From Halorubrum xinjiangense (GTDB lineage: Archaea > Halobacteriota > Halobacteria > Halobacteriales > Haloferacaceae), in contig NZ_FNBO01000008.1 in assembly GCF_900102375.1 (NCBI RefSeq), positions 1-64,000 on the forward strand: 64,000 bases of DNA. Reading direction: 5' to 3'. This document shows positions 1 through 64,000 of this stretch, in pieces. The position numbers were made by a program, and so were the translations under genes. How positions within the stretch are numbered: position 1 is the first letter of the stretch; every line of letters begins with the position of its first letter. Below the pieces are notes generated by a model. That model made no database searches and was not told where the DNA came from. It was given only the letters and a program-made list of their open reading frames with translations.

Positions 1-17
1 GGCTCTGTTGAAATCCT
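1..17 (+). repeat. Left terminal inverted repeat of the IS
   Basis: GGCTCTGTTGAAATCCT pairs with the inverted copy at 1303-1319; only positions 4 and 5 differ. It may extend to the left of the window. Confidence 0.75.
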
Positions 18-52
18 CAGAGAGTTACATGTTCGCCGTGTAATTCGACGAG

Positions 53-874
53 ATGAAGGCCCTCCCGAAGTCGCAGATTCTCCGGTTTACTGAGAAGGCG
101 ATCCATTTGGCACGCCGAGTGGTTTCTCGATACTCCTCGAAGTTCTCCAAACATCGCTATACACTTCCCCAGCACGTTGTTTTGCTGTGCCTCAAAGTTC
201 GGAAGAACACGACCTATCGTGGCCTGCTTGACGAACTAATCGAGATGCCACGCATTCGTCACGCCCTCGGATTAGCTGAACTTCCTACGCCATCAACGCT
301 TTGTAAGGCGTTCAACCGGCTTGATATGGCTGTCTGGCGTGCTATATTGACTCTCTCAGCGACGCTACTTCCGACGAGCGGTGTCGTTGGAGTTGATGCG
401 TCAGGATTCGACCGCAGTCACGCCTCAAAACACTACACGAAACGAGCCGAACTCACGATTCAGCAGCTCAAGGTGACGTTGCTGGTCGATACGGAGGTGA
501 ACGCAATTCTCGATTTACACGTAACGACGACACGAAAACACGATAGCCAGATCGCTCCGTCGTTGATCAAGCGCAATCCCGAAGACATTGATATTCTGCT
601 CGGTGACAAGGGCTACGACGACCAGAAGATCAGGCGGCTCGCCCGGCAACACGAGGTTCGGCCACTGATTAAGCATCGTGAGTTCACATCACTCCACAAG
701 GCATGGAACGCACGCTTAGACGCTGATCTCTACGGCCAGCGGAGTCAATCCGAGACTGTGAACTCAACGCTCAAGCGAAAGTACGGTGCGTTCGTCCGCT
801 CACGACGATGGTGGAAACAGTTCCGTGAACTCACTATCGCTTGTCTCGTTCATAATCTCGACCGGTCGCTCTGA
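53..874 (+). CDS. IS5-family DDE transposase
   Basis: This 273-residue protein is an RNase H-fold DDE transposase of the IS5 type common in haloarchaea; it would cut and join the ends of the surrounding element. The three acidic catalytic positions are visible: the first Asp in GVDASGFDR (about residue 114), the second in LLGDKGYDD (about 183-188) and the Glu in SQSETVNS near residue 235, followed by the usual basic YKK/RKYGAF-like tail. The C-terminal segment ends with the typical CLVHNLDR motif. The length is full and no stop or frameshift interrupts it, so it may be active. The ATG at 53 lies 36 bp inside the left terminal repeat. Confidence 0.93.
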   Translation: MKALPKSQILRFTEKAIHLARRVVSRYSSKFSKHRYTLPQHVVLLCLKVRKNTTYRGLLDELIEMPRIRHALGLAELPTPSTLCKAFNRLDMAVWRAILTLSATLLPTSGVVGVDASGFDRSHASKHYTKRAELTIQQLKVTLLVDTEVNAILDLHVTTTRKHDSQIAPSLIKRNPEDIDILLGDKGYDDQKIRRLARQHEVRPLIKHREFTSLHKAWNARLDADLYGQRSQSETVNSTLKRKYGAFVRSRRWWKQFRELTIACLVHNLDRSL

Positions 875-887
875 ACGGTCTATACAG

Positions 888-1265
888 TTATTCCGTTGCT
901 CGATACGCCTGACCGCCACGAACGATTCCCAGTACCGCGAGGAGGGCATACAGAACGGGCATATTTACGAGACCGAGATTCAGATAGCCGAGAACGGCGA
1001 ACGCAAGTGAGAGAACTCCAACAACGATCATAATGACTGAGTACACTTTCTGAAACTTCAAGAGCAGGAACACACCAGCGACGGAGATTAACGAGAAGAG
1101 GGCGCTGAGGAAATACGAATCGAGGTAGACGGAAACAAAAACCGCTCCGAAGAAAGCAACAACGATGAGTCCCACCCTACAGAGATTCCTCCGTAACTCC
1201 TGATCGATCACGTTGAGAGAGTTATATTCCAAGGAGAAACAGTTTATTCTTTTCGCAATTCTCAT
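888..1265 (-). CDS. Small multi-spanning membrane protein carried inside the IS
   Basis: This encodes a 125-residue protein with a short basic N-terminal segment (residues 1-30) and four likely membrane helices at about 31-48, 50-68, 74-93 and 99-116. No enzyme motif or named family was recognised. It is convergent with the transposase, 13 bp separating the two stops, and its start lies 38 bp inside the right terminal repeat, so it travels with the element if the element is still mobile. The 125-codon frame with coherent hydrophobic spacing argues that it is real, but nothing shows its role. It may be a captured host gene or a passenger that benefits the element. Confidence 0.6.
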   Translation of the reverse strand: MRIAKRINCFSLEYNSLNVIDQELRRNLCRVGLIVVAFFGAVFVSVYLDSYFLSALFSLISVAGVFLLLKFQKVYSVIMIVVGVLSLAFAVLGYLNLGLVNMPVLYALLAVLGIVRGGQAYRATE

Positions 1266-1302
1266 CGACCGGCTGTTTCAGGCGAGAATGTGTCTGAAGA
1301 AT

Positions 1303-1319
1303 AGGATTTCAACAAGGCC
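1303..1319 (-). repeat. Right terminal inverted repeat of the IS
   Basis: Read on the minus strand this is GGCCTTGTTGAAATCCT, 15/17 identical to the left end. It lies 38 bp beyond the start codon of the passenger gene, which places that gene inside the element. Confidence 0.75.
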
Positions 1320-1442
1320 AAATAGAGGGAAATCTGCATCCAAATTTGTATTAGATTTGTATATACTATATCATGTATGATCTAATAAGTAGTATCATAT
1401 TTATTGTTGATGTGCTAATGTTGATATTTATATTACTTTAAA

Positions 1443-2612
1443 CTATGCGCGGAGGACCTCCATTCGAAGATATTTCGCAAGTTCATCTGGACCTGTCTCC
1501 GTTGGGATCCTCACTAACGTTGTCTTCGCATCAGCAAACGACTTCTTGTATACTGATTCAGTATCCTTTAGTATTTTTTGAGGAGTAGTATCCAATCCCG
1601 CGGAACAGAGAGCAGCACTATATTCAATTAACCAGTCTAACTCATCTATGATTACTCCTGTTGAACGACGTGCTAATTCAGGAGTAGATATATGTTCATG
1701 CTGAATCTGCTCTCTTTTTTCACGAATGAGATATATTGCAGCGCCCAAAGTCTGTCCTGTTGGTGGAGCCACCTGTCCATCAAATAATTTTTCTGGAGGT
1801 ACACGCCGCCGAACACCGTGATCTCCAAATTGCTGTTTACGCCACTTCCAGTGGGACCGATCAATCATTCCCTCAAGTAGTTCATTTTCATTGATTGTAC
1901 TTCCAGCGGTGTTATACGCGTAAATCATGCTTGACTTATAATAAGGGTAAACAACTCCATCTTCCGATATGAATGAGAGATCGTCACTCATAAAGTGAAT
2001 ATCATCTGATTGTTTTATTAGCATACTTGTTGAAGAGGTTTTACCCGCACCGCCAGCACCAGTCATAACAATCGCATTCTCTTCAAGCAAAATTGACGCA
2101 GAGTGAAGAAATGAAATCCCTTTTGAGAGAATCCATCCCTGTACTAGTGGCTCAAAAATATTGTAAACAAATGCTTTTGCGAGTCCGTTTGCGTAACTCA
2201 CAAATGTGTTGTTATTCGCCTGAAGAGCCCAACGTACAGGACTCAAATTATTTTCATACAATTTTCCATCATAATATATGTCAATTGAAAGTGTGCTTGA
2301 CTCCCAACCTTCTATTCGAAGAATACAGCCGCGCTGTCCAATTCGATCAGTTAGCCATGATACTGGCGGGCTATGTGGCCGCCTCTGATCTACGTGAATC
2401 ACACCATTCTCAAGAGTGATACTATCGGTTGCTTTCGTATTTAGATCCGTCGGAATTCCGATCTCCTGCCAATCATGGCCTCTTATTCGTATATCGGCAG
2501 GGGAATCTGAATTCTCAAGTTGGCCATACATCGTCTCTATTACATCTGTACAAAACGGATCGTCAGAGAAGGAAACAGTAAGTGGACCAATAAGAACAGA
2601 TCGCTCGGTCAT
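1443..2612 (-). CDS. HprK-like P-loop kinase-domain protein in a glycan cluster
   Basis: The 389-residue protein resembles the HPr kinase / PEP-carboxykinase-like P-loop fold. A Walker A motif, GAGGAGKT, lies at residues 185-192, followed about 20 residues later by FMSDDLSF (207-214), which matches the SDD signature of HprK-type proteins. The N-terminal ~160 residues carry no recognised domain. No PTS phosphocarrier gene is nearby. Related HprK-like proteins are known from bacterial and archaeal polysaccharide or peptide-modification clusters, where their substrates are mostly undefined. It is transcribed divergently from the sulfatase-like gene and is AT-richer than the bulk of the window. 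Nucleotide binding is well supported; the phosphorylated target is unknown. Confidence 0.75.
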   Translation of the reverse strand: MTERSVLIGPLTVSFSDDPFCTDVIETMYGQLENSDSPADIRIRGHDWQEIGIPTDLNTKATDSITLENGVIHVDQRRPHSPPVSWLTDRIGQRGCILRIEGWESSTLSIDIYYDGKLYENNLSPVRWALQANNNTFVSYANGLAKAFVYNIFEPLVQGWILSKGISFLHSASILLEENAIVMTGAGGAGKTSSTSMLIKQSDDIHFMSDDLSFISEDGVVYPYYKSSMIYAYNTAGSTINENELLEGMIDRSHWKWRKQQFGDHGVRRRVPPEKLFDGQVAPPTGQTLGAAIYLIREKREQIQHEHISTPELARRSTGVIIDELDWLIEYSAALCSAGLDTTPQKILKDTESVYKKSFADAKTTLVRIPTETGPDELAKYLRMEVLRA

Positions 2613-2636
2613 ATCTTAGTTGTAATTAGCTCACAA

Positions 2637-2645
2637 GATATTATG
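2637..2645 (-). promoter_or_regulatory. Likely TATA element of the HprK-like gene
   Basis: On the minus strand this AT-rich segment reads as a CATAATATC-type box about 25-33 bp upstream of the ATG at 2612, the normal distance for a leaderless archaeal promoter. Assigned by position and composition only. Confidence 0.4.
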
Positions 2646-2771
2646 ATTGTTTTGGTAGAATAAGAGAAGAAATGCCAACACTAACGCGAAGAGAACGGTC
2701 AAGACAGAAACCGTTTGTACTCCGGCTGCCTATCCAAAAGGTACTTTGGACACGTCGTTGTGAATATTTTA

Positions 2772-4196
2772 ATGGCCAATCCCAATATCCTCTTAGTAAT
2801 TCTTGATAGTGTGCGGGCCAAAAACACGAGTCTACACGGGTATGGAGAACGAACGACGCCCTTCTTAGAATCATTCACTGAAGAAGCAGAGTGGTACCGA
2901 CAGACACGAGCACCGAGTATCCATAGTGTCGCGAGCCACGCTAGCATCTTTACCGGACTACACGTGACCCAGCACGGCGTTACAAAACACGAGTCGCGAC
3001 TCGATCCCGACGCAACGGTCTGGTCGATGTTGTCGGAACAGGGCTACGAGACGGGCCTGTTCACGCCCAACGTGGTCGTCACAGAGTCCTCGAACCTCGC
3101 AGAGCCGTTCGATATAGTCTCGGGACCTCGACGAGACCCGAAACATCGATACTTCGAGAACGCTCTGTCCCCAAACGATATCGAGGGCCACCAAACGAGG
3201 GCAGAATATCTTTCGCGGTGTTTAAAGAGCGGCAAGCCGCTTCGGTCGGCATTTAATGGTCTCTACTTTCTCGCGGACAACACCGAAGAGTACGATCCTG
3301 AACAGGAGAGTGCGAACGGCTATATTGAGGAATTCATCAACTGGACAGCGGAAGAGGACGGACCGTGGGCAGCTTGCCTAAACTTCATGGATCCCCACTA
3401 CCCCTACAAGCCGGTATCGGGCTTTGAGTCCGCGGGCACCGAGGGACTCTCGGAGATCCACGATTCGCTGTCCTCGCCGATTTCAAAGGATGTGGCCACC
3501 TCGAAGCAGTGGTGGAAGCTCCGGGCGATCGAATCACTCTACGACGACTGTATCCGTCAAGCCGACGCCGCCGTTGAGAAGTTGGTTGATGAACTCCGAG
3601 CCCGTGGTGAACTCAATGATACTCTTCTCGTCATCACCAGCGACCATGGCGACGGTTTCGGCGAACACAGCCGCGTGGATCCTCGTGTCCGGGCCGCATA
3701 CCACAGTTGGGGAATCCATGAAGTACTGACTCACGTTCCGTTGCTTGTACGCCATCCCGATGGTTCTGATAGCGGGACCACAGATCAGCTTGCTAGTCTC
3801 ACTCAGTTTCCGTCGGTCGTTGAAGACACTCTCAATAACGAGCGGGGGAGCTTCGCAGTTGAGGAGTACGCCTTTGCCGCAACTGAACGTCTCGAACGAC
3901 CGGAAATAATGCTACCGGCCGAGTGTAAGGATCGTAAGCAGTACGGCGGTCCGTGGCGCGCGGTTTATGAACAGGACGGTGATACCGTCCGGAAGTATGC
4001 CACCCATGGAGAGGCTGCGGCGACGATTCATGTCAGAGACGCACAAGTGTCTTACCGAGTTGATGACAGAGAGGCGGCAGGCGTAGTCGAAGACCGATAC
4101 GAACATCTCGAATCGGCAGACGTGAGCGATGGAGAGACGAGTGATTTGGAGACATCGGTCGAGGATCGCTTGAAGGGTCTCGGTTATATACGGTAG
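2772..4196 (+). CDS. Sulfatase / alkaline-phosphatase superfamily enzyme
   Basis: A 474-residue metal-dependent hydrolase or transferase. Metal-binding segments are LDSVRA (Asp12) near the N-terminus, MDPHYPY (206-212) and TSDHGDGFGEH (289-299). At the position of the sulfatase nucleophile motif C-x-P-S-R it has S-V-A-S-H (residues 52-56), so the formylglycine cysteine is absent; Ser52 could be a nucleophile, or the protein may transfer a phospho or sulfo group instead of removing sulfate. The reading frame is open further upstream to 2715, but the ATG at 2772 directly precedes the conserved NPNILLVILDS strand and was chosen. It sits beside a flippase and a glycosyltransferase, which suggests action on a surface glycan. 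Confidence 0.85.
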   Translation: MANPNILLVILDSVRAKNTSLHGYGERTTPFLESFTEEAEWYRQTRAPSIHSVASHASIFTGLHVTQHGVTKHESRLDPDATVWSMLSEQGYETGLFTPNVVVTESSNLAEPFDIVSGPRRDPKHRYFENALSPNDIEGHQTRAEYLSRCLKSGKPLRSAFNGLYFLADNTEEYDPEQESANGYIEEFINWTAEEDGPWAACLNFMDPHYPYKPVSGFESAGTEGLSEIHDSLSSPISKDVATSKQWWKLRAIESLYDDCIRQADAAVEKLVDELRARGELNDTLLVITSDHGDGFGEHSRVDPRVRAAYHSWGIHEVLTHVPLLVRHPDGSDSGTTDQLASLTQFPSVVEDTLNNERGSFAVEEYAFAATERLERPEIMLPAECKDRKQYGGPWRAVYEQDGDTVRKYATHGEAAATIHVRDAQVSYRVDDREAAGVVEDRYEHLESADVSDGETSDLETSVEDRLKGLGYIR

Positions 4197-4198
4197 TC

Positions 4199-5623
4199 TT
4201 AGAACACTGGAATATTTTTTCTGATAATCCTTTTGAAATCTGCCGATAGTCCCCAAAGAAACGCAAAATACGCGGCAGCGCCAAGTACGACCAACACCGT
4301 TGTCGTGGCAGTGTTATTAATCGTGGAAAAAATTGGATTGGCAAGAATCTCTATCGCAACGACGACGAGGCCCATCCCAAGAGCAGCGGCAACCTGCGCA
4401 CCGATCCGGTCGATTGGCACGGAGATATCAATATGCCTGTTGAGGATGATATAACCTACTGTGAAACTCAAAAGCACAGACGTTATCGTGGCGCCTGCGG
4501 CCCCAAAAATGCCATATTCTCGAATTAAGGCGAAGTTCAACACGAGATTCGAGAGAATGAGAACGCTGTTAATTTTGAACGACTCGTCAGGTCGGTCGAT
4601 GGCGCTGAGAACATTGACAATTTGTCGCTGATAGCCGTAGACCAACACCGCCCCAATGAGTAGCCACAACACTTCGCTTCCATCGACAAACTCCGGACCA
4701 TACACGCGCAAGAGTCGTTCGCTCAGTAAGGCACCGCCGACTAGACCAGGGATCGTGAACAAGCCTGCGTAAGCTAACGAGTCTTCTAGCAACGAAGACA
4801 CCTGTACTGAGCTCTCATCGGCTGAGAGTTTACTCAGTTCTGGGAACAGTGACGAACTGATGGCGTTGCTGAAAATAATGAGGAAATTCGCAAGGTTCCA
4901 AGTGATTCCATAGACTCCGACTAAGGAGTCAGAAACGAAGACACCGAGAATGAGGATGTCGGCCTGATTGAATGTCTTTCCCTCAATGCGACCTAGCCAC
5001 GCGAATCGGGCATACTCGTAGAGGCTCCGAAAATGTTCTCGATTTGGGAGATGGTATGGCCCGCCGACGACGTAGAGGCCAATCAGAATGATAACGACAC
5101 CTCCGGTGGCGTACCCGTAGACAAGCGCTACTAATCCAAATGATAGTAGTATCCCACCCACCTGTACCAACGTCCGGATGACTCGTCGTACTGGCCGTAG
5201 TCCTGCGTAGACGTGGACAAGATGGACTCCCTGGAGTATTGCGTCAACGTAGGACCCCATGACGCCAACGATCAGCAGCAAGATCAGGAAATCGATCCGC
5301 TGGACACCGAAAAGTTGCTGGACGATATCCTCCCCGAGAATTAATGCGAGAACAATGGTCGCTGTCAGGGCTGCGATACAGAGGCCCCCTGCGACCTTGT
5401 AGGCCCCTCTGTTCTCACCCTCGCTCAAGCGCTTCGTAATTGCGCTCTCGAAACCTAACGTTCCGGCTAGGGCGAGCCAAGCGACGATTGACAGTAGAAG
5501 ATAGTACTGGCCGAGAATGTCTGCTCCGAGTAATCGAGCGAATACGATTGTCCCAACGAATCCCGCACCAGAGGAAACAAAAGTTGAGACGAAGGTTATG
5601 AACGATGTCTGTCCGATACGCAT
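4199..5623 (-). CDS. Oligosaccharide flippase (Wzx/MOP type)
   Basis: This 474-residue integral membrane protein has about 14 hydrophobic helices spread over its whole length and the N-terminal pattern MRIGQTSF...VSSGAGFVGTIVFARLLGADILGQYYLL typical of polysaccharide-exporter proteins of the MOP superfamily. Such proteins turn lipid-linked oligosaccharides from the cytoplasmic to the outer face before transfer to glycoproteins or polymers. The frame continues upstream to 5683, but the ATG at 5623 starts at the conserved segment. It is convergent with the sulfatase-like gene, with two bases between stop codons, and divergent from the glycosyltransferase. Confidence 0.88.
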   Translation of the reverse strand: MRIGQTSFITFVSTFVSSGAGFVGTIVFARLLGADILGQYYLLLSIVAWLALAGTLGFESAITKRLSEGENRGAYKVAGGLCIAALTATIVLALILGEDIVQQLFGVQRIDFLILLLIVGVMGSYVDAILQGVHLVHVYAGLRPVRRVIRTLVQVGGILLSFGLVALVYGYATGGVVIILIGLYVVGGPYHLPNREHFRSLYEYARFAWLGRIEGKTFNQADILILGVFVSDSLVGVYGITWNLANFLIIFSNAISSSLFPELSKLSADESSVQVSSLLEDSLAYAGLFTIPGLVGGALLSERLLRVYGPEFVDGSEVLWLLIGAVLVYGYQRQIVNVLSAIDRPDESFKINSVLILSNLVLNFALIREYGIFGAAGATITSVLLSFTVGYIILNRHIDISVPIDRIGAQVAAALGMGLVVVAIEILANPIFSTINNTATTTVLVVLGAAAYFAFLWGLSADFKRIIRKNIPVF

Positions 5624-5752
5624 CTGTATCGGCTCAAACGTCGGTAAGGAGTGGTTTATATTAGGCGGTCTGAGCATCGGCACCGATTGCTCAGCCCGGA
5701 TGAAACTACCGCATCGTGGTCTATATCAGTTACCCGGAACGTATAACCAGTA

Positions 5753-6937
5753 ATGACACGTATCCTTGTCTCTCCGGTCCACTCTCATATTTCGAACCGT
5801 GAGTACGGGAAGAGCTACAACATTCTAAATAATCTCCAAGATTCCACGTTCGAAATCGAAGCGTATGTTGGCGAGGCGGTGACGCCGATTGAGGCTGACA
5901 ACGTCATAATCCATGAACTCCACACTCGAAACAAATTGAAGTACTACGGACGGTGTTTTGAGACGGTTGCTAAGGAATTCTGTGCCGGTAACGTCGATAT
6001 CTACCATCATATGAATCTTAGCTATCGATGGTTCAATCCGGTCCTGCTCGCAGGGATTGGGTCCGATACTCCGACCGTTCTAGGTCCGTGTCAGGCCGGA
6101 CACGCAATTATGTCGGAAGAATTCAACACTCTGCTCGCTGGAGTCCTCAATCGAGAACTGCCAATGCCAGTAAGTAACGCGCTGTACTATCCTCTGGACG
6201 CGATCCGGGATATGACGATCGATCCTATCAGGATGGAACTGTTCAAAAAAACGCTGGCGGCGGCGGATCGGATCATTGTCGTCCACGAGGACGCGAAAGA
6301 TCTGTACACTCGATTCGTTGACGAGGCGAAAATAGAAGTGATTCCATTGGGAGTCGATCCGGAACTGTTCGAGTTCCAGGGGCGCTCAGAAACACAAGAA
6401 TTGGTCGCAATAGGACGACTTGATCGGCGGAAAGCCTACGATATTCTGCTGGAAGCTCTTGCTCAGATTGCCATGCCATTCCCAGATGTTCACCTCAACA
6501 TCTTCGGCCAAGGCCCTGAAGAAGAGGCATTGCGCGAACAGGCAGAAAAACTTGGCATCAGTGATAATCTCACATTTCATGGTTATGTCGACCAGTCCGT
6601 ACTGCGTGATTACCTTGCTGAAGCACGTGCGTTCGTTCATCCTTCACGCTCCGAGAGTTTCTCGCTGGTTCGGCTGGAGGCGATGGCTGTCGGCTGTCCG
6701 GTCGTTATTAGTGATATTGATGGTGCTCATGAGATGGTGAGGAGCGGGAAGGAAGGATTTGTCGTCCCTACAGAGTCAGCCGAAGCAATCGCAGACGCGG
6801 TCACAACACTTCTCGCAGATTTCGATCTTGCCAGTGAGATCGGACAGCAAGCCCGGGCGCGCGTTGAAGAAAAGTACGACTGGCGAACAATCGGTCAACA
6901 CTACCTCAATGTCTACAAGGATCTCCTGTCAGACTGA
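5753..6937 (+). CDS. Glycosyltransferase, GT4 family (GT-B fold)
   Basis: The 394-residue enzyme has the two-Rossmann-domain layout of GT-B glycosyltransferases. The C-terminal domain shows the sugar-nucleotide signature: AIGRLDRRKAYDILLEAL at 219-236, FGQGPEEEAL at 251-260 and the retaining E-x7-E pair (Glu301 and Glu309) in SESFSLVRLEAMAVGCP. It should add one sugar to a lipid-linked glycan on the cytoplasmic face. Donor and acceptor cannot be read from sequence. It is divergent from the flippase gene and convergent with the epimerase operon, and its base composition is AT-richer than genes to its right. Confidence 0.9.
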   Translation: MTRILVSPVHSHISNREYGKSYNILNNLQDSTFEIEAYVGEAVTPIEADNVIIHELHTRNKLKYYGRCFETVAKEFCAGNVDIYHHMNLSYRWFNPVLLAGIGSDTPTVLGPCQAGHAIMSEEFNTLLAGVLNRELPMPVSNALYYPLDAIRDMTIDPIRMELFKKTLAAADRIIVVHEDAKDLYTRFVDEAKIEVIPLGVDPELFEFQGRSETQELVAIGRLDRRKAYDILLEALAQIAMPFPDVHLNIFGQGPEEEALREQAEKLGISDNLTFHGYVDQSVLRDYLAEARAFVHPSRSESFSLVRLEAMAVGCPVVISDIDGAHEMVRSGKEGFVVPTESAEAIADAVTTLLADFDLASEIGQQARARVEEKYDWRTIGQHYLNVYKDLLSD

Positions 6938-7121
6938 GTTATTTTATTCCTGTCATAATAATGCGGCTAAACAAGATTGTATAGTCTCCTGAGCTACTAG
7001 GTGATCACGTCTTGTCGAGTTCCACGTCGAACGATCTCAGTTGGTGACTACCTTTGTCGCCTTTCTGTATGGCTTGCGGTCATCAAAATGGGTAGATGTC
7101 GTGATAGACCTACTCTTATCC
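6938..7121. other. Intergenic spacer at the change in base composition
   Basis: This 184-bp gap separates convergent genes. A T-rich run (TTATTTTATTCCTG, about 6940-6953) follows the glycosyltransferase stop and may terminate it. The DNA changes here from the AT-richer left island to the GC-rich DNA that fills the rest of the window. No gene was seen. Confidence 0.5.
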
Positions 7122-8144
7122 TCAGCTACTGTGTCCCCGCAAGAGTTCTTGGACTGACGCTTCTACACTCTCCGTTGTTTCCCACCCAAGTCGCTCTCCC
7201 GCCGCTGAAATATCCACCCCGAACTCCTCCACCATCGTCTCGTCACTCCGCGGATTCTCCACCAGCTCCACGTCCACGTCGATCCCGCGCACCTCCAACG
7301 CCGCCTCCCGCACAATCTCGGCAACTTCCATCACACTCATGTCCTCCTCACTCGCAATCTCGTACGTCTCTGTCCCGGTCTCCCCACGCGCCAACTGCTC
7401 CAGCAACCGCTCCGCGCTCCGCACGTATGCCCGCGCCACGCCCTGCACATGAACGAAGTTCCGCGCCTGCGTCCCGGGCTCATACACGGTCAGCGTCTCG
7501 CCAGCAAGCGCGCGATTCACGAAGAAGTTGATCACAGTCGGCTTCCCCACCTCCGTCCCGTCGACGACGTGCTCGCCGTAGAGGTTCGACTTCAAGAAGA
7601 GGTGCGCCGGGAACGCGCCGTCCGCAAACGCCTCGATCGACCGCTCGCCGAGCAGCTTTGTCCGCCCGTACCAGTTGAGCGGATCGCGCGGTTGGTCGGC
7701 CGTGATGGGGAACTCCTCGGGATCGCCCAACACGGCCATGCTGAACGGGAAGGCCAACGCAGCGCCCGTCTTCCGGCAGAACCACGCCACGTTGTTCGTC
7801 CCCGTGACGTTCACCTCGTACGCGAGATCCGGGTTCTCGTCGCAGTCGTCCACCCCACTTATCGCCGCGAGGTGACACACCACGTCCGCGCCCGCGAGCG
7901 CGTCCTCCAGCCGGTCACGATTCCGGATGTCGACGTGCTCGATGTCGACGTCGCCGATCGAGTCTACCTGCCCGCGGTACTGGTTATCGATCGCGATGAG
8001 CTCCCAGTCGGGATACGCCTCTTGGAACTCCACGACCACGCGGCTGCCGATGTAGCCGGCCGCGCCCGTGACCGCGATCGTCGGCGTCTCAATCGCTCTA
8101 CCGTTGCTCTGATCGTTCATTTCGGTCTCTGTAATCTCAGTCAT
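7122..8144 (-). CDS. NAD-dependent sugar-nucleotide epimerase/dehydratase
   Basis: A 340-residue extended short-chain dehydrogenase. The nucleotide-binding loop is TGAAGYIGS (26-34) and the catalytic set is Ser135, Tyr159 and Lys163 in the NWYGRTKLLGER context. It would epimerise, dehydrate or reduce a sugar bound to a nucleotide; the exact reaction is not determined. It is the last gene of a three-gene operon: its ATG at 8144 lies two bases past the stop of the gene upstream, which favours this start over the longer frame to 8210. Confidence 0.9.
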   Translation of the reverse strand: MTEITETEMNDQSNGRAIETPTIAVTGAAGYIGSRVVVEFQEAYPDWELIAIDNQYRGQVDSIGDVDIEHVDIRNRDRLEDALAGADVVCHLAAISGVDDCDENPDLAYEVNVTGTNNVAWFCRKTGAALAFPFSMAVLGDPEEFPITADQPRDPLNWYGRTKLLGERSIEAFADGAFPAHLFLKSNLYGEHVVDGTEVGKPTVINFFVNRALAGETLTVYEPGTQARNFVHVQGVARAYVRSAERLLEQLARGETGTETYEIASEEDMSVMEVAEIVREAALEVRGIDVDVELVENPRSDETMVEEFGVDISAAGERLGWETTESVEASVQELLRGHSS

Positions 8145-8146
8145 CC

Positions 8147-9133
8147 CTAGGTCGCCTCCGTCCCAGTCAGTTCGCTCGCGATGTCGCGGATCCCCTCGCG
8201 CAGCGTCCACTCCGTCTCGAAGCCAGTCTCGGCCAAGCGGTCGAAGTTCACGTGATACGAGGGGCCGGGCTGTTCGTCCTCCAAGTACGTCACGTCCAGA
8301 TCCCGATCAATCTCCTCGCGGACGATCTCCGCGATCTCGCTAATCCGGTAGTTCCCCTCGTTCGAGCCGACGTTGTACACGCGCTGGGGCCACGCGGCGG
8401 GATCCAGCGCGGCGTCGAGATACGCCCGCGCGGCGTCGCGCACGTGGATAAACGGTCGCCAGTTCGACCCGTCGCCGTACACCGTCAGCGGGCGGTCCGT
8501 CAGCCCGCGGAAGACGAAGTGGTTCACCACGAGGTTGAACCGGACGCCCGGCGACCAGCCGTAGTTCGTGCTCATCCGGAGCGCAGTCGCGTCGAAGTCG
8601 TACGCGTCGACCGCCTCGTCGAGCAGGCGCTCGCAGGCCACCTTCGACTCGGCGTACGGGTTCAGCGGGTTCTGCTCGGTCGTCTCGTCGATATCGCGGC
8701 TCGCCGCGCGGCCGTAGTTGTTACACGAGGAGGCGACCACGACGCTGTCGACGTCGAACTTCCCCGCGGCCGTGAGCACGTTCTCGGTGCCGTCGCGGTT
8801 CACCGCGAACGTCTCCTCGCGCCGGTCGTGGGTCGACGCGGCGCCGGTGATCGCCGCGAGGTGGATCACGGCGTCGACGCCGCGGGTCGCGCTCTCGACG
8901 GCACCGTAGTCGCGGACGTCGCCCCGGCGAAAGTCGAGCCGGTCGCTGACACACCCGGAGAGGTGCGCGGGCGAGCCCGACGAAAGCGAGTCGAGGACGA
9001 CCACTTCTCTCACGCGCGAGTCGTCGAGCAGCCGCGGGACGAGCGCGCTCCCGATGTAGCCGCAGCCGCCGGTGACGAGCACGCGCTGCCCGTCTGCGCG
9101 GTCGGCACCGTTTCTTTTATCCGCCTCACTCAT
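8147..9133 (-). CDS. NAD-dependent sugar-nucleotide epimerase/dehydratase
   Basis: The 328-residue extended SDR has TGGCGYIGSA at 21-30, the active-site serine in VASSCNNYG (about 135) and YAESK with Tyr160 and Lys164. Its closest general resemblance is to UDP-glucose 4-epimerase and dTDP-glucose dehydratase types; the substrate cannot be assigned. It overlaps the preceding SQD1-like gene by 8 bp (9126-9133) and is followed after two bases by another epimerase, so the three are surely cotranscribed and translationally coupled. Confidence 0.92.
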   Translation of the reverse strand: MSEADKRNGADRADGQRVLVTGGCGYIGSALVPRLLDDSRVREVVVLDSLSSGSPAHLSGCVSDRLDFRRGDVRDYGAVESATRGVDAVIHLAAITGAASTHDRREETFAVNRDGTENVLTAAGKFDVDSVVVASSCNNYGRAASRDIDETTEQNPLNPYAESKVACERLLDEAVDAYDFDATALRMSTNYGWSPGVRFNLVVNHFVFRGLTDRPLTVYGDGSNWRPFIHVRDAARAYLDAALDPAAWPQRVYNVGSNEGNYRISEIAEIVREEIDRDLDVTYLEDEQPGPSYHVNFDRLAETGFETEWTLREGIRDIASELTGTEAT

Positions 9134-10274
9134 CGGTCAGCACGCCCGGGAGGAACCGGTCCTCGTGGGCCGCGATCCGATCCTGTTCTTCGACGAGCGT
9201 CCCGAGGACGTCGCGGATCCCGGACTCGAGCTCCTGGCGCTGCCCACCGACCAGCTCGAGGAACCGCTCGTTTTCCATCTCCATCTTGTGTTCCTCGTCT
9301 TCCTCGCGCGGGTTCTCGTAGTGTTTCACCTCGGCGTCGAGGTCGAACTCCGCGCCGACCTCGGCGATCGTCTCTGCCAGCTCGACGATGGCGATCGGAC
9401 GGGTGACCTGATTGTACACGTCGATCCCGTCGTCTCCGGAGTGGCCCTGCTCGACCAAGCGGACGAGGCTCTCGACGGCGTCTTCTAAGCTTACCATCGG
9501 CTTGCGCTGCTCGCCTTTCCCGTACACCGTGATCGGGTACCCCGCCACTGCCTGCGCGCAGAACCGGTTGACGACGGTGCCGAAGTAGTAGTCGAAGTCG
9601 AACCGCGTCGGGCTCTCGTGCGCCCGGGTCTCCGCCGTTTCCGTGCCGTAGACGATGGCGGTCCGCACCTCGCTCATCGGGAAGTCGAACTGGGACTCCG
9701 CGAGCCGCATGTTCGCCGCGTCGAACGACTTCGTCTGGTGGTACCAGCTGCCGCCCATCGCCGGGAACGGGACCTCGTCTTTGCCACCCTTCCGTTCGAC
9801 CTCCAACCCGCCTTCGGGGATCGGGAAGTGCGGCGCGCCGTAGATGCCGGTGGTCGTCGTCTCGATGAAGTGTGTGTCCGACAGCCCGGTCTCGTGGAGG
9901 CCGTGGAGCAGGTTCAGCGTCATCGAGACGTTGTTGCGCTGGGTGTACAGCGCGCGCTCGCCGTTGATCGACGAGTAGGGCGCGCTGGGCTGTGCGGCCG
10001 CGTGAAGCACGGTGTCGGGCTCGTGGGTGTCTAACAGCTGGAGCACGAAGTCGCGGTCGGCGAGGTCGCCCTCGACCAGGCTGAGGTTCTCGACGCGCTC
10101 GAACCGCTCCTCGGGGCTCTCGATTCGCGTCGCGGAGACGCTCCCCGACTCGGCGACCCAGTCGCGTCGCGAGAAGTCGTCGACGCAGACGATTCGCTCG
10201 TCGAGACGGTCAGCCAGTCGCAGCGCGGTCGGCCAGCCGAGGTAGCCGTCGGCACCGGTGAGTAGGACAGTCAT
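9126..10274 (-). CDS. UDP-sulfoquinovose synthase-like enzyme (SQD1 family)
   Basis: The 382-residue protein has the SQD1-type nucleotide-binding loop TGADGYLGWPTAL (6-18), in which the Trp and following residues distinguish SQD1 from ordinary epimerases. The catalytic region has ETTTTGIYG (138-146) and WYHQTKSFDA (177-186) with Tyr178 and Lys182, matching the Thr/Tyr/Lys set of plant and archaeal UDP-sulfoquinovose synthases. The known reaction joins sulfite to UDP-glucose to make UDP-sulfoquinovose, a sulfonated sugar donor used in sulfolipids and archaeal N-glycans. It is the first gene of the operon, with an inverted repeat two bases upstream of its ATG. Substrate is inferred from family. 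Confidence 0.88.
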   Translation of the reverse strand: MTVLLTGADGYLGWPTALRLADRLDERIVCVDDFSRRDWVAESGSVSATRIESPEERFERVENLSLVEGDLADRDFVLQLLDTHEPDTVLHAAAQPSAPYSSINGERALYTQRNNVSMTLNLLHGLHETGLSDTHFIETTTTGIYGAPHFPIPEGGLEVERKGGKDEVPFPAMGGSWYHQTKSFDAANMRLAESQFDFPMSEVRTAIVYGTETAETRAHESPTRFDFDYYFGTVVNRFCAQAVAGYPITVYGKGEQRKPMVSLEDAVESLVRLVEQGHSGDDGIDVYNQVTRPIAIVELAETIAEVGAEFDLDAEVKHYENPREEDEEHKMEMENERFLELVGGQRQELESGIRDVLGTLVEEQDRIAAHEDRFLPGVLTDE

Positions 10275-10275
10275 C

Positions 10276-10296
10276 GTTACTCGCCAGTCGAGTAAC
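10276..10296. promoter_or_regulatory. TrmB-type operator at the SQD1-like operon start
   Basis: GTTACTC (10276-10282), seven bases, then GAGTAAC (10290-10296) form a perfect inverted repeat. Its core matches the published Halobacterium TrmB site TACT-N7-8-GAGTA. It begins two bases upstream of the ATG at 10274, so bound protein would cover the transcription start. A further GAGTAA half-site lies at 10300-10305. The same repeat occurs at 11315-11335. Confidence 0.75.
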
Positions 10297-10364
10297 TACG
10301 AGTAAAGGCTTTCCGGTTGATCCTGTCCGCTGGTAACGCTCCATTCAGAATCGAGGCGTTCGGC

Positions 10365-11240
10365 TTACTCCCTGACGGTATCGCCGGCTGATGAGTCAGG
10401 ATCGGCAGGAACGCTCTCGTGGCGCCACAGCAGGTCGAAGTACTGCCACATCCCCGCAACGAACGACGGGTTCTCGGTGACGGCGGCCTGCCGGTGGTGG
10501 TTCGGTACTTCTTCTTGCTCGACCATGAGTAGCCCCTGACCCGACTCGTACGAGAGACTCGGATCGGCGAACGTGCCGCGCCACGGTAGCACGCGGTCGC
10601 TGACGCGGACGGCGACCGACGGGAACTCCGCTGCGAGCGTTTCGCGGATCTCGGCCTGGCGTCGACGGTTCTCGGTCGAGAGCGAGTCGGGACTTAACAG
10701 CAGGATATCGACGTCGACGCCGCGGTCGACCGCGTCCCGCACTGCGGGGCGGACAGCGTCGATGTACCCGAAGCTCTTCGAGAGCACGTACACCGCTTCG
10801 TTCGCCTCACGGAACAGACGCCTCGTTTCGCGCTCACTCGGTTCTCCCACGTCGACCACGTGGAACAGGTCCTCCGTCGGGCTGAGCTCGTCGACGCCGC
10901 GGTCGCGGACCGGCGCGTACTCGTCGACGAACGCCTCCTCGACGGCTTCGACGTCCTCACGGAACCGCTCGTAGGCGTGCCGTCGGTTCTCGACCGCCCG
11001 TTCGGCAATCGCCGCCGGCTCGTGGGGTTCGTACCGCTTCGGGCGGCCCGGGATCACCTTCACGTACCCCGCCTCCGAGAGCGCGTCGAGGACGCCGTAG
11101 ATCCGCGCCTTCGGGATCCCGGTCGCCTCGGCGAGGTCGGGCGCCGTGGTCCGCCCCAAAAGCAGCAGTTCTTCTAATGCGTCGGCTTCGTACTCCGTCA
11201 GATCGAGCAACGAGAATAGGTCCTCGCCGGAATCAGCCAT
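10365..11240 (-). CDS. TrmB-family sugar-responsive transcriptional regulator
   Basis: A 291-residue regulator with an N-terminal winged helix (about residues 12-75, including DLAEATGIPKARIYGVLDAL) and the phospholipase-D-like effector region of TrmB proteins (about 145-280, with EAVYVLSKSFGY and DVDILLLSP). TrmB proteins bind sugars and switch on or off sugar-metabolism genes. It lies between two identical-architecture operators, 90 bp downstream of which begins the SQD1-like operon, so that operon and the divergent 39-codon gene are its probable targets. A ten-base palindrome AGTACGTACT (11267-11276) lies in its own promoter region. Confidence 0.92.
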   Translation of the reverse strand: MADSGEDLFSLLDLTEYEADALEELLLLGRTTAPDLAEATGIPKARIYGVLDALSEAGYVKVIPGRPKRYEPHEPAAIAERAVENRRHAYERFREDVEAVEEAFVDEYAPVRDRGVDELSPTEDLFHVVDVGEPSERETRRLFREANEAVYVLSKSFGYIDAVRPAVRDAVDRGVDVDILLLSPDSLSTENRRRQAEIRETLAAEFPSVAVRVSDRVLPWRGTFADPSLSYESGQGLLMVEQEEVPNHHRQAAVTENPSFVAGMWQYFDLLWRHESVPADPDSSAGDTVRE

Positions 11241-11290
11241 ACGTGGTCGTCGTGAGTCGTTCCGTAAGTACGTACTGGTGCGGCCGGAAG

Positions 11291-11300
11291 GGTTATTAGG
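11291..11300 (+). promoter_or_regulatory. Likely TATA element of the 39-codon gene
   Basis: GGTTATTAGG lies 27-36 bp upstream of the ATG at 11327, the expected position for a leaderless haloarchaeal transcript. The inverted repeat at 11315-11335 would then cover the transcription start. Confidence 0.5.
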
Positions 11301-11314
11301 TGGGCGTTAATACG

Positions 11315-11335
11315 GTTACTCAGAACATGAGTAAC
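11315..11335. promoter_or_regulatory. TrmB-type operator overlapping the small-gene start
   Basis: GTTACTC (11315-11321), a seven-base spacer and GAGTAAC (11329-11335) form a perfect inverted repeat with the same arms and the same spacer length as the site at 10276-10296. It spans the ATG at 11327-11329. The spacers differ, so the conservation is confined to the arms. Confidence 0.75.
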
Positions 11336-11446
11336 TCGGATACCGCAGACGACGCCCACCTCACCGACGTCCCGGACGGTGCGGGCTGTACGGAGATCTG
11401 GGAGCGACTCTCTGAGGGCCGCGACGAGGAGCCGGACGACGAGTAA
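11327..11446 (+). CDS. 39-residue acidic haloarchaeal small protein
   Basis: This short frame encodes 39 residues, very rich in Asp and Glu, with a central GAGCTEIWERLSEGRD segment containing its only Cys and Trp. Small haloarchaeal proteins with a similar CTEIWE core exist as I recall; this was not checked. It has a TATA-like box about 30 bp upstream and a TrmB-type operator across its start, divergent from the trmB-like gene. The function is unknown. The acidic composition typical of halophile proteins and the well-placed promoter support translation. Confidence 0.7.
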   Translation: MSNSDTADDAHLTDVPDGAGCTEIWERLSEGRDEEPDDE

Positions 11447-11704
11447 CGAGGTGGGACAGTGCCGACGTGATCGGTCTCGCACGGAGAGGCGGCGTTCACC
11501 CGCCGTCGGTGTTACGACCCGTGGTGCGCACGTTGCGGCGGACTCTTCTCGGGCAGGTCGTCTGATACCGCGCTCGTCAACTCACAGCGCTCAGTCTGGG
11601 TGGGAACCCGCGAGGCGAGATATGCGGTGCGGTCCCTGATACCGTTCCCGGCTGGTAGTAGTTCGACAACGACGACTGATGGCCCGGATTTCGGGCACTC
11701 TCCG
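11447..11704. other. Spacer downstream of the small gene and glmS
   Basis: No gene was recognised between the convergent small gene and glmS. A short hairpin, GCCCG-GATTT-CGGGC at 11682-11696, lies eight bases past the glmS stop and could contribute to termination, though no T-run follows it. Confidence 0.4.
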
Positions 11705-13549
11705 CTACTCGACCGTCACGCTCTTCGCCAGATTCCGCGGCTTGTCGATTGATCGCCCCTTGTCGTTGGCCACGTGGTACGCGAACAGCTGGAGGTAGAC
11801 GTTCGCGACCAGCGGTTCGACGAGTCCCACGTCGGGAACCGGGAGCGACACGTCTAGGGTACCGTACTCCTCGCCCGCGGAGACGCAGCCGATAGCGGGC
11901 GCGCCGCGCGTCTGCGCCTCGGTCACGTTGTTCATCGTCTCGTCGGCGCGTGCGCCGTCTGTCAGCACGGCTAACACGGGCGTGTCGGGCGTCACTAGCG
12001 CGAGCGGGCCGTGTTTCAGCTCGCCGGCTGCGAACCCCTCGGCGTGGTCGTAGGAGATCTCTTTGAGCTTCAACGCGCCCTCCAGCGCCACCGGGACACC
12101 CAACTGCCGGCCGACGAAGAAGAACGCCTCGCTGTCGCCGTACTCGGTCGCGGCCTCGCGGACCGCCGGTTCCGCGTCAAGCACCTGCTGGACCGCGCCG
12201 GGAAGGTCGCGGAGCCCCTCTAACACGGGCCGCGCGTCGGCCGCGCCCAGCGCGCCGCGCTCGCGACCGATCGCCACCGCGAGCATCGTCAGCGTCGCCA
12301 CCTGCGAGGCGAACGTCTTCGTCGCCGCGACGCCGATCTCGGGGCCGGCGCGGATGAACGCGGTGTCGTCGACCTCGCGCGTGACGGTGCTGCCGAGGGT
12401 GTTCGTCACGGCGAACGTCCGCGCGCCGGCGGCGTTCGCGCGGCGGACCGCGCCGAGGGTGTCGGCGGTCTCCCCGCTCTGCGTCACGGCGACAACGAGG
12501 GTCCGGTCCGGGCTGCGGCCCGCACCGAACTCGTACTCGCTGGCGATCTCGACGGTCGCGCGCACTCCCGAGAGCTCCTCGAACAGCTGCGCGGCGTACC
12601 GCCCTGCGTAGTTGGAGGTGCCGCACGCGACGATCTGGATCTCTTCGAGGTCCGCGAGGAAGCCCGGCGGGAACGAGACGTCGAGGTCGACGTCGCCGGC
12701 GTCCACGTCGAGCCGTCCCGCGATAGTCTGGCGGAGCGACTCCGGCTGCTCGTGGATCTCCTTGCGCATGTAGTGCTCGTAGCCGCCCTTCTCGGCGGCG
12801 TCGGCCTCCCACGTGACCGTCTCGACGCCGCGGTCGACGAGGTCGCCGTCGGCGTAGACCTCGACACCCTCGGCCGACAGGGCCGCCACGTCGCCGTCCT
12901 CCAAGTAGGTCACGTCGCGCGTGTGCTCTAAGAAGGCCGTCACGTCGCTGGCGAGGAACGTCGCCTCGTCGTCGCGGCCCAGCACGAGCGGGCTCCCGCG
13001 GCGCGCCACGACGATCCGGTCGTCGCCCTCGCGGACCGCACAGATCGCGTAGCTCCCCTCCAGCCGGTCCTCGACGGCCCGAACCGCGTCGAGCAGGTCG
13101 CCCTCGCCGCGCTGCGCCGCGAGCTCCTCCTCGATCAGATGCGGGATGACCTCTGTGTCGGTGTCGCTCGTGAACTCGTGGTCGGCCAACTCAGTCCTGA
13201 GATCCTCGTGGTTCTCGACGATCCCGTTGTGAACGACCGCGACGTCGCCGACGCAGTCCGTGTGCGGGTGGGCGTTCGCGTCGGTCGGCGGGCCGTGCGT
13301 GCTCCAGCGCGTGTGGCCGACCCCGAGCGTTGCGTCCGCGACGTCAGGAACGGTGAGATTGTCCACCTCGCCCGACCGCTTCGCGACGGTGAGCCCGCTC
13401 GAATCGCCGACGAGCGCGACCCCCGCCGAGTCGTAGCCGCGGTACTCTAGGTTGCGGAGCCCCTCGTGGACGATATCGCCCACGCTGGCGACCTCGTCAT
13501 CTCCATCCAGCACGATCTCGTCGCCGATGTAGCCGGTGATCCCGCACAT
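11705..13549 (-). CDS. glmS: Glutamine-fructose-6-phosphate aminotransferase (isomerising)
   Basis: The 614-residue enzyme makes glucosamine 6-phosphate from fructose 6-phosphate and glutamine, the first committed step to UDP-GlcNAc. It begins MCGITGYIGD, where the Cys after Met is the N-terminal nucleophile of the glutaminase domain (about 1-220). Two SIS sugar-phosphate domains follow (about 280-420 and 450-600, with ACGTSNYAGRYAAQLFEE and TQSGETADTLGA), and the protein ends in the canonical NLAKSVTVE. The frame is open far upstream, but the ATG at 13549 gives the required N-terminal Cys. It is two bases downstream of the nucleotidylyltransferase gene, so the two form an operon. Confidence 0.97.
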   Translation of the reverse strand: MCGITGYIGDEIVLDGDDEVASVGDIVHEGLRNLEYRGYDSAGVALVGDSSGLTVAKRSGEVDNLTVPDVADATLGVGHTRWSTHGPPTDANAHPHTDCVGDVAVVHNGIVENHEDLRTELADHEFTSDTDTEVIPHLIEEELAAQRGEGDLLDAVRAVEDRLEGSYAICAVREGDDRIVVARRGSPLVLGRDDEATFLASDVTAFLEHTRDVTYLEDGDVAALSAEGVEVYADGDLVDRGVETVTWEADAAEKGGYEHYMRKEIHEQPESLRQTIAGRLDVDAGDVDLDVSFPPGFLADLEEIQIVACGTSNYAGRYAAQLFEELSGVRATVEIASEYEFGAGRSPDRTLVVAVTQSGETADTLGAVRRANAAGARTFAVTNTLGSTVTREVDDTAFIRAGPEIGVAATKTFASQVATLTMLAVAIGRERGALGAADARPVLEGLRDLPGAVQQVLDAEPAVREAATEYGDSEAFFFVGRQLGVPVALEGALKLKEISYDHAEGFAAGELKHGPLALVTPDTPVLAVLTDGARADETMNNVTEAQTRGAPAIGCVSAGEEYGTLDVSLPVPDVGLVEPLVANVYLQLFAYHVANDKGRSIDKPRNLAKSVTVE

Positions 13550-13551
13550 GG

Positions 13552-14727
13552 TTACCCCCTCCGCACGACCGCGCCCGATTCGACGCGGCCGTCGATGACG
13601 ACCCCCGCGTCGGCGGTCACGTCGTCGCCGACGACCGCGCCGTCTGTGAGCGTCGACCCGCCGCCGACGGTCGCGTTGTCGCCGATCACGCCCGCGAGTT
13701 CGACGCCGTGATGGACCGCGTCGCCGACGACGACCGTTGCCGGCCCGCCAGCGACCGTCGCGTTCGGGCCGATACGTGCGTTTCCAGCCACGATCGCGTC
13801 CCGGACCACGGCCCCGGCGCCGATCACTGCGTCCGGGAATATCACGGCGTTCTCGACGACGGCGCTCGCTTCGATCGTCGCGTTGCTCCCGATCGCCGTG
13901 CTGCCGCCGATCGTCACGTTCGGGCCGACGCGGACGTTGCCCGCGAGCGCCACGTCGTCGGCGACGGTCACCGACTCGCCGAGGACGGGACCCTCGGGGT
14001 CCGACGCCCCGGACCCGCCGATAACCCCCGCGTTGACGGTCAGCAGGTCCCACAGGTTCGACACGTCGAGCCAGCGGCCGTCGTACCGGACGGCCGACAG
14101 CGATTCGCTCGCGGCGAGGTCGTTGAGCGTCGCCGTGATCGTCAGCTCCCCCGGCGCGTGCGTTTCGCGGATCGCGTCGAACACGGCGGTCGAGAACCCG
14201 TATACGCCGGCGTTGATCCGGTTCGTCTCGACGGGCCCCTCCGGCTTCTCGTCGATGGCCGTCACGCGGTCACCGTCGAGGCTCACGACCCCGTACTCGC
14301 GCGGGTGTTCGGCGGTCGTCACCGCCATCGTCGGGTGCGTCCCCTCACTGACACGGTCGCGAATCCGCGAGACGGCCGACGGGTCGACGATCCGGTCGCC
14401 GTTGAGCACGAGGAACGGACCATCGACGAGCGGTTCGGCCTGTAACACCGCGTGGCCGGTGCCGAGCTGGGTGGCCTGTTCGACGTACTCGATCGTCACG
14501 TCCCAGTCGTCGCCGTCGCCGAAGTGGTTCCGGATGCGCTCCTGCCGGTAGCCGACGACGAGGACGATCCGGTTGACGTCGGCGGCGGCGACGGCCTCGA
14601 TCACGTGTTCGAGCAGAGGCCGGTTCGCCACGGGGACCATCGGCTTCGGCCGCCGGTTCGTCAGCGGCGCCAGCCGCCGCCCCTCGCCCGCGGCGAGGAT
14701 CACCGCGGTCACGGAATCATCGCTCAT
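13552..14727 (-). CDS. Sugar-phosphate nucleotidylyltransferase with left-handed beta-helix
   Basis: A 391-residue protein with an N-terminal nucleotidylyltransferase domain (about 6-235): the signature LAAGEGRRLAPLTNRRPKP lies at 11-29 and LNGDRIVD near 108-115. The C-terminal part (about 245-391) is built of hexapeptide repeats that form a left-handed beta-helix, as in GlmU-like acyltransferases. It would activate a hexose or hexosamine 1-phosphate with UTP or dTTP; whether the helix is catalytic is not clear, as the repeats are imperfect. It is cotranscribed with glmS and lies 77 bp downstream of a second related enzyme, from which it has diverged clearly. Confidence 0.88.
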   Translation of the reverse strand: MSDDSVTAVILAAGEGRRLAPLTNRRPKPMVPVANRPLLEHVIEAVAAADVNRIVLVVGYRQERIRNHFGDGDDWDVTIEYVEQATQLGTGHAVLQAEPLVDGPFLVLNGDRIVDPSAVSRIRDRVSEGTHPTMAVTTAEHPREYGVVSLDGDRVTAIDEKPEGPVETNRINAGVYGFSTAVFDAIRETHAPGELTITATLNDLAASESLSAVRYDGRWLDVSNLWDLLTVNAGVIGGSGASDPEGPVLGESVTVADDVALAGNVRVGPNVTIGGSTAIGSNATIEASAVVENAVIFPDAVIGAGAVVRDAIVAGNARIGPNATVAGGPATVVVGDAVHHGVELAGVIGDNATVGGGSTLTDGAVVGDDVTADAGVVIDGRVESGAVVRRG

Positions 14728-14804
14728 GTCACACCCGTCGCCCGCCCGGGTTTTAAATCACTCGCGGACGGGTGCTTGTCGGCGCCCCGCCGAGCGAGGG
14801 GCCC

Positions 14805-16013
14805 CTACTCGGGGGGGCGGTCGCGCGTCAGGGCCTCCCCGGGCCCCGTGGTCTCACCCGCGCCGAGCTTCACGCCAGCGTTCAGCGCGGTGTTGATCCC
14901 CGTCTTCGCCTCGTCGCCGACGATCGCGCCGAGCTTCCGGCGACCGGTGTCGACCCGGTCGCCTTTCACCGTCAGGCGCACGTTCTCGTCGTCGTGGCGG
15001 AGGTTTGCGACGTTCGTCCCCGCGCCGAAGTTCACCTCGCGGCCGAGTACGGAGTCGCCGACGTACGAGAGGTGGCCGACCGAGGCGTCGGCCATCAGCA
15101 CCGAGTTCTTCACCTCGACCGAGTGACCGACGTGAGCCCCGGACCCCACGACGGTCGCCCCGCGGACGTACGCGTTCGGACCAACCTCGGCCCCCTCGCG
15201 GATCAGCGCCGGCCCCTCGATGTAGGCGCCTGACCTGACCCGCGCGTCCTCCTCGACGACGACCGGTCCGTGGAGATGGACATCCTCCTCGACGGTGCCG
15301 GCGAGTTCGCGTTCGTCGTCGAGCTCCGCGAGCGCCAGTTCGTTCGCCTCCAACAGCTCCCACGGACGCCCGACGTCGAGCCACGTGCCGTCGTATCGCG
15401 CCACGTCGATCCGGCGGTCGTCGCCGAGCAGGAGGTCGATCGTCGTCGTGATCTCGTACTCGCCGCGCTCGCTCTCGGAGGTGCGGTCGATGTAGTCGAA
15501 CACCTCCGGCTCGAACGCGTAGCAGCCGACGTTCGCGAGGTTCGTCGGCGGGTCCGCCGGCTTCTCGACGATGTCCGCCAGCGAGCCGTCGGCCGCGGTC
15601 GAGAGCACGCCGTACGCCCGCGGGTCCTCGACCTCGGTAGCGGCGACCGCCGGCGCGCCCACGTCGGCAAGCGCCTGCGGGAGCGACGCGTCGACGACCA
15701 CGTCGCCGTTGAGCACGAGGAAGTCGTCGTCGACCTCCGGTTCGGCCTGCGCCACGGCGTGGGCGGTGCCGAGCGCCTCCGCCTGCCCGACGTAGTGGAC
15801 CGGACGGTCGCGGTACGACTCGCCGATGCCGTCGCGGATCGCGTCGCCGCGGTAGCCCGTCACGACGACGAACTCGTCGACCACGTCGCGGGCGGCGTCG
15901 AACACGCGTTCGAGCAGCGAGCGGTCCCCGACCGGGAGGAGCGGTTTCGGGCGGCGGTCCGTCAGCGGTCGCATCCGAGTCCCGCGGCCGGCCGCGAGCA
16001 CGACTCCGTACAT
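14805..16013 (-). CDS. glmU: Bifunctional GlmU-type UDP-GlcNAc pyrophosphorylase / acetyltransferase
   Basis: The 402-residue protein has the nucleotidylyltransferase signature LAAGRGTRMRPLTDRRPKP (6-24), LNGDVVVD near 101-108 and VEKPADPPTN, followed by a hexapeptide-repeat beta-helix (about 240-402). The late segment NFGAGTNVANLRHDDENVRL is characteristic of archaeal GlmU-like enzymes that acetylate glucosamine 1-phosphate and then join it to UTP. With GlmS and GlmM beside it, all steps from fructose 6-phosphate to UDP-GlcNAc are present. A TATA-like element is 26-31 bp upstream of the ATG. Assignment as GlmU rather than a glucose or dTDP enzyme rests on neighbours and family. Confidence 0.85.
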   Translation of the reverse strand: MYGVVLAAGRGTRMRPLTDRRPKPLLPVGDRSLLERVFDAARDVVDEFVVVTGYRGDAIRDGIGESYRDRPVHYVGQAEALGTAHAVAQAEPEVDDDFLVLNGDVVVDASLPQALADVGAPAVAATEVEDPRAYGVLSTAADGSLADIVEKPADPPTNLANVGCYAFEPEVFDYIDRTSESERGEYEITTTIDLLLGDDRRIDVARYDGTWLDVGRPWELLEANELALAELDDERELAGTVEEDVHLHGPVVVEEDARVRSGAYIEGPALIREGAEVGPNAYVRGATVVGSGAHVGHSVEVKNSVLMADASVGHLSYVGDSVLGREVNFGAGTNVANLRHDDENVRLTVKGDRVDTGRRKLGAIVGDEAKTGINTALNAGVKLGAGETTGPGEALTRDRPPE

Positions 16014-16038
16014 GTCCGGATTCGACGACGGGCCGGGG

Positions 16039-16044
16039 TTTATC
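16039..16044 (-). promoter_or_regulatory. Likely TATA element of the glmU-type gene
   Basis: The minus strand reads GATAAA here, 26-31 bp before the ATG at 16013, in otherwise very GC-rich DNA. This suggests a leaderless promoter for the nucleotidylyltransferase genes and glmS. Confidence 0.5.
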
Positions 16045-16103
16045 GGCTGCGGTCGGCGGCGGGAGTTGGCGGTGGGGATCGGTCGGTTGCGGTCGGCGGC
16101 GGG
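16043..16103. repeat. Direct repeat upstream of the glmU-type gene
   Basis: A 21-base unit starting TCGGCTGCGGTCGGCGG (16043-16063) recurs at 16083-16103 with one mismatch, 40 bp apart. It overlaps the promoter region between glmM and the glmU-type gene. It may be a slippage duplication in GC-rich DNA. Confidence 0.6.
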
Positions 16104-16121
16104 GGTCGGCGGCTGGGAGCG

Positions 16122-17462
16122 TCAGTCGAGATCCGTGGCGGCCCGATCAATGAGCGCACGCGCCGTCTCGAACAGCGCGTCCGCGTCCCCCTCGTCGCGC
16201 GCCTCTGCGGTGATCCGCACTAACGGTTCGGTGCCGCTCGCGCGCACGAGGAACCAGCCCGCGTCCGTCTCAACCCGGACGCCGTCGAGCGTCGAGACGT
16301 CGTCGTACTCCGCGGCCGCGACTTCGCCGACCCGCTCGACGATCGCCGACTTCGCCTCTGTCCGAACCGAATCCCGGCGGATCGGGTACTCAGGGAGGTC
16401 GTCGACCAGCGCTGCCAGCGACCCCTCCGCGCCGAGGGTCGCGGTCAACATACACGCCGCGAGCGGGCCGTCCGGGCAGGGCGTCCGGTCCGGCCAGATC
16501 CACGCGCCGCTCGGCTCTCCGCCGAAGGCGACGTCCGGCTTCGCGGCCTCCGCGGCGACGTACGCGTCGCCGACGGGCGTGTACGTCACCTCCGCGCCGA
16601 CCTCGGCGAGCGCGTCGGCGACGAGCAGGCTCGTGTCGACCGGGACCGCCACCCGGTCGTCTGAGTCGGCCTCGCGGCGGCCGAACAGCGCGAGCAGTGC
16701 GTCGCCGCCGACGAATCGCCCGCGCTCGTCGATCGCCATCATGCGGTCGGCGTCGCCGTCGTGGACCACGCCGAGGTCGGCGTCGGTCGCCGCGACGACC
16801 TCGCAGGCCGTCTCGCAGTTCGCCGCGGTCGGCTCGCTCGGCCGCCCGGGGAACCGCCCGTCGCGCTGCGCGTTGAGCGTCTCTACGTCGCAGCCGGCCG
16901 CGTGGAGCGCGTCGGCGGTGACGCGGCCGACCCCGTTCCCGAGGTCGACGACGACGGAGAGGTCGGCCGGGATCGCGACCGACTCGCGAAGTGCGCGCTC
17001 GTGGAGGCGCCGGGCGTCGCCGTCGGTCGCCGCCTCCGCGTCTCGGCGCTCGCCGATCGCGTCGTGACCGGCGAAGTCGAACGCGGCCGACTCGACGATA
17101 TCGGCGATCCGGTCGTTGCGCTCCTCGCCGAACGCGCGCCCCGATTCAGTCCAGAGCTTGATCCCGTTGTCGGGCGCCGGGTTGTGCGAGGCGGTGACGA
17201 CGACGCCGGCGTCCGCGCCCTCGCGGACGACCGCCCGCGCCACCGTGGGCGTCGCCTCGACGCCGACGTCGACGACGTCGGCCCCGCACTCGGTGAGCCC
17301 CGCCACGAGCGCCCGCGTGAGCATCCGGCCGCTGTCCCGCGCGTCGCGCCCGACCACGACCGTCTCCGCGCCGTCCGTCGCGAGCGCGCGCCCCACGTCG
17401 AGCGCGAGGCCGGCCGTGACCTCCTCGCCGACGGGACCGCGAACGCCGCTTGTTCCGAACAT
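16122..17462 (-). CDS. glmM: Phosphoglucosamine mutase
   Basis: The 446-residue alpha-D-phosphohexomutase interconverts glucosamine 6-phosphate and glucosamine 1-phosphate. All four signatures are present: the phosphoserine loop TASHNPAPDNGIK with Ser92, the metal loop DGDADR in HDGDADRMMAIDE, the sugar-binding GEPSGAWI, and the phosphate-binding RASGTEPLVRI near the C-terminus. The start at 17462 gives the canonical MFGTSGVRGP; a start seven codons upstream is also open. It lies 108 bp upstream of the glmU-type gene on the same strand and is divergent from the epimerase gene at 17609. A phosphoglucomutase/phosphomannomutase role is possible but the Glm neighbours argue for glucosamine. Confidence 0.92.
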   Translation of the reverse strand: MFGTSGVRGPVGEEVTAGLALDVGRALATDGAETVVVGRDARDSGRMLTRALVAGLTECGADVVDVGVEATPTVARAVVREGADAGVVVTASHNPAPDNGIKLWTESGRAFGEERNDRIADIVESAAFDFAGHDAIGERRDAEAATDGDARRLHERALRESVAIPADLSVVVDLGNGVGRVTADALHAAGCDVETLNAQRDGRFPGRPSEPTAANCETACEVVAATDADLGVVHDGDADRMMAIDERGRFVGGDALLALFGRREADSDDRVAVPVDTSLLVADALAEVGAEVTYTPVGDAYVAAEAAKPDVAFGGEPSGAWIWPDRTPCPDGPLAACMLTATLGAEGSLAALVDDLPEYPIRRDSVRTEAKSAIVERVGEVAAAEYDDVSTLDGVRVETDAGWFLVRASGTEPLVRITAEARDEGDADALFETARALIDRAATDLD

Positions 17463-17608
17463 ATCCCGGACATCGCCACCCACCGCAAAGACGGTTCGGG
17501 GTGATGAGTCGCTCCATTCCTCGCGCCGATACCGGGCGCTTCCCCGGCGGGCTCGCAGCGCGCCGCCGAACCGACACGATAATCCCGATGCCCCGACGAG
17601 AACGAAAT

Positions 17609-18523
17609 ATGCAGGACAAACGCGTCCTCGTCACGGGCGGGGCCGGGTTCATCGGCTCGAACCTCGCGAACCGTCTCGCGGCCGACAACGACGTGATCGC
17701 GGTCGACGACACCTACCTTGGGACCCCCGAGAACCTCGACGACGGCGTCGATTTCGTCGAGGCCTCCGTCGTCGACGGCGAGTTCCCCGTCGACGTCGAC
17801 GTGGTCTTCCACCTCGCCGCGCTCTCCTCGCGGAACATGCACGAGAACGACCCCCAGCGCGGCTGTCGCGTCAACGTCGAGGGGTTCGTCAACGCCGTCG
17901 AGCGCGCCCGGAAGGAAGGCTGTGACACCGTCGTCTACGCCTCGACCTCCTCCATCTACGGAAGTCGTACCGAGCCCTCGCCAGTCGACATGGACGTGGA
18001 GGCGCACACCGCCTACGAGGCCTCGAAGCTCGCCCGCGAGCGCTACGCCGAGTACTACGCCAACCACCACGACATGGCGATGGCCGGGCTGCGCTTCTTT
18101 TCGGTGTATCAGGGGTTCAACGGCAACGAAGAACACAAAGGGGAGTACGCGAACACGGTCGCGCAGTTCGCCGACGCCATCGCGAACGGCGAGGCGCCCG
18201 AGCTGTTCGGCGACGGCAGCCAGACGCGCGACTTCACACACGTCTCGGACGTGGCCCGCGCCTGCGAACTCGCGGCCGACCACGAGCTGACGGGCGTCTA
18301 CAACGTCGGCACGCGGGAGGCGTACTCGTTCAACGAGATGGTCGCGATGATCAACGACGCGCTCGGCACGGACATCGACCCCGAGTACATTGAGTGCCCG
18401 TTCGACGGCTACGTCCACGACACGATGGCCGACTACTCGACGTTCCACAAGGCCACCGGTTGGGAGCCCGAGATCTCCTTCGAAGAGGGCGTCGAGCTGG
18501 TGTGCGAATCGTACAACGAGTGA
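17609..18523 (+). CDS. UDP-hexose 4-epimerase-type SDR
   Basis: The 304-residue extended SDR starts MQDKRVLVTGGAGFIGSNLA, with the NAD loop at residues 9-15, the active-site Ser in STSSIYGS and Tyr/Lys in YEASKLARERY. This is the layout of UDP-glucose or UDP-GlcNAc 4-epimerases. The upstream frame is open to 17450 but encodes an Arg/Pro-rich tail overlapping glmM, so the ATG at 17609 was chosen. It probably acts on the UDP-GlcNAc or UDP-glucose made by the neighbouring glm genes, from which it is divergently transcribed. Confidence 0.9.
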   Translation: MQDKRVLVTGGAGFIGSNLANRLAADNDVIAVDDTYLGTPENLDDGVDFVEASVVDGEFPVDVDVVFHLAALSSRNMHENDPQRGCRVNVEGFVNAVERARKEGCDTVVYASTSSIYGSRTEPSPVDMDVEAHTAYEASKLARERYAEYYANHHDMAMAGLRFFSVYQGFNGNEEHKGEYANTVAQFADAIANGEAPELFGDGSQTRDFTHVSDVARACELAADHELTGVYNVGTREAYSFNEMVAMINDALGTDIDPEYIECPFDGYVHDTMADYSTFHKATGWEPEISFEEGVELVCESYNE

Positions 18524-18647
18524 CCAGCGTTCGTGGTCGGGACCGCCGGTCGCCATGCGCGCGCCGTGGCACGACGAATGCCTCGCGTGAGCGTCACCGG
18601 CAAGTCGCGCCCGACCTGTTTTCAACCCCGGCGCCGATCCGACGAAC

Positions 18648-19208
18648 ATGAGCCCCGACCCGGACGCGATCGCGGAGACGCTGGCCGCCGCGGACAGCGA
18701 CGGAACGAACCGTCTCATCGACGACCTCAGCGACCTCGACGCGACCGCGCAGTTCAGGCTCTACGACGACCTGTTCGACGCGTGCCGTCCAGTCTTCGAG
18801 AACGCGGCGGACGGGTACGTCCGCCAGTCGGTCGTCCGAACGCTACGAGAGGCGTATCCCGGCGTCGAGCGCCACCCCGGCGGCAGCGACGCGCTGGACG
18901 TCGAAGAGGCGTCTCGGGACGCGATTGCCGACCAGCGCGAACGGTACGTCTCGTTCCTGCTCGACGCGCTCGACGACCCGGACGGACGGGTTCGAATCTC
19001 GGCCGCCGACGCGTTCGATCTACTCGCCGTCGGTCTCGGAATGGCCGATCTCGGCGGCGAAAAGGACCGGATCGCGGAGAGGCTGGAAACGCTCGCGGCG
19101 AGCCAACCCGAGGAGCGACGGAAACACACGGAGCAGGCCCGCGAGTCGCTCGAACGGCTCGGCGTCCCCGGGCTCCTCTCCGGCGCGCTGCCGGACGACC
19201 GCTCGTAG
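18648..19208 (+). CDS. HEAT-repeat-like haloarchaeal protein of unknown function
   Basis: This 186-residue acidic, alpha-helical protein is not assigned to a function. A segment near residues 95-130, with FLLDALDDPDGRVRISAADAF, looks like a HEAT-type helical repeat of the kind found in protein-binding scaffolds. There is no signal peptide, membrane helix or cysteine pair. It stands alone between an epimerase and two small membrane proteins on the opposite strand. Confidence 0.7.
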   Translation: MSPDPDAIAETLAAADSDGTNRLIDDLSDLDATAQFRLYDDLFDACRPVFENAADGYVRQSVVRTLREAYPGVERHPGGSDALDVEEASRDAIADQRERYVSFLLDALDDPDGRVRISAADAFDLLAVGLGMADLGGEKDRIAERLETLAASQPEERRKHTEQARESLERLGVPGLLSGALPDDRS

Positions 19209-19247
19209 CGTCGTTCTCACCGACCGAAGCGGGTGCGTTCGAAGGGG

Positions 19248-19457
19248 TCAGGACGCGTCGACCGCGCTGCCGGCGGCGACGAGGAAGCCGATAATCGCGG
19301 TGACCAGCCCGACCATTCCGATGGCGACGGCGCCGATCTGGAAGGCGTCACCGGATAGTCGCTGCGCCGTGAGGAACAGGAAGACGGTCGTAACGAAGCC
19401 GACGAGCGCGAGGATCCGCCCGAATCGGCCGGTGTCGATTCCGGGCTCACTAGACAC
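19248..19457 (-). CDS. Small two-helix membrane protein
   Basis: The 69-residue protein has membrane helices at about 13-32 and 40-62 and no other motif. It overlaps the upstream 87-residue membrane protein by 8 bp, so the two are translationally coupled and may form a complex. No function can be stated. Confidence 0.7.
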   Translation of the reverse strand: MSSEPGIDTGRFGRILALVGFVTTVFLFLTAQRLSGDAFQIGAVAIGMVGLVTAIIGFLVAAGSAVDAS

Positions 19458-19713
19458 GGTTTAAGATCTCCTTGAGCACGCCCTGGTACTCCTCGTCGGT
19501 GGCGGAGTTGCCGAGCGAGTGGATCGACTGCGATATCCACAGCCCGGCGGTGAAGTTGATAAACGCCGCCATCGAGATGGTTCCCACCTGTCCCTCGACG
19601 AACAGCCCCGAGACGACCGCTCCCGCGAACCCCACCGCCATGAGCGCGTGCGTGACGAGCGATCGGGTCCCGAAGTCCGCGAGCTGTAGTGACAACCGAG
19701 TGCCGACTGGCAT
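19450..19713 (-). CDS. Small membrane protein
   Basis: This 87-residue protein has a short soluble N-terminus and hydrophobic stretches at about 19-38 and 45-62, then a charged C-terminal tail (about 68-87). It is the first gene of a two-gene unit with the 69-residue membrane protein, overlapping it by 8 bp. No family was recognised. Confidence 0.7.
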   Translation of the reverse strand: MPVGTRLSLQLADFGTRSLVTHALMAVGFAGAVVSGLFVEGQVGTISMAAFINFTAGLWISQSIHSLGNSATDEEYQGVLKEILNRV

Positions 19714-19854
19714 ACCGGTCGTTGCGGCTGAGCATATAAAGAGGTAGCGCGTTAGGCGGCGTCGATCGCACTTTTGCCCGACCGCGCTCGCTCGCCCGGC
19801 CGCCGGAATCGCGACCCCACCAGTTTAGCGCCGGCGGCCCGTAGCGACCACCGA

Positions 19855-21123
19855 ATGACGGACGCCGATCGGACACACGACGTCGTGGTATGGGGAGCGA
19901 CCGGGGTCGCCGGGCGGTTCACGGCCGAGTACCTCACCGAGCGGTACGCCCCCGAGGAGCTCTCGCTGGCCGTCGGCGGGCGCAACCGCGGGAAGCTCGA
20001 CGCGCTCGTCGACGACCTCACCCGCCGCAGCGACGCGTGGGACGACGTGCCGGTCGTCGTTGGCGACGCGACCGACCCCGAGAGCCTGCGAGCCATCGCC
20101 GAGGACACGCGGGTCGTCTGTACGACCGTCGGCCCGTACACGGCGTACGGGACGCCGCTCGTCGAGGCCTGCGTCGACGCCGGGACGGACTACTGCGATC
20201 TCACCGGCGAGGTGAACTGGGTGCGCGAGACGGTCGACCGCTTCCACGAGGCCGCGGTCGACTCCGGCGCCCGGATCGTCCACAGCTGCGGCTTCGACTC
20301 CGTGCCGGCCGACATCGGGACGCTGCTCGTCCAGTCGTTCGCGGCGGAGACGTTCGGCGCGCCCTGCGAGACGGTACGGATCTACCTCGAAGGCGGCAGC
20401 GGGAGCGTCAGCGGCGGCACGCTCGCGAGCTTCGGCGAGCTGTTCGAGGCGGCCGCGACCGACCCCCTCGCGCGGGAGACGCTTCGGAACCCCTACTCGC
20501 TGGCCCCCGCGGGCGAGCGGAGCGGCGTCGATCCCGGCCAGCAGCGGCGGCCGCGAAGGGATCCGCTTCGAGGGGCGTGGACGGCCCCCTCGCCGATGGC
20601 GCCGGTAAACGAGCGCGTGGTGCGGCGGAGCAACGCGCTCCTCGGCTACCCGTGGGGCCGCGAGTTCCGGTGTAGCGAGGTCGTTCCGACCGGCGAGGGC
20701 CTGCGGGGCGCGGCGACGGCGGGAGTCGTCGCCGGCGGTCTCGGCGCGTTCACGGCGGCCATGTCTGTCGGCCCGCTGCGCTCGGCGCTCCGTCGATACG
20801 TCTTCCCCGACCCGGGCGAGGGTCCGACGCGAGAGGAGGCTGAGGAGGGTTATTTCCAGATTCGCGTTCTCGGGCGGGGGACGGCCACGGAGGGCCCGTT
20901 CACGGTCGAGGCCGAGTTCGGTGCCGACCGCGATCCCGGGTACGGAGCGACCGCGCGGATGCTCGGCGAGTCCGCGGTGTGTCTGGCGCGCGGCGACGTC
21001 GACTCCCCGTTCGACGGCGGCGTGTTGACGCCGGCGTCCGGGATCGGGCTCCCGCTCGCGGACCGACTGCGCGAGGTCGGATTCACCGCGGCAGTCGGCG
21101 AGGCGGGGGACGGCGGTCGCTGA
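19855..21123 (+). CDS. Saccharopine-dehydrogenase-like oxidoreductase
   Basis: The 422-residue protein has an N-terminal Rossmann fold with VVWGATGVAGRFTAEYL (about 9-25), followed by TTVGPYTAYGTPLVEAC and DLTGEVNWVRETVDRFH, and the HSCGFDSVPADIG segment characteristic of the saccharopine dehydrogenase / trans-acting enoyl reductase group. In this group the NAD(P)-domain proteins often act on lipids; the substrate here is unknown. A hydrophobic stretch near 280-305 may contact the membrane. The start at 19855 follows a Pro/Arg-rich upstream extension that is unlikely to be translated. Confidence 0.85.
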   Translation: MTDADRTHDVVVWGATGVAGRFTAEYLTERYAPEELSLAVGGRNRGKLDALVDDLTRRSDAWDDVPVVVGDATDPESLRAIAEDTRVVCTTVGPYTAYGTPLVEACVDAGTDYCDLTGEVNWVRETVDRFHEAAVDSGARIVHSCGFDSVPADIGTLLVQSFAAETFGAPCETVRIYLEGGSGSVSGGTLASFGELFEAAATDPLARETLRNPYSLAPAGERSGVDPGQQRRPRRDPLRGAWTAPSPMAPVNERVVRRSNALLGYPWGREFRCSEVVPTGEGLRGAATAGVVAGGLGAFTAAMSVGPLRSALRRYVFPDPGEGPTREEAEEGYFQIRVLGRGTATEGPFTVEAEFGADRDPGYGATARMLGESAVCLARGDVDSPFDGGVLTPASGIGLPLADRLREVGFTAAVGEAGDGGR

Positions 21124-21214
21124 TCCGAGCGTCGGTTCGGTACCTCCGTCTCCCCGTACACCGCCGGGGCCACAGAGCCGACGAGGCCGGGGCGCCCCTC
21201 GGCGAACGAACCGG

Positions 21215-22135
21215 TCAGGCCGGCTGCGAATCCAGCTTCTTGTAGTCGATGTAGTCGGCGCCGCGGAGCTCCTCGAGCAGGTTGATCGCCGCGCGGGCGC
21301 CCTCGCCGACGGAAGTCGCGATCTGCTGGTGGCCGCCGGTGACGTCGCCCGCCGCGTACACCCGATCGACCGGCGTCGACTGGTCGGGGTCGGTAACGAT
21401 GTCGTCGCCGTCGACGGGGACGCCGAGCATCTCCGCGAGGTCGGTGCCGCCGGCGGTGCCCAACGCGACGAACAGCCCGTCGACCGGGATCTCTCCACCC
21501 TCCTTCGTCACGACGGCTTCGAGGGCCTCGTCGCCCGTGAGTCGGTCGAGCTCGTCGGTGACCACCGGGATCTCCGCTTCGGCGACTCGCTCTTTGAGCG
21601 CCTCGTCGGCCTCGAACGGCGACCCGTTGGTGAGGATCCGGACGTCGTCGGTGTAGTCGAGCAGCATCAGCGCCTCCGTCGCGGCGTAGTTGTCGGTGCC
21701 GACGACCGCGACGGGACTGTCGCGGTAGAAGTACGCGTCGCACTCGACGCAGTAGGAGACGCCGTGGCCCTCGTACGCCTCGACGTCCGCGATGGCCGGC
21801 CGCTCGTAGTCCGCGCCCGTCGCGATGATCACCCCGTCGACGGCGTACTCGTCGACCGTCGTCTCGACGCGGTACCGCTCGTCGTCGGGTTCGATCCGTA
21901 CGACCTCTTCCTCGACGACCTCGGCACCGTACTTCCGCGCGTGTTCCTGCCCTAGGTCGACGAGCTCTGGACCTGTAACACCCTCCGGGAACCCGTAGAC
22001 GTTTTCCATCGTATCAACGTCTCGGGTCGTTCCGCCGCCGTCGTCGAACACGAGCGTCCGCCTGTCCGCGCGGGCCGTGTAGATGGCCGCGTTCAGTCCG
22101 GTCGGACCGCCGCCGATGATCGCGACACCAGACAT
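21215..22135 (-). CDS. Thioredoxin-reductase-like FAD-dependent oxidoreductase
   Basis: A 306-residue two-dinucleotide-domain flavoprotein. It has GGGPTGLNAAIYTAR (8-22) for FAD, GTDNYAATEALML for NAD(P)H, and VYAAGDVTGGHQQIATSVGEG for the second FAD contact. The redox pair is Cys129-Val-Glu-Cys132 (YCVECDAYFY) in place of the common CATC, so disulfide reductase activity is likely. It is downstream of the ACR3-like transporter gene with 44 bp between them. That spacer carries its own TATA-like box and an inverted repeat shared with the transporter promoter. The start at 22135 places the GG-rich FAD loop at the usual distance; 22147 is also open. Confidence 0.9.
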   Translation of the reverse strand: MSGVAIIGGGPTGLNAAIYTARADRRTLVFDDGGGTTRDVDTMENVYGFPEGVTGPELVDLGQEHARKYGAEVVEEEVVRIEPDDERYRVETTVDEYAVDGVIIATGADYERPAIADVEAYEGHGVSYCVECDAYFYRDSPVAVVGTDNYAATEALMLLDYTDDVRILTNGSPFEADEALKERVAEAEIPVVTDELDRLTGDEALEAVVTKEGGEIPVDGLFVALGTAGGTDLAEMLGVPVDGDDIVTDPDQSTPVDRVYAAGDVTGGHQQIATSVGEGARAAINLLEELRGADYIDYKKLDSQPA

Positions 22136-22140
22136 TGTAT

Positions 22141-22153
22141 TGTACACTATACA
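22141..22153. promoter_or_regulatory. TGTA-N5-TACA inverted repeat before the reductase gene
   Basis: TGTA (22141-22144), CACTA, TACA (22150-22153) lies 6-18 bp upstream of the ATG at 22135, between the TATA-like box and the start, the position of a repressor site. The same arms and spacing occur at 23359-23371. Confidence 0.55.
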
Positions 22154-22154
22154 C

Positions 22155-22162
22155 TATATTAA
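22155..22162 (-). promoter_or_regulatory. Likely TATA element of the reductase gene
   Basis: The minus strand reads TTAATATA, 20-27 bp before the ATG at 22135. This suggests a separate promoter even though the transporter gene ends only 44 bp upstream. Confidence 0.5.
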
Positions 22163-22179
22163 CTTATGAGTTCCGACGC

Positions 22180-23190
22180 TCACCCCGAGCCGATCCGTCC
22201 GACCGCCTCGCGAAGTGACAGTCCCTCACCGACGACATCGCGCCGGTAGTGCATGTAGACCGCGCCCAGCGGCGGCTGGATGACGTACGCCAGCGCGATC
22301 GGTAGCACCGCGCCGGACGGCACCGCGTCCGCGGCGACGACGATCGCCAGCGCGATCGACAGGTTTCGCATGCTGGTCGCGTACACGAGCGCGACGCCGC
22401 GGCTCGGATCAAGCAGCGTCCGTCCGGCGAGCGCAGCGGCGCCGAGGACGCCGGCGTAGAAGACGACCAGCGGGACGATCGTTCCGGCCGACGCGACCGG
22501 ATCCGCGAGGATCTGGCCCGACCGCAATGTCATCGCGACGAACACGATCAGCATCACTCCGAGCGACGAGAGCCCGCCGAACACTGGTTTCAGGCGCTTG
22601 AACCCCTCTCGTGTGTAGCGACGGAGCAACAGCCGTCGCGTGAGGTTCCCGACGATCATCGGCACGACGACGACCTGCGCGAGCTGCCGGTACAGCGTCG
22701 AGGGATCGAACCCGACGTCGGCGGGCACGAGCACCGACAGGTACGCCGGGAGGATCACGATCGCCGCTAACAGGTTGACCGCCATCGCGACCAGCGCCGC
22801 CTCGAGGTCGCCGTCGGCGAGTCCGGTCCACGCGGCGGTCATCCCCGATGTCGGGATCAGCGCGATGAAGTACAGCCCGACGGCGTACTCGAGATCGCCG
22901 CCGAAGAACCCCCGCGAGAGGCCGACCGCGAACAGCGGGGCCACCCCGAAGTTGATCAGCAGGCTCAGCCCCACTGGACCGGCGTGGTCGCGGACGTTGA
23001 CGACCTCCCGGAGGTCGATGTTGATCATCATCGGGTAGATCATAAGGAACAGAATCGGGACGACCGCGGCCCGGAGGACTCCCTTCATCTCCGGTCCCGC
23101 GACCTGGCCGACGGCCAGCCCGGCGACCAGCGAGGCGACGACGACGTAGATGAGGTTCTCCTTGATTCCGGTGAGAAGTACACGTATCAT
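22180..23190 (-). CDS. ACR3/BASS-superfamily transporter lacking the arsenite cysteine
   Basis: The 336-residue membrane protein has about ten hydrophobic helices and the overall layout of the bile-acid:sodium symporter / ACR3 superfamily. In arsenite-extruding ACR3 proteins a conserved Cys sits in an APCTAM motif; the equivalent position here appears to be IPTSGM (112-117), without Cys. A role in arsenite export is therefore doubtful and another anion or an organic acid is possible. The frame continues upstream to a TTG at 23355 but encodes a basic Arg/Ser-rich tail, so the ATG at 23190 was preferred. It precedes the thioredoxin-reductase-like gene. Confidence 0.82.
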   Translation of the reverse strand: MIRVLLTGIKENLIYVVVASLVAGLAVGQVAGPEMKGVLRAAVVPILFLMIYPMMINIDLREVVNVRDHAGPVGLSLLINFGVAPLFAVGLSRGFFGGDLEYAVGLYFIALIPTSGMTAAWTGLADGDLEAALVAMAVNLLAAIVILPAYLSVLVPADVGFDPSTLYRQLAQVVVVPMIVGNLTRRLLLRRYTREGFKRLKPVFGGLSSLGVMLIVFVAMTLRSGQILADPVASAGTIVPLVVFYAGVLGAAALAGRTLLDPSRGVALVYATSMRNLSIALAIVVAADAVPSGAVLPIALAYVIQPPLGAVYMHYRRDVVGEGLSLREAVGRIGSG

Positions 23191-23551
23191 CTGTTTGGCG
23201 TGAGCGTTTCTCGATGCGGGCGGTTGCCGAGGTGATACACTCGCTTTCGTCGGTCGGGCGTTCGATCTGTCATCTCTCGAGCGGGCGGTCGGTCGTCCCT
23301 CGATCGCTCCGGAACGGCTCCGGCCGCTATTCGCGATCACGTGCGACGCAGACAAAAATGTATTGCGTACACAATTCTATGAACTATTACTGAAGGTGGG
23401 GTAGCGGTAATAGGGTGAATTCAATCCAGAAGCGATTCGAGCGGGAACCGCTACCAAGTATCCCGGGGATTGGTTCGGCGTCGGGAGACCGTCGACCGAA
23501 CGGTTCCTGAAAAAGGCTTTGTCCCGGAGCGGTCGCGTCTCGAGCGCGCAG
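23191..23551. other. Regulatory spacer upstream of the ACR3-like gene
   Basis: This 361-bp gap contains three visible items: the TGTA-N5-TACA element at 23359-23371; a nine-base inverted repeat GGTAGCGGT (23400-23408) / ACCGCTACC (23447-23455) with a 38-base loop; and an A-run near 23512 that reads as a T-tract on the minus strand just past the CysD-like gene, a likely terminator. If transcription starts near 23350 the transporter mRNA has a long leader of about 160 nt. No gene was recognised. Confidence 0.5.
23359..23371. promoter_or_regulatory. TGTA-N5-TACA inverted repeat upstream of the ACR3-like gene
   Basis: TGTA (23359-23362), TTGCG, TACA (23368-23371) lies in an AT-rich promoter-like region. 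It has the same arms and spacing as the element at 22141-22153, which suggests one regulator controls both genes. Confidence 0.5.
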
Positions 23552-24523
23552 TTACATGTAGCCGAGGTCGCGCAGGCGCTCCATCAGGTCCTCCTTGTCC
23601 TGGGCGCGGCCGGCGCGCTCGGTCGTGTCCTCGAGGTTCTGGAGCCACGCGGGCTCTTCGGTCGTCTTCTCCGTCGAGACCTCGCTGCCGAGCGAGCGGA
23701 ACCCGGCGAAGTACTTCGGCGAGATGGGGATGTCCTCTTGGGTGACGCCCTCGGGGAGGTCGTCGTCGGCCTGCGGGATGTATCCCTCATTGGGGAACGC
23801 TTCAACGGTGTCCGGCACCACGAAGTTCCAGAAGGCGTCCCACACGTCGGCCTCGGCGAACTGGAGGATGGGCTGGATGCGGTCGTGGGGCGGGAACAGG
23901 TCGGGGTCGTGACGCGGCGAGAAGAACGTCTCGTCGGCGCGGGCCTCCTGCTCGTCCCAGCGGACGCCCGAGATGACGCCGTCGATGTCGTACTCCTCTA
24001 AGGCGTCGTTGAGCGCGACCGTCTTCAACAGGTGGTTCCCGACGTAGGTGTCGAGCAGGAACGGGAACGAGTCCTCCTCGAACTCGAGGATCTCCCGGAT
24101 GTGGTGCTGGTTGTGTTCCGAGAGCGCGTCGACGGGGATGTCGTCGCCGGGTTCGAGGCCGTGCTCTTCGACGTAGGCGCCGACGTCCTCGTTGCGGGCG
24201 TACACGAGGTCGATCTCCCACTCGTCGGCCCAGTGCTCGACGAAGTCGGTAATCGAATCGAAGTGCTGGAAGTGGTCGATGAACACTGCGGTGGGCTTCT
24301 CGTAGCCGTACTCCTCGGCGACCTGGTTGATGAAGTACAGCGTCAGCGTGGAGTCTTTCCCGCCGGTCCACATCACGGCGGGGTTGTCGTACTGTTCGAG
24401 CCCGCGGCGGGTCACCTCGACCGCCTTCTCGATTTTGTGCTGGATCGACGGGTAGTCATCCGGGGTCTCGCCCTCGCCGTCGGTGTAATCGACGTCGACG
24501 CTCGCCGGGAAGTCGTCACTCAT
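23552..24523 (-). CDS. PAPS-reductase / CysD-like PP-loop protein
   Basis: A 323-residue member of the adenine-nucleotide alpha-hydrolase superfamily. The PP-loop is WTGGKDSTL (52-60). Later ISGVRWDEQEARADE and FRSLGSE resemble CysD, the small subunit of sulfate adenylyltransferase (GGARRDEEKSRAKE and FRTLGC-type motifs in that family), although the Cys of the latter is Ser here. No CysN-type GTPase is adjacent. It may activate sulfate or handle another sulfur compound; a supply role for the sulfonated glycan pathway at 9-10 kb is possible but only inferred. It is divergent from the phosphatase-superfamily gene at 24661. Confidence 0.85.
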   Translation of the reverse strand: MSDDFPASVDVDYTDGEGETPDDYPSIQHKIEKAVEVTRRGLEQYDNPAVMWTGGKDSTLTLYFINQVAEEYGYEKPTAVFIDHFQHFDSITDFVEHWADEWEIDLVYARNEDVGAYVEEHGLEPGDDIPVDALSEHNQHHIREILEFEEDSFPFLLDTYVGNHLLKTVALNDALEEYDIDGVISGVRWDEQEARADETFFSPRHDPDLFPPHDRIQPILQFAEADVWDAFWNFVVPDTVEAFPNEGYIPQADDDLPEGVTQEDIPISPKYFAGFRSLGSEVSTEKTTEEPAWLQNLEDTTERAGRAQDKEDLMERLRDLGYM

Positions 24524-24660
24524 ACGCCGGATGTGTCGCCGCGAAGGGAAATAGTCCTTCTGAATCGGGCACGCGAGTCCGCCGGTCGGTCAGGGGGCCG
24601 TCACCGCTCTGGGATCGTCGGAACACAAGGGATATGTCAACTGCCCCGAAATCAACCGAC

Positions 24661-26004
24661 ATGGGTCTGTTCGACCGCCTCCGCGGCGACGACGACGAAC
24701 GCGTCGTCTTCCTCGGGATCGACGGCGTACCGCTCGACCTCGTCGAGGACCACCCCGACGTCTTCGAGAACCTGACCGCCATCGCCGAGACCGGTTCCGG
24801 CGGGCGGTTAGAGAGCATCGTTCCGCCGGAGTCGAGCGCGTGCTGGCCGAGCCTCACGACCGGCGTGAACCCGGGCGCCACCGGCGTGTACGGCTTCCAG
24901 GACCGCGAGCGCGACTCCTACGAGACGTACGTCCCGCTCGGGCGCCACGTGAAGGCGACCCGGCTGTGGGACCGCGTCACCGACGCCGGCCGCGACGCGA
25001 CCGTCCTCAACGTCCCCGTCACGTTCCCGCCGTCGACGCGGGTCCAGCGGATGGTCTCCGGGTTCCTCTCTCCCGACCTCGAGTCGGCCGCGAGCGACGA
25101 GTCGGTCCGCGAGACGCTCGACGGCTTCGACTACCGCATCGACGTCAACGCCAAGCTCGGCCACGACGACGACAAGACCGAGTTCATCGAGAACGCGCAC
25201 GCGACCCTCGACGCGCGGTACGAGGCGTTCTCCCACTACCTCGACCGGGACGACTGGGACCTCTTTTTCGGCGTCTTCATGAGCACCGACCGGGTGAACC
25301 ACTTCCTGTTCGGCGACTACGCCAACGACGGCGAGTACGCCGAGGAGTTCCTCGAGTTCTACCGCCGGCTCGACGGGTATATCGGGGAGATCCGCGACTC
25401 GCTCGACGATGACACCACCCTGATCGTCGCCTCCGACCACGGGTTCACCGAGCTGAAGTGGGAGGTGAACTGTAACCAGTTCCTCGCCGACGAAGGGTGG
25501 CTCTCGTACGCGGACGACGACCACGACTCGCTCACCGACATCGACGACGAGGCGCGCGCGTACTCGCTTATCCCGGGGCGCTTCTACCTCAACCTCGAGG
25601 GCCGCGAGCCGGAGGGCGTCGTCCCCGAGTCCGAGTACGAGGAGACGCGGGAGGCGCTCATCGAGGACCTCGAATCGCTCACCGGCCCAGACGGCCGGCA
25701 GGTGTGCAAGCGGATCGTGAAAGGCGAGACCGCCTTCGACGGCGACCACGACGACATCGCCCCAGACCTCGTCGTCATCCCCGCCGACGGCTTCGACCTC
25801 AAGTCCGGGTTCTCCGGCAAGGAGGCGGTGTTCACCGAGGGCCCCCGCAACGGGATGCACAAGTTCGAGAACTCCCTTCTGTACGCGACCGACCCCGATC
25901 TCGACCTGACGGACGCGAACCTCTTCGATGTGACGCCGACGGTCCTCGACCTGCTGGACGTCGACGCCGACGCTGCGTTCGACGGCGAGAGCCTCCTGAG
26001 CTGA
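24661..26004 (+). CDS. Alkaline-phosphatase-superfamily phosphodiesterase-like enzyme
   Basis: The 447-residue protein belongs to the type I phosphodiesterase / nucleotide pyrophosphatase group. Asp21 in FLGIDGVP and the nucleophile region CWPSLTTGVNP (61-71) correspond to the first metal and Ser/Thr sites; ASDHGF near residue 260 and the late HKFEN segment supply further ligands. It would hydrolyse or transfer phosphate or sulfate esters; the substrate is unknown. The ATG at 24661 was chosen over an upstream in-frame start at 24634 because it opens the conserved MGLFDRLRG. There is no signal peptide, so it is probably cytoplasmic. Confidence 0.85.
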   Translation: MGLFDRLRGDDDERVVFLGIDGVPLDLVEDHPDVFENLTAIAETGSGGRLESIVPPESSACWPSLTTGVNPGATGVYGFQDRERDSYETYVPLGRHVKATRLWDRVTDAGRDATVLNVPVTFPPSTRVQRMVSGFLSPDLESAASDESVRETLDGFDYRIDVNAKLGHDDDKTEFIENAHATLDARYEAFSHYLDRDDWDLFFGVFMSTDRVNHFLFGDYANDGEYAEEFLEFYRRLDGYIGEIRDSLDDDTTLIVASDHGFTELKWEVNCNQFLADEGWLSYADDDHDSLTDIDDEARAYSLIPGRFYLNLEGREPEGVVPESEYEETREALIEDLESLTGPDGRQVCKRIVKGETAFDGDHDDIAPDLVVIPADGFDLKSGFSGKEAVFTEGPRNGMHKFENSLLYATDPDLDLTDANLFDVTPTVLDLLDVDADAAFDGESLLS

Positions 26005-26082
26005 CGCCGCCGCGGACGTCGGCTCAGCGGCGCGCGCCGACTGCGCCGCTCTGTTTGATCGCCCCCCAGCTCCGGCGAGGCG

Positions 26083-26859
26083 TCACCCCTCGCAGAGCGG
26101 GAGCCTGACGACGAACACCGCGCCCTTCGGCTCGTTGTCTTCGATCCACACGTCGCCGCCGTATATCTCGACGAGCGACCGCACCAGGTAGAGTCCGATC
26201 CCGGCGCCCGGGCTGTCGAGCCCCTTCTCGCCTTTGCCGAACACCTCGTCGCGCTGGTCTTCGGGGATCCCGGGGCCGTTGTCGGCGATCCGCACCTCGG
26301 CGGCGCCCGCGGACTCGTCGGCGGACGCCGTCACCGTCACCTTCGGCGGGGTCTCGTCGTTGTGCTGGACCGCGTTCCGTAGGAGGTTCCGGAACACCGA
26401 GCTCAGCATCTCGTCGCCGACGACCGACGCCTCGGGGAACGATCCCTCCACCGTGAAGACGGCCTCCGAGTACGCCGACCGGACCTCCTCGACCTGCTGT
26501 GAGAGGACCCGGCCGAGGGAGACGCTGTTCGGATCGGCGTCCTCCCGGAGCATCACCTCCGCGAGGTCGCGGACCGTCGTGGTGAGCGAGACGGCGCTCT
26601 GGGTGTTCCGCTTGATCACCTCGAGGTACTCCGCGCCCTCCTCGTCGACGTGGTCGTCGAGCAGCTCGGCGTACGCGCCCACCAGCTGGAGGTCGTTGCG
26701 GATGTCGTGGCGCATCACCTGGTTCAGCAGTTGGAGGTCGTCGCGCTGGCGCTTGAGACGCCCCTCCGGGTCCGGTTCGTCGCCCGCTTCGAAAGGCACG
26801 CCGTCGTCCGGATCGGCGTCCCCCTCGTCGACCCGCTCGGCGTCCGCGTGGTCGCTCAT
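26083..26859 (-). CDS. Sensor histidine kinase without a sensor domain
   Basis: This 258-residue kinase begins with about 40 acidic residues, then a dimerisation region with the phosphoacceptor His51 in QVMRHDIRNDLQLV. The ATPase domain shows the N box LLRNAVQHN, the G1 box DNGPGIPEDQ and the G2 segment PGAGIGLYLVRSL. No PAS, GAF or membrane segment is present, so its signal must come from a partner protein. No response regulator gene is adjacent. Confidence 0.93.
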   Translation of the reverse strand: MSDHADAERVDEGDADPDDGVPFEAGDEPDPEGRLKRQRDDLQLLNQVMRHDIRNDLQLVGAYAELLDDHVDEEGAEYLEVIKRNTQSAVSLTTTVRDLAEVMLREDADPNSVSLGRVLSQQVEEVRSAYSEAVFTVEGSFPEASVVGDEMLSSVFRNLLRNAVQHNDETPPKVTVTASADESAGAAEVRIADNGPGIPEDQRDEVFGKGEKGLDSPGAGIGLYLVRSLVEIYGGDVWIEDNEPKGAVFVVRLPLCEG

Positions 26860-26932
26860 GACGCGATCGTACGTCCGGCGAGAGTTTTTACGTACCGGTT
26901 GCGGGCGGCAAGCCGCTTCGGTCGCTCCGGGA

Positions 26933-28087
26933 TCACATCCCGTCGCCCAGCAGCTCGCGGGCGACGATGTTCTTCTGGATCTCCGTGGTCCCCTCGTAGA
27001 TCTGGGTGATCTTCGCGTCGCGGTAGAGGCGCTCGACGTCGTGGTCGTTCACGAAGCCGGCGCCGCCGTGGACCTGGACCGCCTCGTTGGCGACCTCTAC
27101 TGCGGTCCGCGAGGCGAACTCCTTGGCCATCGACGCGAGCGCGGTCAGGTCGCCGGCCTCGTTGTCGACGGCCCACGCCGAGCGGTAGGTGAGCCAGCGG
27201 GCGGCCTCGGTGTTCGTGTGCATCTCCGCGAGCTTGTGTTTGATCGCCTGGAAGTCGGAGATAGAGCGGCCGAACTGCTCGCGCTCCTCGGCGTACTCCA
27301 GCGCGCGCTCGGCCGCGCCGCGAGCGATGCCGACGCCCTGCGCCGCGACCGCGGTGCGCGTCTCGTCGAAGAACTGCATGAGCTGGAGGAAGCCCATCCC
27401 GCGCTGGCCGATGAGGTTCTCCTCGGGGACTCGCACGTCGTCGAAGCGTAGCTCGGCGGTGTCGCTCGCGCGGATCCCGAGCTTGCCGGTGATCTTGTCG
27501 CGGGTGAGCCCGTCGCGGTCGCCCTCGACGAGGATCTGCGAGTAGCCGGAGTAGCGGTCGTCGATGTCCGGGTCCGTCTCGCAGACGACGACGAAGTAGT
27601 CGGCGACGGTGCCGTTCGTGATCCACATCTTCGAGCCGTTGATCACCCACTCGTCGCCGTCCTTCTCCGCCCGCGTCGCGACCGAGGTCACGTCCGACCC
27701 CGCCTGCGGCTCCGAGATGGCCGAGCCCATCACCGCGTCGCCCGCGGTCACCTCCGGCAGGACGCGCTCTTTCTGTTCTTCCGTGCCGAACTCCATCAGC
27801 GCCTCCGCGCCGAAGCCGGCGCTCGAGATACAGAGCCCGATCCCGGGGTCGGCCGCGAACAGCTCTTCCGTGAGGATCGCGTTCTCCAGCGAGGAGTAGC
27901 CGATCCCGCCGTACTCGACCGGGACGTGCGGCGCTAACAGTCCCATCTCGGCCGCCTTGTTCATCACCTCGTGGGGATACTCCTCCTCGACGTCGTACTC
28001 GGTCGCGACCGGTCGGATCTCCTCGTCGGCGAACTTCCGTACCTCCTCGCGGAGCTGTTTCTGCTCGTCGGTTAGCTGGAACTCCAT
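26933..28087 (-). CDS. Acyl-CoA dehydrogenase
   Basis: A 384-residue FAD enzyme that would introduce a double bond into acyl-CoA thioesters (fatty-acid or branched-chain degradation). It has the family signatures [15 protein letters not shown] in the middle domain, [19 protein letters not shown] in the C-terminal helical domain and the catalytic Glu in IYEGTTEIQ near residue 370. The length is typical. It ends about 75 bp downstream of the histidine kinase start, on the same strand. The chain-length or branched-chain preference cannot be read from the sequence. Confidence 0.95.
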
Positions 28088-28186
28088 GCCCTGACGATCA
28101 TGGTCGAGTGTGATAATCGTTGGCGAACGAAAACAAATTCGAAAGGAGTTGCTCGTTTGCTGTTGGGCTCGGACGGCAACCGAGCG

Positions 28187-29326
28187 TCAGCGCCCGTCGA
28201 CGAACGCCGCGATCCGGTCGGTCGCCGCCTTCAGTTCGCGCATCGAGGTCGCGTACGAGACGCGGAGGTGCCCCTCCCCGCCCTCGCCGAAGACGGACCC
28301 GGGGACGACCGCGACCCCCTCCGCCTCCAGCAGCTCCTCGGCGAACGCCTCGTCGTCGCCGCCGCACTCCGGAAACGCGTAGAACGCGCCGCCCGGCTCG
28401 AACGTGTCGAGGCCCATCTCGTTGAACCGGGAGACGACCAGCCGCCGGCGGCGGTTGTACTCCTCGACCATCTCCGCGACCTCGTCGTCGCAGCGGTCGA
28501 GCGCCTCGATGGCCGCGTACTGCGGCGTCGTCGGCGCCGACAGCATCGTGTACTGGTGGATGCGGTTCATCGCGTCGATGGCCTCCGCGGGGCCCAGCGC
28601 GTAGCCCAGTCGCAGGCCGGTCATCGCGTACGCCTTCGAGAAGCCGTTGACGACGACCGTGCGCTCGCGCATGCCGGGCTGGGTGGCGATCGACGCGTGG
28701 TCGGTCCCGTAGGTGAGCGCGGCGTAGATTTCGTCGGCGACCACCCGGAGATCCTCGTCGCGGCAGAACGCGGCGACCTCGGCCAGCTCCTCGTCCGTCA
28801 TCGTCGCGCCCGTGGGGTTGTTCGGGTAACAGAGGACCAAGAGGTCCGCCTCGGCCGCGCCGGCCGCCTCCAGCGACTCCCGCGTGAGCGCGAAGTCGTC
28901 CGCGGCGCGAGTGGGGACGGTCAGCTGCTCGCCACCAGCGAGTTCGATCCCGGGCCCGTAGGAGATGTACGTCGGCTCGTGGACCGCGACGGTGTCGCCG
29001 GGGTCGACCAAGGCGCGGAACGCGAGGTCGACCGCCTCGCTCGCGCCGGTCGTGACCAAGACCTCCGACTCCGGCTCGTACGACTGGTCGTAGCGCTCGT
29101 GGTGGTCGGCGATCCGCTCGCGGAGCGCGGCCATCCCGCGGTTCGCGGTGTACGAGGTCTTCCCGCGTTCGAGCGAGTCGATCGCGGCGGTGCGGGCGGT
29201 CCACGGCGCCGAGAAGTCGGGCTCGCCGACCCCCAGCGAGATGACGTCGTCGCGCGCCTCCGCCAGCTCGAAGAACTTCCGGATCCCTGACTCCGGGAGG
29301 GTGCGCGCCCGGTCCGAGAGTCTCAT
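28187..29326 (-). CDS. Class I/II aminotransferase (PLP-dependent)
   Basis: The 379-residue enzyme has CYPNNPTGATM, DEIYAALTYG and the PLP-binding Lys in VVNGFSKAYAMTGLRLGY, the standard fold-type-I aminotransferase set. It is close to the aspartate/aromatic aminotransferase branch; the amino-acid substrate is not certain. It overlaps by four bases (29323-29326) with the Lrp-family gene upstream, so the two form an operon and the regulator probably senses a substrate or product of this enzyme. Confidence 0.93.
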   Translation of the reverse strand: MRLSDRARTLPESGIRKFFELAEARDDVISLGVGEPDFSAPWTARTAAIDSLERGKTSYTANRGMAALRERIADHHERYDQSYEPESEVLVTTGASEAVDLAFRALVDPGDTVAVHEPTYISYGPGIELAGGEQLTVPTRAADDFALTRESLEAAGAAEADLLVLCYPNNPTGATMTDEELAEVAAFCRDEDLRVVADEIYAALTYGTDHASIATQPGMRERTVVVNGFSKAYAMTGLRLGYALGPAEAIDAMNRIHQYTMLSAPTTPQYAAIEALDRCDDEVAEMVEEYNRRRRLVVSRFNEMGLDTFEPGGAFYAFPECGGDDEAFAEELLEAEGVAVVPGSVFGEGGEGHLRVSYATSMRELKAATDRIAAFVDGR

Positions 29327-29811
29327 GGCGACACGGAGAGACGGTCGTCGTCGTCGCCGTCCTCGAACCGGATCCCGCCGTCCTTGTACGTCTCCATGAT
29401 GTAGTGGGTCACCGTCTGGGTGACCTCCGGCATCGGCGCCACCTGCTCGGAGATGAACTCGGAGACGTCTTGCATGTTCTCGCCGAGCACCTCGACGGCG
29501 AAGTCGTAGTCGCCCGAGACGAGGTGGAGGGCGTCGACCGCGGGGAACTTCGCGATCCGGTCCGCGACCTGCTCGTACCCCGTCTCGCGGTCGAGTTCGA
29601 CGTTGATCTCGACGACCGCGCGGATCTTCCCCTCGTCGACGCGGTCCCAGTCGACGACGGCCTGGTAGCCGTGAACCACGCTTTTCGCCTCCAGCGCGTC
29701 GATCGCGTCCGCTACCGCGTCCGCGTCGAGGCCCGTCTGGGCCGCGATGTCGTCGATGTCCTCGCGGGCGTTCCGCGCCAACACGTCGAGTACCTCGCGC
29801 TCGGCGTCCAT
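29323..29811 (-). CDS. Lrp/AsnC-family transcriptional regulator
   Basis: This 162-residue regulator has an N-terminal helix-turn-helix (about 4-50, EREVLDVLARNAREDIDDIAAQTGLD) and a C-terminal RAM-type ligand domain (about 65-140, with HLVSGDYDFAVEVLGENMQDVSEF). It is the first gene of an operon with the aminotransferase. A TATA-like box (GGTTTATGAG on the plus strand, about 29834-29843) lies 23-32 bp upstream of its ATG. Confidence 0.93.
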   Translation of the reverse strand: MDAEREVLDVLARNAREDIDDIAAQTGLDADAVADAIDALEAKSVVHGYQAVVDWDRVDEGKIRAVVEINVELDRETGYEQVADRIAKFPAVDALHLVSGDYDFAVEVLGENMQDVSEFISEQVAPMPEVTQTVTHYIMETYKDGGIRFEDGDDDDRLSVSP

Positions 29812-29950
29812 ACCCTTAGATTACGCGGGGACGGTTTATGAGTAGCGACGGGCGCAACACGGGCGAACCGCGCGTCGCGCTCGCCACGGCCGCGACGCGT
29901 CCCCTTCCGCCATCCCCACGGCTTTCACCGTGGCGCGAGATCGCTCGGCC

Positions 29951-30811
29951 ATGGCTTCGAACACCAGCGGGAGCGAGACGTTCGACATCGGCGGCGAGTT
30001 CACGGTCAACCGCCTCGGCTTCGGCGCGATGCGGATCACGGGCGAGGACATCATCGGCCGCCCCGACGACGAAGGAGAGGCGAAGGAGGTCCTCCAACGA
30101 GCCGTGGACCTCGGCGTCGACTTCGTCGACACGGCCGACTCCTACGGACCGGGCGTCTCGGAGCGACTCATCGGCGAGGCGCTCGGCGACCCCGACGATG
30201 TCGTCGTCGCCTCGAAGGCCGGCCTGCTCCGCAACCGCGAGGGCGACTGGCTCCCCCACGGCGACCCCGACTTCCTGAAGAATCAGGTGCTGTGTAGCCT
30301 CGACCGACTCGGGACCGACACGATCGACCTCTACCAGTACCACCGCCCGGACCCCGACACCGACTTCGAGGAGTCGATCCACGCGTTCGCAGAGATGAAA
30401 GACACCGGGCAGGTCACGCACGTCGGCCTCTCGAACGTCACCGTCGAACAGCTGGAGACCGCCACCGACATCGTCGATATCGCTACTGTCCAGAACCGGT
30501 ACAACGTCGGTCACCGCGACGACGAGGACGTGTTGGCCGCCTGCGAGGAGAAGGGCGTGGGCTTCATCCCGTGGGGACCGATGTACGTGGTCGACGACGA
30601 GGAATCCGCGGACGCGCTCGACGAGGTCGCCGAGCGTCGGGACGCGACGCCTCGGCAGGTCGCGCTCGCGTGGCTGCTCGACCACTCCGACGTGACGCTC
30701 CCGATTCCGGGCACGTCGAGCGTCGACCACCTCGAGTCCAACCTCGCGGCGGCGGACCTGACGCTCACCGACGAGGACCGCGCCGCGCTGAACGGCGTCG
30801 ACCCGCAGTAG
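29951..30811 (+). CDS. Aldo/keto reductase
   Basis: A 286-residue NADP-dependent oxidoreductase of the AKR superfamily. The catalytic tetrad is visible: Asp and Tyr in FVDTADSYGPG, Lys in VVASKAGL and His in LYQYHRPDPD. The cofactor-binding end has IPGTSSVDHLESNLAA. The physiological substrate is unknown. The start at 29951 (MASNTSGSE) was preferred to one seven codons upstream. It stands alone, divergent from the Lrp gene. Confidence 0.93.
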   Translation: MASNTSGSETFDIGGEFTVNRLGFGAMRITGEDIIGRPDDEGEAKEVLQRAVDLGVDFVDTADSYGPGVSERLIGEALGDPDDVVVASKAGLLRNREGDWLPHGDPDFLKNQVLCSLDRLGTDTIDLYQYHRPDPDTDFEESIHAFAEMKDTGQVTHVGLSNVTVEQLETATDIVDIATVQNRYNVGHRDDEDVLAACEEKGVGFIPWGPMYVVDDEESADALDEVAERRDATPRQVALAWLLDHSDVTLPIPGTSSVDHLESNLAAADLTLTDEDRAALNGVDPQ

Positions 30812-30837
30812 ACCGGCCGGTTCCTCCTGTTGAGCGA

Positions 30838-31653
30838 TTACTCGATCGTCTCAACGTCGGCCATCTGCGCGACCTTCAGCGCGGTCGCGACGTTGAACGC
30901 GAGCCCCAGCGGCGCAGCGACGACCGCCGCGAGCAGTGCGCCGGGCGGCCCGGCGCGCGTCAGGAGGCTCAACGGGACGGAACAAACCGCCGTGACGACC
31001 GCGACGAAGAGGAAGAACCCGAGCGGCTGGTGGCGGGCGGTGAGTTCGCGCGCCCGGCGGGCCGCGGACTCAATCCCGCGGTCCTCGAGCGTGAGGACAT
31101 ACACCGTCGGGAAGTAGAGGTACGCCACGATCAGCGCCGCGAGAATGGCGGCCACGAACAGCGGCGGAACGACGAGCAGCGGGAAGAAGGCGGCCGCCAG
31201 CGCGACGAGGACGACGGCTTCGAGAAGGATCATCCGGACGCCGAACCGCCGGACGCCCGCGGCGAAGTCGAACCGCCCGGTCGTGATCCCCTCGGCGATG
31301 GCGCCGAAGTAGCCCGCGCTCAGCGCGCCCGAGACGACGACGTAGGCGCCGAGCAGCGGGACGAACAGCACGACCGACTCCACGGTGCCGAACGGGACGG
31401 CGACCGAGAGGCCGCCGCCGGTCGGCGCCTCCACGAAGCTCCAGAGGTCGTACCGGTAGACGGGGAACGACGCCCGGACCGAGATCCCGTCCGTCCGCGA
31501 CGCCGCCAGCAGGTCGCTCGCGTTTAAAATCGTCGTGACGAGCGGCACGAGCGCGAGCGGGAGCAGTCGCGGGAGGTGTGAGAACGTCCGTTCGACGATC
31601 GGTTCCGGCGCGGACGACGGTTCGTCCGACGGACCGTTGGAGGGCCGGGCCAT
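30838..31653 (-). CDS. Haloarchaeal multi-spanning membrane protein
   Basis: The 271-residue protein has a Pro/Ser-rich soluble N-terminus (1-25) and about six hydrophobic stretches, including 88-110, 140-165, 168-190 and 210-260. It resembles the haloarchaeal membrane proteins that carry glycerophosphoryl-type domains only in overall shape, so no function is given. Genes on either side are unrelated. Confidence 0.75.
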   Translation of the reverse strand: MARPSNGPSDEPSSAPEPIVERTFSHLPRLLPLALVPLVTTILNASDLLAASRTDGISVRASFPVYRYDLWSFVEAPTGGGLSVAVPFGTVESVVLFVPLLGAYVVVSGALSAGYFGAIAEGITTGRFDFAAGVRRFGVRMILLEAVVLVALAAAFFPLLVVPPLFVAAILAALIVAYLYFPTVYVLTLEDRGIESAARRARELTARHQPLGFFLFVAVVTAVCSVPLSLLTRAGPPGALLAAVVAAPLGLAFNVATALKVAQMADVETIE

Positions 31654-31759
31654 GTCGGCGGTTCGCGTTCACCCCTGAAAAGTCTCGGCCGGATGCTAGT
31701 GCCGTTCGCACGCGGTGATCGGTCGCGTGGGGCGGTCGGCTCCGGGCCCGGGAGCGACG

Positions 31760-33118
31760 CTACTCCTCGAACGGGTTCGTCAGCTCGACCGTCTCCTCGC
31801 GGTCGGGCCCGACGCCGACGGCGTAGACGGGCGTGTCGATCTCGGCGGCGAGGAACTCAAGGTAGTCGCGGGCCGCCTCGGGTAAGGCGTCGTAGCCCGC
31901 CTCGGCGACCGCCGAGGAATCGAACTCCTCCCAGGTGTCGAGCGTCTCGTATATCGGCTCGCAGCGCTCCCATCGGTCGGTCGTGGTCGGTACCGTGTCG
32001 AGCGTTTCTCCCTCGAGCTCGTACCCCGTACACACCTTCAGCTCGTCGAGCCCGGCCAGCACGTCGACGTGGTTGACCGCGACGCCCGTGAAGCCGGAGA
32101 CGCGCGCGGCGTGACGGAGCATCGGGAGGTCGAGCCAGCCGATCCGGCGCGGCCGGCCAGTGACCGTCCCGAACTCGCCGCCCTTCTCGCGGATCTCGTC
32201 GGCGAGCGCCTCCTCGTCGGCGTCGCCGTCGAGCTCGGTCGGGAGCGGCCCCTCGCCGACCCGCGAGAGGTACGCCTTCACGATGCCGACGACCTCGCCG
32301 GCGCCGACCTTAGTGACGCCGAGCCCGGAGCCGACGGCCGCGCCGCCGGCAGTCGGGTTCGACGAGGTGACGAACGGGTAGTTCCCGTGGTCGACGTCGA
32401 TGTGGGTGCCCTGCGCGCCCTCGAAGAGGATCTCGTCGCCCGCCGCGTGGCGCCGGTGGAGGTAGTCGGAGCAGTTGACGGTCATCCCCTCGTCGGCGAG
32501 TCGCTCGCCGATCGCGGCGAACTCCTCGTGGAGCGCGTCGACGTCGAACGCCTCGGCGCGCTGCGGCTCGGCGTCGTCGAGGTCGAGCCCGTACACGTCC
32601 TCGACGAGCGCGCGCTTCTGCGGCACGGCGTACTCCAGCTTCTCGCGAAGCGTCTCCGGGTCGAGCAGGTCGGCGATCCGGATCCCGCGGCGGCCGGCCT
32701 TATCCTCATAGGTCGGGCCGATACCGCGGCCGGTAGTGCCGACCTCCTCGCCGGCGTCGTCGTCGGCCTTGACCTCCTCTTCGATCCCGTCGAGCGCGCG
32801 GTGGTACGGCATGATGACGTGCGCCCGGCGAGCGACGCGTACGTCCGGTTCGAGCCCCCGCTCGCGCAGGTCGTCGATCTCGGTGAACAGCGTCTTCGGG
32901 TTGACGACGCAGCCGTTCCCGAGGACGCCGACCGTCCCCCGAACCGCGCCGCTCGGAACCAGTGAGAGCTTGTACTCCGCGCCGCCTTCGACGACGGTGT
33001 GGCCGGCGTTGTCGCCGCCCTGATAACGGACTACGACGTCCGCGTCCCCTCCCCACCGGTCGACGAGCGCGCCCTTGCCCTCGTCGCCGAGTTGGGAGCC
33101 GACGATGGTGAGTGTCAT
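31760..33118 (-). CDS. purA: Adenylosuccinate synthase
   Basis: The 452-residue enzyme joins IMP and aspartate with GTP to make adenylosuccinate in AMP synthesis. It starts MTLTIVGSQLGDEGKGALVD, the P-loop-like GDEGKG signature with catalytic Asp, and shows GAQGTHIDVDHGNYPFVTSSN and TGRPRRIGWLD. The frame is open to 33181, but the ATG at 33118 directly precedes the conserved motif. It is divergent from the winged-helix gene at 33436. Confidence 0.97.
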   Translation of the reverse strand: MTLTIVGSQLGDEGKGALVDRWGGDADVVVRYQGGDNAGHTVVEGGAEYKLSLVPSGAVRGTVGVLGNGCVVNPKTLFTEIDDLRERGLEPDVRVARRAHVIMPYHRALDGIEEEVKADDDAGEEVGTTGRGIGPTYEDKAGRRGIRIADLLDPETLREKLEYAVPQKRALVEDVYGLDLDDAEPQRAEAFDVDALHEEFAAIGERLADEGMTVNCSDYLHRRHAAGDEILFEGAQGTHIDVDHGNYPFVTSSNPTAGGAAVGSGLGVTKVGAGEVVGIVKAYLSRVGEGPLPTELDGDADEEALADEIREKGGEFGTVTGRPRRIGWLDLPMLRHAARVSGFTGVAVNHVDVLAGLDELKVCTGYELEGETLDTVPTTTDRWERCEPIYETLDTWEEFDSSAVAEAGYDALPEAARDYLEFLAAEIDTPVYAVGVGPDREETVELTNPFEE

Positions 33119-33435
33119 ACGACCTGCCGATTCCCGGCGGGGGGTAAAACCGATTACGGTCTGCGACCGCGCGACAGGCACGGACGTGGATCGGAAAATA
33201 TCTTCTTTGCTGAGAATGCGCTCGTTCGTGTATTCTCTCGGCGTCGCGCCGCTTGCCGGTTTCGGCGCGTTCGCCTGTCGGTTCCAGCGCGCTCGCCCGC
33301 CGCGTGTGTGTCTCCCTCCGGCGTGCTGCGATCGAACACGTTAACTACTCCCACGTGAAAGCGAGCGATCGAACCGGGCGTCCCCGGCCGCCGACAGCAA
33401 CTTTTAAACGGGGGCATGACGAGTTAACATGTGCC
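33119..33435. other. Divergent promoter region between purA and the winged-helix gene
   Basis: This 317-bp gap contains no convincing gene; a basic, Cys-rich frame at about 33217-33342 was rejected. A TATA-like CTTTTAAA at 33401-33408 serves the gene at 33436. AT-richer DNA near 33190-33215 may hold the purA promoter. Confidence 0.5.
33401..33408 (+). promoter_or_regulatory. Likely TATA element of the winged-helix gene
   Basis: CTTTTAAA lies 28-35 bp upstream of the ATG at 33436, the typical distance for a haloarchaeal leaderless promoter. Confidence 0.55.
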
Positions 33436-33741
33436 ATGATAGATCGACTAGAGAAGGAGGTAGACATGCTGGAACGCCACCTTCAGGTCCTGCGGATGGT
33501 CATCGAAAACGAGCCGATCGGCATCGTGAAGATGTCGAACGAGACCGGCTACCCGCACCACAAGGTTCGGTACTCGCTGCGGGTCCTCGAAGAGGAGAAC
33601 CTCATCGAGCCGTCCAGTCAGGGCGCGATCACCACGGAGCGAACCCACGAGTTCGTCGACGAGCTCGACGAGAAGCTCGACGAGACCGTCGAGAAGCTGG
33701 GCTCCATGCGGATCGACGACGCCGCAGAGCTCGAGAACTGA
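33436..33741 (+). CDS. Small winged-helix DNA-binding-type protein
   Basis: The 101-residue acidic protein opens with a helix (MIDRLEKEVDMLERHLQVL), then a winged-helix pattern (about 20-65: GIVKMSNETGYPHHKVRYSL, with VLEEENLIEPSSQGAITT as the wing) and a Glu/Asp-rich helical tail. This is the layout of small haloarchaeal regulators that dimerise through flanking helices. Targets are unknown. The longer frame upstream to 33253 is basic and unlikely to be translated; the TATA-like box at 33401-33408 supports the ATG at 33436. Confidence 0.85.
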   Translation: MIDRLEKEVDMLERHLQVLRMVIENEPIGIVKMSNETGYPHHKVRYSLRVLEEENLIEPSSQGAITTERTHEFVDELDEKLDETVEKLGSMRIDDAAELEN

Positions 33742-33824
33742 CCGCGCGACCGATTTCGACCGGCGACGTACCTGCCGCGTTTTCTCTCTCAGCGACGGCG
33801 CGAGTTCGCGACGGTCGGCGACAG

Positions 33825-36128
33825 CTATAGGTCCGGGACCGTCATGTGGAATCCGCCGTCGCGGGCCTCGACGAGACACAGGTGGTACCCCTGCTTGCGC
33901 GAGAGCTTCACGAAGCTCGCCCGCTTCGACCGGCTGAACAGGCCGCCGCCGACCGCGTCGCTCGCGGTCTCTAAGGCGCCGGGCTCGAAGAAGCTCTCCG
34001 TCACCGCGAACGCCCCCGCGAACGTCTCGTTCGACTCGGCGATGTCGCGCCCGTTCTCGACGAGCGACTCCAGCGTCCCCTCTGCCGTGGGGTCCCGGCT
34101 GTCGTTCAGGTCGGCGACGAACAGCGGGTGACCCATCCGGTCGCGCAACACGAGGTCGAACGCCCGCTGCTCGCGGACCTCCTCGCCGCCCTCGCGGAGC
34201 TCGACGGACACCGTGCCACCGATCTCGGCGCGGTCGATCTCCGGCAGCGCGTCGTAGAGGTCGCGGAGCGTCCCCTCGTTGCCGGTGCCGCGGACTTCGA
34301 ACGGGAGGTCCTCGACGAGCCACCGGGCGAAGCCGTACTCGATTGTGTCCTCGAGGAACTCCGCGAACGGTCGCCCGTCGACCGCGAGGCCCTCCGTCTC
34401 GAAGCTCGTGTGGTGTTCGACCCGGAGGTTCTCGCGGAGCGCCTCGCGGTCGGCGCTCCCCTCGTGGGCGTCGGCCAACGTCACGCCCTCCTTCGACTCG
34501 TACCTGATGAACAGGTTCGTCCCGTTGCGCGCCTCCCCCGGCGTGAGCGTCCGCTCCGCGTCCGGGAGCCGCTCTTTGGCTTCAGACAGCTCGCGGCGGA
34601 GTCGGTCGCGCTCCGATCGGAGGTCGTCGACCTCGGTCTCGAGGCGGTCGACCTCGGCTGCCAGCTCGTCGCGCTCCGCCTCGACCTCGTCGCGCTCGGC
34701 CGCCAGCCGGTCGCGTTCGTCCGCGAGCGACTGCCGCTCCGTCTCGGTCTCCTCTAAGGCCGCCTCGAGCTTCCGGAGTCGCTCGGGCTTGCCGCCGCGC
34801 TGCGCGTCGCGCGCCTCGCGCTTCGAGACCGCCGACGGCGTCGATGCCGACCCGCCGGTGGAACGCGGTGACGGCGAGCCGCCGCTCGCGGGCGACTCGC
34901 TCCGCTCGGCCCCGCGTCGGTCGTCTGCCGACCGGGAGCGCCGCGCCGACCCCGCGCCCCGGTCGTCGTCCGCTCTCGGTTCTCCGCTCGCCTGCGAGGG
35001 GTCGAGCGCCGGGATCGACTTCTGCTCTCTCCACTCGGCCTCCTCCGAGAAGACGTCCTCGTCGCCCGGTGCGTCGCCGCGATCCGAGTCGGGGCCGTCC
35101 GCGTCGCCGGCGGCCGCGGCGGACGAGGCGTCGGACTCCGGCGGCGGCCGTCGAACGCGCTCGGAGCCGGGCGACCCCCGAGCGTCTCCGTCGGCGGACT
35201 CGACGTCCCCGATCTGAACCCCGCTGCGTGGCTGCGGCTCGTCGTCTCCCGAGGCGTCCTCGCTCGAATCGACGTCCGGCCGTCCGTCCGCGGACGCGCT
35301 CGCGTCGACGCTCGCCGGCTCGTCGCGTCGGGCCGACGCCGCCGAGTCGTCGTCTCGACTGCGGTCCGGCGCGCGGTCGACCGCGGCCGCGGGCTCGGCG
35401 GCGTCGTCTCCGTCCGTTCCGTCGTCGCCGCCCGTTTCCGCCTCGATCCCTTCGGACTCCGTCTCGTCGGTCGCGCCGGCGGCGGTGCCCTCGTCGCGCG
35501 CGCCGTCCGCGTCGGTGGTGGCGTCCGCGTCGGCGGCGGCGTCCGCATCGCCCGCGCCGTCCGCACCGTCCCCGCCGGCCACGGCGTCGCCATCCGGGAG
35601 CGGCCGGACATCGAGGTCGACCTCGTACACCGTGTAGATGCCGACCTCGTCCGCGGCGAGTTCGAAGGCGTCGTCCCCGGTCTCCAGCCGTCGGGCGTTG
35701 CCGACGTACGCCGCCGCCATCGACTCGCCGCCCGTGTACGCGACGTAGTAGTCGCCGGAGAGGACGTTCTCCGACAGCTCGATGTAGCCGGTGAACCCGC
35801 CCTGCGAGAGCTTGCGGTCGGCCTCGTTCAGCGGCGTGTCGTTGGTGTAGTACTTCGCCCGCGGCTCGCCGCCGATCTCCTGCATCGCGAAAAGCACGGG
35901 GAGCGCGTCGTCCGGGGCCCGGTAGACCGTCCCGGAGGCGTCGGCGAAGGCGTCGAGCGTCGCGTCCACGACGCCGACGACGCGTCCGTCGACGAGGAAC
36001 AGCCACCCGGTCCCGTCGGTTGCCGCGCCGGAGAACCCGCTGTCGACGATCCGCCGGAGTCCCGCGAACCCGCCGGAAAACGAGCGGTCGTCCCACTCGG
36101 TGATCGCTTCCCTTCGCTGTGCGTCCAT
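33825..36128 (-). CDS. Large mosaic haloarchaeal protein with acidic linker and coiled coil
   Basis: This 767-residue protein has an N-terminal globular domain (about 1-180, starting MDAQRREAITEWDDRSFSGG and containing AKYYTNDTPLNEADRKLSQG and SGDYYVAYTGG), a long disordered linker rich in Asp, Ala, Gly and Ser (about 180-480), a coiled coil of Glu/Arg heptads (about 480-545) and a C-terminal globular domain (about 560-767). I recall such proteins as a haloarchaea-only family (DUF7527), not checked. The function is unknown; two conserved ends joined by a disordered rod suggest a scaffold or tether. The start at 36128 was chosen because the longer frame is basic. Confidence 0.85.
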   Translation of the reverse strand: MDAQRREAITEWDDRSFSGGFAGLRRIVDSGFSGAATDGTGWLFLVDGRVVGVVDATLDAFADASGTVYRAPDDALPVLFAMQEIGGEPRAKYYTNDTPLNEADRKLSQGGFTGYIELSENVLSGDYYVAYTGGESMAAAYVGNARRLETGDDAFELAADEVGIYTVYEVDLDVRPLPDGDAVAGGDGADGAGDADAAADADATTDADGARDEGTAAGATDETESEGIEAETGGDDGTDGDDAAEPAAAVDRAPDRSRDDDSAASARRDEPASVDASASADGRPDVDSSEDASGDDEPQPRSGVQIGDVESADGDARGSPGSERVRRPPPESDASSAAAAGDADGPDSDRGDAPGDEDVFSEEAEWREQKSIPALDPSQASGEPRADDDRGAGSARRSRSADDRRGAERSESPASGGSPSPRSTGGSASTPSAVSKREARDAQRGGKPERLRKLEAALEETETERQSLADERDRLAAERDEVEAERDELAAEVDRLETEVDDLRSERDRLRRELSEAKERLPDAERTLTPGEARNGTNLFIRYESKEGVTLADAHEGSADREALRENLRVEHHTSFETEGLAVDGRPFAEFLEDTIEYGFARWLVEDLPFEVRGTGNEGTLRDLYDALPEIDRAEIGGTVSVELREGGEEVREQRAFDLVLRDRMGHPLFVADLNDSRDPTAEGTLESLVENGRDIAESNETFAGAFAVTESFFEPGALETASDAVGGGLFSRSKRASFVKLSRKQGYHLCLVEARDGGFHMTVPDL

Positions 36129-36287
36129 CCTTGCGTTTACGTCGCCAACACCGACCCAAATACCTTCCGGAGCGTGAGACGGCCGTCTGACGCCGCGATT
36201 CGCCCTTCGAACCCGTTGACGGCGGTCCATCGACCGGCTCCTGACCCGGCCGCGACCCGGATCGGCGCGCCCGGCGAGTCGGTCCGA

Positions 36288-36761
36288 TCAGCGCTCGCCG
36301 ACGGCGGCGATCGCCTCCCGTCCGAGGTCGACGACGTCGTCCGGGAGGTCGCTCGCCGCCAGCTCCTCCGGGGTGTACCAGCGCCAGCGCGTCGGGTCGA
36401 CCTCGTCATCGCCGTCCGGGTCGATCTCCCGGGAGCCGACGTGGGCGTAGTAGAGGTGGTCGACGTGCTGGTGGCCCACGGACCCGTCCTCGTGGACGTT
36501 GATGTCGTGGAGCATGAGGTGGGCCGGCTCCGGGAGGCCGCGGGTGTTCGGTCCGGTGATCGGCGACTCGTCGGCGAGCAGCTCCGGCGTCAGCCCCGTC
36601 TCCTCGCGGACCTCGCGGCGCGCGGCCTCGTGCGGGAGCTCGTCGCGGTCGACGTGGCCCCCGGGCGGCAGTCGGATGCCGAGCCGCTCGTGGTCGTGAA
36701 GCGCCGTCGCCCCGTCGTTGACGATGTAGGTCGTCGCCGTGAAGTGGCGCGTCGTCTCCAT
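36288..36761 (-). CDS. Nudix hydrolase
   Basis: A 157-residue pyrophosphohydrolase. The Nudix box runs from GGHVDRDELPHEAARREV to REETGL (about 34-57) and fits G-x5-E-x7-REVxEExGL. The substrate is a nucleoside diphosphate derivative that cannot be identified. It precedes the TFB gene region on the same strand, 136 bp away. Confidence 0.93.
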   Translation of the reverse strand: METTRHFTATTYIVNDGATALHDHERLGIRLPPGGHVDRDELPHEAARREVREETGLTPELLADESPITGPNTRGLPEPAHLMLHDINVHEDGSVGHQHVDHLYYAHVGSREIDPDGDDEVDPTRWRWYTPEELAASDLPDDVVDLGREAIAAVGER

Positions 36762-36897
36762 GTCCGGGGGTGGCGGCGCGTCGACTTCGCGGTTTCGGCT
36801 CGCGACGCGGAAACGAAGAATGGAAAAATCGTCCGATACGGCGGCGGAAGGCAGAGCGAACGCCGAACGCCACGACGTCTGAGGGCGGGAGAGCGAG

Positions 36898-37875
36898 TTA
36901 GTTCAGTGCGACGGAGTCCTCGGCCTCGAGGAGCTCGTGGTACCGATTCCGGATGGTGACCTCGCTGATGTTCGCGACGTCGCTGACCTCGCTCTGGGTA
37001 ACCTTCTCGTTGACGAGCAGCGAGGCGGCGTAGACGGCGGCGGCGGCGAGCCCGACCGGCGACTTCCCGGAGTGGATCCCCTGCTGTTTCGCCGTGTCGA
37101 GGAGGCTGCGGGCGCGGCGCTCAGCCTCGTCGGAGAGGCCGAGGTCGGAGGCGAACCGCGGGACGTAGCTCTCGGGGTCGGCGGGCTGGATCTCCAGCTT
37201 CAGCTCGCGGACCACGTAGCGGTACGTCCGGGCGATCTCGTCTTTCTCGACCCGGGAGACGCCGGCGATCTCGTCGAGGCTGCGCGGCGTCCCCGCCTGC
37301 CGGGCCGCGGCGTACAGCGACGCCGTCGAGACACCCTCGATGGAGCGGCCGGGCAGCAGGTCCTCGTCGAGCGCGCGGCGGTAGATGACGGAGGCGGTCT
37401 CGCGGACGTTGTCCGGGAGGCCGAGCGCGGAGGCCATCCGGTCGATCTCGCCGAGCGCCTGCTTGAGGTTGCGCTCCTTGGAGTCGCGGGTGCGGAACCG
37501 CTCGTTCCACGTGCGCAGCCGCTGCATCTTCTCGCGCTGGCGGCTAGACAGCGACTTGCCGTAGGCGTCTTTGTCCTGCCAGCCGATGTTCGTCGAGAGC
37601 CCCTTGTCGTGCATCATGTTCGTCGTCGGGGCGCCGACGCGCGACTTGCTGTCCTTCTCTTTGGAGTCGAACGCGCGCCACTCCGGCCCGCGGTCGATCT
37701 CGTCCTCCTCGACGACGAGCCCGCAGTCGACGCAGACGGTCTCGCCGTGTTCGGTGTCGGTCGCGAGCTGGCCGCCGCACTCCGGGCACCGCAGCTCTTC
37801 CTCTTCGGTTTCCGACTCTGTCTCGCTCTCGTCGTCGACGGTCTCTGTCGTGTACGTTCGAAGGTTCTCGCTCAT
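36898..37875 (-). CDS. tfb: Transcription initiation factor IIB
   Basis: The 325-residue general transcription factor has an acidic N-terminal segment, a zinc ribbon with CPEC (30-33) and CVDC (48-51), a B-finger/linker (about 60-120) and two cyclin-like repeats (about 125-215 and 225-315), ending with the recognition helix around SEVTIRNRYHELLE. TFB bridges TBP and RNA polymerase at promoters. Haloarchaea often carry several paralogues; which one this is cannot be said. Its ATG overlaps by four bases the stop of a 64-codon upstream frame. Confidence 0.96.
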   Translation of the reverse strand: MSENLRTYTTETVDDESETESETEEEELRCPECGGQLATDTEHGETVCVDCGLVVEEDEIDRGPEWRAFDSKEKDSKSRVGAPTTNMMHDKGLSTNIGWQDKDAYGKSLSSRQREKMQRLRTWNERFRTRDSKERNLKQALGEIDRMASALGLPDNVRETASVIYRRALDEDLLPGRSIEGVSTASLYAAARQAGTPRSLDEIAGVSRVEKDEIARTYRYVVRELKLEIQPADPESYVPRFASDLGLSDEAERRARSLLDTAKQQGIHSGKSPVGLAAAAVYAASLLVNEKVTQSEVSDVANISEVTIRNRYHELLEAEDSVALN

Positions 37876-38332
37876 TGGTTTGATGCTGGAGGGAAAGACG
37901 GAACCGAGGGACGAATCTCGGTGTTTTCCTCACCTTCGGGTAAGTGACCCAAATACTTAAATGTTCGCGTGTTTGGCATCGCTGAGGCACGCCCGAAAAC
38001 AGCGTGTAGAACCCTGTAAAACTCGGTATTTTCGAGGGGTCGAGCGGAAGCAGCTCGAGAGCGCAATTCGCGGTCGATGAGCGGGGTATAATATATATGC
38101 GTTTCGCGGCGGGTCGGCCGGCGCCCGAAGCGACCGAGCGATCAGTCAGCCTGCGGTCGCCGTCGCCGCAATCGCCCCGCCGAAGTAGCCGACGACTACG
38201 CAGATCTCGGTCACTAGCAGCAGGGTCAAGTCGATGTCCTGACCCGCGGTGACGCTGGTCGTCGGCGGGAGACACCCTACCCGCGTGTTCCGCGAGGACA
38301 ACCGCTTTGAGCGTCGCGCGAGCAAGGCGTGT
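37876..38332. other. Spacer between tfb and the M24 peptidase gene
   Basis: This 457-bp gap holds two AT-rich promoter-like boxes: CCCAAATACTTAAATG (about 37949-37964), which on the minus strand is a TATA about 75-90 bp before tfb, and GTATAATATATATG (about 38084-38097). A minus-strand 64-codon frame with a TTG start (38066-37872) begins about 20-30 bp from the second box and ends overlapping the tfb ATG. A hydrophobic minus-strand frame ending at 38146 was seen but has no good start. Confidence 0.5.
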
Positions 38333-39520
38333 ATGAACCGAACGCGACTCGACGACCGCCTCGCCGACCTCGACGCGGACGGCTACCTCCTCGACGCCTC
38401 GCAGGAGGACGCCAACCAGCTGTACCTCTCCGGGTTCACCGGCCCCGACCCGTTTCTCACGCTGTACGCCGACGGCGAGGTCCACCTCCTCGTCAGCGGG
38501 CTGGAGTACGGCCGCGCGACGACCGAGGCGGCGGCCGACACGGTGCAACGCCACGCCGACTACGACTACGAGTACGGCGGCCGCGAGGAGCGCAACGACA
38601 TGTACGCCGCGTTCGTCCGCGAGAAGGGCGTCGACTCCGTCTCGATGCCGCCGCGCGGGCCGGTCGGCACCGCGGACGCCCTCCGCGAGCGCGAGATCGA
38701 CGTCTTCGTCGACGGCGACGACCGGCTTCAGGAGGTCCGCGCGGTGAAGACCGACGAGGAGATCGACGCGATCCGCGAGGCCCAGAAGGCGAACGAGGCC
38801 GCCATGCGGGCCGCCGAGGAGCTGATCGCCGGCGCGGAGGTGGCCGGCGAGGACGCCCCGGCTGACGGCGACGTCGAGCCCGGCGTCCTGCTCCGCGACG
38901 GCGAGCCGCTCACGAGCGAGCGGGTGACAGAAGAGATAGAGGTGACGCTGCTGCGCCACGGCTGTGCGCTCGACGAGACGATCGTCGCCGGCGGCGCGCA
39001 GGCGGCGGACCCCCACGACCGCGGCTCCGGTCCCCTGCGAGCGAACGAGGCGGTAATCGTCGACATCTTCCCGCGCTCGAAGGCGACGAAGTACAACGCC
39101 GACATGACGCGGACGTTCTGCGTCGGCGAGCCGGGCGAGATCCTCCGCGAGTGGTACGACCTCACCGAGCGCGCGCTGGAGGCCGCGCTCGACGCCGTCG
39201 AGCCGGGCGCGACCGGCGAGGACGTCCACGCCGCCGCCTGCGAGGTGTACGAGTCGGCCGGCGAGCCCACCTTCCGCACCGACCCCGAGACGGAGACCGG
39301 GTTTATCCACTCCACCGGGCACGGCATCGGGCTCGACGTCCACGAGTCGCCGCGGCTCGCGAGCGGGGGCGAGGAGCTGGAGCCGGGTCACGTGATCACC
39401 GTCGAGCCCGGCCTCTACGACCCCGAGGTGGGCGGCGTCCGGATCGAGGACCTCGTCGTGGTCACCGAGGACGGCTACGATAACCTCACCGACTACCCGG
39501 TCCGGTTCGCGGCCGAGTAG
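38333..39520 (+). CDS. M24-family metallopeptidase (Xaa-Pro aminopeptidase/dipeptidase type)
   Basis: A 395-residue pita-bread-fold enzyme that removes an N-terminal residue before proline. The two-metal site is visible: the Asp pair in VIVDIFPRSKATKYNADMTR, His in HSTGHGIGLDVHE, and the Glu pair in TVEPGLYD and RIEDLVVV. The N-terminal third (1-160) is the creatinase-type domain. The ATG at 38333 was preferred to the frame upstream, which is basic. It is followed after 67 bp by an MFS carrier. Confidence 0.94.
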   Translation: MNRTRLDDRLADLDADGYLLDASQEDANQLYLSGFTGPDPFLTLYADGEVHLLVSGLEYGRATTEAAADTVQRHADYDYEYGGREERNDMYAAFVREKGVDSVSMPPRGPVGTADALREREIDVFVDGDDRLQEVRAVKTDEEIDAIREAQKANEAAMRAAEELIAGAEVAGEDAPADGDVEPGVLLRDGEPLTSERVTEEIEVTLLRHGCALDETIVAGGAQAADPHDRGSGPLRANEAVIVDIFPRSKATKYNADMTRTFCVGEPGEILREWYDLTERALEAALDAVEPGATGEDVHAAACEVYESAGEPTFRTDPETETGFIHSTGHGIGLDVHESPRLASGGEELEPGHVITVEPGLYDPEVGGVRIEDLVVVTEDGYDNLTDYPVRFAAE

Positions 39521-39587
39521 GTCTCTGACCGGTCTGTCCCGGCGAGTCCCCGGCCCGTCTGACCGCGATCGGAAGCCGCTTTGACCC

Positions 39588-40790
39588 GTGTCGGAAACGC
39601 CGACCGTGAACTGGCGGTACGAACACACGGCGCTCGCGCTCTGTACGCTCGCGTTCACCGGAACGATGGTGGCGCGGCTGGTCGTCAGCCCGCTTGTCCC
39701 GGAGATCACGACGCAGTTCGGCGTCACCAACGGGACCGTCGGGCTCGCGCTCAGCGGGATGTGGCTCACGTACGCGCTGGCGCAGTTCCCCTCCGGCGTC
39801 CTCGGCGACCGCTACGGCGAGCGCCGCGTCATCCTCGTCGCGGTTGGCGCCACCGCGGTTGCGTCGGTGCTCCTCGCCGCGTCGCCCTCGATCCTCGCGT
39901 TCGGGCTGTTCGCGGCCGCGCTCGGCGTCGGGGCGGGGCTCCACTACTCGGTCGCGACGACGTTCCTCACGCGGCAGTTCGACGACACCGGCCGCGCCAT
40001 CGGCGTCCACGTCGCGGGCGGCCCGATCGCCGGGCTCGCCGCGCCGCCCGCCGCGGCGCTGGTCGGGTCCCGGTACGGGTGGCGCGCCGGCGTCCTCCTC
40101 GGGGCGGCCGTCGCGGTGCCCGTGTTCGCCCTGTTCGCGTGGCGGGTTCGACCGACCGAGCCGCTGCGGCCGGACCAGCCGATGGGCGAGCGGTTCGCGC
40201 TCGGCCCGCTCGCCGAGCTGCTCTTGCGGCCGGAGATCCTCTACACGACCGCGCTGGCGACGATGGGCGCGTTCACGTGGCAGGCGACCGCCTCCTTCCT
40301 CCCGACGTTCTTGGAGGTCGGGGGCGGCCTGTCGAGCGCGCTGTCGGCGCTCCTGTTCTCGGTGTACTTCCTCGTCCACGGCGCGACCCAGCCGGTAACC
40401 GGGTCGATCTCCGACCGAATCGGCCGCGACGCGACCGCGATGGCGACGATGGGCGCCGGCGTCGTCGGCTACGGGGCCCTCGTCGCGGTCGCGACGCTCG
40501 ACCTCGGCCTGCCGGTCACGGTCGGGGCCGTCGGCCTCGTCGGCCTCGCGATGTCGTGGGGCGCGCCGATCCAGTCGCGGTTCATGGACCTCCTGTCCGA
40601 CGACGAGCGCGGCGCCGGCTTCGGGCTCGTCCGGACCGCGTACATGGTGACCGGCGCCTCCGGCAGCGTCGTGGTCGGCGCGGTCTCCGACGCCGCCGGG
40701 TGGGCGGTCGCGTTCGGGCTGCTCGCCTGCGTGATGGCGCTGGGACTGGCGACGCTCACGACGAACCGACTGCTCGGATCGGGGTACTGA
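39588..40790 (+). CDS. Major facilitator superfamily transporter
   Basis: The 400-residue protein has twelve hydrophobic segments and the MFS loop motif GDRYGERRV between helices 2 and 3, with a repeat SDRIGRDATA in the second half. It starts at GTG (39588). The substrate is not known. It lies 67 bp downstream of the M24 peptidase on the same strand and may be cotranscribed with it. Confidence 0.9.
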   Translation: MSETPTVNWRYEHTALALCTLAFTGTMVARLVVSPLVPEITTQFGVTNGTVGLALSGMWLTYALAQFPSGVLGDRYGERRVILVAVGATAVASVLLAASPSILAFGLFAAALGVGAGLHYSVATTFLTRQFDDTGRAIGVHVAGGPIAGLAAPPAAALVGSRYGWRAGVLLGAAVAVPVFALFAWRVRPTEPLRPDQPMGERFALGPLAELLLRPEILYTTALATMGAFTWQATASFLPTFLEVGGGLSSALSALLFSVYFLVHGATQPVTGSISDRIGRDATAMATMGAGVVGYGALVAVATLDLGLPVTVGAVGLVGLAMSWGAPIQSRFMDLLSDDERGAGFGLVRTAYMVTGASGSVVVGAVSDAAGWAVAFGLLACVMALGLATLTTNRLLGSGY

Positions 40791-40953
40791 GCCGTCACGG
40801 GCGGAACGGCCGACTCGGCAGTGGGTTGCGGGTCCCGATCTGCCGCCAGGTTCTACCGGCCTGAACGGCGATTTGACCCGCTGGGAGACATGATTTGGGC
40901 GACAAGTAAGCAGCTATTTACGTACGGGTGCGACATATTATAATAGAACTTAC

Positions 40954-42072
40954 ATGAACAGACGATACATTCTTGCTAGCGCCGCGGCTGCATCGATTTC
41001 TCTCGCTGGTTGTAGTGGTTCGGCTCCTGATGAATCGACGTCACCGAACGGCTCTGGGGACGGGTCCAACACCGAGGAGGACGAAGACGGCTCGGAGACC
41101 CAGAGTGAGGAGTCCGAGGACTCGACTCCGAGCCTGGGGGAGTTCGCGTATCCGACCGGAACCGACCGAAGCGGCGTCGACGCCGGAGAGCTGTTCAACA
41201 CACACGAATCGACCCTGGTCGATGCCGGATCGCTGACGCTCGATCAGGAGCGGGTCGACATCTTCGACGGCAACGAGTTCTCGCGGACGCTAACGAACGA
41301 GTTCGAGGCCAACAACATCTCGGTCGGCCTGACGGAGGACGGCGAGACCGAGCAGTTCTGGTCGCCGGCCGACGAGGATGTGGCGTACGTCAGGCTGGAG
41401 TCCGGGTTCGATCAGGCGTACCGAGTGGACGAGCGGGCGCCGCCGGCGGCCGAGGTGACCGGTCTGAACGAGTTTAATCGGTACCTCACCGAGGTCGAGT
41501 GGGGAGAGGCGACGGAGGTCGTCGAGGTCGCGGACGGGTACGGCGTCACCTACGAGTCCGTCGGCTACTCGGACCGCCTGAGTTTCGGGGAGATGGAGGA
41601 GTTCGACGCGGCGATAACCGTCTCCGAGTCCGGATACGTGAGCGACTTGGAATACGCCCAGACGGAGGACCGGAACGGCGACACCGTGGAGATCGACGCC
41701 GAGTCCGCGGTGATGGCGGTCGGTGAGACGACCGTCGAGGAGCCCGACTGGGCCGAGACGGCGCGGGAGGAGGGCGTCCGGTTCGACGTCACGTTCACCG
41801 ACGACGGCACGGCGTTCCGACTCGAACTGACGAACGGCGACGAGGTCTCGACGGAGGCGCGAGTTCGACTTCGAGACGGCCGAGGAAGCGCCAGCCGCAA
41901 CCTCTCACAAGCGCTCTCGGTCGGTGACGTGCTGTTCGTCGGCCTCTCCGAGACCGGGGACCTGGTGACCGACTCGGACGGGGCACCCGAGGGAGCGCGA
42001 GGGCTGACGGGGGATATTCGTCTCACGGTTCGCACGATGTTCCCGCTCCTGACGCATACGCGACGACCGTAG
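40954..42072 (+). CDS. Haloarchaeal lipoprotein of unknown function
   Basis: This 372-residue protein has a signal peptide MNRRYILASAAAASISLAGC with a lipobox LAGC, so Cys20 would be lipidated after Tat- or Sec-type export. A Ser/Glu/Asp-rich linker (about 22-60) follows and the rest is beta-rich. I recall it as resembling the haloarchaeal DUF7537 lipoproteins, not checked. The AT-rich DNA just before the ATG (ATATTATAAT, about 40936-40945) is too close to be the TATA; an element further upstream near 40915 is more likely. Confidence 0.85.
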   Translation: MNRRYILASAAAASISLAGCSGSAPDESTSPNGSGDGSNTEEDEDGSETQSEESEDSTPSLGEFAYPTGTDRSGVDAGELFNTHESTLVDAGSLTLDQERVDIFDGNEFSRTLTNEFEANNISVGLTEDGETEQFWSPADEDVAYVRLESGFDQAYRVDERAPPAAEVTGLNEFNRYLTEVEWGEATEVVEVADGYGVTYESVGYSDRLSFGEMEEFDAAITVSESGYVSDLEYAQTEDRNGDTVEIDAESAVMAVGETTVEEPDWAETAREEGVRFDVTFTDDGTAFRLELTNGDEVSTEARVRLRDGRGSASRNLSQALSVGDVLFVGLSETGDLVTDSDGAPEGARGLTGDIRLTVRTMFPLLTHTRRP

Positions 42073-42114
42073 CGCGAACGGGATTCCTCCTCGACGGCGT
42101 TCCCGCGAGACGCG

Positions 42115-42123
42115 AAAAAAAAA
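42115..42123 (-). terminator. T9 run downstream of the 78-residue gene
   Basis: The plus strand has nine A residues, giving a T9 run on the minus strand 25 bp past the stop at 42148. Haloarchaeal 3' ends are commonly T-rich. Confidence 0.5.
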
Positions 42124-42147
42124 TGAGCTCGGACTCGGTGAGGTCGA

Positions 42148-42384
42148 CTACAGCCGGTCGTCTTCGATGCTGCCCGGGTCCTCCGCGGTGTCGAACATGT
42201 TGTTCTCGGCGCCGTCGAGCATCTCGTCGCGGGGGTCGTCGTCGACGACGGTCACGTTGTACGCCTCGATGCCGGACGCGATGAGGTCTTCGGCGGCCTG
42301 CTCCTCGGAGACGAACTCCTCGTCCGCCAGCTGCTGAAACTCCGCGTACACGTCGTCCGAGAGGTTCAGCTCGAAAGTGGGCAT
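42148..42384 (-). CDS. Small CopG-like haloarchaeal protein
   Basis: The 78-residue acidic protein starts with a beta-strand and two helices (MPTFELNLSDDVYAEFQQLADEEFVSEEQAAEDLI) that resemble a ribbon-helix-helix DNA-binding fold, then an Asp-rich tail. No toxin or partner gene is adjacent. It is convergent with the lipoprotein gene. Confidence 0.7.
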   Translation of the reverse strand: MPTFELNLSDDVYAEFQQLADEEFVSEEQAAEDLIASGIEAYNVTVVDDDPRDEMLDGAENNMFDTAEDPGSIEDDRL

Positions 42385-42607
42385 ACCCCTCGTTCCGACC
42401 GGACGCTTTTAAATCGTTCCCTCCCAGAGGTGACCGCTCGGATCGAACCTGTCCCGACGCGGACTGCTCCGAGGGGCCCGACGGCCGGATCGCGTCGTCT
42501 GAGCCCCGGCAAGCCGACGCCTCTATGCCGCCCTGTCCGCGATCACCGGCGGCGCCCCGAACATCTGCGGGGTCAGGAGTACCCCGACGGGGCGCCGTTT
42601 CACGCGT

Positions 42608-43288
42608 ATGCCCGGCTTTCCGTCCCCCTTCGGCTCCGACGACGGCGACCTGTTCGACGGCTACGACGAGTTCGTCGAAGACGACCTCCCGCGCCCGGGG
42701 CGGTTCCTCGACGGCCACGACGCCCTCACGGGCGCGGACCACCTCGCCTTTCACCGGCTCACCCGCGACTGCTTCGAGGAGCGGAAGGTGTACGACATGA
42801 CGTTCAACTACAACCTCGCGCGGCTAAACCTAGACACTCGCCACGGCAGCGCCGGCTTCCGATACGCCGTCGAGCGGGGCGACGCCACCGACGCGGTCGA
42901 CCCCGCCGAGGCGATTGAGGCCGCCGACGCGATCGACCCCGCCGACGTCGACGGTGACGCCGTCGCCGGTAGCGGCGTCGACCGCGTCCTCCGCGCGGAG
43001 TTCACCCCGACGACGGCGTTCTGTCCGCAGACGCACACGCTGACGATCGGCGCCTTCCGCGCGTGGAACGGCCTCTCAGACCGCCACGAGTACGACTTCG
43101 TCCGGGTCCGCGCGGCCCCGATGCACAACCAGAGCGAGGCGGTGAATGACCGGCTCGCGGAGCTGGAGGCGGCGTACCTCGAAACGGGCGACGTGGAGGA
43201 GGAACCGAACGACGGCGTCGGAGCCGTCGCGACGGAGGGGAAGACAAACGCCGGCGGGCCGAGCGGCTCGGCCGACGCGCCTTTTTAA
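42608..43288 (+). CDS. Conserved haloarchaeal protein with an FCPQTH cysteine loop
   Basis: The 226-residue acidic protein has no firm family assignment. Residues about 40-80 (HLAFHRLTRDCFEERKVYDM) are helical. A segment near 135-155, FTPTTAFCPQTHTLTIGAFR, resembles the Cys loop of MIP18/DUF59 proteins involved in iron-sulfur cluster assembly, but the preceding DUF59 signature is absent, so this is only a hint. An Asp/Ala-rich insert (about 90-120) and a disordered tail are typical of halophile proteins. It is convergent with the CDP-alcohol phosphotransferase gene. Confidence 0.75.
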   Translation: MPGFPSPFGSDDGDLFDGYDEFVEDDLPRPGRFLDGHDALTGADHLAFHRLTRDCFEERKVYDMTFNYNLARLNLDTRHGSAGFRYAVERGDATDAVDPAEAIEAADAIDPADVDGDAVAGSGVDRVLRAEFTPTTAFCPQTHTLTIGAFRAWNGLSDRHEYDFVRVRAAPMHNQSEAVNDRLAELEAAYLETGDVEEEPNDGVGAVATEGKTNAGGPSGSADAPF

Positions 43289-43292
43289 AAAG
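43281..43292. terminator. Bidirectional CTTTTTAAAAAG terminator
   Basis: A perfect 12-base palindrome CTTTTTAAAAAG includes the TAA stop of the gene on the plus strand and lies 17 bp past the stop of the minus-strand gene at 43309. It gives a T5 run in both directions. Confidence 0.65.
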
Positions 43293-43308
43293 CGACCCCG
43301 CGGACCGC

Positions 43309-43911
43309 TCAGAGGTCCCGCCAGGCGCCGAGGAACCGCTGGACCGCGGTGAGGTGGCCGACGACGGCGAACAGCGCGAGCAGGAGGCCGACGACGTTCA
43401 GCCCGGCGGCGATCGGCGCGGCGTAAATCGCGGCGACGACGCCGACGATCCCGGCGAGCGCGAGCCGGTCGGCACGGCCGAGGAGCCCGCCGTACTCTCG
43501 GCCGATGCCGACCGCCTGGATCTGCGTGCCGAGGTAGGAGGTGAGGAGGACGCCCGTGACCGCGGCGAAGCCGAGCGCGTACGCCTCGATACCGGCGGTG
43601 AACCCCGCGATGATCGCCACGTCGGCGTAGCGGTCGAGGACGTGGTCGAGGAAGTCGCCGCCGTCGGAGGCGACCCCCTGGTGGCGCGCGAGCGCGCCGT
43701 CGACCACGTCGAGCCAGCCGTTGAGGAGGACGAGCAGCGCGCCGGCCGCGTAGAGCGGACTCGACCCTGCGGCGAACGCGACGGCGGCCCCGACCGCGAC
43801 GAGGAACGCGATCACGCTCACCTGGTCGGGGGAGAGGCCGAGCCTGTCGGCCGCCGACACCCACGGCCCGAGGAGGCGGTCCGCCACGGACCGGTACTGG
43901 TCGAGAGTCAT
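43309..43911 (-). CDS. CDP-alcohol phosphatidyltransferase-family enzyme
   Basis: The 200-residue membrane enzyme carries the family active site D-G-x2-A-R-x8-G-x3-D-x3-D as DVVDGALARHQGVASDGGD through DHVLDRYAD (about 65-95), with about six membrane helices. It exchanges the CMP of a CDP-archaeol-type lipid for a polar alcohol in archaeal phospholipid synthesis. The headgroup is undetermined. It is the last gene of a cluster hisC, AK6-like, this gene on the minus strand, separated from the kinase gene by 26 bp. Confidence 0.9.
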   Translation of the reverse strand: MTLDQYRSVADRLLGPWVSAADRLGLSPDQVSVIAFLVAVGAAVAFAAGSSPLYAAGALLVLLNGWLDVVDGALARHQGVASDGGDFLDHVLDRYADVAIIAGFTAGIEAYALGFAAVTGVLLTSYLGTQIQAVGIGREYGGLLGRADRLALAGIVGVVAAIYAAPIAAGLNVVGLLLALFAVVGHLTAVQRFLGAWRDL

Positions 43912-43937
43912 CTAACGTTCCGACGCTCGCGGCCGGT

Positions 43938-44492
43938 TCATATATAATCCATGAAGTTCACGGTGCCCGCGCTCGGCTCGCGCTCGCCCGCGATAGCCGC
44001 GCGGATCGCGTCGGCGACCGCCTCGGGGTCGCGGTCGGTCGCGTCGATCTCGTAGACGTTCTCGACGCCGTGTCCGTCGACTGCCTCCGAGAGGATCACA
44101 TCGAGCGCCTCGCTTTCCGCATTCTCCGCTGCGGTCTCGGGCGACTCGCCCCGGGCTTCGAGTCGGGACTCGATCGTCTCCGGGTGACAGCGCAACACCA
44201 CCACGCGGTCGACGTCGAACCGGTGCGCGAGGTGCGAGTCGAGAACGCCGCTCCAGTCGCCGAGGTCATCGCGGACCGCGTCGAGGTCGGCGACGAGCGT
44301 GTCGCGGTCGGCGTCGCGCTCGGTCCAGAGGTCGTCGTCAGATTTGATCCGGTCGTTGAGGTGGATCACGTCGTACTCGCCTTCGAGCAGCGCCGTCGCG
44401 GTCGACTTGCCCGTTCCGGGGGTGCCCGTGACCGCGACGCGGTCGGCGCGGCCGAGGTCGGCGCCGTCGGCGGAGTCAGAGCGGTCGCTCAC
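43938..44492 (-). CDS. AK6/Fap7-type adenylate kinase
   Basis: A 184-residue P-loop kinase with the Walker A loop GTPGTGKST (23-31) and DSHLAHRFDVDRVVVLRCHP, the HLxH-like and strand pattern of the AK6/Fap7 group. Archaeal and eukaryotic members act as adenylate kinases and help small-subunit ribosome maturation; the exact role here is inferred. It overlaps hisC by four bases (44489-44492). Confidence 0.88.
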   Translation of the reverse strand: MSDRSDSADGADLGRADRVAVTGTPGTGKSTATALLEGEYDVIHLNDRIKSDDDLWTERDADRDTLVADLDAVRDDLGDWSGVLDSHLAHRFDVDRVVVLRCHPETIESRLEARGESPETAAENAESEALDVILSEAVDGHGVENVYEIDATDRDPEAVADAIRAAIAGEREPSAGTVNFMDYI

Positions 44493-45583
44493 GCGCGAAC
44501 ACCGAGGTCGAGGTCCGCCAGCGCCTCGTTGAGCAGGTCGACCGCCTCGCGGGTCTCTTCACGGGTGCCAGTCGAGATCCGGACGTGCTCCGGGAGGCCG
44601 AAGGAGGTGCAGTCGCGGACGATCACGCCGCGCTCCTGGGCCGCCTCGGCGACGCGCTCGCCGTCGCCGACCGCGGCGAGGACGAAGTTGCCCGCGGAGT
44701 CGACGGTGGGCGCGTCGAGCTCGTCGGCGATGTACTCGCGGGCCCACCGCGCGGTCTCGACCGACTCCTCGACGTGTTCGTCGTCGTCGAGCGCGGCCAG
44801 TGCGGCGCGGCAGGCGAGCTCGTTGGCCGCGAACGGCGTGTTGACGCGGGCGTACGCCTCGCCCCACGCCTCGGGGACGACGCTGTAGCCGATCCGGAGC
44901 CCGGCGAGCCCGTACGCCTTCGAGAAGGTGCGGAGGACCGCCACGTCGTCGCGCTCGTCGGCGAGCGGAATCGCGCTGTCGACGGCGGCGAACTCGCCGT
45001 ACGCCTCGTCGACGACGACGAGGGTCTCCTCGGCGGTCGCGTCCGCGATCGCCTCGACCTCGTCGAGGGGCATGGTCGAGCCGGAGGGGTTGTGCGGCGA
45101 GGTGACGTAGACGATTCGCTCGCCCCCGTAGGCGGACAGCACCGTCTCCGCGTCCTGCGCGAAGCCGTCGGCCGGCGAGAGGTCGTACTCGGTCACCTCG
45201 CCGTGGTGGTATCGCGAGGACATCGCGTAGTAGGCGAAGCCGGGGCTCGGAACCAGCACCTCGTCGCCGGGCTCTAACGCGGCCCGCGAGAGGTAATCGA
45301 TCGAACCGTCGGCACCCGGCGACACCCACACCTGCTCGTCGTCGACGCCCCACTCGTCGGCGATCTTCGCGGTGAGGTCCGTGTGTGAGGACTTCGGGTA
45401 CTGGTTCACGCGGTCGGCGTGGTCGCGGATGGCCTCGACGGCCGCCGGGCTCGGGCCGTGCGGGTTCTCGTTCGAAGAGAGCTTGATGAGGTCGTCGGGG
45501 TCGAGCCCGCGGTCGCGGGCGACCTCCTCGACGCCCCGCCCGGGCACGTACGGCGAGTGATCGGAGAGATCCCGTGGTCGCAT
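44489..45583 (-). CDS. hisC: Histidinol-phosphate aminotransferase
   Basis: The 364-residue PLP enzyme converts imidazole acetol phosphate to histidinol phosphate in histidine synthesis. It has SSNENPHGPSPAA near residue 40, TSPHNPSGSTMP, VVDEAYGEF and the PLP Lys in FSKAYGLAGLRIGY. It is translationally coupled to the AK6-like kinase. Confidence 0.94.
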   Translation of the reverse strand: MRPRDLSDHSPYVPGRGVEEVARDRGLDPDDLIKLSSNENPHGPSPAAVEAIRDHADRVNQYPKSSHTDLTAKIADEWGVDDEQVWVSPGADGSIDYLSRAALEPGDEVLVPSPGFAYYAMSSRYHHGEVTEYDLSPADGFAQDAETVLSAYGGERIVYVTSPHNPSGSTMPLDEVEAIADATAEETLVVVDEAYGEFAAVDSAIPLADERDDVAVLRTFSKAYGLAGLRIGYSVVPEAWGEAYARVNTPFAANELACRAALAALDDDEHVEESVETARWAREYIADELDAPTVDSAGNFVLAAVGDGERVAEAAQERGVIVRDCTSFGLPEHVRISTGTREETREAVDLLNEALADLDLGVRA

Positions 45584-45634
45584 GCCCGGGAGTCGGAGTC
45601 GGTCGGGCTTAAGGGTGGTCTTGGCGGACGCCGG

Positions 45635-47047
45635 TCACGACGGCGGGACGGCGCCGTTCAATCGCCGCTCCGCCTCGGCGACGACGTCGGGCCGGCCCGC
45701 GAGGTCGACGGCGACCGTCTCGCCCTCGTAGTCGACGGACGCGACGACGCCCCGGTCGTACGCCCACGAAAGAGCGGCCTGCGCGGCGCCGCCGTTCGGC
45801 GCCGAGACCGACGCCGTCGCCGTCGGGAGGGCGTCCGCCACCGCGTCCGCGAGGTCGGCCAGTCCCGTCCCGTCGCGAGCGCTGACCGGGATCGGCGACC
45901 GGAGCGCGTCGACGAACGGGGCGTCCCTGGGGTCGAGCCCGTCGACTGCGGCCTCGTACGCCTCGACTGCGTCCGCGAGCCCGTCCGAGCCGACCTCGTC
46001 CGCCTTCGACAGGACGGGGACGACGTGGCCCTCCGTCGTCTCGATCGCCGACAGCGACGCCAGGAGCTTCCGGCGGAGGTCGGCGGGATCGTCACTCGCG
46101 TCGACGACGAGCAGCGCGCAGTCGGCGGTCCGGACCGACTCGATGGTCGCGCGGAACGACCGCACCGACTCGTGCGGCAGCCCGTCGAGGAACCCCACCG
46201 TGTCAGTGAGCAGGGTGCGCCGGTCACCGATCGTTGCCCGCCGCGTCGTCGTCGAGAGCGTCTCGAAGGGCCGGTCGGCGACCGCGAGCGGGCCGACGTC
46301 GGCAGCCGGGTCACCGTTGTCGTCGACCGGATCCCCCGCCTCGTCGACTTCGTCGGCGAGCCGGCGGGCCAGCGTCGACTTCCCGGCGTTGGTGTAGCCC
46401 GCGAGAGCGATCAGGTCGAACCCGGCGGCGCGGCGCTCCGCCCGGCGCGCGGCCCGGTCGTCCGCGATCTCGTCGAGGGCGCGCTCCGCCGACTCGATCC
46501 GTTTTTCTACGTCGAGAACGCGGCTGTCGCCCTCGGGCTGAAGTCGGACGTCCTCGCTGGCGTCGCGGGCGACCGCCTCGCGGAGCCGCGGGAGCTCGTA
46601 GCGGAGCCGGGCCAGCTCCAGCTGGCGGTCTGCGGCCCGGGAGTCGGCGGCGTCGGCGAACAGCTCCAGCACCAGCCGCGGGCGGTCGATAACCGCGGTC
46701 CCGGCCGGCAGCAGGTCGCCGAGCGAGAACGTCTGGCCGGGCGAGAGTCCGCCGTCGTAGATCACCGCCTCGGCGCCGGCGTCGGCCGCGAGCCGCATCA
46801 GCTCCTCGGCCTTCCCGCGGCCGAGGTCGTAGGTCGGGTCCTCGCGGCGTCGCTGCGTGACCTCGCCGACCACCGCGTAGCCGGCCGCGGCGGCGAGTTC
46901 GCGGATCTCGGTCGTGTCCGGCGGCTCGCCGTCGGATCGGGCCGCGACGACGGCTCGGGCCGCGTCCGGGTCCGCGGCGTCGGGTTCGCTCGGTTCTGGT
47001 CCGCTCGATGCGTCGCGTTCGTTCGTCGCGTCGTCGTCTCGTGACAT
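45635..47047 (-). CDS. hflX: HflX-type ribosome-binding GTPase
   Basis: A 470-residue TRAFAC GTPase with the HflX N-terminal domain (GGLSPGQTFSLGDLL), a coiled-coil region (about 140-195) and the G domain: G1 LAGYTNAGKSTLARRL, G3 DTVGFLDGLPHE and G4-like SKADE. HflX releases or splits stalled ribosomes. There is a halophile-type acidic insert between G1 and G3. It stands upstream of hisC with 51 bp between. Confidence 0.93.
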   Translation of the reverse strand: MSRDDDATNERDASSGPEPSEPDAADPDAARAVVAARSDGEPPDTTEIRELAAAAGYAVVGEVTQRRREDPTYDLGRGKAEELMRLAADAGAEAVIYDGGLSPGQTFSLGDLLPAGTAVIDRPRLVLELFADAADSRAADRQLELARLRYELPRLREAVARDASEDVRLQPEGDSRVLDVEKRIESAERALDEIADDRAARRAERRAAGFDLIALAGYTNAGKSTLARRLADEVDEAGDPVDDNGDPAADVGPLAVADRPFETLSTTTRRATIGDRRTLLTDTVGFLDGLPHESVRSFRATIESVRTADCALLVVDASDDPADLRRKLLASLSAIETTEGHVVPVLSKADEVGSDGLADAVEAYEAAVDGLDPRDAPFVDALRSPIPVSARDGTGLADLADAVADALPTATASVSAPNGGAAQAALSWAYDRGVVASVDYEGETVAVDLAGRPDVVAEAERRLNGAVPPS

Positions 47048-47277
47048 TCGGTCGGGCGCTCGCGTCGGCCCGGAGAGGGGAGCATCTCGCTCCGCGTGCG
47101 GCCTCGTCGGCGCGTCCGTTGGGATCGAACCGGTCGGGTCGCGCCGCGGCGGTACCGTCAGGAATCGGCGACGAACGAACTGGTCTCCATACCTCCGACT
47201 CCGGGGGCTCGCATATAAGCGTTCACCGGAAACGAGGTGTGGTAGCGAACCACAGGAGCGTCGGTCGGTCCGCCCGT

Positions 47278-48021
47278 TCAGGGCACGCGAACGTCGTGTT
47301 CCAGCGTGCCGACGCCCTCGACCTCGACCTCGACGGTGTCGCCGTCGGCGAGGGCGCCGACGCCCTCGGGGGTGCCGGTCGCGATGACGTCGCCCGGTTC
47401 GAGCGTGAGGTACGTCGTGATCTCTTCGATCAGCGTCGGCACGTCGAAGATCATGTGCTCGCGGTCGCTCGACTGCTTCGTCTCGCCGTTGACGCGGAGT
47501 TCGACGCTCGCGTCGGCCGGCACCTCGTCGGGCGTGGCGAGGACCGGCCCCAGCGGCGCGGCGCCGTCGAATGCCTTCCCGCGCACCCAGTTCTGCTCGC
47601 GGTTCTGGTCGTCGCGGTTCGACACGTCGTTCATACAGGTGAACCCCGCGACGACGTCCATCGCGTCGTCGGCGTCGACCGCTTTACACTGCTCGCCGAT
47701 CACGACCGCAAGCTCGGCCTCCCAGTCGATCCGGTCCTTGCCGGCCGGGACGGTCACCGTGTCGCCGTGGCTCGCCACCGCGTTCGGCGGCTTCAAGAAA
47801 AGCAGCGGCCGGTCGGGGACGTCGTTGCCGAGCTCGGCGGCGTGGTCGGCGTAGTTGCGGCCGATACAGACGATCTTCGAAGGCTCTGTCGGCGCGAGCA
47901 CGTCGATCTCGGGCGCCGAGAGCGCGTACTCCTCGCCGCCGAAGGCGACGGTGTCGCTCGCTGGGTCGTACTCGCCCTCGCGGATCGATCCGGCCGGGTC
48001 GCGGAACCGTGCGCGGTACAT
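47278..48021 (-). CDS. Fumarylacetoacetate-hydrolase-family enzyme
   Basis: The 247-residue enzyme has IVCIGRNYADHAAELG near residue 60 and WEAELAVVIG and GFTCMNDVSNRD, the metal-binding and catalytic segments of the FAH superfamily (2-hydroxyhepta-2,4-diene-1,7-dioate isomerase, acylpyruvase and related activities). The substrate is a beta-keto acid of unknown identity. The ATG at 48021 was preferred to an upstream frame that is Arg/Pro-rich. Confidence 0.92.
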   Translation of the reverse strand: MYRARFRDPAGSIREGEYDPASDTVAFGGEEYALSAPEIDVLAPTEPSKIVCIGRNYADHAAELGNDVPDRPLLFLKPPNAVASHGDTVTVPAGKDRIDWEAELAVVIGEQCKAVDADDAMDVVAGFTCMNDVSNRDDQNREQNWVRGKAFDGAAPLGPVLATPDEVPADASVELRVNGETKQSSDREHMIFDVPTLIEEITTYLTLEPGDVIATGTPEGVGALADGDTVEVEVEGVGTLEHDVRVP

Positions 48022-48079
48022 ACGCCGGCGAACGGGCGGCCGCCCGAAAAGCGTTCCCGGAGAGGCAAGCGGGGCGGGG

Positions 48080-49258
48080 CTACTCGTTCCGGCCGAGGGC
48101 CTGCTCCTCATCGGTCGAGTCTATCTCGTCGGGGATAGACGCCTCTTGCTCGGGTATCGACTCCTCGCCGTCCGAAGTCGGCTCGTTCCCTCCCGACTGA
48201 GGCTCGTCTCCGTCGGATCCCGGCTCTTCCCCCTGCGATGTCGACACTTCTTCGTCGAACGCCGACCCGACCTCCGACAGTTGGCTCGCGTCGAGTCGGT
48301 CGCCGAACAGTTCGGACTGCGCGCAGTCGACGCAGTAGTAGTTGTGGCGGATCGAGTGGGTGCGGACCGGGACGCCGGCGGCGACCGTCTCGTCGCGGCG
48401 CCGCCTGACGAGGCCCCGCTCGAAGTCCTCTCCGCAGACGACGCAGGGCTCGTCGACGGTCTCCGGCGGTCGGACGATCCGGTGGTCGACCGTTTTCTGG
48501 CGTCCGAACGCCGTGATCTCGTGACGGCGGTCGAGGCGCCGGCGGACCGGCGGGGCCACGCCGAGGCCGAGGCCGGCGAACGCGAGGCCGATCAGCGCGG
48601 CGGGCGGGGAGCCGGCCGTCGCCGCGAAAAACGCGATCCACCCCCCGATCAGCAACAGCAGCGCGGTCAGGACGTACGCGGAGACGGTCTCGGCCGTCCC
48701 TCCCCTCTCCGCACTCGACGGCGCGCGTGCGGCCGTCTCGTCGCCGCGGACGAGCCGGCGCCGCTCGGCCAGCTTCGAGTAGTGCCACCAGCCGTAGAGG
48801 AGGTTCCCGATGCCGCTGGTGAAGATGAACAGGAGGATGTGAACGCCGACGGAGCCGATACCGCGGTCGACGAGGACGACGCGGTCGCCGTCGTCCCGTT
48901 CGATGTCCCATCCCGCGTCGAGGTGGTCTTGAACCCGGCGACGGAAGGCGCGCGAGCTCTCTGGCGGGGACGACGCCGAACGCGACGAAGACGGGCCCGA
49001 GCCGTTCGACGTTTGGCGGACGCGGTCCGATCGCTCGGACGCGCTGTCGCCGCCGCCCGACCGCGACGCGCCGCAGTTTGAACAGAACCGGTCGTCGTCG
49101 TCGAACGCCTCGCCGCACTCGGCGCAGTACGCGGGGTCGGTGGGGTCGCCGAGGTCGGCGCCGCAGTCGGGGCAGAAGCTCGCGTTGGGGGGAACCGCCC
49201 GATCGCACTCGTGACACCGGTCGGTCGACGGTGGGGCGTCATTCCGCTCGGAGGGCAT
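48080..49258 (-). CDS. Zinc-ribbon membrane protein
   Basis: The 392-residue protein has two N-terminal zinc ribbons (CHEC/CPDC at about 15-31 and CAEC/CSNC at about 44-60), a Ser-rich linker, about four membrane helices (about 140-160 and 195-240), a second pair of cysteine motifs (CVVC near 270 and CVDC near 309) and an acidic Glu/Ser-rich tail. The function is unknown; the two metal-binding modules on a membrane anchor suggest a regulatory or assembly role. The ATG at 49258 opens MPSERNDAPPSTDRCHEC. Confidence 0.8.
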   Translation of the reverse strand: MPSERNDAPPSTDRCHECDRAVPPNASFCPDCGADLGDPTDPAYCAECGEAFDDDDRFCSNCGASRSGGGDSASERSDRVRQTSNGSGPSSSRSASSPPESSRAFRRRVQDHLDAGWDIERDDGDRVVLVDRGIGSVGVHILLFIFTSGIGNLLYGWWHYSKLAERRRLVRGDETAARAPSSAERGGTAETVSAYVLTALLLLIGGWIAFFAATAGSPPAALIGLAFAGLGLGVAPPVRRRLDRRHEITAFGRQKTVDHRIVRPPETVDEPCVVCGEDFERGLVRRRRDETVAAGVPVRTHSIRHNYYCVDCAQSELFGDRLDASQLSEVGSAFDEEVSTSQGEEPGSDGDEPQSGGNEPTSDGEESIPEQEASIPDEIDSTDEEQALGRNE

Positions 49259-49301
49259 CAGCAGGTCGTTAACTTGGCGGGCGCTTAATTCCCCACCTTC
49301 C

Positions 49302-50399
49302 TCACGACCGGCGGAGCCGGATCGAAACGTCGTTGCCGCCGAGGTCGCTCCGTCCGAACGACACCTCTCCACCAAAGGCCTCGACGGTCAACTCCGTGAG
49401 CCAGAGGCCGAGCCCGCTCCCGTGGTGCGTCGGGGTGATTCCTGTACGGTCCACGATCACGTCTCTTTCGGCAGCCGGGATCCGCGGACCGTCGTCCTCG
49501 ACGTGGATCTCGACCCAGTTGCCACACGCCGCGTCCGCGGCACCGTCGCTCTCCTCGATCCGCACGCGGACCCGCGGTTTCGGGCTCGGATTGTGTTCGA
49601 TCGCGTTGTCGACGAGGCTTTCTATCGCGTACCGCAGTCGGCTGTCGGCCATCACCGGACCGGCGTCAGAGTCGGCGACCTCGATCGACGCGGTCGGGGT
49701 CAGGCCGCGGTGCTCCGAGACGACCGACCGGACGATCGGTTCGGGATCGATGTCGGTCGTTTCGTCCGTCGGATGCTCGAGGACGCGGCGGATGTGGCTG
49801 GCTTCCTCGGCCAGCCGTTCGAGCTCGTGGGCGGCGCGCTCGATCGTCGCCGCCACCTCGGTCGTCTCGCGGTCCTGACCGTCCAGTTCGGCCAGCAGCC
49901 GCGTCGTGTGGCCGGCGATGACGTTGGCGCTATTCCGGAGGTTGTGGCGCAGCACTCGGTTCAACACCTCCAGGCGGCGCTCGTTTCGAGACACCTCCGT
50001 CAGATCGGTGTAAACGGCGAACCCCCCGTCTAACCCCCCGTTGCCGCGCTCGCTGCCGTCGTAAGGGATCCCGCGGTACAGGAACTCCCGAAGTCCGGTC
50101 GCGGTCTCGCGGGTCACCTGCTGATAGTTGATTTCGCCGGATGCTGTGTTCGCGTCCAACTCCTTCGCCTCCGCGAGCCGCCAGTCGGGAACGACCCACT
50201 CGTTGAGCGGCTCGCCGCGGATCTCGTCGGCGTCGTAGCCGAAGACGTCGACGAACGCCCGGTTGATGTCGCTGACAACGGGCTCACCGTCGACGAGATT
50301 GAACTCGACGACCGCGTCCTGAACGTGCTCGATGAGGTGGCGATAGCGGTCGCTCCCCGTCTCGTCGCCGACACGATCCCCAGCCGCCTCACGACTCAT
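49302..50399 (-). CDS. PAS-domain sensor histidine kinase
   Basis: The 365-residue kinase has one PAS domain (about 20-125, with [20 protein letters not shown]), a phosphoacceptor His in [17 protein letters not shown] and an ATPase domain with [17 protein letters not shown] and [15 protein letters not shown]. It is soluble and lacks a membrane segment. No response regulator is adjacent; it is divergent from the metallo-hydrolase gene. Confidence 0.94.
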
Positions 50400-50643
50400 A
50401 TCGAGGCCCCACAGTCACGAGATCTGTAGGCAGATACAGTTATTAAGCGTGTACTCGCGGGAAGATATTGCGTCTGATTGCGTTGGTACTGATCGTTCGA
50501 CAGAAAGAACCGACCGGAACGAGCCGGATCGGAGATATTGGTCGTCATCTCCCGTGTCGCTCGCGGATCCATCCGGTCTACGGGGATCGCGGCTCCGCGG
50601 CGTCGAGTTTTATTACGGCGCACCGAGATGTACGGAACGGACC

Positions 50644-51366
50644 ATGGAACTCACCTGGCACGGCCACTCCACGTGGCACGTCGTCGTCGAGGACACGGAG
50701 CTGCTCATCGACCCGTTTTTCGACAACCCGAAGACCGACGTCGACCCCGCGGAGCTCGACCCCGACTACCTGCTCCTCACCCACGGGCACGCGGACCACA
50801 TCGCGGACGCGGCCGAGTTCGAGGACGCTACCGTGGTCGCCACCCCTGAGCTGACCGCCTACGTCACGGAGCAGTTCGGCCTCGAGAACACCCTCCCCGC
50901 GGGCGGAATGAACATCGGCGGCACCGTCGAGTGCGGGGACGCGTGGGTGACGATGGTCCGCGCGGACCACTCCAACGGCATCGAGAACGACCCCGACTAC
51001 TCGGCCGGCATGCCGGCCGGGTTCGTCGTCGGCGACAAGAAGCCGACCCAGGAGTCGGACGCCGACTGCACCACGTTCTACCACGCCGGCGACACGGGCC
51101 TGATGTCCGAGATGGTCGACGTGATCGCGCCGTACCTCGAACCGGACGCCGCCGCCTTACCCGCCGGCGACCACTTCACGATGGGCCCCGCAGGCGCCGG
51201 CATCGCCGCCGACTGGGTGGGCGCGGACGTCGTCTTCCCGATGCACTACGACTCGTTCGGGCCGATCGAAATCGAGACACAGGAGTTCGTCAACGAGGTG
51301 AAGGCCGCGGGCGCCGCCGCCGAGCCGGTCGTCCTCGAGGGGGACGAGACGTACACGCTGGAGTAG
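50644..51366 (+). CDS. UPF0173-type metallo-beta-lactamase-fold hydrolase
   Basis: The 240-residue protein has the metal-binding [12 protein letters not shown] motif, an initial strand with WHGHSTWHV and a late [10 protein letters not shown] segment, matching the metal-dependent hydrolase family often annotated UPF0173. The substrate is unknown. The upstream frame to 50449 is basic and was excluded. It lies 308 bp before the sugar porter. Confidence 0.93.
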
Positions 51367-51494
51367 CGCGAAGCCCTCGCGGACATCTCCGTCGACGACA
51401 CGGGCGACGGCCTCATTTTTAACCCGACGATGCGACCGGTACGCGAGATCCGCGTGTGCCGGTCGCACCGATACCGGGGTCGGCGCGTCCCGCT

Positions 51495-51514
51495 CCGCAA
51501 CGGGCCCGTTGCGG
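51495..51514. repeat. 20-base perfect palindrome
   Basis: CCGCAACGGGCCCGTTGCGG is perfectly self-complementary. It lies 129 bp past the hydrolase stop and 161 bp before the porter start. As RNA it would form a ten-base-pair stem; as DNA it could be a dimer-binding site. Confidence 0.7.
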
Positions 51515-51518
51515 GCGC

Positions 51519-51546
51519 TCGAATATAGAATACTATTCAGATTCGA
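51519..51546. promoter_or_regulatory. Nested inverted repeat upstream of the sugar porter
   Basis: TCGAAT (51519-51524) pairs with ATTCGA (51541-51546), and inside it GAATACTATTC (51528-51538) is a palindrome around a single central base. Together they make a 28-bp dyad of operator type. Confidence 0.5.
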
Positions 51547-51639
51547 ATAAATATAAACCCCACAGGGGTAGATTCCGCAGATCTTCGGCAGCACAAATAT
51601 ATTTTATATATTTAAATTAATAATAAATCAGAAGCCTTC

Positions 51640-51648
51640 TAAATAAAA
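51640..51648 (+). promoter_or_regulatory. Likely TATA element of the sugar porter gene
   Basis: TAAATAAAA lies 27-35 bp upstream of the ATG at 51675. Several other AT-rich boxes exist further upstream, so the true start site could be earlier. Confidence 0.5.
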
Positions 51649-51674
51649 GTTGGTTAGGGCCGAATTGGTACGCC

Positions 51675-53072
51675 ATGTCAACCGCAGATATGCGGGCTGT
51701 GATCCGGGGAGAGGGCGGGCGGTTCGTCTACGTCGTCTCCGCGCTCGCAGCGCTCAACGGACTCCTGTTCGGGTTCGACACCGGGATCATCTCCGGAGCC
51801 ATCCTCTTCATCGACACGACGTTCGAGCTGAGCCCGTTGGTGGAGGGGATCGTCGTCAGCGGCGCGATGGTCGGCGCGGCCGCCGGCGCCGCCGTCGGCG
51901 GGCAGCTGTCCGACCGTATCGGGCGCAAGCGGTTCATCCTCCTGTCGGCCGGGGTGTTCTTCCTCGGATCGTTCCTCATGGCGGTCGCGCCGACCGTCGA
52001 GGTGCTCGTCGCGGGGCGGATGATCGACGGGATCGCCATCGGGTTCGCGTCGATCGTGGGCCCGCTGTACATCTCCGAGATCGCGCCACCCTCCGTCCGC
52101 GGGGGCCTCACGTCCCTGAACCAGCTGATGGTCACCGTCGGGATCCTCTCGTCGTACTTCGTCAACTACGCCTTCTCCGGGTCCGGGTCGTGGCGGATCA
52201 TGCTCGGCGCGGGGATGGTCCCGGCCCTCGTCCTCGCCGTCGGGATGACCCGAATGCCCGAGAGCCCGCGGTGGCTCTACGAGCGGGGTCGGACCGACGA
52301 GGCTCGCGCCGTCCTCCGTCGCACGCGCGACGGCGACGTCGAGTCCGAGCTCTCGGAGATCGAGGCGACCGTCGAAGCGCAGTCCGGAAACGGGGTTCGC
52401 GACCTGCTCAGTCCGTGGATGCGTCCGGCGCTGATCGTCGGGCTCGGGCTCGCGGTCTTCCAGCAGGTCACCGGGATCAACGCCGTGATGTACTACGCGC
52501 CCACCGTCTTGGAGTCGACCGCGCTCGGCAGCTCGCAGTCGATCCTCGCGTCGGTTGCCATCGGCACCGTCAACGTCGCGATGACGGTCGTCGCGATCCT
52601 CCTCGTCGACCGCGTCGGTCGGCGCCCCCTCCTGCTCGTCGGGACCGGGGGGATGATCGGGTCGCTGGGCGTCGCCGGGCTCGTCTTCCAGTTCGCCGAC
52701 CCGACCGGCGGGATGGGCTGGTTGGCGACGCTCACGCTCATCTCGTTCGTCGCGTTCTTCGCGATCGGGCTCGGCCCGGTGTTCTGGCTGCTGATCTCCG
52801 AGATCTACCCGCTCGCCGTCCGCGGGAGCGCGATGGGGATCGTGACCGTCGCCAACTGGCTCGCGAACCTCGCCGTGGCGCTTTCGTTCCCCGTGCTGCT
52901 CGACGGGATCGGCACGCCGGCGACGTTCTGGCTGTTCGGCGGCTGTAGCGTCGTCGCCCTCCTCTTCACCCACCGCACCGTCCCCGAGACGAAGGGGCGG
53001 ACCCTGGAGGCGATCGAGGCCGACCTGCGGGGCGCGACCGGGATGGCCGCGGACGCGTCCGGCGACGACTGA
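51675..53072 (+). CDS. Sugar porter-family MFS transporter
   Basis: A 465-residue twelve-helix carrier of the sugar porter (SP) family. The diagnostic motifs are present: DRIGRKRF after helix 2, PESPRWLYERGR before the central loop, VDRVGRRPLLL after helix 8 and PETKGRTLE after helix 12. GLAVFQQVTGINAVMYY in helix 7 is the sugar-contact segment. It probably imports a hexose or related sugar with protons. It is preceded by an unusual AT-rich, palindromic promoter region that suggests regulated expression. Confidence 0.93.
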   Translation: MSTADMRAVIRGEGGRFVYVVSALAALNGLLFGFDTGIISGAILFIDTTFELSPLVEGIVVSGAMVGAAAGAAVGGQLSDRIGRKRFILLSAGVFFLGSFLMAVAPTVEVLVAGRMIDGIAIGFASIVGPLYISEIAPPSVRGGLTSLNQLMVTVGILSSYFVNYAFSGSGSWRIMLGAGMVPALVLAVGMTRMPESPRWLYERGRTDEARAVLRRTRDGDVESELSEIEATVEAQSGNGVRDLLSPWMRPALIVGLGLAVFQQVTGINAVMYYAPTVLESTALGSSQSILASVAIGTVNVAMTVVAILLVDRVGRRPLLLVGTGGMIGSLGVAGLVFQFADPTGGMGWLATLTLISFVAFFAIGLGPVFWLLISEIYPLAVRGSAMGIVTVANWLANLAVALSFPVLLDGIGTPATFWLFGGCSVVALLFTHRTVPETKGRTLEAIEADLRGATGMAADASGDD

Positions 53073-53179
53073 CGCGTCGCTGACCGCGAAGCGGTCGACG
53101 TCGCGTCGCGGCTCTGCGCGTCCTCGACGTGCCGATGCCGATAGCCTTTATCCCCGCGAGACCGAACGACCAGTCGACT

Positions 53180-53578
53180 ATGGCAGATATCGAGACGTCC
53201 ACGGTTTCCGAGGAAGGGTACGCAAGCACCAGCCAGGTCGGCGAGTTCGACCTCCAGATCGACGCCACCGACGAGACGGGACCGAACCCGAACGCGGCGC
53301 TCGTCGCCACGTACGCCTCCTGTTACCTCCCGGCGCTCCGCGTCGGCGGGAGCCAGCGCGGCGAGGAGGACCTCGGCACGATCCAGATCGACGCGAGCGC
53401 CGAGCTCGACGACGACGACGACCTCGAATCGATCGCCTTCGACGTCCACGTAGAGGCCGACCTCGACGACGAGACTGCCGCCGACATCGCCGAGCGCGCT
53501 GAGGGCATCTGTCACGTCCACAGCGCGCTCCGCGAGGAACTCCACGCCGACATCAGCGTCTACCCCGGCGCGTTCTGA
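53180..53578 (+). CDS. OsmC-family protein
   Basis: The 132-residue protein matches the OsmC/Ohr fold, including the two redox cysteines in YASCYLPAL (about 48) and GICHVHSAL (about 112). OsmC proteins reduce organic peroxides. Its ATG at 53180 follows a TATA-like CCTTTAT at about 53146-53152. Confidence 0.9.
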   Translation: MADIETSTVSEEGYASTSQVGEFDLQIDATDETGPNPNAALVATYASCYLPALRVGGSQRGEEDLGTIQIDASAELDDDDDLESIAFDVHVEADLDDETAADIAERAEGICHVHSALREELHADISVYPGAF

Positions 53579-53635
53579 GTCGACCCGCTCCGTCGACTGC
53601 CGGTTTCTCTCTCCGTCCCGTTAGCTCATGACCGC

Positions 53636-56260
53636 TCAGTCTCGCGGCTCGACCGCCTCGCCCGACGACGCCGACTCCTGTGTTGACGGGCCCGGTCGGT
53701 CGACGCCGGTGAACTCGAACCGGGCGCCGCCGCGCTCTCCCTCCGTGACCGCGACGTCCCAGCCGTGGGCCTCGGCGATGCGCTGGACGATGGAGAGCCC
53801 GAAGCCGGTGCCGGTCTCGGAGGTGGTGTAGCCGCTCTCGAACACCTTCTCCCGCTCGTCGGGGTCGATTCCGGGCCCGTCGTCCTCGACGTAGAACCCG
53901 TCGGGGAGGTCGCCGACGACGACGCGCTCCGCGCCGTGTTCGGCCGAGTTCCTGAACAGGTTCCCGAGGAGCTGTCGGAGCCGTCCGGGGTCGGCGAGGA
54001 CCTCGCCGTCGGCCTCGATCCCGATTTCGATCGGCGGGACCTCATCCGCGGGTTCGCTCGGGCCGTCGCCGCCGAACGGGTCCTCGCCGCTCGCCGACCC
54101 GAACGCGTCGTCGCTGTAGCGGGCGGCCAGCTCGCCGAGGTGGACCCGCTCGAACGACCCGACCGCCTCGCCCTGCTTGGCGAGCGTGAGCACGTCCTCG
54201 ATCAGCCGCTCCATCTCGTCGAGCGCGCGCTCGCAGCGGTCGAAGTACGAGTCGGTCCCGGTCTCGCGGGCGAGCCGCAGGTAGCCGGAGAGGACGTTGA
54301 GCGGGTTCCGGAGGTCGTGCGAGACGATGCTCGCGAACTCGTCGAGCCGCTCGTTCTCGCGCTCTATCCGGCGTTCGTACGCCTTGCGCTCGGAGATGTC
54401 GCGGCTGCTCGCGAGGAACCGGTCTTCGCCCTGGACGTCGATCCGCCGGACGTGGACCTCGACGGGGAACCTCGAGCCGTCGGCCCGGGCGAACGTCGTC
54501 TCCAGCCGGACCGTCTCGTCCGTCTCTAGCTCGTTCCAGAGGCGCACGCCAGCCTCCCGGTCGAGCTCGGTGTCGACCTCCCAGACGTCCATGCCGACTA
54601 TCTCCTCGCGGTCATAGCCGAGTGTGTCGGTCATCGCTCGGTTGGCGTCGACGATCTCGCCCGCCTCGTCGTGGATGTCGATCATGTCCGGCGACCGCTC
54701 GAACAGCGCCTCCAGCCGTGCGGAGGTGCGTTCGAGGCGGCGCTGCCGGCGCCGCTCGTCCGTCACGTCGCGGGTAATTCCGAGCACGCCGTCGAACTCG
54801 CCGTCGATGACGAGGCCCGTCAGCGCGTAGTCGACGATGACGTCGGACTTCGTCGGCAGGTCGAACTCGACCGTGCCGGTGAGCGACTCCCGGTCGCCGG
54901 CGACGAGCGCGCCGAACGGGTCGCCGGCGGCGGTCTCTCGGACTCGGTCGACGAGGCGGCTCTGCTCGCCGACGAGCGCCTCGGGTCCAGTGTCGTACAC
55001 CTCGGCGAGGTGGTCGTTTGCGAGCGCGAACCGACCCTCGGCGTCGTATACGCAGACAGACTGCGGGAGTTCGTCGACGATCCGGCGGTACCGTTCGAGA
55101 TCGCGTTCGCGCTCCTTCTGCTCAGTGACGTCGATGTGGATACCGACGGCGCGGCGCGGCTCGCCATCCCCGGTCCGCTCAACCACCCGGCCGCGGTCGC
55201 GGATCCACCTCCAGTCGCCGCCCTTCGTTCGCATCCGGTAGTCGCATCGGTAGACGTCGGTCTCGCCGGAGAAGTGCGTCTCGATAGCCTCCCACGCGTC
55301 GCCGACGTCGTCGGGGTGGACCCGGTCCTCCCACGAGGAGAGGTCGAACGCGAGGTCCTCCGTCTCGTAGCCGAGCATCGCCGCCCACCGCTCGTCGAAC
55401 CGGACCTCGTCCGTCTGGACGTTCCAGTCCCAGACGCCGACGTCGGCGCCCTCGACGGCCAGCCGGAGCCGCTCGGAGAGCTCGCGGATCTCCCGCTCTC
55501 GTTCCCGCTCCTCCGTCACGTCCCGGACGTACAGCGCGAGCCCGTCGGACGTGGGGTAGGCGTTCACGATGAGATCGGCGCCGAGCCGGTCGACGCGTAC
55601 CTCGAACCGCACCGGTTCGCCGGTCTCGGCGGCCTCGCGGAGGGCCCTCTCGCCGTCGGTACCGGACGTCCCCGGGAACAGGTCCCAGATCCGCTCGCCC
55701 AGCAGCTCCTCCGCGTCGAGGTCGATCATCTCGACCGCCCGGTCGTTGAGGTACGCCACCCGCCAGTCGGCGTCGACCTCGCAGTACGCGTCGGAGACGC
55801 GTTCTAAGTGTTCCTCGGCCCGACTCTCGCTTCGCGTCCGCGACACCACCCGGTCGACCGCGGCCGCGAGCCGCGCGTACTGGTCGGACGCCGCCCCCTT
55901 CCGGAGGTACTCGTCGACGCCCGCGGAGACCGCCTCGCTGGCCACCGCCTCGGACCCCTCGCCGGTGAACAGCACGAACGGGAGGTCGCCGTGTCGCTCG
56001 CGGACGGTCTCGAGCAGTTCGACGCCGTCGGTCTCGGGCATCTCGTAGTCGGAGACGACGCAGTCGAACGCGGAGTCGGACAGCGCGTCGAGCGCGGCCG
56101 CCGCGCTCTCGACCGGCGTCGCCTCGAACCGGTCGTCGCGCGACTCCAGAAGCGAAGCCGCCACGTCCGCGAACCCCGGCTCGTCGTCGACGACGAGCAC
56201 GCGGACGGCTGCCCGCCCGTTCGGGTCCCCCGCCTCGCCGACTTCGGTCCCTCCGCTCAT
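53636..56260 (-). CDS. Hybrid REC-PAS4-histidine kinase
   Basis: The 874-residue soluble signalling protein has, in order, an N-terminal receiver domain (about 18-135, phosphoacceptor Asp71 in VVSDYEMPETDG), about four PAS domains (about 155-270, 285-400, 405-520 and 530-650, the second with WDWNVQTDEVRFDERWAAMLGY), the dimerisation helix with His in SIVSHDLRNPLNVLSGYL, and an ATPase domain (N box LLGNLFRNSAEHG, G1 VEDDGPGIDPDE, G2 GTGFGLSIVQRIAEAHG). The receiver at the front suggests that it is controlled by another kinase. The frame beyond 56260 is basic and was excluded. Confidence 0.94.
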   Translation of the reverse strand: MSGGTEVGEAGDPNGRAAVRVLVVDDEPGFADVAASLLESRDDRFEATPVESAAAALDALSDSAFDCVVSDYEMPETDGVELLETVRERHGDLPFVLFTGEGSEAVASEAVSAGVDEYLRKGAASDQYARLAAAVDRVVSRTRSESRAEEHLERVSDAYCEVDADWRVAYLNDRAVEMIDLDAEELLGERIWDLFPGTSGTDGERALREAAETGEPVRFEVRVDRLGADLIVNAYPTSDGLALYVRDVTEEREREREIRELSERLRLAVEGADVGVWDWNVQTDEVRFDERWAAMLGYETEDLAFDLSSWEDRVHPDDVGDAWEAIETHFSGETDVYRCDYRMRTKGGDWRWIRDRGRVVERTGDGEPRRAVGIHIDVTEQKERERDLERYRRIVDELPQSVCVYDAEGRFALANDHLAEVYDTGPEALVGEQSRLVDRVRETAAGDPFGALVAGDRESLTGTVEFDLPTKSDVIVDYALTGLVIDGEFDGVLGITRDVTDERRRQRRLERTSARLEALFERSPDMIDIHDEAGEIVDANRAMTDTLGYDREEIVGMDVWEVDTELDREAGVRLWNELETDETVRLETTFARADGSRFPVEVHVRRIDVQGEDRFLASSRDISERKAYERRIERENERLDEFASIVSHDLRNPLNVLSGYLRLARETGTDSYFDRCERALDEMERLIEDVLTLAKQGEAVGSFERVHLGELAARYSDDAFGSASGEDPFGGDGPSEPADEVPPIEIGIEADGEVLADPGRLRQLLGNLFRNSAEHGAERVVVGDLPDGFYVEDDGPGIDPDEREKVFESGYTTSETGTGFGLSIVQRIAEAHGWDVAVTEGERGGARFEFTGVDRPGPSTQESASSGEAVEPRD

Positions 56261-56306
56261 CCGGATTGATGTTTTATATCCGACATGGTAACCGTTTCGC
56301 TCGGTG

Positions 56307-56972
56307 TCACCGGAGGACCGTCGAGACGGCGATCCCGGAGCCGACGGGGAGTATCGCCGTCTCCACGGCGTCGTCCGAGCGGACGGTGCCCACGTACTCG
56401 CCGATGCCGCGCGTCTCCGCGTCGACCGCGTCGTCCGGGAGCGGTTCGCCCGCCTCGAAGTGCGCGACGAGCGCCTCGGAGTCGATGGGGCCGCGCGTGA
56501 CGTTGTCGGCGACAATCACGCCGCCGGACCTGACCTTCGGGAGGACCGTCCGGTAGGCGTCGGCGTACCGCCCCTTCTGGTGGTCGATCAGGACCACGTC
56601 GAAGGGGCCGTCGTAGCGGTCTATGGTCTCCATCGCGTCCCCCACCTCGAAGGTGACCCGGTCGGCGTAGCCGCCGTCGGCGGCGAACGCGACGCCGCGC
56701 TCGGCCTCGTCGGCGTCGAACTCGGTGCAGACCACGCTCTCGGCGCCGCCGCGGAGGAACCACGTGGCGGAGTAGCCGAACCCGGAGCCGAACTCGAAGA
56801 CGCGGTCCGCGTCCGTGAGGCGCGCGAGCAGCCGGAGGACCGCCCCCGCCTCGGGGCCGATTATCGGAAATCCCCACTCGTCGGCGAGGGCGGCCATCTC
56901 CGCCTGGGTCTCGGTGTGGTCCGGCGCCGTCGCCGTCAGGAACCGACGCGCGGGGTCCGTGAGCACGTCCAT
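56307..56972 (-). CDS. SAM-dependent O-methyltransferase (family 3)
   Basis: The 221-residue enzyme has the SAM-binding FEFGSGFGYSATWFLRGG (about 55-72), EFDADEAERG and VLIDHQKGRY, the pattern of catechol/caffeoyl-CoA-type O-methyltransferases. The acceptor is unknown. It lies upstream of the REC-PAS kinase on the same strand, 46 bp apart. Confidence 0.9.
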   Translation of the reverse strand: MDVLTDPARRFLTATAPDHTETQAEMAALADEWGFPIIGPEAGAVLRLLARLTDADRVFEFGSGFGYSATWFLRGGAESVVCTEFDADEAERGVAFAADGGYADRVTFEVGDAMETIDRYDGPFDVVLIDHQKGRYADAYRTVLPKVRSGGVIVADNVTRGPIDSEALVAHFEAGEPLPDDAVDAETRGIGEYVGTVRSDDAVETAILPVGSGIAVSTVLR

Positions 56973-57107
56973 ACCGGCGCCTCGGTCGCGTGATACTTAA
57001 ATCGGGACGGCGGACCGACCGCCCGGCCGCTGGCGCCCCGATCGCTGCCGCCCCGATCGCCAGCGCGCTGAAAACTGTTAAGTCCCGCTCGGTCGACCGG
57101 TTCGATA

Positions 57108-58781
57108 ATGTACGACCCTGAGGAACTCGCCGCGATCCGGGAGGCCAAAGAGTCGTGGGAGGACGGCACCTACGGCGAGACGGTCGACCGATTCGGCGAG
57201 CGCGAGGAGACGTTTACCACCGACACCGGGGGTCAGGAGGTCGACCCCCTGTACACCCCTGCGGACGTCGAGGTGGACTACCGCGAGGACCTCGGCTACC
57301 CCGGCGAGGAGCCGTACACCCGCGGCGTCTACTCGACGATGCACCGGGGGCGCCTATGGACGATGCGCCAGTACGCCGGGATGGGCACCGCCGCGGAGAC
57401 GAACGAGCGCTTCCAGTACCTTATCGACGAGGGGTCGTCCGGCCTCTCGATGGCGTTCGACCTCCCGACGCAGATGGGGTACGACTCCGACGCCGCGATG
57501 GCCGAGGGGGAGGTGGGGCGCTCGGGCGTCGCCATCGACACCTTAGACGACTTCGAGACGGTGTTCGACGGCATCCCGCTCGACGAGGTGTCCACCTCGA
57601 TGACGATCAACGCGCCCGCCGCGGTCCTCCTCGCGATGTACGTCGCGATGGGCGACGAGCAGGGCGTCCCGCGCGACCAGCTCCGCGGGACGATCCAGAA
57701 CGACATCATGAAGGAGTACATCGCGCGGAACCTCTACATCTACCCGCCGAAGCAGTCGATGCGGCTCATCACAGACATCTTCGAGTTCTGCGCTGCGGAG
57801 ACCCCCTCGTTCAACACCATCTCCATCTCGGGGTACCACATCCGGGAGGCGGGCTCGACCGCGGCCCAGGAGATCGCCTTCACCCTCGGCGACGGTATCG
57901 AGTACGTCGAGGCCGCGCTCGACGCCGGGCTCGACGTCGACGAGTTCGCCCCGCAGCTCTCCTTCTTCTTTAACGCCCACAACAACATCTTCGAGGAGGC
58001 CGCCAAGTTCCGCGCCGCCCGCCGGATGTGGGCGCAGATCATGGAAGAGCGGTTCGACGCGGAAAACCCCAAATCGAAGCAGCTGAAGTTCCACACCCAG
58101 ACCGGCGGCTCGACGCTCACCGCCCAGCAGATCGAGAACAACGTCGTCCGCGTCTCGTATCAGGCGCTCGCGGCGGTCCTCGGCGGCACCCAGAGCCTCC
58201 ACACGAACGGGAAAGACGAGGCGCTCGCGCTCCCGACCGAGAAGTCCGTCCGCACCGCGCTCCGTACCCAGCAGATCCTCGCCCACGAGTCGGGCGCGGC
58301 CGACACGATCGACCCGCTCGCGGGCTCGTACTACGTCGAGGACCTCACCGACGGGATCGAAGAGGATGCGTTCGAGATCTTAGAAGAGGTCGACCGCCGC
58401 GGCGGCATGCTGGAGGCCGTCGAGAGCGGGTGGGTCCAGCGGCAGATCCAGGACGTCGCCTTCGAGCGCCAAGAGGAGATCGAGGAGGGCGAGCGGATCA
58501 TCGTCGGCGTCAACGAGTTCGAGGTCGACGAGGAGCCGGAGATGGACTTAGAAGAGGTCGACCCGGAACAGGAGCAGAACCAGCGCGACCGCCTGAACGA
58601 GGTGAAAGCCGATCGCGACGACGACGCGGTCGACGACGCGCTCGCGGGGCTCCGCGAGGCCGCGCGGGGGACGGAGAACGTGATGCCCCACGTCGTCGAC
58701 GCGGTGAAGGCGTACGCGACGGTCCAGGAGATATCCGACGTGCTCCGCGACGAGTTCGGCGAGTACAAGCCGGGACGGTGA
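57108..58781 (+). CDS. Methylmalonyl-CoA mutase, catalytic subunit
   Basis: A 557-residue TIM-barrel mutase. [34 protein letters not shown] and [13 protein letters not shown] are the substrate-binding signatures, and the C-terminus ends after the barrel (EFGEYKPGR). The B12-binding domain of the bacterial enzyme is absent, so cobalamin is held by a separate small subunit not in this window, as is known for archaeal mutases. The enzyme interconverts methylmalonyl-CoA and succinyl-CoA in propionyl-CoA use. The epimerase lies at 61278. Confidence 0.95.
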
Positions 58782-58814
58782 CCCCCGGCCAACGGGCGGC
58801 GGGAGTCGACCGCC

Positions 58815-59558
58815 TCAGGCCGTGCTGATCCGCGGCGCGAGCCGGTAGGAAACCCGCGGTCCCGCCTCGGCGGCCTCGTACGCGAGGCGGACGAGGAACT
58901 CGGTCCCCATCTCGACCGTGACCGACGCGTCGCTCGGGATCGCGTGGTTCATCTCCTTGAGGTAGTCCAGCGAGTAGAGCGAGTCCGCCTCGCCCGGCGA
59001 GAAGTCGATCAGGTCCTCCGGACCCAGTTCGACGGTCACGTCGTCGGTGTCGCCCTCGGCCTCGATCCGCAGGGACCGGCGCGACTCCGGCACTCGGAGC
59101 CGGAGGTGGTCGGCGACCATGTCCGCGGCCGCGATGCCGCGGTCGAGCTGTGCCCCCGACATCGTGGCCTCTGCCGGCGGCGAGAGCTCCGGGAGATCCG
59201 GTTCCTCCCGGACCGTGTCCGGGTCGATGAGGCCGAGCGAGTACGAAAGCGTTTCCACCTCGACGGCTAGCACGCGGCGCTCCGCGTCGAGTCTGAGCCG
59301 GACGAGGTCGTCGTCGTCGGACACCCGCACGAGGTCCTCGAGGCGCGTCAAATCGACGCCGATTACCTCGCCGTCGGCCGCGTAGGAGTGGAAGTCGTCG
59401 GCGTCGACCTCGACCTCCACCATCGCGACCACTGCGGGGTCCGCGGCCCGGATGGAGACGCCCTCCTCATCGAGCCGCAGGCGGCACTCGTCTACGAGCG
59501 CCGCCGTCGCGTCGACCGCGTCTGCCAGCCTGTCCGCTCGGATCGTGGCTTCGAACAT
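58815..59558 (-). CDS. pcn: DNA polymerase sliding clamp (PCNA)
   Basis: The 247-residue protein has the two-domain PCNA layout with the N-terminal MFEATIRADRLADAVDATAAL, the central LPELSPP loop that follows the interdomain connector, and the C-terminal PRISTA-type tail. It forms a trimeric ring that tethers DNA polymerase and repair proteins. Acidic residues are enriched as in other halophile clamps. A TATA-like element lies at about 59583-59592, 25-34 bp upstream of the start. Confidence 0.97.
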   Translation of the reverse strand: MFEATIRADRLADAVDATAALVDECRLRLDEEGVSIRAADPAVVAMVEVEVDADDFHSYAADGEVIGVDLTRLEDLVRVSDDDDLVRLRLDAERRVLAVEVETLSYSLGLIDPDTVREEPDLPELSPPAEATMSGAQLDRGIAAADMVADHLRLRVPESRRSLRIEAEGDTDDVTVELGPEDLIDFSPGEADSLYSLDYLKEMNHAIPSDASVTVEMGTEFLVRLAYEAAEAGPRVSYRLAPRISTA

Positions 59559-59582
59559 GATGTAACGGCCGCCGGTCTGGCT

Positions 59583-59592
59583 AATAAGTATT
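59583..59592 (-). promoter_or_regulatory. Likely TATA element of the PCNA gene
   Basis: The minus strand reads AATACTTATT 25-34 bp before the ATG at 59558, the standard haloarchaeal spacing. Confidence 0.55.
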
Positions 59593-59637
59593 CGTGCGCT
59601 GCTCCGAGTTTATAATCAGAAACAGATTACAAATTTA

Positions 59638-59650
59638 TATATAGTATATA
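59638..59650. promoter_or_regulatory. AT-rich palindrome in the divergent pcn promoter region
   Basis: TATATAGTATATA is a palindrome around a central G, 22-34 bp upstream of the ATG at 59672, where the TATA box would be. It may be both TATA box and regulator site. Confidence 0.4.
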
Positions 59651-59671
59651 TTCTATAATCGAATACAGAGT

Positions 59672-60232
59672 ATGTCGGAGATCGACCGCGAGCGCGGAAT
59701 TCTGAGCCCGGCGGACCGAGAGTACCTGCGCGGAGAGCGGGAGTTCTCCGGCGCACAGGCGGAACGGAACGCCCGGGCCCGGATACGGGACCGCGTGTTC
59801 GCTGCCACCTTCGACCTTGAACTCCTCGTGGACGCGCTCTCGGACCGCGACCGCGAGCTGGTGTTCGGGAAGCGGTTCGACGAGATCGACGGCGTCGCGG
59901 CGTTCGACGCGCTGGTCGCGGCGGTCGCCTTCTACTACCGGGCGACCGACGACGCCGGCGTCCGGTTCGAAGACGTGCTCACGGAGGCGATCAACGTCGC
60001 CGAGGCGGGACAGGACAGGGCCGCCTCAGTCGACCTCGACGTCACGTATCACGGCCTCTCCGCCGACGGGCTCCGCAGGAAGCTCCGGACGGGCGAGGAG
60101 CTGTCGCTCACCGAGATCGCGTACCTACAGCGGAGCGAGGAGGTATCGTCGAACGAGCTGGCACGCCACCTCGCGGAGGGGCCGGACGAGGTCGACGACG
60201 GCCGTATCCAGTCGAAGGTGACGCAGTTCTGA
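59672..60232 (+). CDS. Haloarchaeal conserved protein of unknown function
   Basis: The 186-residue acidic protein starts MSEIDRERGILSPADREYLRGEREFSGAQAERNARARIRDRV, a pattern I recall from several haloarchaeal paralogues. The middle is helical and the segment LSLTEIAYLQRSEEVSSNELARHL (about 140-163) looks like a helix-turn-helix, so DNA binding is possible. It is divergent from PCNA across an AT-rich palindrome. No function is established. Confidence 0.78.
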   Translation: MSEIDRERGILSPADREYLRGEREFSGAQAERNARARIRDRVFAATFDLELLVDALSDRDRELVFGKRFDEIDGVAAFDALVAAVAFYYRATDDAGVRFEDVLTEAINVAEAGQDRAASVDLDVTYHGLSADGLRRKLRTGEELSLTEIAYLQRSEEVSSNELARHLAEGPDEVDDGRIQSKVTQF

Positions 60233-60358
60233 CCCGGCCGCTCCGGACGGGCCGCCGTGACCGCACCGCGGTTTCGGACGCGGACGCCCCGCGATTCGGT
60301 TCCGGACGCGGACGCTTCGCGATTCGACTCCGGACGCGGACGCTTCCCGCCGGCGCGT

Positions 60359-61162
60359 TCAGTTCGCGCCCCGGACCACGTGCCCGTACTTCAGGAGCGC
60401 GACGAACACGCCGCCGCCGAAGGCGTTGCCGAGCGTCGCCAAGACGAGGAACGCGACGTAGTCCGCCGGGGAGATGGCGGACGAGACGATCAGCCCGAAC
60501 AGCACCTCGACGTTGCCCGCGACCGAGTGCGGGAGGTGGAGCAGGCCGATCGTGCCGGTGACGATCAACACGAGCAGGATGCGCGCGGTCGTGTCTTGGG
60601 CTGCCGTTACGAGCCACGCCAGCAGCCCCATCAGCCACCCGGCGAAGACGCCCCCGACGAACAGCCACGGGAGGTCGTGATCGACGAGCTTCAGCGCGAT
60701 GGTCTCGAACGAACTCGGGTCGACGACGCCGAGTTCGGGCATCAGCAGGGTCACGAGGAGGGTGAAGAACAGCCCGCCGACGATGTTGCCGACGTACACG
60801 AGCCCCCAGAGCCGCCCCAGCTGTCGGGCCGAGGCCTGCCCGTCGATCACCGGGATCACCGCCAGCGTCGTGTGCTCCGTGAACAGCTCGGAGCGGCCCA
60901 GGATGACGAACATGAAGCCGATGGAGTAGACGCTCGCCAGCAGGAGCTCCGTCGAAAGGTCGCCGAAGGTCCCGGGCGAGAGGGTCAACACGACAGCCAT
61001 CATCAGCGGCCCGAATCCGATATCGAGCCCCGCGGACAGCCCCGAGAGCAGCAGGCCGGACCGCTCCCGATTCATCTCGTGGAGCCCGGTCTCGAGCAGC
61101 GAACCGAGGATGTTCCGTGACGACATCTGCTCCGTCGCCGCGTCGGTCTGTGAGTCGCTCAC
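60359..61162 (-). CDS. Formate/nitrite transporter-family channel
   Basis: The 267-residue protein has about six membrane helices and the FNT-type segments LGRSELFTEHTTLAVIPV and LHLPHSVAGNVEVLFGL, the second holding the conserved pore His. FNT proteins pass small anions such as formate, nitrite or hydrosulfide. The substrate is not determined; formate, nitrite or bisulfide are all possible. Start codon is uncertain: GTG at 61162 was chosen and GTG at 61192 is also open. Confidence 0.88.
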   Translation of the reverse strand: MSDSQTDAATEQMSSRNILGSLLETGLHEMNRERSGLLLSGLSAGLDIGFGPLMMAVVLTLSPGTFGDLSTELLLASVYSIGFMFVILGRSELFTEHTTLAVIPVIDGQASARQLGRLWGLVYVGNIVGGLFFTLLVTLLMPELGVVDPSSFETIALKLVDHDLPWLFVGGVFAGWLMGLLAWLVTAAQDTTARILLVLIVTGTIGLLHLPHSVAGNVEVLFGLIVSSAISPADYVAFLVLATLGNAFGGGVFVALLKYGHVVRGAN

Positions 61163-61277
61163 TGGTCTGGACGCAGTTCTCCCGGGGCTCACCCAAACCT
61201 TTGGATATCGGCGGGGCGGGAATGGGAGTCGCGCCGCCCGCGGACGTTATAAGTCGACGGCGCCGGATCCGGAACGT

Positions 61278-61664
61278 ATGCGCTTCGACCACGTCGGCGT
61301 CGCCACGCGCGACGCCACCGCGCTGGCCGACCTGTTCGGCGGGCTGCTCGACGCGCCGGTCGCCCACGAGGAGACGTTCGACGACATGCGGATTGTCTTC
61401 CTCGAACTCGACGGCGGCGGCTACTTCGAGCTGCTCGAGCCGGACGCCGGCGGAACGATCGCGGACTACCTCGACTGCGAGGGGCCCGGAGTCCACCACG
61501 TCGCGCTCGCGGTCGACGACCTCCCGGCCGCGCTCGACGACGCGCGCGACCTCGGCATCGACCTCGTCGACGAGGAGCCGCGCCCCGGCGCGTGGGGCCA
61601 CGAGGTGGCGTTCTGCCACCCGCGGTCGACGGGCGGCGTGCTCGTCGAGTTCGTCGAACACTGA
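61278..61664 (+). CDS. mce: Methylmalonyl-CoA epimerase
   Basis: The 128-residue protein is a glyoxalase-fold (VOC) metalloenzyme: MRFDHVGVATRD supplies the first His, GVHHVALAVDD the second and LVEFVEH the Glu ligand, and GTIADYLDCEGPG matches the epimerase signature. It interconverts the R and S forms of methylmalonyl-CoA. The mutase catalytic subunit lies 2.5 kb away on the same strand, so a shared pathway is likely even though other genes intervene. The ATG at 61278 was chosen over a longer upstream frame. Confidence 0.93.
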   Translation: MRFDHVGVATRDATALADLFGGLLDAPVAHEETFDDMRIVFLELDGGGYFELLEPDAGGTIADYLDCEGPGVHHVALAVDDLPAALDDARDLGIDLVDEEPRPGAWGHEVAFCHPRSTGGVLVEFVEH

Positions 61665-61729
61665 ACTCCGGCTCGCGGCGGCCTCAACCGTCGGCCGCCC
61701 GCCGGCAGCTCAGTCGTCGGGTCGGCGGC

Positions 61730-63859
61730 TCAGTCGTCGCCCTCCGCCTCGACCGCCGGGTCGTGCGTCTCGTACCAGTCGAGGATCTTCTCTAGCCGGT
61801 GAATCGCGCGGTCGGGGTCGCCGATGTTGTGGTGTTCGTCGGGGTAGACGACCAGCTCGGCGTCGATCCCCCGCTTGCGGGCGGCGACGTACAGCTGCTC
61901 CGACTGCGAGGGGGGGCAGCGCCAGTCCTCGCCGCCGGCCATCACCAGCAGCGGCGTCTCGATGTTCCCGGCGTCGAGGACCGCAGTCGAGGAGTCGTAC
62001 GCCTCGGGGTTCTCCCACGGGAGCCCGAACTCGGCCTCCAGCCAGACGTGGGTGTCGTCGGTGCCGAACGCCGAGCGGAGGTCGTAGATGCCGTGCTCCG
62101 GCGCCGCCGCCGTGAACAGGTCGGGCTCCTGCGTGACGAGGAACCCCTGCGCGATGCCGCCGTACGAGAAGCCGTGGCCGAACACGCGGTCGGGGTCGAC
62201 CCAGCCGCGCTCCGCGAGCGACTCGACCCCCGCTGCGATGTCGTCGACCTCGGCGGTCCCCCACTTGCCGGTCAGCTCCGCGGTGAACTTCCGGCCGCGG
62301 GAGGTGCCGCCGCGGTAGTTCGGCCGGAAGACGAGGTACCCCCGGCTCGTCAGGGCGGCGTGCCCGAAGCTGAACACCGGCTCGTCGTACGACATCGGGC
62401 CGCCGTGGATCGCCACCACCAGCGGGTGGTCGCCGTCCGCGGGGTCGATCTCGGGGTCGTGATAGAGCACGCCGTCGAGCGTCCAGCCGTCGGACTCCCA
62501 CTCGACGCGCTCGGCGGCCGGCATCGCGAACTCGTCGACGAGCGACTCGTTGACCTGAGTGAGTCGCCGGAAGGAGTCAGGCTCGGAAGACGCGTCGAGA
62601 TCCTCACCGTCGACTGCGTAGAGGTCGCTCCCGTCTTCCGGGTCCGAGAGCACCGTCACCGCGGTCGAGCCGTCGCCGGCGACGTCGAACCCGGCCATGG
62701 CGCGGTCGCGGCCCTGCGCCTCGAAGACGCGCTCTGCGGTCCCGTCGGTCTCGACGCGGACCAGCCGCGTGTGACTCTCGTCGGCGATCCGGACGTACAG
62801 CGCGCCGTTGATCCACACCGGCCCCCCGCCGCGGGCGACCGTCCGGTCGAGGTCGGCGGTGAGCGAGACGGGACCGTCGTCGGCGCCCGCTCCGATCAGG
62901 TACACCTCCGCCGGGGCGGGCGGGTCGTCGGGGTCGCTCGCCACCGTCGCGATCCCGTCGCCGTCGGGACGCCACGCCGGCGCGCCGTGGGAGAGGTCGC
63001 CGTCCGTGAGTCGCTCCGCGTCGCCGCCGTCGGGCGACACCGCGTAGAGGTCGCGGACGGTGGTGTCGTCGGGGCGGTCCAGTCGACAGGACGTGAACGC
63101 GATCCGGCCGCCCTCGCCCCACGCCGGGTCCATGCCGGCGAGGTCCTCGAAGGCACCGCCGCCGTACGCGTCGTCGAGCCGCCGGGGGTCGCTCTCGGGG
63201 TCGTCGAGGTCGACGACGAAGAGGTAGCGCGTCACGTCGTCGGTCCAGCCGGCGCCGTTCACCTTGTGCTGGAGCCGGGTCGTCTCGATCGGGCCGCCCT
63301 CCTCGCGCACCTGATCGAGGTACGCGGACTCCTCGTCGGTCGGGTCGCGCGACTCGATCACCAGGCGGTCGCCGTCGGGCGACCAGTCGAAGCCGGCGAC
63401 CCCCTCGTCGCGCTCCGTGATCTGCCGGGCGTCGCCGCCCAAGGCGAGGTCGAAGATCCACACCTGCGGCTTCGGCTCCTCGTCGCCGTTCCCGAGGGGT
63501 TCGTCCTCGTCCTCGTCTCCTTCATCCTCTTCGGCGTCATCGTCTTCGGGCTCCCCGTCGTCCTCCTCGTCTCGGTCCCGCCAGCCCACTCGGCGCTCGG
63601 CGTCGCGCTCGCGGGCGGCCACGAACGCGAGTCGGTCGCCGTCGGGGCCCCACGTCGGCGCGGAGGCGCCCGAAGCGCTCGTCAGGCGGTGCGGCTCGCG
63701 GGAGCCGTCGGTGGGGACGACGAACAGCGAGGAGACCGCTTCGTCGGCGGCCTGGTCGTACTCGGTCGCGGTGAAGGCGACGCGATCGCCCGTCGGGGAG
63801 ACGGCGACCTCGCCGACCTGGGTCAGGTCGTAGTAGGCGTCGAGCGGCAGTTCCGACAT
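61730..63859 (-). CDS. S9-family (prolyl oligopeptidase-type) serine peptidase
   Basis: The 709-residue enzyme has an N-terminal seven-bladed beta-propeller (about 10-440) and a C-terminal alpha/beta hydrolase domain (about 460-705). The catalytic Ser is in GHGFSYGGIAQG, the Asp in VMAGGEDWRCPPSQ and the His in PDEHHNIGDPDRAI. Propeller-gated S9 enzymes cleave short peptides. An unusually acidic insert of about 35 residues, almost all Asp and Glu, lies near residues 94-130. Adjacent mce is unrelated in function. The ATG at 63859 was chosen over a GTG two codons upstream. Confidence 0.94.
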   Translation of the reverse strand: MSELPLDAYYDLTQVGEVAVSPTGDRVAFTATEYDQAADEAVSSLFVVPTDGSREPHRLTSASGASAPTWGPDGDRLAFVAARERDAERRVGWRDRDEEDDGEPEDDDAEEDEGDEDEDEPLGNGDEEPKPQVWIFDLALGGDARQITERDEGVAGFDWSPDGDRLVIESRDPTDEESAYLDQVREEGGPIETTRLQHKVNGAGWTDDVTRYLFVVDLDDPESDPRRLDDAYGGGAFEDLAGMDPAWGEGGRIAFTSCRLDRPDDTTVRDLYAVSPDGGDAERLTDGDLSHGAPAWRPDGDGIATVASDPDDPPAPAEVYLIGAGADDGPVSLTADLDRTVARGGGPVWINGALYVRIADESHTRLVRVETDGTAERVFEAQGRDRAMAGFDVAGDGSTAVTVLSDPEDGSDLYAVDGEDLDASSEPDSFRRLTQVNESLVDEFAMPAAERVEWESDGWTLDGVLYHDPEIDPADGDHPLVVAIHGGPMSYDEPVFSFGHAALTSRGYLVFRPNYRGGTSRGRKFTAELTGKWGTAEVDDIAAGVESLAERGWVDPDRVFGHGFSYGGIAQGFLVTQEPDLFTAAAPEHGIYDLRSAFGTDDTHVWLEAEFGLPWENPEAYDSSTAVLDAGNIETPLLVMAGGEDWRCPPSQSEQLYVAARKRGIDAELVVYPDEHHNIGDPDRAIHRLEKILDWYETHDPAVEAEGDD

Positions 63860-64000
63860 GAACACATCCAGCCGCGGGCGCAGGAAATACGTTCGGGCCG
63901 CGGAACCTCGGCGGGCGACCCCGGCCCGACGCCCCCGCGGAGCGCGGAGCGGTCGCCAGCGACCGACTTAACCGCGCCGCGCCCCGACCGCCGGCCGTGT
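63860..64000. other. Unassigned right edge
   Basis: No gene was recognised in the last 141 bp, which are GC-rich and precede the S9 peptidase start. Any gene beginning here would lie beyond the window. Confidence 0.4.

Follow-up and report, generated by a model that had tools for sequence, protein, structure and literature searches.

The window analysed in this study, a stretch of 64,000 nucleotides of Halorubrum xinjiangense DNA, starts at the end of a contig (C8) and carries close to that end an uninterrupted open reading frame with an ATG start on the minus strand (1443-2612), which encodes a kinase of the HprK/PEPCK superfamily of 389 amino acids. On one side of the kinase gene an insertion element (1-1319) ends within 123 bp of the kinase stop. 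On the other side lie an alkaline-phosphatase-superfamily gene (Pfam Sulfatase) on the plus strand (2772-4196, with the start taken as the ATG at 2772), a gene for a Wzx/MurJ-like polysaccharide flippase (4199-5683, minus strand) and a GT4 glycosyltransferase gene (5753-6937, plus strand). The kinase gene has a GC content of 43% in a window of 67% and a GC3 of 0.34, a composition that suggests recent lateral gain. The maximum 19-residue hydropathy of the protein is 1.1, and its sequence is that of a soluble protein.

The initial annotation had placed a Walker A motif, GAGGAGKT, at residues 185-192 and an SDD element at residues 209-211, and both are found there. The Walker A codons, computed from the end of the open reading frame at 2612, occupy 2037-2060 on the minus strand, and those of Ser209-Asp210-Asp211 occupy 1980-1988 on the same strand. 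In a profile alignment His170 (codon 2103-2105, minus strand), the P-loop and Asp210-Asp211 fall opposite His140, residues 155-162 and Asp178-Asp179 of Lactobacillus casei HprK, for which the roles of the catalytic residues have been described (PMC1885854). The histidine is invariant in the family. Among the five window-type homologues H170, G188, G190, K191, D210 and D211 are invariant together with some 35 further positions, and the histidine, the Gly-Lys of the P-loop and the first aspartate are invariant in all 28 domain homologues (28/28).

AlphaFold2 gave a model of the full-length kinase with a pLDDT of 83 and a pTM of 0.86 from nine homologues, and a model of residues 150-389 with a pLDDT of 92 from 28 homologues. 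All of the 50 PDB matches that Foldseek listed for the full-length model are PEPCKs, the best with an E-value of 1.6e-8; with the domain model PEPCK is again at the top (2e-7), and the L. casei and S. xylosus HprKs follow from rank 34 (2.5e-5). With both models the probability is 1.00 for nearly all matches listed. TM-scores to PDB entries are modest, at about 0.4-0.6 for PEPCK with 0.62 as the best value, and 0.25-0.3 (by query length) for HprK entries. A profile of the 28 domains, compared with PDB sequences as an independent line of evidence, points the same way, with HprK chains as its top five matches, of which 1jb1 was the best (2.1e-5). Structure prediction, Foldseek and profiles together support an HprK/PEPCK-type fold and active-site layout, as the description of the protein as an HprK-like kinase had proposed, and the predicted protein belongs to this superfamily on both counts.

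The kinase stands apart from the curated families within the superfamily. No Pfam family was found over its cut-off, PF07475 and TIGR00679 gave no match over cut-off, and the N-terminal domain PF02603 gave none at all. The models of the HprK-related kinases A and B (TIGR04352 and TIGR04355) match weakly around the P-loop, with E-values of 0.0008-0.005 and scores of about 18 bits where the cut-off is 200. A PHROGs search returned one weak ATPase as its sole match, and a search of a defence library returned nothing. HPr kinase/phosphorylase (PF02603 plus PF07475) shares the fold superfamily and a His-(15)-P-loop-...-DD core that can be aligned, but the sequence match is limited to about residues 170-216 and the cut-offs of the HprK models are not reached. 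ATP-dependent PEPCK offers the best fold match, but at about 8-17% identity, with about 530 amino acids against the 389 of the kinase and without a match to the Pfam PEPCK model, so that the likeness is one of superfamily fold only.

The closest homologues form a small group of the window type (group A), which contains the window protein, L002 (50% identity), L009 (30%), L003 (25%) and L004 (23%), with L005-L008 as a looser set (A'). Because these relatives in other haloarchaea are full-length, and because of the invariant positions, the kinase reading frame is more than a product of chance. Group A is rare, its five copies being spread over four genomes, with two of them in the same genome; the haloarchaeal samples, drawn at the level of class (392 genomes), family (171) and order (392), partly overlap. 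Scans of genome contigs, viral contigs and plasmids found no relatives. The larger sister group B (L057-L079, signature PAWRGAGKTN) aligns with group A over nearly the full length in profile comparison (99.3%), but its members mostly lie beside calcineurin-like phosphoesterase/dockerin and cohesin genes and not beside GT4. In most of these loci (L058-L079) the phosphoesterase is exported and has a dockerin-like tail, and kinase, phosphoesterase/dockerin and cohesin-domain protein form a recurring three-gene set in haloarchaea. No member of the GT4-coupled haloarchaeal branch exceeded a curated family cut-off where this was tested.

Lasso-peptide kinases of the PadeK/PsmK/ThcoK type are a more distant likeness. 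The haloarchaeal kinases of this type (group C, L081-L096) align with group A in the P-loop block (HHalign, 97.6%) but not over the full length, and the genes for precursor, B1/PqqD, B2 and C proteins that lie around them are absent around window-type kinases. The group C loci are lasso-type as judged by reading of their sequences, with PqqD, asparagine synthetase, B2 protease and ABC transporter genes, and often have between one and three genes for HprK-like kinases together with a nucleotidyltransferase-like gene. A RiPP reading of the window locus itself was rejected, since it has neither partner genes nor a precursor.

The initial annotation had seen a glycan operon in which the kinase sits beside a sulfatase-like enzyme. 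An archaeal glycan locus is what we find as well, but the kinase and the sulfatase-like gene are divergent and therefore do not form one operon. Sulfatases need a formylglycine cysteine within C-x-P/A-S/T-R. No CxPSR-type motif is present in the protein encoded at 2772-4196, which has SVASH at that place, with serine for cysteine in the nucleophile motif. This speaks against sulfatase activity, and the protein is more likely a phosphotransferase or phosphodiesterase. A conserved link between the two genes was also considered and, for the strict window-type family, rejected, because in only one of its five loci, that of the window, does a sulfatase-like gene lie within about 8 kb. The looser members L014-L016 do have one within that distance.

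The insertion element has terminal inverted repeats of 17 nt and an 8-bp target duplication, AAATAGAG, and contigs C4 and C11 each end in a near-identical copy of it. Past the element C8 runs on as AAATAGAGGG, and on contig C21 the bases immediately preceding base 1 of the element are AAATAGAG. The 8-bp duplication thus identifies C21 as the original neighbour and makes C21 (at C21:1-95) and C8 (at window position 1) joinable through the element; a join of C21 to C4 was rejected because the C4 flank, TAATCTTAG, does not match the duplication. C21 contains a GT4 gene, a GT2 gene with a fused GT1-type domain, and the gene for the oligosaccharyltransferase AglB, with STT3, AglB core and L1 domains; no other AglB was detected in the source genome. 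With the element removed, the computed distance from the kinase stop to the start of this GT4 gene is about 229 bp on the same strand. The element, which now separates the kinase from its former neighbour, may uncouple the two. In the right third of the element, flanked by the transposase and the right end, is an open reading frame for a membrane protein of 125 amino acids (888-1265, minus strand), which is kept in the copies at C4 and C11 and looks like a passenger gene.

A GT4 gene lies directly upstream of the kinase on the same strand in L011, L014, L015, L016 and L057, at distances of -203 to +27 bp. These are raw counts from a simple open reading frame caller without a random-locus control, L014 and L015 are close relatives, and the 203-bp overlap in L015 is inflated by a mechanically chosen start that is probably too long. 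In L011 the gap is 2 bp, and the GT4 is 44% identical to that of C21; this locus also shares with C21 the GT2 (52%) and AglB (33%), again the only AglB detected in its genome. Linkage of the kinase to AglB is seen in only three of the seven related-kinase genomes that have AglB. An uncharacterised protein of about 285 amino acids with the motif GGDWD, which has no Pfam match over cut-off, recurs in haloarchaeal glycan loci (L010:10592-11455, L010:13695-14537 and L011:7167-8021).

HPr kinase is an enzyme of bacterial sugar control, and the kinase had been described as lying in a cluster without a PTS. It is true that no HPr gene was recognised within the 64,000-nt window, but the source genome does encode HPr elsewhere, on contig C14 (C14:64709, 90 bits), directly followed by enzyme I and then by DhaM/L/K-like genes. 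These genes mean that the genome has a PTS, which probably serves a dihydroxyacetone kinase. The presence of HPr and enzyme I, together with a serine at the Ser46 position of this HPr (seen by eye in the translation), is what could favour a genuine HPr kinase whose target is the HPr of its own genome. Against this, HPr is absent from genome G212, home to the closest relative and to one further window-type kinase, and from four other genomes with related kinases (G002, G368, G335 and G043), and across 97 haloarchaeal genomes HPr occurs in 40 but a PF07475 match over cut-off in none. Genomes that carry relatives of the kinase can thus lack HPr, which supports the view that HPr is not the general substrate of the related kinases. 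By its sequence the window kinase is not an HPr kinase, and we regard that explanation as the least probable of those considered. Taken with the surface-glycan gene context, the relatives in HPr-less genomes indicate that the kinase probably does not control sugar uptake but phosphorylates a sugar chain or the carrier protein of such a chain.

The computations show the fold family, the conserved catalytic residues, the position in a glycan locus and the independence of HPr, whereas catalysis and a glycan acceptor are inferred. The explanation that we prefer, although tentatively, is that of a cytoplasmic HprK-fold, ATP-dependent kinase of surface-glycan assembly, probably of an AglB-linked N-glycan, most likely phosphorylating a hydroxyl of the lipid-linked glycan. 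The P-loop would bind ATP, Asp210 and Asp211 would coordinate Mg2+ as well as activate the acceptor, and His170 would assist, as in HprK. Acting on the cytoplasmic side with its partner GT4, the kinase would transfer phosphate to a hydroxyl group on the lipid-linked glycan as it grows, before flipping and AglB transfer, and the strain would make a phosphorylated surface glycan. Several observations stand against this explanation: neither the L012 kinase nor that of L013 has a glycosyltransferase gene beside it, most full-length group B kinases are beside exported phosphoesterase/cohesin genes, AglB linkage is limited to three of the seven genomes mentioned above, and the TM-scores are modest. 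The kinases of this fold that have been characterised, PEPCK apart, to our knowledge act on serines of proteins or peptides (HPr, lasso peptides). The literature examined contained no phosphorylated haloarchaeal N-glycan, and a search for HPr kinase together with haloarchaeal glycosylation found no paper.

As acceptor we favour a glycan hydroxyl and place a peptide or protein serine next. A serine kinase similar to PadeK or PsmK, acting on a peptide or on a cell-surface or pathway protein, is a less likely but serious alternative, and the phosphate might then be glycosylated, as by PsmN. This chemistry is documented for the lasso peptide pseudomycoidin, in which PsmK phosphorylates a serine before hexoses are added by PsmN (PMC9266682). 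The P-loop block shared with the haloarchaeal group C kinases and the nucleotidyltransferase-like genes near the kinases of L011, L014 and L015 are in line with it, but the window has no nucleotidyltransferase motif, and the window-type loci showed none of the partner genes (PqqD, B2 protease, asparagine synthetase) and no convincing reading frame of precursor size. We consider it improbable that the kinase makes a soluble phosphorylated precursor, a sugar or polyol phosphate, for a nucleotidyltransferase and a glycosyltransferase. In its favour, PEPCK, the closest fold, is a small-molecule enzyme, the L012 and L013 kinases have a gene for a MobA-like nucleotidyltransferase and one resembling CDP-glycerol glycerophosphotransferase in their vicinity, and six domain members weakly match the FomB phosphonate kinase model. 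These genes, however, do not adjoin the kinase in other loci, and the FomB match may reflect the P-loop only.

Still less probable is a regulatory kinase that tunes glycosylation through the neighbouring glycosyltransferase or other proteins. HprK is itself a regulator and the coupling to GT4 genes is tight, but the very sporadic distribution of the family suits structural decoration better. The base composition and the element so close to the kinase stop could also be those of laterally acquired cargo that, uncoupled from its partner, has no current role, yet the reading frame is intact with every catalytic residue kept, which makes this a slight prospect.

Extended from the window to the GT4-paired HprK-fold kinases as a family, phosphorylation of lipid-linked glycans in AglB-type archaeal N-glycosylation, with a sugar as acceptor and phosphorylated N-glycans as product, is conceivable but doubtful at present. 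If it is true, the GT4-coupled haloarchaeal branch would extend the HprK fold into glycan assembly. Archaeal surface glycans are important for the stability of the cell and the attachment of viruses, and the kinase provides a concrete gene for testing whether they carry phosphate.
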